IMG/VR virus record: IMGVR_UViG_3300026257_000495
Location: 1-26,168 of that record
Source of the DNA: a virus
Strand: one strand, 5' to 3'
DNA length: 26,168 bases
Of this stretch, positions 1 to 26,168 are shown piece by piece. The notes beneath the pieces are model-generated. The model did not search any database and had not been told where the DNA came from. It saw only the letters and a list, made by a program, of their open reading frames with translations. The position numbers and the translations under genes were made by a program. The stretch's first letter is position 1. Each line of letters starts with the position of its first letter.

Positions 1-41
1 TTTAGTTTACGAAATGGAACTTTTACAACATTTTTTGTCAA
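1..41 (-). CDS. N-terminus of an unidentified gene, cut by the window edge
   Basis: A TTG codon at 39-41 overlaps the TGA stop of the preceding 73-codon gene (TTGA overlap) and opens a frame that stays open to the window edge, reading MTKNVVKVPFRKL. An AAGGA Shine-Dalgarno-like stretch lies about 6 nt before the TTG, inside the end of the upstream gene. Stop-start overlaps are the normal junction type in this window, which supports the call. Only 13 codons are visible, so no function can be given. The ATG a few bases further on meets a stop after one codon and is not usable. Confidence 0.4.
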   Translation of the reverse strand, partial: MTKNVVKVPFRKL

Positions 42-259
42 CTATTTTCCTTGATGTATTTCTTCACTTTGTTAATTAAATTGTTTGGAACTATGATATC
101 CCATGAAGTTTCCTCTTGGAAGTTACCAGTCTCATAATAAATAGTACCTGATTTCTCAAGATTAAACTTTTTTTGCAAATTATCTTTTAACGATTCACTC
201 GTGATATGAATCTTCCATTCATTATCATTAAATTTCCATATATCTTTTTGATTTGCCAT
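38..259 (-). CDS. small unknown protein downstream of the primase (73 aa)
   Basis: A 73-codon frame starting with ATG, overlapping the 3' end of the primase gene by 32 nt in another frame. I do not recognise the product. It has no signal peptide or membrane segment and is rich in Lys, Asn and aromatic residues (for example WKFNDNEWKIHI near the start and SWDIIVPNNL near residue 55), compatible with a small soluble all-beta or alpha/beta protein. The long overlap means part of its sequence is constrained by the primase frame. Its position, co-directional with the primase and nuclease, suggests a DNA-metabolism accessory, but that is inference from context only. The frame is supported by the lack of any other reading of this stretch and by the tight junctions on both sides. 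Confidence 0.6.
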   Translation of the reverse strand: MANQKDIWKFNDNEWKIHITSESLKDNLQKKFNLEKSGTIYYETGNFQEETSWDIIVPNNLINKVKKYIKENS

Positions 260-1181
260 TAAGCTTATATCTCATCAAATCTGAAAACTTCATCTTGTTC
301 GTTTCTTTTAGAAGTTCCGTAACTTTTTCAAATCCCAAATCTGACGGATCCTTTTCTGTTAATTTAACAAAGTAGACATCTATATTATGATTCATAAAAT
401 CTTCTACCATTTTAATAGAATCACCAATAGCGTCACTATCTAAAGATATATATATCTGTTTAACTCGTTTTTCGATAATTTTTTTTCTTAATTTTGGTAA
501 AATACTTTTTCCAAACAATGGAATGGCATTTCTTTTAATAGCAATTGCATCAAATGGACCCTCACATAACACGATAGGTTCATCCCAATTAATGAATAAA
601 TCAAATCCTATTATGTCTTTTTGCGTAGGTGAGTTTCTGTATTTCATCTTACTCTCAAAAATATCTCGTCCTACAAAAAAGTTTAATTGTCCATCTTCAT
701 CATAAGACGGAATAATAATTCTATTTGTATATAACCCCTCATCACAATAACCAATTCCATACTTTAAAACATCTTCGTGTGTTATTCCTCTCTTATGTAA
801 ATACATCATTGCATTTTTATATACTGGAGATGGATGTTTATATGCTAACGATAGAAACTCTTTGGGTAATTCTACTTGTACATTTTTCTTTTCACTATCA
901 TCAGTTCGTTTTCTGTATGGTTTGTCACCTACGATAGTTCCAAGTTCACTAAATTGTTCCCTCGTGGCATTTACTTTCTTAAATAACTGAAACAGATTAT
1001 GACCACCCATATTGGAAACCCAACAATGCCATTTACCAGTAACTATATTGATTTGTAGTTTAGGTTTGTGATGTGAAACAAATGGACTCCAATACATATA
1101 CTCATTTTGTTTTTTGAGTTTCTGTCCTTTTGAACCAATGGTTCTATCTATAAGATGTGCTAATTTAGTCTGATCTATCAT
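228..1181 (-). CDS. gp61: DNA primase, T4 gp61-like, TOPRIM domain
   Basis: Primase that would make RNA primers for lagging-strand synthesis together with a replicative helicase (not in this window). The length, 317 aa, is close to T4 gp61 (about 340). The N-terminal part (about residues 28-66) has the outline of the CHC2 zinc ribbon of T4-like primases, including HHKPKLQIN and the WHCW motif, but most zinc ligands are gone: SPFVSHH stands where a CPFC-type pair is expected and C-W-V-S replaces CxxC. The TOPRIM domain (about 200-275) is intact, with the glutamate motif LCEGPFDA and the Asp motif LDSDAIGD. The ATG overlaps the end of the upstream nuclease gene by 17 nt and has only a distant GAGGA, so translation is probably coupled. 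Confidence in primase is high; the zinc-ribbon loss is a direct reading of the sequence. Confidence 0.88.
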   Translation of the reverse strand: MIDQTKLAHLIDRTIGSKGQKLKKQNEYMYWSPFVSHHKPKLQINIVTGKWHCWVSNMGGHNLFQLFKKVNATREQFSELGTIVGDKPYRKRTDDSEKKNVQVELPKEFLSLAYKHPSPVYKNAMMYLHKRGITHEDVLKYGIGYCDEGLYTNRIIIPSYDEDGQLNFFVGRDIFESKMKYRNSPTQKDIIGFDLFINWDEPIVLCEGPFDAIAIKRNAIPLFGKSILPKLRKKIIEKRVKQIYISLDSDAIGDSIKMVEDFMNHNIDVYFVKLTEKDPSDLGFEKVTELLKETNKMKFSDLMRYKLNGKSKRYMEI

Positions 1182-1509
1182 TTATTAATTTTAAAAAATC
1201 CTCTAATTCTAAAGTAACATAAGTTTTACTTCTGTTTCTTTTAAATATCAAAATGGGCGGGTAATCACCACTATTTTCTTCAGCTTGTTTTAATGATTCC
1301 CAAATGTTTAATTTTTCTTGATTTTTACACTCAAACGAATAAGGTATTTTTCTCCGTGCAGCAGGTGAGAGTTTTATATCTTCACCAGTTTCTCCCATAA
1401 TAGCTGTACGGATATCGTCTGGTTCTAATTCTTTGAATTCTTCGAGAAGTAAATCTCGTATTTTGTTTTGTAATCTTCGACCTTTGGCCTTTGCTGAGCG
1501 TGTTTTCAT
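1165..1509 (-). CDS. PD-(D/E)xK nuclease, Holliday-junction-resolvase-like
   Basis: A 114-aa protein with the layout of small phage PD-(D/E)xK nucleases. It has a basic N-terminal helix (KAKGRRLQNKIRDLL, residues 7-21), the motif GEDIKLS with Asp44, and the core E-x-K as FECKN (Glu60, Lys62), followed by a helix with NIWESLKQAE and a strand PPILIFKR. Asp44 plus Glu60/Lys62 would bind the catalytic metal. Phage members of this fold act as Holliday junction or branched-DNA resolvases or in DNA repair; which one applies cannot be decided here. It lies directly upstream of the primase, with a 17-nt overlap, fitting a DNA-metabolism pair. The ATG has TAAGG only 3-4 nt upstream, unusually close. 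An RNA-level motif, AUAUUUAU, sits just before it (see the site at 1517-1527). Confidence 0.72.
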   Translation of the reverse strand: MKTRSAKAKGRRLQNKIRDLLLEEFKELEPDDIRTAIMGETGEDIKLSPAARRKIPYSFECKNQEKLNIWESLKQAEENSGDYPPILIFKRNRSKTYVTLELEDFLKLINDRSD

Positions 1510-1516
1510 AACCTTA

Positions 1517-1527
1517 AATAAATATAA
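1517..1527 (+). promoter_or_regulatory. AATAAATATAA variant of the gap motif before the nuclease gene
   Basis: One mismatch to TATAAATATAA. It ends only 8 bp from the downstream ATG and abuts its Shine-Dalgarno, which is too close for an ordinary promoter of that gene and argues for an RNA-level or antisense role. Confidence 0.28.
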
Positions 1528-1542
1528 CCCTAATTTCTGAAA

Positions 1543-1935
1543 TTACTTAAATTTTCGCTTCCATTTTCTTCGATATTCGTCTTGTGCCCATTGTTCTGCT
1601 TGTTCTTCGTATTTATTGTCATCGTGGAAATCACCACCTTTTTGTTCGGCTTCTTCTCCTGCTTGTATATATTCGTGTTCGTATTTTTTCCATCCCATCT
1701 TATATCTCATCTTAGCGTGGTCTATTTCATGTAATACTGAAACAATGAATTCCTTGACACTTGGATAGTTTCGTTTTAGATTTATAACATCTTTAACCCA
1801 ATCGTAGTCTGCCTCATTACTTCCTTTTACTCTACCAAATTTTACTTTGGAACGAAGTTTATAGTGTTTGACCAACATACGAGCAGTATCTTCATAATCA
1901 ATTCTTTCTACAAGTAATGATTTGAGTTTTATCAT
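1543..1935 (-). CDS. HExxH metallopeptidase-like protein with capsid-targeting-like N-terminus
   Basis: A 130-aa protein with a zinc-peptidase signature: VLHEIDHA, with HExxH at 69-73, and a downstream helix NKYEEQAEQWA (107-117) that would give the third ligand, Glu110 or Glu111. This pattern is typical of small SprT/ImmA-like phage metallopeptidases. No signal peptide is present. Residues 1-10, MIKLKSLLVE, resemble the T4 capsid targeting sequence, a roughly 10-residue amphipathic leader ending in (L/I)-x-E that the gp21 prohead protease cuts; here the cut would fall after Leu8-Val9-Glu10. If so, the enzyme is packaged in the head and enters the host with the DNA. Its start overlaps the upstream stop as TAATG, so translation is coupled. 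The C-terminus is strongly basic (RRKWKRKFK). The metallopeptidase fold is likely; substrate is unknown; packaging is inference. Confidence 0.72.
   Translation of the reverse strand: MIKLKSLLVERIDYEDTARMLVKHYKLRSKVKFGRVKGSNEADYDWVKDVINLKRNYPSVKEFIVSVLHEIDHAKMRYKMGWKKYEHEYIQAGEEAEQKGGDFHDDNKYEEQAEQWAQDEYRRKWKRKFK
1906..1935 (-). other. possible capsid targeting sequence (codons 1-10)
   Basis: The first ten codons read MIKLKSLLVE. In T4, internal head proteins begin with a similar short leader (for example MKTYQEFIAE) and are cut after (L/I)-x-E by the prohead protease. The length, the hydrophobic/basic pattern and the closing L-V-E match. The head protease and scaffold genes are outside the window, so the match cannot be tested here. 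Confidence 0.4.
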
Positions 1936-2339
1936 TAGAATACATCACCTGCCATCGCATCTTCTATTTCAGATTTTATATCATCAGTAGTTATATCTAC
2001 TTCACCGTCCATATCTGCCTTCCAAACTTTCTTCTTATCACCATTATGGAATAATGCTAAAGATGGATAGTTTCGTATTCTAAGTTTCTTCACTACTTTC
2101 TTAACATCATCACGATTTACTGAAATAATAACACATCCCTCGTGTCCTTTTACACCATCCAATAACTTAGGATCGAGATTTGCATATTGGTAATCTGCCT
2201 TAAATTTAACAAGTACAAATCCTTTTGCTACTTTTGACTTAAAGTTTTTATCTGTAACATCTTGACCATTTAAATTTGATACTATAAGAAATGCCGAAAC
2301 AAATCCTATAAGAAAGTATCTTAATGTTTTATTATTCAT
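1935..2339 (-). CDS. exported thioredoxin-fold protein lacking the CxxC active site
   Basis: A 134-aa protein with an N-terminal signal peptide (positively charged start, hydrophobic residues 8-20, probable cleavage near NGQ, residues 24-26). The mature part follows the thioredoxin pattern: VTDKNF, a strand FVLVKFKA, a helix, the strand CVIISVNRDD, and LRIRNYPSLALFHNGD with the cis-proline at Pro92. At the active site, where W-C-G-P-C is expected after KFKA, the sequence is Y50-Q51-Y52-A53-N54, so both cysteines are replaced and disulfide chemistry is not expected. One Cys (Cys69) remains. A chaperone-like, binding or structural role in the periplasm is more likely than redox catalysis. It is read between the MshEN-like gene (2 nt upstream) and the HExxH gene (overlapping), with an AGGGA Shine-Dalgarno about 9 nt before the ATG. 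Fold call is good; role is unknown. Confidence 0.72.
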   Translation of the reverse strand: MNNKTLRYFLIGFVSAFLIVSNLNGQDVTDKNFKSKVAKGFVLVKFKADYQYANLDPKLLDGVKGHEGCVIISVNRDDVKKVVKKLRIRNYPSLALFHNGDKKKVWKADMDGEVDITTDDIKSEIEDAMAGDVF

Positions 2340-2341
2340 AA

Positions 2342-2917
2342 CTATTTATCCCTCTTCCTTCGTTCAAGTGATTTTATTTCTTTTTCAAGTTCTTTAATAG
2401 TTTCTTCAAGTTCTTCTATCTGTCCAAAAACATCATCCATATCTTCTTGAAGTGAACCCACTTGATCTTTATATTGTTCATAAGACCTTGGCCAGTTGTA
2501 ACCCTCTGGTCTTGATGGATATTCATTTGAGTATAAAGTTTCCAGACTTGGAAGTTCTTTTGCTTCTTGTATATCTGCCTGTAACATATACCACATACCA
2601 ACTAAAGACGCAATTCCTGTTGCTGCTCCTATCATTGTCTGTACTGATAAAGTGAACTTAGTATTTAATACTGCCTCTTCACTTAATTCTTTTGGTTGGC
2701 TCACTACTTTCTCCTCTACAACTTTTTCTTCGTGATGTGTATCTAACATCGCATCTGTTAAATCTTCTACGGTGACAAAACCCATCTCAATTAGAATCTC
2801 TCCTAATCTCCGTTTGTCCCCCTGCACCTGTTTCTGGACTGCTTTAGCTAGCTGTCTCTTAGTTATTATGTCGGCGTCGCATAATATCTGTCCTAACCTT
2901 TGTCCATTGTCTGCCAC
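2342..2917 (-). CDS. MshEN-like (GspE/PulE N-terminal type) domain, one membrane segment and coiled coil
   Basis: A 191-aa protein starting at GTG with GGAG 8 nt upstream. Residues 7-60 contain two consecutive copies of the motif that defines MshEN domains, RLGxx(h)(h)xxG(h)(h)xxxxLxxxLxxQ: copy one at Arg7-Leu8-Gly9 to Gln30 (Asp16 replaces the central Gly), copy two at Arg37-Leu38-Gly39 to residue 60 (Gly46 kept, final Gln replaced by Thr). In type II secretion and pilus ATPases this domain binds cyclic di-GMP. Here there is no ATPase. Instead a charged linker rich in E/K/V leads to one hydrophobic segment (about 92-112, MIGAATGIASLVGMWYML) and then a heptad-like coiled coil (about 150-187). 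A membrane-anchored sensor or scaffold with a cytoplasmic MshEN and a periplasmic coiled coil is the simplest reading. Domain recognition is fairly firm; ligand binding and topology are inference. Confidence 0.7.
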   Translation of the reverse strand: MADNGQRLGQILCDADIITKRQLAKAVQKQVQGDKRRLGEILIEMGFVTVEDLTDAMLDTHHEEKVVEEKVVSQPKELSEEAVLNTKFTLSVQTMIGAATGIASLVGMWYMLQADIQEAKELPSLETLYSNEYPSRPEGYNWPRSYEQYKDQVGSLQEDMDDVFGQIEELEETIKELEKEIKSLERRKRDK

Positions 2918-2920
2918 TAC

Positions 2921-3250
2921 TTATCTCCAATATCTTTTCTTTCTGAGATGTTTCTTCCATCTCCTATGATTATATTTCTTTTTCCACTTTTTACCACCTT
3001 TATGAAAAACAATTACTCTTGTACCGTTCAGTCCATACTCCCAACTATATCCCATACGAAAATGTGGATCTGACCAATACTTTCCATTGTTGTCTACATA
3101 AATATTAACAACTTTTGTAGAATCATCTATAATTATTTGTTTTGTAAATTTTTTGTGATGTTCTGATGAATGTTGCCAATATCCTATTTTATGTCCGACA
3201 TTAAAAAATAATACCGCTGTAACTAAATACTCTGTTATTCCTGGAATCAT
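2921..3250 (-). CDS. small membrane-anchored protein with very basic C-terminus (109 aa)
   Basis: Not recognised. Residues 5-24 are hydrophobic (EYLVTAVLFFNVGHKIGYW) and could be a signal anchor. The middle part (about 38-78) looks beta-rich (QIIIDDSTKVVNIYVDNNG). The last 30 residues are dominated by Lys, Arg and His with scattered Trp and Tyr (KKWKKKYNHRRWKKHLRKKR), which would bind nucleic acid, phospholipid head groups or lipopolysaccharide. It begins 7 nt after the lipoprotein stop with only a weak ribosome site, so its translation probably depends on the upstream gene, and it ends 3 nt before the MshEN-like gene. Those junctions place it in the same envelope operon. Function is unknown; a membrane or cell-wall role is only suggested by context. 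Confidence 0.62.
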   Translation of the reverse strand: MIPGITEYLVTAVLFFNVGHKIGYWQHSSEHHKKFTKQIIIDDSTKVVNIYVDNNGKYWSDPHFRMGYSWEYGLNGTRVIVFHKGGKKWKKKYNHRRWKKHLRKKRYWR

Positions 3251-3257
3251 TTTCTAC

Positions 3258-3860
3258 TTATCCATCACGAGAAATATCAGTATAAACTGTGTTTTCTTCG
3301 TCTGTTGATATAAATACATTTTCAAATTCAAATACACCTTCCATTTCTGCATCAATAAATGGATTGTAAAAACTTCCCTCTACTCTACCACTTGCATATT
3401 GTCCAGATGAAATCATTTTAACCTCTGTAATAGAACCTTGTGCACCTATTGTATAATCATAAGGTCCTACAATTTGTAACTGAATTTCTCTATCATCTGT
3501 TGCTGGATTACTATAAAATCCCTCATTAATTAAACTTGTAGTATAGTTTGCTGCATCCCAATCAACATATATAAGTGCATAGTGTTCATTTAAAAGTTCT
3601 ATCCGACCATCTTCTCTTTGAAAGTGTATCACAAAAATCTTCTTTGTTTTTTGTTGAACAATCCAAGTTCCATCTGAACCAGTTGAATCCAAATAAGTAT
3701 CTCGTGAACCATATGTAGTTACACTTTCATACCTTTCCGCTATATCTACTTCTTCACCATCAATCCACATTCTCATTACTTCTGGACCAATTTCTTCTAC
3801 TCTATCGTCACAACTGAATATAAGTAGAATACTTAATAATGTCAATACTTTTTTAATCAT
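3258..3860 (-). CDS. predicted lipoprotein (200 aa), unknown function
   Basis: The N-terminus has a typical lipoprotein signal peptide: Lys3-Lys4, a hydrophobic core of Leu/Ile, and a lipobox IFSC with Cys17 as the lipidated residue. Mature protein begins CDDRVEE. In Bacteroidota, acidic residues straight after the Cys form a surface-export signal, whereas in E. coli Asp at +2 causes inner-membrane retention, so the location depends on the host. The remainder alternates polar and hydrophobic residues (MRMWIDGEEVDI, KKIFVIHFQREDG, IQLQIVGPYDYTI) and reads as a beta-sandwich without catalytic motifs. AAGGG lies 7 nt before the ATG. It sits 11 nt after the outer-membrane protein gene, so the two are probably co-expressed. 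Possible roles are receptor blocking, superinfection exclusion or an outer spanin-like partner; none is shown by the sequence. Confidence 0.72.
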   Translation of the reverse strand: MIKKVLTLLSILLIFSCDDRVEEIGPEVMRMWIDGEEVDIAERYESVTTYGSRDTYLDSTGSDGTWIVQQKTKKIFVIHFQREDGRIELLNEHYALIYVDWDAANYTTSLINEGFYSNPATDDREIQLQIVGPYDYTIGAQGSITEVKMISSGQYASGRVEGSFYNPFIDAEMEGVFEFENVFISTDEENTVYTDISRDG

Positions 3861-3871
3861 TTTTTCCCTTT

Positions 3872-5137
3872 CTAAATTCCTATAAATTGATAATTCAATC
3901 CTACCTTTAATTCATAAGAAGGTCTTTCCCAATAATTTAAATATTTACCCTCTGAGTAGAATCCTAAATTTTCTTGTAACTTAAATCCTATAATTGCTCC
4001 AACATCATAATCAAACCATTGACCAAAACCCTTACCTTCAAATTCAAAATCTTGTGGTTCTAATCCATCTTCATCGTGTTGTTGCCAACGAACTGCATTA
4101 TGATATGAATATTTATTTAATCCATAATGATATGGAAATACACTTCCCCACGCATGTATCCAAAAATTATCTGTGTATTTATAATAATCTAATCCTAAAG
4201 ATAATGATACTTCTCTTTGATTACCTAATGATCTGGTTTGGTCCTCAAACCAATTTTCTAATAATCTTGGAAAATGATATTGATAAAATTCTCTATCGGT
4301 CATTGCCATTAGATTACCATTTGCATCAAACCATCTCCAATCTTGACCTACATATCCAATTTCTTGTCCTGTTCCGTTGTCATATATAGCCCACATTCCA
4401 TCAGGTACACCATCTCCATTAATATCAGTGCTGTATCCTCTGTCATCTACACCGAACTCATCTTGTGCGAATTCCCACCATGCTCCTGAATACCAAGCTG
4501 AGTCAATTACAGTTGGTGCGAATCCATATGCTGGATGATTACGAGTTCCAATTCCTATAGAAATATTTAGACTTGCATCTTCAAGTTCAATTTCTTTTCT
4601 AAATCTAAGATCACTTTGAGCATATCTAATATCTTCCATCTCAAAATCAGTATATTTTATTTTGGCAATGAACCAATCACCAAGATATCTTAAAAAATAT
4701 TCTTGAGATACAAACTTTTCATCCCATCTACGATTAGTGGAATACTTTAATAAATACTCCCAACCTCTTACTCTACCGATTGTTGCTGCTTCATTAAAAC
4801 TTGTTTCATCACCTTTATACCAATCACCACCAACACCAGCATTCTTAACACCTCGTTTTGGTTCGTATTGGAATCTACCGATTTTTCTTAAACCAAATGA
4901 TAAATCAAAATCTGGTTCAAGTTCTCGGTCATCTTTTACTACGGTTACTTCACCATTTAAATAATTTTCCAATCCTGTCTCAGGATCAATTACTTGTAAT
5001 CTATACCTATCATCTTCCCATTTAGGTGAAGATAAATTGAATCCTGCATAAGCAGTAGAATATTTAAAGAAATTAAATATTAAATCTTGGCCGAATAAAG
5101 AAGTAGATAAAAGTATGCCAATTAATAATTTTTTCAT
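3872..5137 (-). CDS. predicted outer-membrane beta-barrel protein (421 aa)
   Basis: A 421-aa protein with a signal peptide (MKKLLIGILLSTSLFGQ, cleavage near residues 16-17). The mature part is rich in Tyr, Trp, Phe and Gly and contains many alternating strands (for example GWEYLLKYS, DWFIAKIKY, REVSLSLGLDYYKY, SYELKVGLNYQF at the end), as expected for an outer-membrane barrel. A calcium-loop-like stretch, STDINGDGVPDG, lies near residue 240, a Dx(D/N)xDG-type site. It is preceded by GGAG 8 nt before the ATG and by a 48-bp gap holding the TATAAATAT motif. Phage outer-membrane proteins such as lambda Lom are known, but no sequence relation is claimed. Likely roles are altering the receptor surface of the infected cell or permeability. 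Export is well supported; the barrel is inferred from composition and strand pattern. Confidence 0.7.
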   Translation of the reverse strand: MKKLLIGILLSTSLFGQDLIFNFFKYSTAYAGFNLSSPKWEDDRYRLQVIDPETGLENYLNGEVTVVKDDRELEPDFDLSFGLRKIGRFQYEPKRGVKNAGVGGDWYKGDETSFNEAATIGRVRGWEYLLKYSTNRRWDEKFVSQEYFLRYLGDWFIAKIKYTDFEMEDIRYAQSDLRFRKEIELEDASLNISIGIGTRNHPAYGFAPTVIDSAWYSGAWWEFAQDEFGVDDRGYSTDINGDGVPDGMWAIYDNGTGQEIGYVGQDWRWFDANGNLMAMTDREFYQYHFPRLLENWFEDQTRSLGNQREVSLSLGLDYYKYTDNFWIHAWGSVFPYHYGLNKYSYHNAVRWQQHDEDGLEPQDFEFEGKGFGQWFDYDVGAIIGFKLQENLGFYSEGKYLNYWERPSYELKVGLNYQFIGI

Positions 5138-5167
5138 TTTTATCTCCAGTTAGCGTTGCTCTACAAT

Positions 5168-5176
5168 TATAAATAT
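5168..5176 (+). promoter_or_regulatory. TATAAATAT motif in the gap before the outer-membrane protein gene
   Basis: Nine-base copy, about 31 bp from the downstream ATG, in a 48-bp gap. Same antisense orientation. Confidence 0.35.
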
Positions 5177-5185
5177 CTAAATTAC

Positions 5186-5533
5186 TTATTTTCCGTATTT
5201 GGATAGATCAAGATTTGCCAATGGTTTCTCTATTTTTAAGTCTTTTAACTTAGAATTTGCCACGACTAATTTAGAACCACCTACGACTCTACCATCTAAT
5301 ACATGATAGATAAAGAATACAGTTTTCCATATACCGACTCTTACGATACGGCCTGGCGAACCATCTACTTCAACGACATCATCTTCGTTGTAATCGTTAC
5401 CTAAAAAAACCATTATGCCGTCTACGGCTTCTCTTATGGTATTTTGAAAAATGAGTGTGATTACACCCACAAGAAATAACCAACCATATTGTCCTATCAA
5501 TCCCTCGACAAGACCTTGTGCCTGGTTGTCCAC
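5186..5533 (-). CDS. minimal MscS-like membrane protein (115 aa)
   Basis: Starts at GTG with AAGGAG 8 nt upstream. Residues 17-44 form one hydrophobic segment ending in QNTIREAVDGIMVFLG, which matches the third transmembrane/pore helix of MscS channels. It is followed directly by the MscS beta domain: DYNEDDVVEVDGSPGRIVRV (47-66), GIWKTVFF, DGRVV, and VVANSKL where MscS has its IPNxK motif. The alignment to E. coli MscS is good over TM3 and the beta domain, but TM1-TM2 and the C-terminal vestibule domain are missing (115 against about 286 aa). It could form an oligomeric pore, modify a host MscS by co-assembly, or merely be a scaffold. Its place at the head of the envelope genes, with TATAAATAT motifs in the gaps on both sides, suggests a role in cell-envelope stress or lysis timing. 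The family call is by motif, not by search. Confidence 0.7.
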   Translation of the reverse strand: MDNQAQGLVEGLIGQYGWLFLVGVITLIFQNTIREAVDGIMVFLGNDYNEDDVVEVDGSPGRIVRVGIWKTVFFIYHVLDGRVVGGSKLVVANSKLKDLKIEKPLANLDLSKYGK

Positions 5534-5570
5534 GAGTATTCTCCTTATATTATATTATTGTTTGTTCTTA

Positions 5571-5581
5571 TATAAATATAA
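5571..5581 (+). promoter_or_regulatory. TATAAATATAA motif in the gap before the MscS-like gene
   Basis: Full 11-base copy, about 38 bp from the downstream GTG start, in a 62-bp gap. Same antisense orientation as the other copies. Confidence 0.38.
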
Positions 5582-5595
5582 TATATATAGCAGAA

Positions 5596-6723
5596 TTATG
5601 AGTCAAATCGTACTAAAAATGAAAGTGGTAAATCTTTTTCATTTTTTATAGGATTTGATAATTTTGCAATAGCCAATAACTCATTTGAATCATTATATAA
5701 ACCAACATTTGTAATATATGTCCCAAATTCTGAATGTGTGGTGAAGTTTTCATATAATGTTCCTGGATTATATGTTACATCATAAGAACTACTTGCTGCC
5801 TGTAATACCAAATCTATAGTTTTTGCATAAAGTGGTGGGTATAAAGTTCCTTTTTGTATATCACCATCATAAATATATTTTGCATCATGTGGAACATATA
5901 TACTACCACTTCTACCCCTAACCAAACTTGGGTTTGTACTACTATTAAATTCATATTTACTTATATTACATAAATACTGATACTCAGTAGATGTTTTTGT
6001 AGCTTTAAATCTCACGGAAAATCCATCTGATCCCAATTTTAAACTTGCCGACCTATATAATGAACCAGTATCGGTAATAGTTATTAAACCATGTTCATAA
6101 AATACATTACCAACAACACTTCCTGTGTAAGAATTGGTACTACCACCTGGAGTTCCTGCTGCAAAACTTTCTGAATATTGATAATCATAAAGTTGTCCAT
6201 GACCATCGTCTCTCAAATCTAATGTTGTTCCACCACTATCGTCAAGTAGTTTAATAGAACCAGGTTTAATTTCTTCTCCAAAATATTTTTGTGGAATTGT
6301 TATAACATTTACCGAACTATGTAATTGTCGTGGAATTATTGATCCCCAATCTCTCCTACCGTGTGGATCTTTTCTACTCCAAGGAGTGGCAGTATATACT
6401 GGCATTTTAGTAGTAGTAGATTTAGGATTAGGAATCTTATCGTATTTATAATATAAATTAGCTATAGTGTAATACAGGGGTATCTTATGAAAAGTTCCAC
6501 AACTATACCAAGTATCCCAATCTTTACCAAAACTTTTTGATTCTGCATTAAATACACCATAACTCTGAGATTCTGCGGAACCAGTTAAGAAATTATGAAA
6601 ACTTCCACTTATTCCTTCAAGTCCAAAAACCCCACTTCCACTATCTGAATGTGTAAAGGTGAATTGTTTATAAGTTTTGAAATTTTGTATTGACCTATCA
6701 TCAGAAGATATATCCTTAAACAT
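5596..6723 (-). CDS. virion structural protein, divergent third member of a tandem trio (375 aa)
   Basis: Last and most divergent of three adjacent paralogues. The shared landmarks are a middle segment ending in LLDDSGG (LIDDSGA in the other two) and a C-terminal block with CNISKYEFNSSTNPS, TYITNVGLYNDSNELLAIAK and a final VRFDS. Its first half does not align with the siblings by eye and is rich in Ser, Gly, Phe and Tyr. No enzyme motif, signal peptide or membrane segment is visible. AAGGAG precedes the ATG and it lies 12 nt after its sibling. Position after the baseplate and fibre-like genes suggests a tail or fibre component. The family looks like the unnamed structural proteins common in marine T4-like phages; the exact virion location is unknown. 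Confidence 0.7.
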   Translation of the reverse strand: MFKDISSDDRSIQNFKTYKQFTFTHSDSGSGVFGLEGISGSFHNFLTGSAESQSYGVFNAESKSFGKDWDTWYSCGTFHKIPLYYTIANLYYKYDKIPNPKSTTTKMPVYTATPWSRKDPHGRRDWGSIIPRQLHSSVNVITIPQKYFGEEIKPGSIKLLDDSGGTTLDLRDDGHGQLYDYQYSESFAAGTPGGSTNSYTGSVVGNVFYEHGLITITDTGSLYRSASLKLGSDGFSVRFKATKTSTEYQYLCNISKYEFNSSTNPSLVRGRSGSIYVPHDAKYIYDGDIQKGTLYPPLYAKTIDLVLQAASSSYDVTYNPGTLYENFTTHSEFGTYITNVGLYNDSNELLAIAKLSNPIKNEKDLPLSFLVRFDS

Positions 6724-6734
6724 TGGAATCTCCT

Positions 6735-7790
6735 TTAATAATCAAGTCTTACTTTGATCAAGGCTTCGGTATTCGGATCCTTCTTAAATGGTTTAGACAT
6801 CTTGGCCACTGCTAATAATTCATTTTGATTATTATAAAGTCCAACAGATGTTATGTAAGTTGTTGGTTCAGCAATAAAAGAATTATGAAGTAATTGTGCG
6901 TTTGATCCTGTAAAAAATGATGGATTTTGACTATGATTAAATTCAGAATTTTCAACTCTACAAAAATAAAACGAACTTCTTCTCACTTCTTCCCTACGTG
7001 CTGAAAAATAACTACCCGATTGTATAGACTCCAATAGTTTTCTATGTTCATAATTGTTAGTAGAAGTACTTTTTACAAGTTGTGGAATGACATATGAACC
7101 AGAGGCCCTACCTATATTCATACGAGTATTTGATAATGCATTTGGATTTAATAAAATAATACCCGATTCTGGATAGAATAAACCATACGAACCAGAATTA
7201 GTTGCAGCTGCAGATGCAGATGCTGTAGTATTTATCCTATACTCATCGTTTGCAATTGAACCACTAACTATATTAAACTCTCTATTAGCAGCTTTAAGTC
7301 TTTGGTCACGACTTGCCCCACTATCGTCAATAAGTTTTACTGTCGTACTACCACTTACTAAATGTAATTCCCAGTTACCAGGATCCATTTTTTCTCTATA
7401 ACGAGCTCTGTTACTAACAATGGCAAAAACATCATCGCTATAGTAATTTGCTCCTGAATTTCCATGAAAATTAAACTTAGTAGTTTGTGGTGGCAATAAA
7501 ACTTGTTTCAGTTGTGAATAAATTGCCTTAGTAGGATTAGTAGTTCCTGATGTAGTCGAACCTTCAGAACCAGAACCAGCGTAATGACCATAAGATATAG
7601 CGAATTGTACATCCGTACTTTCGTCGCTAGATTTATGAACATCTAAATAATACTTGCCAGTATTGGAATTCTGTGTAGATCCAGTATAGAAAGTAGTCAA
7701 AGTTGCGGTATTATCCGACCACATCCTTTCGGCTACCTTATTGACTATATTTTCTGCTCTATCTTCGGGATTAAAAGATTTAAAAGCCAT
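6735..7790 (-). CDS. virion structural protein, second member of a tandem trio (351 aa)
   Basis: Closely related to the 367-aa protein just upstream along its whole length. Shared blocks in order: TATLTTFYTGSTQ near residue 30, VQFAISYGHYAGSGS, KAIYSQLKQ, DVFAIVSNRARYREKMDPGN (about 120), WELHL, KLIDDSGA, FYFCRVENSEFNHSQNPSFF (about 275) and a closing TYITSVGLYNNQNELLAVAK...VRLDY. It contains no catalytic motif, signal peptide or membrane segment and is rich in Ser, Gly, Tyr and Asn, like phage fibre and baseplate proteins. AAGGAG stands 8 nt before the ATG; gaps to both siblings are 11-16 nt. Tandem copies that have diverged at the N- and middle parts but keep the same C-terminus may form a hetero-oligomer or be alternative subunits of one appendage. 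Confidence 0.72.
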   Translation of the reverse strand: MAFKSFNPEDRAENIVNKVAERMWSDNTATLTTFYTGSTQNSNTGKYYLDVHKSSDESTDVQFAISYGHYAGSGSEGSTTSGTTNPTKAIYSQLKQVLLPPQTTKFNFHGNSGANYYSDDVFAIVSNRARYREKMDPGNWELHLVSGSTTVKLIDDSGASRDQRLKAANREFNIVSGSIANDEYRINTTASASAAATNSGSYGLFYPESGIILLNPNALSNTRMNIGRASGSYVIPQLVKSTSTNNYEHRKLLESIQSGSYFSARREEVRRSSFYFCRVENSEFNHSQNPSFFTGSNAQLLHNSFIAEPTTYITSVGLYNNQNELLAVAKMSKPFKKDPNTEALIKVRLDY

Positions 7791-7806
7791 TTAGAATCTC
7801 CTTTTC

Positions 7807-8910
7807 CTAAAAGTCTAATCGTACTTTGATTACTGCTTCTCTGTCTTTTGATTTTAACAGCGGTTGACTCAATTTAGCCACAGCTAACAATTCATTGTTA
7901 TCATTGTACAATCCAACCGTAGTTATATACGATTTTGGATCTTGAACGAAACTCGAATTTTTCAATTCAGCATTAGACCCCGTAAAATAAGTCGGGTTTT
8001 GACTATAGTTATATTCTCCAGACTTAACTCTACAAAAATAATGAGATGATTTAATTTGTTCTTCCCTTCTTGCTTGAAAGTATGAACCACTATTGATACA
8101 ATCTACCAATTGTTTAGCGTTGTCATTATTTGTACCACTTGACCTAACAAGATTGAGTGCATTTGTTTTAACTGCGACTGAACCAGAGTTATGATATCCG
8201 ATAGAATGAGAAGCTATTGCTTCTGCATTTAATACAATAATACCAAGTTCTGGATATACATATCCAAATGAACCACTACCACCTGCTGATTGATTTACAG
8301 CCGTTGTCTTTATTCTTGAAGTTCCATCTGAAATTGAACCAGTAACTACATTAAATCTCCTTTGTGATGCTTTAATTGTAGAATCTGCGGTTGCACCACT
8401 ATCATCAATGAGTTTTAATACGGATTCGCCACGACCTTGTGCTCTACTTCCACTTAAATGTAGTTCCCAGTTTCCTGGATCCAACTTCTCTCTGTACCGT
8501 GCTCTGTTTACACTAATTGCGAATATATCTTTTCCGTCATAAGATGTACCAGCTCCGTCCGCATTAAAATTAAATCTAACACCACTATGAGCGTTTTTAA
8601 TACAAATGTTTCTGAACTGACGATATATTGCCTTAGATGGATTATTACCAGCAGAAGTGGATTTTGAACCACTACCATGAACGTGTCCATACGAAACTGC
8701 AAATTGTACAGCCCTTGTAGTATCACTTCCTGCTTTATCGTATATGTCATAGTAATAATCACCACTACTAGCACTCTGCGTAGAGCCTGTATAGAAAGAA
8801 GTTAATGTTGCTGTTCCACCAGACCATACAGGCGACGAAACGGTACTAATTATATTAGTCCTCTTATCCGTATCCTCTATGGGTGTGAAAAAATTACTTA
8901 CTTCTGCCAT
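7807..8910 (-). CDS. virion structural protein, first member of a tandem trio (367 aa)
   Basis: First of the trio. Same order of blocks as its neighbour: TATLTSFYTGSTQ, VQFAVSYGHVHGSGS, KAIYRQFRN, DIFAISVNRARYREKLDPGN, WELHLSGS, KLIDDSGA, HYFCRVKSGEYNYSQNPTYF, and the end ITTVGLYNDNNELLAVAK followed by VIKVRLDF. The gene starts with ATG behind AAGGAG and follows a 49-bp gap that holds one TATAAATAT motif, so it may head its own transcript. Nothing enzymatic is visible. It is probably a tail or fibre structural subunit, by its position in the late structural block and by composition. Which virion part it forms cannot be read from the sequence. Confidence 0.72.
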   Translation of the reverse strand: MAEVSNFFTPIEDTDKRTNIISTVSSPVWSGGTATLTSFYTGSTQSASSGDYYYDIYDKAGSDTTRAVQFAVSYGHVHGSGSKSTSAGNNPSKAIYRQFRNICIKNAHSGVRFNFNADGAGTSYDGKDIFAISVNRARYREKLDPGNWELHLSGSRAQGRGESVLKLIDDSGATADSTIKASQRRFNVVTGSISDGTSRIKTTAVNQSAGGSGSFGYVYPELGIIVLNAEAIASHSIGYHNSGSVAVKTNALNLVRSSGTNNDNAKQLVDCINSGSYFQARREEQIKSSHYFCRVKSGEYNYSQNPTYFTGSNAELKNSSFVQDPKSYITTVGLYNDNNELLAVAKLSQPLLKSKDREAVIKVRLDF

Positions 8911-8929
8911 TGTTTATCTCCTTATTACA

Positions 8930-8938
8930 TATAAATAT
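8930..8938 (+). promoter_or_regulatory. TATAAATAT motif in the gap before the structural trio
   Basis: The nonamer TATAAATAT lies on the plus strand within the 49-bp gap, 20 bp before the downstream start. TATAAATA is the T4 late-promoter core, but here it points away from all genes; on the coding strand it reads ATATTTATA. Its recurrence in gaps makes it a likely regulatory site of unknown type. Confidence 0.35.
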
Positions 8939-8959
8939 GTTGTTTTAAAATTTTAATTT

Positions 8960-9295
8960 TTATTTTGAACTTTTAAGTGTTGTTGTACCACTTAAAGTTC
9001 CACCTTTTACAATTCCTTTAGATTTTTGACTTGCAGGTGTTTTTCTTCTACCTTTTTTATTAGATATTAATCCTATGGGTGCCGATATAGGTTTTCCAAA
9101 AACTGCCTTTTCTCCTGTACCTTTTGGTGTAACAACAATATCAACATAAAATACAGCCCCACTTGACATACCCGTTACTTTTAAAGTAGTCGTTCTCGTA
9201 GTGGTCAAATTTTTAGCCCTTAATCTGACAGCATGACCATACAAGGTTTTTTCTTGTCCTACTCCATCTTTTGGTGTTTGATTTACACTTAACAT
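8960..9295 (-). CDS. stand-alone copy of a small beta module found at the C-terminus of two neighbours (111 aa)
   Basis: Residues about 27-60 (AVRLRAKNLTTTRTTTLKV, then TGMSSGAVFYVDIVVT) align with the C-termini of the 340-aa and 239-aa proteins upstream (TTLVVTGQTSGAVKEFDVKI and TSIIITGQKSGAIYVLRVQV). That makes this gene a free-standing version of a shared small beta module, perhaps Ig-like. The second half is different: a Lys/Arg/Thr-rich tail (KKGRRKTPASQKSKGIVKGG) that looks disordered and basic. The start ATG lies 5 nt after the SET-gene stop, with GGGGA about 11 nt upstream. It is probably a minor virion protein or an assembly partner of the two related proteins. The basic tail is another possible substrate for the neighbouring SET protein; that is inference. 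Confidence 0.68.
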   Translation of the reverse strand: MLSVNQTPKDGVGQEKTLYGHAVRLRAKNLTTTRTTTLKVTGMSSGAVFYVDIVVTPKGTGEKAVFGKPISAPIGLISNKKGRRKTPASQKSKGIVKGGTLSGTTTLKSSK

Positions 9296-9300
9296 ATTAT

Positions 9301-9654
9301 CTAATATTCCCCATAATCATAATCTAATAATAATTCACTTCCTTTTTTTATATCTTTAATTGCTATAAATATAAAAATATCATTATCTACATCTGTTTTC
9401 CAATCCACATTTGCTTCTTTTCCAGAAGAAGATGTTCCATTATATATACACCCAAATCCAAGTGGAATTGTATATTTTTTAAACTTTTCTCCCCTTGGCC
9501 AGTTGTAATAATACCTGGCGAGTTTTTCATCATCCGAAACTTCTAAATAATGACATTCCTCTAACAATTCTCCCTCTTTAATATTTTTTGTACAAAAAAC
9601 TCCATATCCCTGTAATGAAGATTTTCTAATTTCAATTTTATTACTGTGAAACAA
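9301..9654 (-). CDS. SET-domain protein, probable protein-lysine methyltransferase
   Basis: The frame shows the full order of SET motifs: QGYGVFCTKNIKEGELLEE (15-33, the GxG region that helps bind S-adenosylmethionine), GFGCIYNGT (66-74) at the place of the NHS motif, EANVDW (80-85) for the PNA part, FIAIKDIKKGSELLLDYDYG (96-115) with the catalytic tyrosine of the ExLxxDYG motif. There is no pre-SET or post-SET zinc site, as in small viral and bacterial SET proteins such as chlorovirus vSET. NHS is changed to NGT. The first canonical start is TTG at 9652-9654, with no ribosome site; the same frame is open for 27 more codons up to an ATA behind a perfect AGGAGG (see 9655-9735). It lies in the structural block beside proteins with Gly-Lys repeats, which are possible substrates. 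Fold call is strong; activity and target are inference. Confidence 0.82.
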   Translation of the reverse strand: MFHSNKIEIRKSSLQGYGVFCTKNIKEGELLEECHYLEVSDDEKLARYYYNWPRGEKFKKYTIPLGFGCIYNGTSSSGKEANVDWKTDVDNDIFIFIAIKDIKKGSELLLDYDYGEY

Positions 9655-9735
9655 TTTATTCTTTTTTGCTACATTATAAGAACCATTATTTACATAAGGT
9701 ATTCTGACCTCAAAATTTGCAAATGGTGTATCTAT
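9655..9735 (-). other. in-frame N-terminal extension of the SET gene, beginning at ATA
   Basis: Twenty-seven sense codons run in the SET frame directly upstream of the TTG, reading IDTPFANFEVRIPYVNNG and then SYNVAKKNK. The first codon is ATA (9733-9735), 6 nt after AGGAGG. No ATG, GTG or TTG in this frame fits the ribosome site. Either ATA is used as a rare start, or an ATG has changed to ATA in this genome or its assembly. With it the protein would be 144 aa, a more usual size for a compact SET protein. Confidence 0.5.
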
Positions 9736-9741
9736 TACAAG

Positions 9742-9747
9742 CCTCCT
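9742..9747 (-). promoter_or_regulatory. AGGAGG ribosome binding site for the SET gene
   Basis: A full AGGAGG lies 8 nt after the stop codon of the PKD gene. The only possible start at a good distance is the ATA at 9733-9735; the TTG 1 nt after the site is followed at once by a stop. It decides in favour of the longer SET protein. Confidence 0.55.
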
Positions 9748-9755
9748 TTACTCTT

Positions 9756-10208
9756 CTACTTTTCATCTGGTGGTTGTCCAGCGGCCCCATATTGATATAT
9801 TCCTGCTGGTGGTCCTGTTTGTCCTTGTCCGTTACCTCCTGGTGGTGCACCTTTACCTTTACCGTTACCTCCTGGTGGTCCTCCAGCGGCCCCATATTGA
9901 TATATTCCTGCTGGTGGGCCGGGTGGGCTACCCTTACCTTTACCTTTACCTCCTGGTGGTTCTCCTGGACCTTCAGGTGGTAAACTTACTCCAAGACTAA
10001 CCGAAATATAATCTAACTTAGTATCCGTTCCGTAATTATTTGTAGTAGTTAAAGTTACCGTATAGTCTCCTACTACTTCATAAGTGTGTGATGGGCTTGC
10101 TTCCATAGAAGTTTGTCCATCACCGAAATCCCATGAATACGATAAATTTTCTCCCATAGATGTATTAGTAAAATCTACTGTTAATGGGACTATTCCTGAA
10201 ATTGCCAT
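9756..10208 (-). CDS. PKD-domain protein with Gly/Pro/Lys-rich repeat tail (150 aa)
   Basis: Residues about 5-73 form a PKD (Ig-like) domain: GIVPLTVDFTNTS, the signature YSWDFGDGQTS, SPSHTYEVVGDYTVTLTT and a last strand near DYISVSL. The usual first strand of this family (PVAxFxxSP before GxxPLTV) is missing; the ORF begins with MAIS straight before GIVPLTV. The tail (about 78-150) is low-complexity, with GPPAGIYQYGAAG twice and blocks of GKGKG and PPGG, likely extended and flexible. PKD domains serve in protein-protein and carbohydrate contacts on secreted and virion proteins. GGAG precedes the ATG. The gene follows the 185-aa protein in the same frame, separated by TAA-AGG-AGA-TAA-AAT. Likely a virion decoration or tail-tip accessory protein; the exact site is unknown. 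Confidence 0.78.
   Translation of the reverse strand: MAISGIVPLTVDFTNTSMGENLSYSWDFGDGQTSMEASPSHTYEVVGDYTVTLTTTNNYGTDTKLDYISVSLGVSLPPEGPGEPPGGKGKGKGSPPGPPAGIYQYGAAGGPPGGNGKGKGAPPGGNGQGQTGPPAGIYQYGAAGQPPDEK
9778..9917. repeat. two 35-bp direct repeats in the PKD gene tail
   Basis: Identical 35-bp stretches at 9778-9812 and 9883-9917, 105 bp (35 codons) apart, encode the two PPAGIYQYGAAG segments. Between them lie shorter, imperfect Gly/Lys and Gly/Pro codon repeats. Identity at the DNA level suggests recent slippage or unequal exchange. Confidence 0.85.
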
Positions 10209-10220
10209 ATTTTATCTCCT

Positions 10221-10778
10221 TTATGCTTCTTCCATAGTAAAACCAGCTACAGGTGGATATCCTGGTACCATAGACATAATAAAATCTGCCAATGGTGGTG
10301 GTAACATACTAATGCTCATATTAAAATCTGAAACTGGTGGTATGTGTGGATTTGTCATCTCTACAACATTATCTTCTTCAAGAAAAAATTCATATTCTTC
10401 AGTTTCATCTAAATTTTCAGTTGATGGTATTAAATCAATTGTATCCCCTACACCCTCAAGTGATATTTGACCTAAGATATTAGAAATTGAAGATCCATTA
10501 GTAATTTCTGGGGTTTCTACCATAACATATGAATTCATAATTTCTTTTTGGCTTATAAAAGATTCAAGTATAGGCATGTTCTCAATAATTCTTCCCTGTA
10601 AGTTTGATGGTTGTGACTCATCCCAAAGTCCATAATCTATTTCCTCATCACCTAATGCAAACTTAGTAATAACATAAGAATCATCTACTGAACCTGCCAG
10701 TGCATCTGCCAAAAGTTCTCGACCTTTCTTGGTAAAATGTGCTGTTGCAGTTAATGATGTTTTATCTATATATCCCAC
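10221..10778 (-). CDS. KKG/DDEIDY-family structural protein with three PPVAxFxM motifs (185 aa)
   Basis: Fourth of four tandem paralogues. The N-terminal domain (1-about 80) has GYIDKTSLTATAHFTKKGRE, then ITKFALGDEEIDYGLW, IIENMPILE and EIMNSYVM, matching its three siblings. After an acidic stretch (about 130-145) the C-terminus has three short motifs like the first strand of PKD domains: IPPVSDFNM, PPPLADFIM and YPPVAGFTM, ending MEEA. The next gene supplies a PKD domain that lacks this strand. Start is GTG (10776-10778) with AGGA 7 nt upstream. No signal peptide, membrane segment or enzyme motif. I take it as a virion structural protein from its neighbours; the name of the family is not known to me. 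Confidence 0.72.
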   Translation of the reverse strand: MGYIDKTSLTATAHFTKKGRELLADALAGSVDDSYVITKFALGDEEIDYGLWDESQPSNLQGRIIENMPILESFISQKEIMNSYVMVETPEITNGSSISNILGQISLEGVGDTIDLIPSTENLDETEEYEFFLEEDNVVEMTNPHIPPVSDFNMSISMLPPPLADFIMSMVPGYPPVAGFTMEEA

Positions 10779-10786
10779 TTTTTATC

Positions 10787-11275
10787 CTAATTTTTTAAAC
10801 TAAATGGTCCTTTTCCTTTTCCCTTCATACCAGATTTATTGTATTGGGTAGGTTTTAAAGGTATCGGTGTTAAACTATCTCTTGCTTTCATATTGAATTT
10901 CGAAACAGGTGGTATGCCACTCGAAAACATACTAAAATTTGCTACTGGAGGAATAGAAACTATCGGTGCCTCTGGTTGAGTAGATAATACTATACCCTCT
11001 TTAAATAATAGAGAACTCATAATTTCATTATCAGTAATTACTGGTTCTACGATTGGTTGATTATCAATTATCGTACCGAGTGGTCTCACATAATTAGATC
11101 CACTTGGAGTTTCATCCCATAATCCATAATCTATTTCGTCATCAGCTAATGCAAATTTTGTAATTACATGCTCACCATTTTGATTCTCACCAAATACTGC
11201 GGTTCTTAAATAATCTATACCTTTTTTAGTAAGAATTGCGTCCACTGCCAATGAAGTTTTATTTATATATCCCAC
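10787..11275 (-). CDS. KKG/DDEIDY-family structural protein with PPVAxFxM motifs and GKGKG tail (162 aa)
   Basis: Third of the four paralogues: GYINKTSLAVDAILTKKG, VITKFALADDEIDYGLWDE, TIIDNQPIVEP and NEIMSSLLF make up the shared domain (to about residue 92). The rest is short and probably extended: IPPVANFSM and IPPVSKFNM, two more PKD-strand-like motifs, and a tail ending GMKGKGKGPFSLKN. The start is GTG (11273-11275), 2 nt after the upstream stop, without a good ribosome site at the usual distance, so translation is probably coupled. The combination of shared domain plus variable C-terminus suggests a common docking domain with different attachments. The GKGKG stretch recurs in two neighbours. 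Confidence 0.72.
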   Translation of the reverse strand: MGYINKTSLAVDAILTKKGIDYLRTAVFGENQNGEHVITKFALADDEIDYGLWDETPSGSNYVRPLGTIIDNQPIVEPVITDNEIMSSLLFKEGIVLSTQPEAPIVSIPPVANFSMFSSGIPPVSKFNMKARDSLTPIPLKPTQYNKSGMKGKGKGPFSLKN

Positions 11276-11277
11276 AA

Positions 11278-11997
11278 CTAATTACTAGCCCTTTGGTCAT
11301 CAAATGTTACTTGTACCCTAAGTACATATATAGCTCCAGATTTTTGTCCTGTTATAATAATAGAAGTTTCTCTATCAAATGTCATCTGTTTTGCCTTAAT
11401 AGTTATTGATTCCCCAACTAATTTTGTACTCAATCTACCACTTTCTTCACCATAAATAGCCCCACCTAATGGTAAATCATCAAAAACTTCACCTGTACCT
11501 AAAGTTCCCAATCTCATATCAACAACATTCATATTTAAACACAAGAAACTATAGTTTTCATCCTGAAAAGATTGGTCTGCTCCAACCGTTGTTGGATTTA
11601 TAGTTGCCTCGGTAAGTGTCCAACTACCTTCATCAGTTTGAATAGATTTTAACCTACTATCATTTACCGTACCATCAGTTGCAGTTACTTTTAATAATTG
11701 TGTAATATCTGTTATGTATGGTAATGTTTTAGTACCCACAGGCATTGTAAACAATTTATATTTCATCACAACTTCAGGATCCACACAAGGTTCTAACATT
11801 GGTGTAGATTCTAAAACTGCACCATAATAATTACTACCCTTCGGATGTGCCGTATTCCATAACGCGTAATCTATCTCATCATCTGATAGTGCGAATTTTG
11901 TAATTGCAAAATTACCACTACTTTTAGAAAGATATTCTTTACCTTTTTTAGTTAGTACTGCGTTTAGGATATATGAAGTATTATTTATAAATCCCAT
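11278..11997 (-). CDS. KKG/DDEIDY-family structural protein with C-terminal beta module (239 aa)
   Basis: Second of the four paralogues. N-terminal domain: GFINNTSYILNAVLTKKGKE, FAITKFALSDDEIDYALW, YYGAVLESTPMLEP and VVMKYKLF (to about 90), closest to the 340-aa protein. The middle is unique. The end carries the beta module shared with the 340-aa and 111-aa proteins: GESITIKAKQMTF, then TSIIITGQKSGAIYVLRVQV. AAGGGA stands before the ATG. It has no export signal and no catalytic motif. Two-domain structure (common N-domain, common C-module, variable middle) suits a virion appendage subunit. It ends 2 nt before the next paralogue, so the four genes form one translational unit. Confidence 0.72.
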   Translation of the reverse strand: MGFINNTSYILNAVLTKKGKEYLSKSSGNFAITKFALSDDEIDYALWNTAHPKGSNYYGAVLESTPMLEPCVDPEVVMKYKLFTMPVGTKTLPYITDITQLLKVTATDGTVNDSRLKSIQTDEGSWTLTEATINPTTVGADQSFQDENYSFLCLNMNVVDMRLGTLGTGEVFDDLPLGGAIYGEESGRLSTKLVGESITIKAKQMTFDRETSIIITGQKSGAIYVLRVQVTFDDQRASN

Positions 11998-12029
11998 TAT
12001 ATTCCCTTAATAAAAACTATTATTATTTC

Positions 12030-13052
12030 TTAACCTGTAAATGTATCAAGTGAAGTATCCGTTCCTGCATCTATATCTAACGAAGGTGTATATGATGTAG
12101 ATCTAAATGTTATCTTAACATCAAATTCCTTAACTGCTCCTGAAGTCTGTCCCGTAACAACTAAAGTTGTTTTTGCTGGACTTGAATTAGAAGTAAGTCG
12201 TTTTGGATATAAAGCAATTCTTCCACTTTGTGTTGGTGCAAATTGTGCATTTGCATGTGCAAAAGTTCCGTTAGACACCACACAGTCTGATATAGTCTGT
12301 GAAAGGTGTTGAACTGAATGTACAAATGGATACCATAAACCAGTAGTACCATTATTAGGTACTGGAATGTTTAGATACTGACTTTCAGATGAAGTATTAG
12401 CATTAGGTGCACCTTTTCCTTTACCTTTACCAAATGCTCCTGGTCCCTGAGCTCCAAGTATTTCTTGTATCTGTTGGCTAGCTACCTGTGCTGGATCCAC
12501 CCAAAGTGGTGCCAATACTACTTGAGTTGTATCTAATAATGTTAAGGTAAATCTTTCTCCTGCATATCCATTAGAATAAATAGAGTCTGGTCCTCCACTA
12601 TAATCAACTGTAAGTTCATGATTATCTACATGACCTACACCAAATTGAACAGGTACACCAAGAAAAGTATTAGTGTTTCCAACCTGAACTCTTGTTCCAC
12701 CAGCTCCAGCTTCATCTAATGCATACCACTTTAGACTTTTTAATTGTCTAACAGAATCTTGTAATTCTATTAGTTTAGCCATTGCCTGAACTCCGTCTGA
12801 CCTCGATACGAGTTTATATTTCATAATCTCTGAAGGATCGTTGAAGGGTTCAAGGGTTGGTAAGTTATCAATTACTGCACCATAGAAATCCGTTCCTTTT
12901 GTATGAGTTGTGTCCCACAATCCATAGTCAATTTCGTCATCCCCAAGTGCAAATTTAGCAACATTAAAATCTCCACCAGTTGACAAAATCTCTCGACCTT
13001 TCTTTGTCAAAATAGCGTCTAATGTTCGGCTTGAATTATTTAAATATCCCAT
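12030..13052 (-). CDS. KKG/DDEIDY-family structural protein, longest paralogue (340 aa)
   Basis: First and longest of the four paralogues. The N-domain reads GYLNNSSRTLDAILTKKGRE, FNVAKFALGDDEIDYGLWDT, FYGAVIDNLPTLEP and EIMKYKLVS. A middle region (about 110-230) is unique and holds a Gly/Lys stretch GAFGKGKGKGAP near residue 210. The C-terminal part (about 280-325) is the shared beta module: SGRIALYPKRLTS, then TTLVVTGQTSGAVKEFDVKI. AGGAG lies 8 nt before the ATG. The gene follows the longest gap in the window (108 bp), so it may head a transcript. Probably a virion structural protein. The conserved N-domain resembles unnamed proteins of marine T4-like phages as I recall them; no function has been read from it. 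Confidence 0.72.
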   Translation of the reverse strand: MGYLNNSSRTLDAILTKKGREILSTGGDFNVAKFALGDDEIDYGLWDTTHTKGTDFYGAVIDNLPTLEPFNDPSEIMKYKLVSRSDGVQAMAKLIELQDSVRQLKSLKWYALDEAGAGGTRVQVGNTNTFLGVPVQFGVGHVDNHELTVDYSGGPDSIYSNGYAGERFTLTLLDTTQVVLAPLWVDPAQVASQQIQEILGAQGPGAFGKGKGKGAPNANTSSESQYLNIPVPNNGTTGLWYPFVHSVQHLSQTISDCVVSNGTFAHANAQFAPTQSGRIALYPKRLTSNSSPAKTTLVVTGQTSGAVKEFDVKITFRSTSYTPSLDIDAGTDTSLDTFTG

Positions 13053-13160
13053 TGTTTTTTCTCCTATATACTGCGGATTCTATATAATTTATAAGATTCG
13101 ACATAATAAAACTTGTTATTCTTCACTTATAAATATAATCCTTTTCAATTTTTGTCTGTT
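13053..13160. other. longest intergenic gap (108 bp)
   Basis: Very AT-rich, with no ORF, no tRNA-like fold and no clear hairpin plus T-run terminator. It holds one TATAAATATAA motif at 13128-13138 (plus-strand sense) and the ribosome site of the downstream gene. It is the most likely transcript boundary between the baseplate genes and the structural paralogues. Confidence 0.5.
13128..13138 (+). promoter_or_regulatory. TATAAATATAA motif in the 108-bp gap
   Basis: Best full-length copy of the recurrent motif; 11 of 11 bases agree with the copy at 5571-5581. It is 75-85 bp from the downstream gene start and is oriented opposite to transcription of the genes. Confidence 0.38.
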
Positions 13161-16100
13161 TTAAACAACATCTAACTTAGTAGATGGTGAATCTGTAGTT
13201 ACTAATTTTGTCGGTGATGTAATAGTAATATCAACTGCCGGTGTTTCATCTTGGTATCTATTGCCCCTATCACTTACAGTTGTATTTCCATCTTGAACAC
13301 ACCCAATATAAAATAATCTATTAGTTCCAAGTCCGTGTTCCCACTTATTATCAAAATCAGATAATACGAAACTTGATGAATAATATAGACCTAAAGATGC
13401 ACTCAATGAAGATGAAAAGTGATATTCAACTTCTTTATTAAGTTCTGATATAACACCGTTTTCATATCGTGGCATTATCACTTCTTCTCTAATAGATTTT
13501 TGAGCACCTTGTTGTATGGTTGAATTATAAAAAGTATTTCCATACCACCCACTCGTATCTCTATCACCTATACCATATAATGCTGGTCTTTCTAAAATAT
13601 GTTTAATTACAAATGAACCCGTTCCATTGGCATTGGCGGCCAAAGTATCACTTGGTGCATTCCACGAACTAAAATCTGCAGACATTGATATAATAGAACC
13701 AGACATTTGAGTTCTATTATTTAACATAAATGGATTTCTAATATTAAGATTAGTTCCTAAATCTTCATATATTGCAGAGGCCGATAAGAATGAACCACTT
13801 TCTTTTGTATAATAATTTGGTCTAAACGGATCTGAATATCTAATAAGACTTTCTAAGTTCTGAAATTCTGCTGAAGCTGAAATAAGTGAACCACTTTCAT
13901 TAGTATAAAAATTAGGTACATATGGTCGTCCATAAGTTATACGAGAATCTAATGGAATATATTCTGCTGATGCAGAATAAAATGAACCAGTTTCTTGTGT
14001 ATAATAATTAATTTTAAATGGATTACTATAATTGATTGAAGAATCCAATGGTATATACTCAGATGATGCTGAAATAAATGAACCAGTTTCTTGTGTATGA
14101 TAATTAATTCTAAACGGATGACTGTAATTTATACTTGACTCATAAGTTGGATATTGTGCACTTTCACTAATATATTGAGTAGCAATTATCTTACTATGTA
14201 AATCTTGTCTAATAAAAGTTGGTTCTTTTCCAATAATAATTTTATCTCTTTCAAGAATTGTAGGCTCTACAAGAATACCAACTGTAGCATTTGCCCGTGC
14301 TGGAATTAAACTTCTAACTTGTTCATATAATGAACTATCATAATATTTTAATAATCTTAAATAATCCCAAAAATTATTTGGACCTGAATATTTCTTCCAA
14401 TATAGATTTCTTGCTTCTACTAATCCACTATATTGTTCTTTATATTGGTCTCGTGGATCACCAATGTATTGGTCAAAGTCAAGATTGGGCATCGATAGAA
14501 TAATATCCTCATCTATAGCCTTTGATGGTGAAAAGAATATACCGAGCTTATTACTATCTATTGGTGCGGTATCATAGGCTGGTATTGTAATACTTTTACC
14601 AAAATCTAATATCGGATTTTGTCTTAATTCTGGATCTATTAAACTATCTGCTTCAATTCTTATTTTATTTGATGACATTCTACTTGGACCCAAGTTTGGA
14701 ACTTTCATCTTTGTTTCATCTACCACCCGTGAAAAGTGTGTAGGTGAATCTGTACCAGATGCTAACCCACTTGTATATCCAGATGGAATCGCTGATGAAG
14801 TAAATGATTGGTCTGCACTTACATCTCTAAACCAATTATTCGCACCCACACTTAAATCTTTATCATCATCAAACGAATATCGAGTAATTAAATCTAAATA
14901 TGAAGCAGATGGTGAATTACCATCAAATGCTATTGGGGCTGCTACATGATTGTCAAATGATGCGGTATTTAGTGGTTGTGTCCAGTTTCTATATTCCATC
15001 ATAGAACCACTAAATGATTCTCCAAAATAGGTACTTTGAGGACCACCAATAGTAACAGTTTTATCACTACCAGAATAAGCTAAATTATATGATTGTGATG
15101 TTGCTCCTAATGCCCCACTTACCGCTAAAGTGTTTGAAGATTCATATATAAGTTTACTTCTACCAGCATCATATTTTTTAACATGCAAATTATATGCCAT
15201 ATTTTGACTGGTACTATCCGTTACCAAGGTATGTCCTGATGCAGATGTCCTTGTCAACATTACAGACCAAAACTCTCCATCATAAACTGGTAATTCAGAA
15301 GAAGTTACTTCATTATATCCCTTACTACCACTCAACATAAACGAAACATATCCGTAATTATCAACTGAACTATTGTCTTTTAGTCTAATTCCCCAATCAT
15401 CACCTCGTCTTACTAATACTTGATTTGAACCACTTGCTGCTCTAAATCTAAACTCTACTGTATCTGGTACTCTACTTGTTGCACTACTTCCAGATAAATG
15501 TGTTTTCCAAGTATTATTCTGAACATATGTATTATTTGATGCCCCGTAAAAATTTAATGCTTTAGTAAATTTTCTCGTTAAAAAAGTATCAAGTGGAACT
15601 CCAGGTAAAGCTGGTCCTCCATATTCCATAACTCGTAATATACTTGATGGAATACCATAACAACTTATCAATCCTTTAATTGCCCGTGTAGTTCCTTTTG
15701 TTTTTAAGAAATAAGGCATATTATTTATAACACGACTCCATATTTCTCTTGATATATCCCTATCTGGAGTTATTGAATGTTGCCAAGGTGTTTCAGAACC
15801 ACTCTGTTCCATTCCATAGATATACCTTTTTAGAGATACCAAATCTTTACCATCGTGGACTTCCCACCCAAGTGATTGTGCAATTGGTTTCAATAAATCC
15901 TTGGCAATTCCATCAGTTAATTTATCTCTCTTATCATGAATATCAGTTAATGCCTTAATGTATATCCAAATACCATCAAAATAATGACCAATCATATCTA
16001 TAAAATTAAGAAATACTGCGTTTTGGTCATCATCTTGTACAAAAACTGGAAGATGACTTCGTACTCTATTTTTATTTTCCCTATCATATGCAGATGCTGA

Positions 16101-19100
16101 TGTTATTTGATTATCAAACCAAGTTGTTGCAACTGATTGAGTAGTTCTATAATTTAAATAAGGACTTATATATGTTCCTGCCCCTTCTCGTTTTGGCCAA
16201 GAATTATCATAAGATATTCCAATAGATTCACTTAAATATGATGAACTTTCATAAAACATATATTTTTCAAACTTATCAAACGAATTAATCGTATCTCGGC
16301 GTTTTTGTTCCCAAGACTGCACTTGTGTTAATGAACCACTTACTGGAGTAAATGCTGGATTATATCCACTTGATCCAGATACATTTAAATATGAACCTTT
16401 GTTTGGATCTGCCACTACCGATAAATATCCAGCGGATGAGCTTCCTGCACCTGCAAGAGAAGCACTTCTATCTGTATATTGTTCTATTAATTCTAATTTA
16501 TATTTAAAGTTTCTTATTCGTTTTTCTACTGAACCGAAATGTACAAAGTTAGAAAATTGAGAATGATCTACATTAATGTCTGCACTCAAACTTCCACTTA
16601 GTATCTCATTTTCTACACCCTCTTTCAAAGCAACATCAGTTGATACTAACTCATCATAAGTCTTAAACTCTGTTTTTCCCTCTCCAATGGTTGTTTTTGT
16701 TCCAGTAAATGAAGGTGTCCTCAACACCGTATCACTAACCCATTCTTCTACAAATGGATATAAAGTAAGAACCTCTTCTAACGGGGGAGCCATCTCTCTA
16801 ACGATAGTAATAAAATCTTTTTCTTGTACTGCATCAGGTAATGGCTCATATAATTTATAAACTACTGAATATGGATAATCAGTATAAGATTCTCTATCTA
16901 TCTTAAAATTAGTTATCAAACTAAACTCATTGGGACCATATTTAAGTAACTTACTATAAGGTTCACTTCTATCCTTTGGATATTGAATAAACCACCTATC
17001 CAATGGTAACATAGATCCATCTGGATTTTTTTCAAAATCATGACCTGCATCTTCACCCAATGACCTAAAACCTTCTGAAAGTATAATTGTATTATTTTCT
17101 ATTCCATGTATCTCTCCGCGTAACGAACCATATACTGGGGTACTTGTAGCAAGTGATGAAGTGTAATCAACATAAAAATTATCAAAAGTACTCCAAGACC
17201 TTAAATTTAATTCATTATTATCCTTATATAGATTGGTGGTTACAAAATTATCATATGTATCAGTCAAAGTTAATTTATTCTTTTCATCTACACTCTGAAT
17301 ATAACCAACAAAATCAGAAAATATTGGAGTAGTTGAATTAGTTATAATATCTGAAGTTCTACTAATTTGTAATCCCTCTACCCATAATATACCTTCAGGT
17401 CCATATTGACCATATACATAGAGAATTGAATCTCCCTCTAAATCAATAGTATTTTCATCAACTGTTATATCAAAACTAACATCTTCCCATTCACCTTCTT
17501 GACTAACGGGTTTATATCTAAACCATTGTTTATCCGTCAATTCTAACCAATCATCTGTTTGTGCGGGATGATTTATTCCTATGTCATCTCCGAAACCCAT
17601 CTGACCACCATCAAGACTTCTATGTAATAATCCAACTGCCGCACCTTTTCCAATGGTATCTGACTTTTGTCTCCAAGAGATAGTAAGTTGATCTCCTACT
17701 TGAATACCTCTATCTTCGAGTGTATGTGGTAACTTTTGGTAAAGCCACATTGGTCTATGTACCAATGATATTTCCTCATCGTCTGAGAGTCCAGTACCAT
17801 ATAAACCTGTATATGTTAAGTCATTTGATGAAATAAATTTAGAGTTTTGATCAATGAACTTCATACAAGCATCACCATCTCGACCATCTCCATCAACCCA
17901 TTTAGCATGATGTCCTATCCAACCACTATGATAAAACCTATCTGTATTATCGGTTAAATCCCAATTATAAAACCCATTATTCCAATTTGTTGGCCAGATT
18001 GCATCAGTTCTCAATTTTGGATCAGGATAATGCCATATATAATTTTCAATTCCATCTATCGCAGACCATATAAAACTCTTCTCAACTGAATCATCTGCAT
18101 CCCATAACCACTCGGATTTTTTTAAGTCTGGAAGTACATTGTCAGCATCAGTAGGTTTACCATTATTTTTAAGTGCACCACCACCATCAATTTTCCAAGT
18201 TCCTGGTAAATTAACAACCTTTGTTTCTCCCGTAACTGGATCTGGATAATAATCCTCGTATGGATCTCCTGTTTTATATTCCCCACCTTTATATTCTATT
18301 TTTGATACAAATCCAAACGATTCTCCAGTTGAATTTTTGACATTAACTCTTAATTTATCTGATGGTTCAAAGTTTGGAACTGTATATATATGTGTTACTT
18401 CTTCTGGTTGGTCTGAATTAACAAAGGATATTTTTATATCTTCCACCCAAACTATACCTTCAGGACCGTAATTACCATATACTCTAAGTTGAGTACCAAT
18501 ATTACGATCAGCATCATAATAAGCAGGATGATACATTTTTGTTAAATCCCATGCCTCTGGTACTACAGCAGTGAACTCTGCCTTTGTCCATACACCCTCT
18601 TTATCTATTGGTATGAACTCTGGACCAAAATTACTACCAGGGCCCCAATTATGTGTCGTATTGCGGAGACCATTCTCACCATACGAATACCAACTACCTT
18701 CAGGAGATGGTAAATCTTTTCTCCAACCAGACAACATAACTCTTGCACCTTTTCCTGGAGTATCTGTTTTTTGCCACCAAGAAACTTTAAGTATATCACC
18801 TGGCTGTATTCCTTGAGTTGCCAATGTAACTGGCAAATATTGTTCAACAATCATTGCTCTGTGTTCTAATGTTTGCCAACTATCACCACTAAGGCCAGGA
18901 TTATTTCGTGCTGAATAAACACGAGATGTATCAGTAAGTTGATTTCCATTTTCATCAAACCCAACACCAGTATATCCTGTATGATTTGGATTTTGAAATT
19001 GAGAGTTTTGGTCAATAAACTTTATAGTATTTCCACCACTTCGACCTTCACCTCTCGTCCATTTTGCGTGATATCCAGCCCACCTGGTCTTATAAAATAC

Positions 19101-21695
19101 CTGAGTTTCAGGCTGGCCCCATTCCCAGGACATATCTCCATTAGACCATCCCTCTACGGATATTGCATCTGCATGTAATATAGGATCTGGATATTTAAAA
19201 ATAGCAGCACCTATATCTTCATTTGTCCACTCCCAAACAGTTAGCTGACTATTGGCTTGGGTTCTTGCCCATATCCATTTACTTGACAATAACTCAGGGG
19301 TTATATATTTTGATTCCCAAAAACTATTCTCTTTATTTACTTTTTCTTTCTTTTCATCATACTTGTAATCATGCCAAATTTTCCAATCATTAGCAGTTCC
19401 TCCGTGACTTACCTCGGTGAGATTCCATATTCCATTATAACGATTGACTGTGCCACTACCACCTTGTGCATAATTTTTTTTCGAATCACCCGTTCTATAT
19501 ACTGTTTTTGAAAATAGGTCATGTTCAATTTTACCTAAAAATCCTGCTTTAGCTCCTATATTATATGCATTTAATCGTAATGTATCACCATGTTCAAACC
19601 CATAAATACTTCTATTATCATTATCAGCTACATCTACATATCTTGAATCTCCAGAACTGACTGATGGTGTAAGTTCATATGTAGTGGAACTCTGCCAATT
19701 TGATCTCCAATTATCACGAATAACATATTCAGTTCCTTCACCTTCTAAAGAATTGGGGCCTTTAATATGGATTAGGGTAAACTGCCAATCAACCTGTAGT
19801 GTAAACTTTAAAGTGTTTTTAGGTTGTTCTGTTTCCGATATCTGATGAAAATTGTGGAAAGGACTTCTGGTATAATGAAACTCTCCCTCGTTTCCATTAT
19901 CTCTAATCGTCATACCAGTACGATTAGTTATCGTCAAATCATCAATTTCTCTTACTTCTTCTGGAATTTCATACTGCCCAATCATAGTTGTATTATGATA
20001 TAACCAATATTCATCTTTTGCCTGTAACGATACTTTTAATTCATTGGATTCAGCGTCCGTAACTCCATGAAATGGACTTTTATGAAACTCTCCCTCGTTT
20101 CCATTATCTCTTATATTAAATGCATCTGTATTATCAACTGGAATATTCTCAAGTGCAATCCTTTCAGTTGATTCTCGTACTATTTCATCTGAAATTACGG
20201 CATCTTTAATGGTAAGTTTACCACCAACCATATTATCAGTAAATCCTTCATCTTCATCTGGTATTATAGTTTCAACATATTCTGAACTTCCGTCATTTTT
20301 AAATGTAATTTTACCAGTAGTTGTAACTTCAATTTCTTCAGTTCTTGGTTTATTTATATAAGGTGTGGGTAATGATGTTAGTGATCCAGGTTCACATTGT
20401 ATATTTGTTATATACCTTCTAGCATTCGGCCCGGCTTCTACAGTATCGGTTTTTCCCAAAAACCATTTAAAATTTCCATCTGCAGATGTTGGTGTTACTC
20501 TTGTATAGTGTCTTTCCCAAGTTCTTCCATTCACTTCCTTAGTTTCACTTATCCCTGTTACTTCAGCACTATCTGATTGGTCTGTAATAAATAATTCTTT
20601 TTCGTGTTCTGGCCACTGGTCATTGTACCATACCCAACAACTTAACACATAAGTTTCACCTTCTGCACCATTTATATCTATTGTATAACTATTTCTGTTT
20701 ACTCCATCTGGTACGGCTTGACCTTTTGTTCGTAAAACATATTTACTATTTCCAGGATTCCAAAAATCTGCAAGTTGGTAATTAGTATCTGATTCAGGAT
20801 GGATAAGTTTACCTGCCAATTTTTGTGATTCAAATGCACCATTATCAACTAAGTTTTCAGATATAGAAAGTTGATCTGTTTCAATTATTGGATTATATTT
20901 TGATATTACTTCTGGAGTTTCTTCAGTATCTATAATAAATGCATCTCGTACAATAAGATTACCACCTATCATTGCCTCATCTAATTTAATATTATTACCA
21001 ACTAAAGTAGCTCTATTATCAAAAGATGTTTCATTGATTTTTTCGCTCTTACCTTGTTCTACTGAAGTAGCTGGATCACTGATTATTATATAAGATTCAC
21101 CACTTATATCAGAATAGGCTAAACAAGTATAACCTAATAATCTAAATTGTTCATGATAATCAAGGTCATTTATTCCTGGATTTGGTCTAAGTCTTAGTTC
21201 AGTTCGAGATGGAGAAACTTCTTGTAACCAATATTTATCATCTTGAATGATAAGTTCTATTTGTTCATCATTCTCGTCCAACAATGGTTCATCCATCGTA
21301 CCAGCATATACTTTACCATCAGTATCTATATAATATGCGCCCTTCCAAATACTTTTATCTACTCTTTTCGTTAAAACTACATTATTTGATCCACCAACTC
21401 GTCTTAAAAAATTATAAACTATTTTATAAGTTCCACGATTGTACCCAAGTCCTCTAACATGACCACCCACATCTAACTCGTCATCAAAAGGATACAAAAG
21501 TTCACCAGAACCCAAATAGTTATCACTATTATCATAAACACAATATTCTATTATATCGGTAGTTAAAGTTCCATAAAGAGCAATAGGATCACCATCATTT
21601 AATCCTTTAGCATTTATCAATTTTAAATCTTTAGGATTAATCCTCGATAATTTTCCACTTAGTGGATCAGCAGTTAAATACTTTTTCTTAGCCAT
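13161..21695 (-). CDS. giant baseplate/tail protein with P2 gpI-like and LamG-like segments (2844 aa)
   Basis: One uninterrupted 2844-codon frame, overlapping the upstream stop as TAATG. Segments by position: 1-700, several beta-rich modules, including SISENLVDNGAFESQK (carbohydrate-binding-module-like) and two copies of IRDNGNEGEFH; about 705-1450, a tandem duplication with FIDQNS, KGA and YGxYGPEGIxWVE in each copy; about 1880-2025, a stretch like phage tail protein I of P2 (IWSRVINNMPYFLKTKGT, then TRAIKGLISCYGIPSS); about 2050-2250, a LamG/concanavalin-like domain (VEFRFRAASGSNQVLVRRG); 2520-2679, five 32-residue repeats. In P2 the wedge genes are W (gp25), J (gp6) and I, and T4 gp7 fills the I role. 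This gene stands in that place, so a gp7/I-type wedge role with added receptor-binding modules is likely. Most of the length has no recognised function. Confidence 0.72.
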   Translation of the reverse strand: MAKKKYLTADPLSGKLSRINPKDLKLINAKGLNDGDPIALYGTLTTDIIEYCVYDNSDNYLGSGELLYPFDDELDVGGHVRGLGYNRGTYKIVYNFLRRVGGSNNVVLTKRVDKSIWKGAYYIDTDGKVYAGTMDEPLLDENDEQIELIIQDDKYWLQEVSPSRTELRLRPNPGINDLDYHEQFRLLGYTCLAYSDISGESYIIISDPATSVEQGKSEKINETSFDNRATLVGNNIKLDEAMIGGNLIVRDAFIIDTEETPEVISKYNPIIETDQLSISENLVDNGAFESQKLAGKLIHPESDTNYQLADFWNPGNSKYVLRTKGQAVPDGVNRNSYTIDINGAEGETYVLSCWVWYNDQWPEHEKELFITDQSDSAEVTGISETKEVNGRTWERHYTRVTPTSADGNFKWFLGKTDTVEAGPNARRYITNIQCEPGSLTSLPTPYINKPRTEEIEVTTTGKITFKNDGSSEYVETIIPDEDEGFTDNMVGGKLTIKDAVISDEIVRESTERIALENIPVDNTDAFNIRDNGNEGEFHKSPFHGVTDAESNELKVSLQAKDEYWLYHNTTMIGQYEIPEEVREIDDLTITNRTGMTIRDNGNEGEFHYTRSPFHNFHQISETEQPKNTLKFTLQVDWQFTLIHIKGPNSLEGEGTEYVIRDNWRSNWQSSTTYELTPSVSSGDSRYVDVADNDNRSIYGFEHGDTLRLNAYNIGAKAGFLGKIEHDLFSKTVYRTGDSKKNYAQGGSGTVNRYNGIWNLTEVSHGGTANDWKIWHDYKYDEKKEKVNKENSFWESKYITPELLSSKWIWARTQANSQLTVWEWTNEDIGAAIFKYPDPILHADAISVEGWSNGDMSWEWGQPETQVFYKTRWAGYHAKWTRGEGRSGGNTIKFIDQNSQFQNPNHTGYTGVGFDENGNQLTDTSRVYSARNNPGLSGDSWQTLEHRAMIVEQYLPVTLATQGIQPGDILKVSWWQKTDTPGKGARVMLSGWRKDLPSPEGSWYSYGENGLRNTTHNWGPGSNFGPEFIPIDKEGVWTKAEFTAVVPEAWDLTKMYHPAYYDADRNIGTQLRVYGNYGPEGIVWVEDIKISFVNSDQPEEVTHIYTVPNFEPSDKLRVNVKNSTGESFGFVSKIEYKGGEYKTGDPYEDYYPDPVTGETKVVNLPGTWKIDGGGALKNNGKPTDADNVLPDLKKSEWLWDADDSVEKSFIWSAIDGIENYIWHYPDPKLRTDAIWPTNWNNGFYNWDLTDNTDRFYHSGWIGHHAKWVDGDGRDGDACMKFIDQNSKFISSNDLTYTGLYGTGLSDDEEISLVHRPMWLYQKLPHTLEDRGIQVGDQLTISWRQKSDTIGKGAAVGLLHRSLDGGQMGFGDDIGINHPAQTDDWLELTDKQWFRYKPVSQEGEWEDVSFDITVDENTIDLEGDSILYVYGQYGPEGILWVEGLQISRTSDIITNSTTPIFSDFVGYIQSVDEKNKLTLTDTYDNFVTTNLYKDNNELNLRSWSTFDNFYVDYTSSLATSTPVYGSLRGEIHGIENNTIILSEGFRSLGEDAGHDFEKNPDGSMLPLDRWFIQYPKDRSEPYSKLLKYGPNEFSLITNFKIDRESYTDYPYSVVYKLYEPLPDAVQEKDFITIVREMAPPLEEVLTLYPFVEEWVSDTVLRTPSFTGTKTTIGEGKTEFKTYDELVSTDVALKEGVENEILSGSLSADINVDHSQFSNFVHFGSVEKRIRNFKYKLELIEQYTDRSASLAGAGSSSAGYLSVVADPNKGSYLNVSGSSGYNPAFTPVSGSLTQVQSWEQKRRDTINSFDKFEKYMFYESSSYLSESIGISYDNSWPKREGAGTYISPYLNYRTTQSVATTWFDNQITSASAYDRENKNRVRSHLPVFVQDDDQNAVFLNFIDMIGHYFDGIWIYIKALTDIHDKRDKLTDGIAKDLLKPIAQSLGWEVHDGKDLVSLKRYIYGMEQSGSETPWQHSITPDRDISREIWSRVINNMPYFLKTKGTTRAIKGLISCYGIPSSILRVMEYGGPALPGVPLDTFLTRKFTKALNFYGASNNTYVQNNTWKTHLSGSSATSRVPDTVEFRFRAASGSNQVLVRRGDDWGIRLKDNSSVDNYGYVSFMLSGSKGYNEVTSSELPVYDGEFWSVMLTRTSASGHTLVTDSTSQNMAYNLHVKKYDAGRSKLIYESSNTLAVSGALGATSQSYNLAYSGSDKTVTIGGPQSTYFGESFSGSMMEYRNWTQPLNTASFDNHVAAPIAFDGNSPSASYLDLITRYSFDDDKDLSVGANNWFRDVSADQSFTSSAIPSGYTSGLASGTDSPTHFSRVVDETKMKVPNLGPSRMSSNKIRIEADSLIDPELRQNPILDFGKSITIPAYDTAPIDSNKLGIFFSPSKAIDEDIILSMPNLDFDQYIGDPRDQYKEQYSGLVEARNLYWKKYSGPNNFWDYLRLLKYYDSSLYEQVRSLIPARANATVGILVEPTILERDKIIIGKEPTFIRQDLHSKIIATQYISESAQYPTYESSINYSHPFRINYHTQETGSFISASSEYIPLDSSINYSNPFKINYYTQETGSFYSASAEYIPLDSRITYGRPYVPNFYTNESGSLISASAEFQNLESLIRYSDPFRPNYYTKESGSFLSASAIYEDLGTNLNIRNPFMLNNRTQMSGSIISMSADFSSWNAPSDTLAANANGTGSFVIKHILERPALYGIGDRDTSGWYGNTFYNSTIQQGAQKSIREEVIMPRYENGVISELNKEVEYHFSSSLSASLGLYYSSSFVLSDFDNKWEHGLGTNRLFYIGCVQDGNTTVSDRGNRYQDETPAVDITITSPTKLVTTDSPSTKLDVV
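13659..14138 (-). repeat. five tandem 32-residue (96-bp) repeats in the giant protein
   Basis: Residues 2520-2679 consist of five exact-length 32-residue units with the pattern x-P-(F/Y)-x4-(F/Y/N)-x-T-x-x-(T/S)-G-S-x-x-S-x-S-(A/S). Units 1 and 2 differ at few positions; units 3 to 5 are progressively more diverged toward the C-terminus. This is a protein repeat, probably fibrous or beta-solenoid. Confidence 0.9.
17360..19560 (-). repeat. tandem duplication of a roughly 330-380-residue module in the giant protein
   Basis: Copy A (about 18425-19560) and copy B (about 17360-18330) share, in order, GFxxKIE, YRTGD/YKTGD, a W-rich stretch, YPDP, GxHAKW, FIDQNS, YTG, a kinase-unrelated KxDTxGKGAxV block (QKTDTPGKGARV and QKSDTIGKGAAV) and YGxYGPEGIxWVE. 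Copy A has extra residues in the middle. Borders are approximate because they are set by eye. Confidence 0.8.
19875..20111. repeat. 30-bp exact direct repeats encoding RDNGNEGEFH
   Basis: Identical 30-bp stretches at 19875-19904 and 20082-20111, 207 bp (69 codons) apart in frame, each encoding the RDNGNEGEFH motif and followed by SPFH. Identity at DNA level in a diverged protein context suggests a recent copying or exchange event. Confidence 0.8.
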
Positions 21696-22150
21696 TATAA
21701 TTCCGTAAACTCTTTATCTATTATCTTCTCATCTGAAGTATCGTAATCAAAATACCCAACACCCCAAGGCTTAACTAATGTATGTAATCTACCTGTAGAT
21801 TGGACTGGTATTTCATTTTTCTCTTTTATTTCCTTAGAAAACTTTTTACCTTTTTTTATTTTTTTTCCTGATTTTTTCTTCTTACCAGATGGTTTTGCCT
21901 TGGACAAATATTGTCTATCCATATTTTTTGATAATCTTGATGGATTAAAACTTAAACCATTGGATCCCTCACCAGGTACTACAGTTTCAAACAATAAAAT
22001 ATTTCCTGTATCTGCATCTCTCAAAGTACCAGTATTTATATCACCATCTAATAATTTTTTTCTTATTAAATCAACATATTTTTTTTCATCTTTTCTAACT
22101 AAGTTTTGATAAAACTCATTTGTTTTTAATGCTTCTGAATCGTATGGCAT
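21695..22150 (-). CDS. small Lys-rich protein between wedge genes (151 aa)
   Basis: Not recognised. The first third is a regular alpha-helical stretch (EFYQNLVRKDEKKYVDLIRK), followed by GDINTGTLRDADTGNILLF. Residues about 82-112 are extremely Lys-rich (GKKKKSGKKIKKGKKFSKEI) and probably disordered. The end returns to an ordered, aromatic stretch (LVKPWGVGYFDYDTSDEK). It starts 3 nt after the DNRLRE-like gene with a GAG-type ribosome site and its TAA overlaps the ATG of the giant protein, so the products are likely made in fixed ratio. The position inside the wedge gene order suggests a baseplate or assembly factor. The Lys-rich stretch could contact DNA, acidic virion surfaces or membrane. 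Confidence 0.68.
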   Translation of the reverse strand: MPYDSEALKTNEFYQNLVRKDEKKYVDLIRKKLLDGDINTGTLRDADTGNILLFETVVPGEGSNGLSFNPSRLSKNMDRQYLSKAKPSGKKKKSGKKIKKGKKFSKEIKEKNEIPVQSTGRLHTLVKPWGVGYFDYDTSDEKIIDKEFTEL

Positions 22151-22153
22151 TTT

Positions 22154-23677
22154 TTATCTCGTTACTTTAAATGAATGTTTCTCATCAAAATATTGAACGG
22201 TTTCATCTGATGTCCCACTTCCACTTACAATCTTATATTCAATTCTATAGAATCTTTCTGCTTGTAATCCATCCATCCACAAGTTGAAATAATTTCCAGT
22301 TGAATCACAACTTATTTTTGAACCACTTCCGTAAGGTACAATTATATCTTCTGAATAGGCGTCCCTAATTTGATACCAACTACTTCCACTTGGTAAATAT
22401 TTAACTGTATTATACCCAGTACTATATCCACTTGTAGAATATGACTTTTCTGGATATCTTTCTCTACCAACCACTCTAAATTTTACTTTTGATTTTTCTT
22501 TGTATTCTGGTCTAAACCCTCTCATATAAAGAACCATATCTTCTAAATGAGTAGATGATAGTGCTGACAGAGAACCTGTTGTCCACTTTGAGTCGTCCCA
22601 AACTACTTCTAATGTTGGTTGATAAATCGTATGGGTTTCCCTACCAAAAAATGAAAAATGGCCGTATTTTGTAGTATTTCCTTCCTCAGCATTTGAATTT
22701 GAGTTTCCTAAACTTCCACTTCGTTTTACCACAAATCCTTCATTTGCTATAGTACCACCTAACCATTTCCATGTAAGATCAGTTACATCCATTCTAACAT
22801 CTGCTGCTTGATGAGAGAAAGATTGTGAAGCTCGGTATCCACTTCCACTAAACCAAGTTCCACCACCACCTGACAATGTAGTAGTCGCATCAGTTCCACC
22901 CTGTAACGCCAGAGTTTTAGTTCCACTAAACGAAAACAATCCTGATGATGAAGCTGCTGCATAATTTGATGTAGTTCCCTTAGAACTTCCAGATAATATC
23001 AGTTTATTAGGTGTACCCGTAACAATACTTGCTGATACTACCAATCCATGTAAAGAACTACTAACATTAATGACATTTCGTAAATTATTAATAGAACCCG
23101 TTACAGTTGATCCAGAAGATACATATATTTCTGTTGAGCTATTATTAAACACAGAAGTTGAACCACTTACAAATACAAAATCAACTCCACCGATAGTAAC
23201 TTCTTGATTATCAAAATCTCCATTTGATATTGTTAAAGTTCCACTTGCAAAAGTATTACCTTGTAGTGTAGAATAAGTTCCCAACCAAGGAGTTGCATTT
23301 GCATCTCCATCTCTATACTTCCAACTTGCCCCATCTACTATGGCTGGATTTGCTTTTGTTCTTCCCGAACCCATATCCCAAGATTGACTTACTGGATATG
23401 CATATAATTTTTGAGATATGTTTAATTCAGATGAATTTGCGTCATATAGATTTAAATAAAACTTTGGATATATTGATGAAGATGGTATTAATCCAGAAGA
23501 TATAGATTTAGAAATATAAGTTAAATCAAACTTTATAAGTGCACGAGAAACATTTACCACCGTCCCATCTGCATTCATATCTTTTCTAACTTCAAGTATC
23601 TCATCAAGTCCTGTATTCATACTTGAACTTACTTCATATATTGTTGTATCCTTCGTTGAGTATTCAAAATAATGCAT
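22154..23677 (-). CDS. DNRLRE-like structural protein with an inserted beta domain (507 aa)
   Basis: The N-terminal part (1-135) and the part from about 270 to 385 together look like one DNRLRE-type beta-sandwich: DTTIYEVSSSMNTG, SRALIKFDLTYIS, YPKFYLNLYDANS, then, after the break, WFSGSGYRASQSFSHQ, VRMDVTDLTWKW, NEGFVVKRSG and TIYQPTLEVVW. Between them, residues about 138-266, sits a separate Ser/Gly/Thr-rich domain (GTLTISNGDFDNQEVTIGGV, SINNLRNVINVSS, PNKLILSGSSKG), a type common in phage tail proteins. The C-terminal 120 residues (FRPEYKEKSKVKFRVVGRER and after) form another beta domain. Start ATG overlaps the gp6 stop (TAATG) with AGGAG upstream. A tail or baseplate component is likely; no enzyme motif is visible. 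Confidence 0.7.
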   Translation of the reverse strand: MHYFEYSTKDTTIYEVSSSMNTGLDEILEVRKDMNADGTVVNVSRALIKFDLTYISKSISSGLIPSSSIYPKFYLNLYDANSSELNISQKLYAYPVSQSWDMGSGRTKANPAIVDGASWKYRDGDANATPWLGTYSTLQGNTFASGTLTISNGDFDNQEVTIGGVDFVFVSGSTSVFNNSSTEIYVSSGSTVTGSINNLRNVINVSSSLHGLVVSASIVTGTPNKLILSGSSKGTTSNYAAASSSGLFSFSGTKTLALQGGTDATTTLSGGGGTWFSGSGYRASQSFSHQAADVRMDVTDLTWKWLGGTIANEGFVVKRSGSLGNSNSNAEEGNTTKYGHFSFFGRETHTIYQPTLEVVWDDSKWTTGSLSALSSTHLEDMVLYMRGFRPEYKEKSKVKFRVVGRERYPEKSYSTSGYSTGYNTVKYLPSGSSWYQIRDAYSEDIIVPYGSGSKISCDSTGNYFNLWMDGLQAERFYRIEYKIVSGSGTSDETVQYFDEKHSFKVTR

Positions 23678-25608
23678 TAGATATCTCCTAAAACTCTACC
23701 CTGAATATCACTATCAGGATATTTAAGTTCAAAAATTGCCGGATCAACAGATGGATATACTACTCCATTATGAGTTGCAGATTTAATATCATATATATTA
23801 TTAGAATATCCCTGTGCGGAACCCCACTTATTAGTAACGATAATTAACTCATCTCTACCAGCCTGTGGTTTTACAACGGAAGCAACTCCTTCAACTGATA
23901 ATAATTCCGAAACAACATCAGCTAAAATTATTGGTTGATTTATTTGCCATTTATCTGCGTGAAAATACACTTTTAATTTATTAACACAATTAAACACCAC
24001 TTCATTCTTATTAAATCCCTTCTTAGTAAAAATAGCAAATCTAATACCAATGTTACATACCCAAGCATCTTTAATTTGTACTGCATCTGTCATCATTCTA
24101 TACTGACTTAAATATGTTTTTACATTTTCTTTCACTGCGTTATTTACATTAACTAATTTTTTATTTTGGTCATATCCCAACATATACATATTTAGTGCTA
24201 ATGGATTAGCCTGATATGTTGTATCTCCCGTATTCTGGTCTATTGCTGCAACTTGTTCATCTTGTATAATATAAACTTTTGCTACATTACCATACTTGGC
24301 TGGTAATGAATATACACGAGTTATAAAATCATCTTTAGTTACTGCTCTACTTTGTGCTTGAAAATAAGCTAATGCATTTGTTCTAACATTTTCAAGTGTT
24401 TCTGCTCCACTCCCTCCCGTTGCGGGTTGTGGGTTTGTTACTGCTACAGAGTTCTGTGAAATTGATTTTAAATTATTATTTAAAGTCACAGAATTATCAA
24501 ACTCTGCATTCATTTGACTAACACTCGTTGTCATTCCTGAAGCTACATTATCACCAACTCCACCACCATAAGAATACTTAATTGTAAGTGTTGTATTAGT
24601 TGGACATTGACCATAAGTTTCTGTGTTTAAAAAATTTGCTGGATCAAATGATGTATCAAGGAAACTTGGTGTTCCTGGTAAATTAGAACCCACATTACTT
24701 GGATTTGGAATAATTTCTTCGTCCGCTCCAGCTGCTACTCCAGAACCAAACCTCATTTCTGTTCTACCATCGGGTCTAATAAAAGTTGTAAATCGTTTTG
24801 ATGTCTTTACAAGTTTTAAAAGGAATGGTGCAAAACTTCTTCCAGAAACTAAATCAGGAGAGTTCTTAGAATTGTTTTGAAAATCTGAATAAACTGTGTC
24901 TTGTGCTAAAAATGGAACTTCATACCATTTGTTTCCATCACTATCCGTTACTGAAATTATTTCTAATACTGGAGTATTTTGTAAGGCTATTCTTTTATAT
25001 TTTTCTGCTGCTCCGAATTGAACATATTCAGTAGTTGTCGTTCCACTAACTGCTTTAATTTTACTCTTTTTCAATAACCACTTACTAACATTACTATTAT
25101 TATCAACCTCATAAATATCATCCTGTCTTGGACTCAATGAACTTGAATCACTAAATATTACATCATCTAATGTTCTAAAAATAGTTCCATTTGTGGAAGT
25201 TACTTGCATTCCTGCTGGTATTGTAAGACAATAATCTTCATCTGGTTGTTGTAAACCATTTGAACTTACTATAGTTGAACTTGCGGGTACAGTTTGAAAA
25301 ACATCTAATTCAACTGTGGCTGGTGAAGATTGTCTTGGTTTATATCCATAACCTTGTGCAATTTCATATATGGTTTTCTTTTCTTCTGCAAATGCTAACA
25401 TACTTTCTTTAAATTGTTCATCAATATAATATGACAAAACATCACCAACATATGATGCCATTTCTATAAACATCATACCTGGATCTGACTCATTAAAATC
25501 ATTATATGTATTCGGAAAGTATGTTTTAGCAAAATCCATTAATCCAGATCTAAACGATGAAAAATCTCTATTTAAATATTTTACTTCTTTACTAACTGCT
25601 TTAGCCAT
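23677..25608 (-). CDS. gp6: baseplate wedge subunit, gp6 / baseplate J family
   Basis: A 643-aa protein; T4 gp6 has 660. The N-terminus has the well-known gp6 pattern LNRDFSSFRSGLMDFAKTY, PNTYNDFNESDPGMMFIEM, YVGDVLSYYIDEQFKES, and then GYKPRQSSPATVEL. The central part contains the baseplate-J core, including ETLENVRTNALAYFQAQSRA with the conserved alanine-rich helix and VTKDDF(I/Y)xRV. The gp6 family forms the dimer at the centre of each baseplate wedge and contacts gp25 and gp7. It follows the gp25-like gene by 11 nt, as in P2 (W then J). GGGAG lies 8 nt before the ATG, and the stop overlaps the next ATG. This is one of the two firmest functional calls here. Confidence 0.93.
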   Translation of the reverse strand: MAKAVSKEVKYLNRDFSSFRSGLMDFAKTYFPNTYNDFNESDPGMMFIEMASYVGDVLSYYIDEQFKESMLAFAEEKKTIYEIAQGYGYKPRQSSPATVELDVFQTVPASSTIVSSNGLQQPDEDYCLTIPAGMQVTSTNGTIFRTLDDVIFSDSSSLSPRQDDIYEVDNNSNVSKWLLKKSKIKAVSGTTTTEYVQFGAAEKYKRIALQNTPVLEIISVTDSDGNKWYEVPFLAQDTVYSDFQNNSKNSPDLVSGRSFAPFLLKLVKTSKRFTTFIRPDGRTEMRFGSGVAAGADEEIIPNPSNVGSNLPGTPSFLDTSFDPANFLNTETYGQCPTNTTLTIKYSYGGGVGDNVASGMTTSVSQMNAEFDNSVTLNNNLKSISQNSVAVTNPQPATGGSGAETLENVRTNALAYFQAQSRAVTKDDFITRVYSLPAKYGNVAKVYIIQDEQVAAIDQNTGDTTYQANPLALNMYMLGYDQNKKLVNVNNAVKENVKTYLSQYRMMTDAVQIKDAWVCNIGIRFAIFTKKGFNKNEVVFNCVNKLKVYFHADKWQINQPIILADVVSELLSVEGVASVVKPQAGRDELIIVTNKWGSAQGYSNNIYDIKSATHNGVVYPSVDPAIFELKYPDSDIQGRVLGDI

Positions 25609-25619
25609 TTTCTTCTCCC

Positions 25620-26048
25620 TTATTCTTTAATAGCTGATTCGAATTGTTCAAAGTCTATTGACACACTTTCGAATCTATCAGGTTCAAATGACAACCCAAA
25701 ATCTATGGCTACATTAACTCTATTATTATCGTGTTCTGGTTGAGTAACTTCTATATTTGTAATATTAATATATGGCAACCATTTTGCAAGTGTATCTCTA
25801 ATTGCCTCCTCTATCCTATCTCCAATTTCTCCATCCATTGGTTCAAATAATATATTCTGTAACAAGGATCCAAAAGCTGGCTGGCCGAGTCTTTCTCCAG
25901 GAACAGTTTTCATTAAATTAATAATATTATATTTTGCCTGTTCAATTGTAGTTTTAGTTTGTTTGAAATATCCTGAATCTGAATATCCCAATGGAAGTTT
26001 TAATCCAATAAAAGTATCTGGATTTAAATCTTTTTCTCTTGCTCCCAT
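25620..26048 (-). CDS. gp25: baseplate wedge subunit, gp25 family (P2 gpW-like)
   Basis: A 142-aa protein, near the size of T4 gp25 (132). It has the family's conserved block: NLMKTVPGERLGQPAFGSLL (45-64) followed by QNILFEPMDGEIGDRIEEAI, where the Glu-x-Arg-type GER motif is the hallmark of the gp25/W fold that plugs into gp6. The N-terminal leader is short and has LPLGYSDSGYFKQT. AAGGAG stands 9 nt before the ATG, 11 nt after the previous gene's stop. gp25 joins the wedge core to the sheath. Despite the old name lysozyme-like for this fold, no enzymatic role is meant. Confidence 0.93.
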   Translation of the reverse strand: MGAREKDLNPDTFIGLKLPLGYSDSGYFKQTKTTIEQAKYNIINLMKTVPGERLGQPAFGSLLQNILFEPMDGEIGDRIEEAIRDTLAKWLPYINITNIEVTQPEHDNNRVNVAIDFGLSFEPDRFESVSIDFEQFESAIKE

Positions 26049-26059
26049 TTATATTCTCC

Positions 26060-26168
26060 TTAATTCCCTATTGCTAACCAATTCATTGTTTGTGTACCAC
26101 TAATATCATCGTCCCTATCAATGGTAAATCCCGTTGTAGTAGGTAATGTTGCTGTTACTGCCCAAGTT
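26060..26168 (-). CDS. C-terminal end of a structural protein, cut by the window edge
   Basis: The frame open from the window edge to TAA at 26060-26062 reads TWAVTATLPTTTGFTIDRDD, then DISGTQTMNWLAIGN. The closing pattern xR..DISG....NWLAIG resembles the end of H-type-lectin-like or tail-fibre domains in phage proteins, where NW(I/L)AxG is common. Only 35 residues are visible. It precedes gp25 by 11 nt, so it is part of the same baseplate operon and is probably a hub, spike or fibre component. Confidence 0.6.
   Translation of the reverse strand, partial: TWAVTATLPTTTGFTIDRDDDISGTQTMNWLAIGN

Follow-up and report, generated by a model that had tools for sequence, protein, structure and literature searches.

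Candidate donor strands next to a phage PKD protein that is encoded without strand A

The locus described in this study raises the question of how a PKD protein can be encoded without the first strand of its fold, while the proteins of neighbouring genes carry several copies of a motif that resembles this very strand. It is located on the minus strand of a 26,168-base stretch of viral DNA (the whole of which is termed the window) as part of a tail-region gene run. In this run, the genes of a gp25-like baseplate wedge protein (GPW_gp25, E 4.3e-12), of a 643-residue protein related to a baseplate wedge protein from the Flavobacterium phage immuto and of several further ORFs, one of them 2844 residues long, are followed by those of four paralogues of 340, 239, 162 and 185 residues and by that of the 150-residue PKD protein (Table 1). 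A search against PHROGs provided no useful function for the paralogues or for three further proteins of the window. Promoter matches in the window were below the number obtained in shuffled sequences (15 compared to a mean of 20.2), and four terminator-like sites were found compared to a shuffled mean of 2.1.

The surroundings of the PKD gene display several features that are reported here in their own right. The gene is adjoined by an ORF with a SET domain (9301-9654, TTG start; PF00856, E 8.9e-11); a link of this gene to Lys-rich PKD tails was tested and dropped, SET-like ORFs, as recognized by pattern, being present in two of the 30 loci described below. A 115-residue ORF elsewhere in the window (5186-5533) resembles by eye part of an MscS-type channel. 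Runs of the GKGKG type were recognized by eye in three neighbouring genes, at 9756-9995 in the PKD tail, at 10808-10831 in the tail of the 162-residue protein and at 12411-12431 in the 340-residue protein, which gives the impression of a low-complexity cassette that has spread between them. The region encoding the PKD tail (9745-9965) also contains imperfect direct repeats, with 71 nucleotides found twice and 47 nucleotides found three times.

Table 1. Coordinates of features of the window and loci with a stand-alone Ig-like ORF
Feature	Position	Strand	Remarks
Paralogue 1, 340 aa	12030..13052	-	C-terminal segment Ig-like by eye; strand motifs absent
Paralogue 2, 239 aa	11278..11997	-	C-terminal segment Ig-like by eye; strand motifs absent
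Paralogue 3, 162 aa	10787..11275	-	N-terminal domain conserved (KFALxDDEIDYGLW); two strand motifs in the C-terminal tail
Paralogue 4, 185 aa, proposed donor scaffold	10221..10778	-	N-terminal domain, middle region, tail with three strand motifs
IPPVANFSM, paralogue 3	10928..10954	-	Top score of 8,313 8-mers
IPPVSKFNM, paralogue 3	10889..10915	-	Weakest strand A match, rank 19
Motif 1, IPPVSDFNM, paralogue 4	10317..10343	-	Second P and F invariant in 30/30 orthologues; strand-A slot in model
Motif 2, PPPLADFIM, paralogue 4	10275..10301	-	Starts 14 residues past motif 1 in 10/11 M-type loci
Motif 3, YPPVAGFTM, paralogue 4	10233..10259	-	Ends 3 residues short of C-terminus; counterpart fused to whole PKD in L009/L010/L125
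Junction TAA-AGG-AGA-TAA-AAT-ATG	10206..10223	-	Donor-gene stop, Shine-Dalgarno AAAGGAG, PKD-gene start
PKD ORF without strand A, 150 aa	9756..10208	-	PKD_4 match
PKD domain, residues 7-66	10011..10190	-	PKD_4 positions 20-79 of 85, E 1.4e-17
Variable low-complexity C-terminal tail of PKD protein	9759..9995	-	PPAGIYQYGAAG twice, GKGKG runs
111-aa Ig-like ORF	8960..9295	-	RLRAKNL...SGAVFYVDIVV resembles C-terminal segment of paralogues 1-2 (by eye); M-type loci only
Loci with stand-alone Ig-like ORF	window 8960-9295; L121, L122, L123, L124, L128, L129, L131, L132		

The PKD protein and the strand motifs of the window

The 150-residue protein matches the PKD_4 profile (PF18911) with a score of 64 bits, at a curated cut-off of 27. 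This match is confined to the part of the profile listed in Table 1, which bears out the first-pass annotation of the locus, where it was noted that the ORF begins behind the first strand of the domain (strand A). A complete PKD_4 domain including strand A was not found in the chain, where seven residues precede the PLTV sequence, and the protein displays what is expected of an acceptor in donor-strand complementation, a sandwich without a strand that is typical of its fold family.

The short start is shared by the relatives described below. In 26 of the 28 scored PKDs of the family (those found by a pattern that missed the proteins of L121, L151, L152 and L154), strand B is located 5-17 residues from the start, and none of 46 unrelated viral PKDs, which come from loci reached with PKD queries devoid of strand A (apart from a single one of the 19 rows behind the second query, which contains the end of this strand), begins within 18 residues of it. 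Two of the scored PKDs of the family depart from this, the fused one of L125 and that of L131 (on the same contig as L014), the latter with a long N-terminus and possibly a Gly-rich strand of its own, in a locus that has nonetheless kept three motifs. Among the proteins missed by the pattern, the PKD of L121 starts 7 residues ahead of strand B and those of L151, L152 and L154 start 22 residues ahead of it, with no clear strand A discernible by eye. Following the domain, the C-terminal tails in relatives are Gly-rich, poly-Q or Hint. In one such protein (L011, 6570-7232), a Pretoxin-Hint domain (PF07591, E 2.7e-24) ends seven residues short of the C-terminus.

The five PPVAxFxM motifs described in the two ORFs by the first-pass annotation were all located at the positions reported there, with the earlier start of IPPVANFSM at 10925 including one residue more. 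Their similarity to strand A was scored with a matrix derived from this strand in 35 unrelated viral PKDs, 11 of the 46 control sequences having been left out by eye, either for an F that is not at its usual position or as near-copies. Among 8,313 8-mers from 25 proteins of the window, the motifs occupy ranks 1, 2, 6, 8 and 19, with PPVANFSM and PPVAGFTM as the highest two. The 162- and 185-residue proteins together contain two sites of at least 16 bits, compared to a mean of 0.0017 (maximum 1) after shuffling, and four sites of at least 6.6 bits (shuffled mean 0.22, maximum 4). At a threshold of at least 3.7 bits, six sites are found, one of which is not a motif (shuffled mean 0.88, maximum 5), and PPVSKFNM is weak if taken singly, its score of 3.73 being lower than that of several unrelated 8-mers. 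In a near-identical record of 106 kb, a scan of 93 non-overlapping ORFs for the pattern PPx[AST]xFxM gave five hits, all of them in the two putative donor proteins, and the 150-residue ORF is the one PKD_4 match of this record, which may be incomplete. A comparison to a library of viral folds provided no further information on the motifs. As a separate observation, about 50 kb of the 106-kb record (L293-L296) resemble sugar-nucleotide and glycan genes, as judged by eye from protein starts.

A distinct property of the motifs concerns the second residue after the conserved F (F+2), which is Ala or Gly in 27 of the 35 in-cis strands compared to M, F, Y or W in 63 of 76 tail matches. The resulting alternation A/S/T-x-F-x-M/W/F/Y, as seen in the sequences, might provide the donor with one additional anchor that faces inward.

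Pairing and conservation in related loci

A scan of viral contigs with profiles of the paralogues yielded 38 loci, 30 of them distinct, with an orthologue of the 185-residue protein (at least 48% identity); these were kept from a set of 80, whose other 42 members are weaker matches of the single-gene type that were not counted. Clustering at 80% identity divides the N-terminal bodies of the 30 orthologues into 21 groups, and the median identity between pairs of bodies is 60%. In all 30 cases, the tail contains motifs and the orthologue is followed by a separate PKD gene. The motif, whose lack of conservation in homologues the first-pass annotation had named as an argument against its proposal, is thus conserved throughout the distinct orthologues, and it constitutes the conserved matching strand on another polypeptide that would be expected of a donor. 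The 30 tails contain 64 motif matches, compared to a mean of 2.5 (maximum 8) in shuffled tails, and the bodies contain none. In motif 1, P and F are found in 30 of 30 orthologues and F+2 is in each of them M, F, Y, W or L. One motif was found by pattern in four orthologues, two in 18 and three in eight, in counts that miss variants such as motif 1 of L151, L152 and L154 and the final motif in L125 and in L146. In 23 of the 30 orthologues, 2-7 residues separate the end of the last recognized motif from the C-terminus. The dN/dS ratio amounts to 0.33 for the motifs, 0.28 for the body and 0.69 for the linkers, as calculated over 18 pairs from 13 of the 30 orthologues, which were chosen for equal tail length (the pair L141/L142 was dropped for unequal length), values that are descriptive because pairs share branches.

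The number of motifs and the residue at F+2 distinguish groups of loci. Eleven loci with FxM motifs are referred to as M-type, and in these paralogue 3 carries a further motif in all eight cases where the gene was found by script. The W/F/Y-type loci contain two motifs, which are usually separated by 19-20 residues but lie at a large distance from each other in L143 and L145, and their paralogue 3 carries no motif wherever the gene was found. L156 is of mixed type, and L151, L152 and L154 are divergent. Two strand-less PKD genes are found together with the two distant motifs in L019 and L021 (L143 and L145), and in most loci the motifs outnumber the PKD genes. An Ig-like ORF of the kind located at 8960-9295 of the window is present in nine of the 11 M-type loci, with the contigs of the other two breaking off directly behind the PKD gene. 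It was absent from the 19 remaining loci, four of which are on contigs that stop at the same place. In 63 loci with a single copy of the family gene (L025-L087), no PKD signature was found on the same strand in the stretch examined, and 62 of the 63 showed no motif match in that stretch.

All relatives with the pair of genes are uncultured contigs, and searches of an annotated phage collection by blastn and tblastn revealed no cultured phage containing it. In this collection, blastn of the region gave no match, tblastn of the 185-residue protein detected its N-terminal part in six records and tblastn of the PKD protein led to one record (1e-5). A scan of genome contigs gave four matches in metagenome-assembled genomes, and the family of the 185-residue protein shows a weak profile match to cohesin (E 0.009). 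The N-terminal domain of the family is also found in Flavobacterium phage immuto and Microcystis phage Mel-JY01, with 43-45% identity over about 90 residues, and its homologue in immuto is encoded three genes upstream of a tail fiber gene. Both records contain one match to this domain, unlike the window with its four paralogues, and a tblastn search of the two records with the PKD protein of the window gave no match.

Fused relatives and structure predictions

The search of relatives for fused forms, which had been suggested in the first-pass annotation, was successful in L009 and also in L010 and L125, together representing one relative, where motif 3 runs directly into a complete PKD domain that is matched by PKD_4 from position 4. 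Because this domain follows straight on, motif 3 of L009 is strand A by position; its residue at F+2 is a Glu. A tree calculated for 28 PKDs of the family and 22 controls groups the family together (92/89, not starred) and places the fused PKD within the free ones (with values of 94/88 and 83/81 at forks close by), a nesting that is suggestive only. A tree in which the 26 free PKDs form a clade is not rejected (AU p 0.07), and at this value the fused PKD appears from the sequences to be a likely re-fusion from a free form, short of proven. The splitting of a once-fused gene, which had been offered as an alternative to strand donation, is possible as an origin of the pair and as such compatible with a donor-strand mechanism.

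A model of the PKD protein alone (based on 23 rows) displays blocks of pLDDT of 83-94 over residues 1-70, with the first strands at residues 2-6 and 9-15. It aligns to the solved structures 4u6t, 1l0q and 6aem from past their strand A, as illustrated by 6aem_A, where residues 9-73 of the model superimpose on 17-85 of the chain (Z 8.3, 65 aligned, rmsd 1.5). The first-pass annotation had considered a PKD ORF that supplies its own first strand as evidence against its proposal, and in this respect the model leaves the strand-A residues of the solved PKDs uncovered but forms a short strand at residues 2-6. In light of this short strand and the confident prediction, the PKD protein may be stable without a donor.

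In a second model, the ORFs of the window were read through with TAA translated as Gln, resulting in a single chain of 265 residues (39 rows) rather than a complex. Its pLDDT is 85-96 over residues 201-260 and poor elsewhere (mean 61.8), with 50-51 in the block containing motif 1 and about 40 at motif 3. All 50 listed alignments of this model to solved chains begin at residues 137-150, around motif 1. On 6aem_A, residues 144-263 align to 2-85 (Z 12.6, 80 aligned, rmsd 1.8), and compared to the PKD protein alone, Z is 12.4 versus 8.7 on 4l9d_A and 13.2 versus 9.7 on 1l0q_A, while the Foldseek TM-score on 4l9d_A is 0.82 versus 0.59. The predictor places motif 1, across a disordered loop, in the slot of strand A, in preference to the adjacent motif 3. 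Because its local pLDDT in this one chain is around 50, the placement is a pointer and not a proof, and the low values at both motifs render the choice between them unreliable.

Proposed docking of the PKD protein and its alternatives

The proposal that the neighbouring proteins complement the PKD protein with a donor strand is at this stage the best explanation of the locus in light of the conserved motifs and the fused relatives, with the qualification that the model selects motif 1 and not the last motif. Sequences and models together suggest that the motifs probably act as donor strands, which complete the PKD domain in trans and dock the PKD protein on a scaffold of the tail region. The scaffold would be the 185-residue protein and, in the clade of the window, also the 162-residue protein, whose C-terminal tails contain copies of PKD strand A, three in the former and two in the latter. 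The 150-residue protein would provide a PKD domain that is made without this strand, with donor and acceptor being translated separately from adjacent genes. Addition of a strand motif to the edge of strand B would then complete the PKD sandwich in trans and leave one or more PKD proteins with variable tails docked non-covalently on the scaffold. The association in trans, its stoichiometry, the location in the virion and a role in display or adhesion are features that we infer for this arrangement. Since the PKD tails vary freely, they would fit a displayed module.

Donor-strand exchange is known from chaperone-usher and type V pili. It is also described for TasA fibres in the accessible part of one account (PMC9674648). 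As far as these sources extend, the pili and TasA fibres share with the proposed pair a β-sandwich subunit that is completed by the extended strand of another polypeptide. However, subunits in the former donate along a fibre, whereas donor and acceptor in the window are different proteins, and the window is further distinguished by the presence of several strands in one donor tail, by a PKD domain without strand A as acceptor and by its phage origin. Phage proteins with PKD domains comprise the decoration proteins T4 Hoc and Sf14 gp20, adhesins of gut phages and a receptor-binding protein of a Bacillus phage (PMC11821841, PMC13370021, PMC11406892, each in its accessible text). Common to these proteins and the window is a PKD domain in a phage, for some with a proposed role in adhesion, the pair in the window being known from its genes. 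In those parts of the sources, the PKD domains are located within larger chains and no missing strand is mentioned, in contrast to the stand-alone domain of the window, which lacks strand A and is encoded beside a protein with spare strands. By analogy to the PKDs of other phages (PMC13370021, PMC11821841), the PKD protein may serve in adhesion. A phage system combining donor strands and PKD domains in this manner did not emerge from literature searches, as judged from the open papers listed and from selected passages.

Among the alternatives, it is unlikely that the PKD protein is able to fold and function in the absence of strand A and that the motifs, although they go back to a PKD gene that was split, have since acquired a different binding partner, for instance a different tail protein or the surface of the host. 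Such behaviour would agree with the confident model of the PKD protein alone and with the excess of motifs over PKD genes, and the distinct F+2 residue of the donors could mean a different binding site. A bulkier residue at this position could, however, equally anchor a donor in trans, and the co-occurrence of shortened PKD genes with motifs in all 30 loci, the absence of comparably short starts in the unrelated viral PKDs and the position of motif 1 in the strand-A slot of the model argue against another partner.

We regard as improbable a scenario with different acceptors, where one motif would be used by the PKD protein and the others, in M-type loci, by the Ig-like ORF. The restriction of this ORF to M-type loci, in which paralogues 3 and 4 also contain additional motifs, provides a correlation that is confounded by the two clades. 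The scenario is opposed by the resemblance of every motif to strand A of PKD domains, and nothing indicates that the Ig-like ORF would lack a strand.

Still less credible is a covalent fusion by stop-codon readthrough or frameshifting, which would supply strand A in cis. It draws on the covalently fused proteins of L009 and L010 and on the window itself, where the last motif and the PKD ORF share a reading frame and are separated by MEEA-TAA-AGG-AGA-TAA-AAT-ATG, exactly as described in the first-pass annotation. Two TAA codons intervene at this junction, and the common frame holds for the window but not for the family, with relative frames 0, 1 and 2 found in 11, 7 and 12 of the 30 loci. Since all three frames occur, readthrough is not the rule. 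In 27 of the 30 junctions, the start of the PKD gene is found 10-20 nucleotides after the end of the donor gene and the gap contains a Shine-Dalgarno-like stretch (GGAG in 26, AGGA in L145), and in L151, L152 and L154 the two ORFs overlap. Reading through the ORFs also does not improve the Pfam match compared to the PKD protein alone, with 65.7 versus 64 bits in the window, 65.9 versus 65.5 in L122, 58.6 versus 61 in L016 and 63.6 versus 66.7 in L153, and in none of these four did the PKD_4 profile reach motif 3, which a linker that is too long could explain.

Finally, we consider it equally improbable that the motifs are functionless leftovers of degraded tandem PKD repeats, as might be read from counts that differ from clade to clade, with two or three motifs in paralogue 4 and between zero and two in paralogue 3, in view of a dN/dS of the motifs that is near that of the body and about half that of the linkers, of the invariant P and F of motif 1 and of intervals between motifs that amount to 14 or 19-20 residues in the majority of loci.

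The donation of strands in trans could be extended to an evolvable docking code, a tentative proposition to which we would assign somewhat less than an even chance. In such a code, tails with two to five spare A-strands would dock several copies or kinds of strand-less PKDs by means of a bulky anchor at F+2 (M, W, F or Y), and the modules could be swapped, multiplied and re-fused while the scaffold remains unchanged. If true, the exchangeable modules would be the Gly-rich, poly-Q and Hint tails. A scaffold offering an array of strands to a different, strand-less domain would be a new mode of non-covalent attachment of exchangeable modules to the virion, and donor motif and PKD would constitute a natural docking pair of a peptide and a protein.
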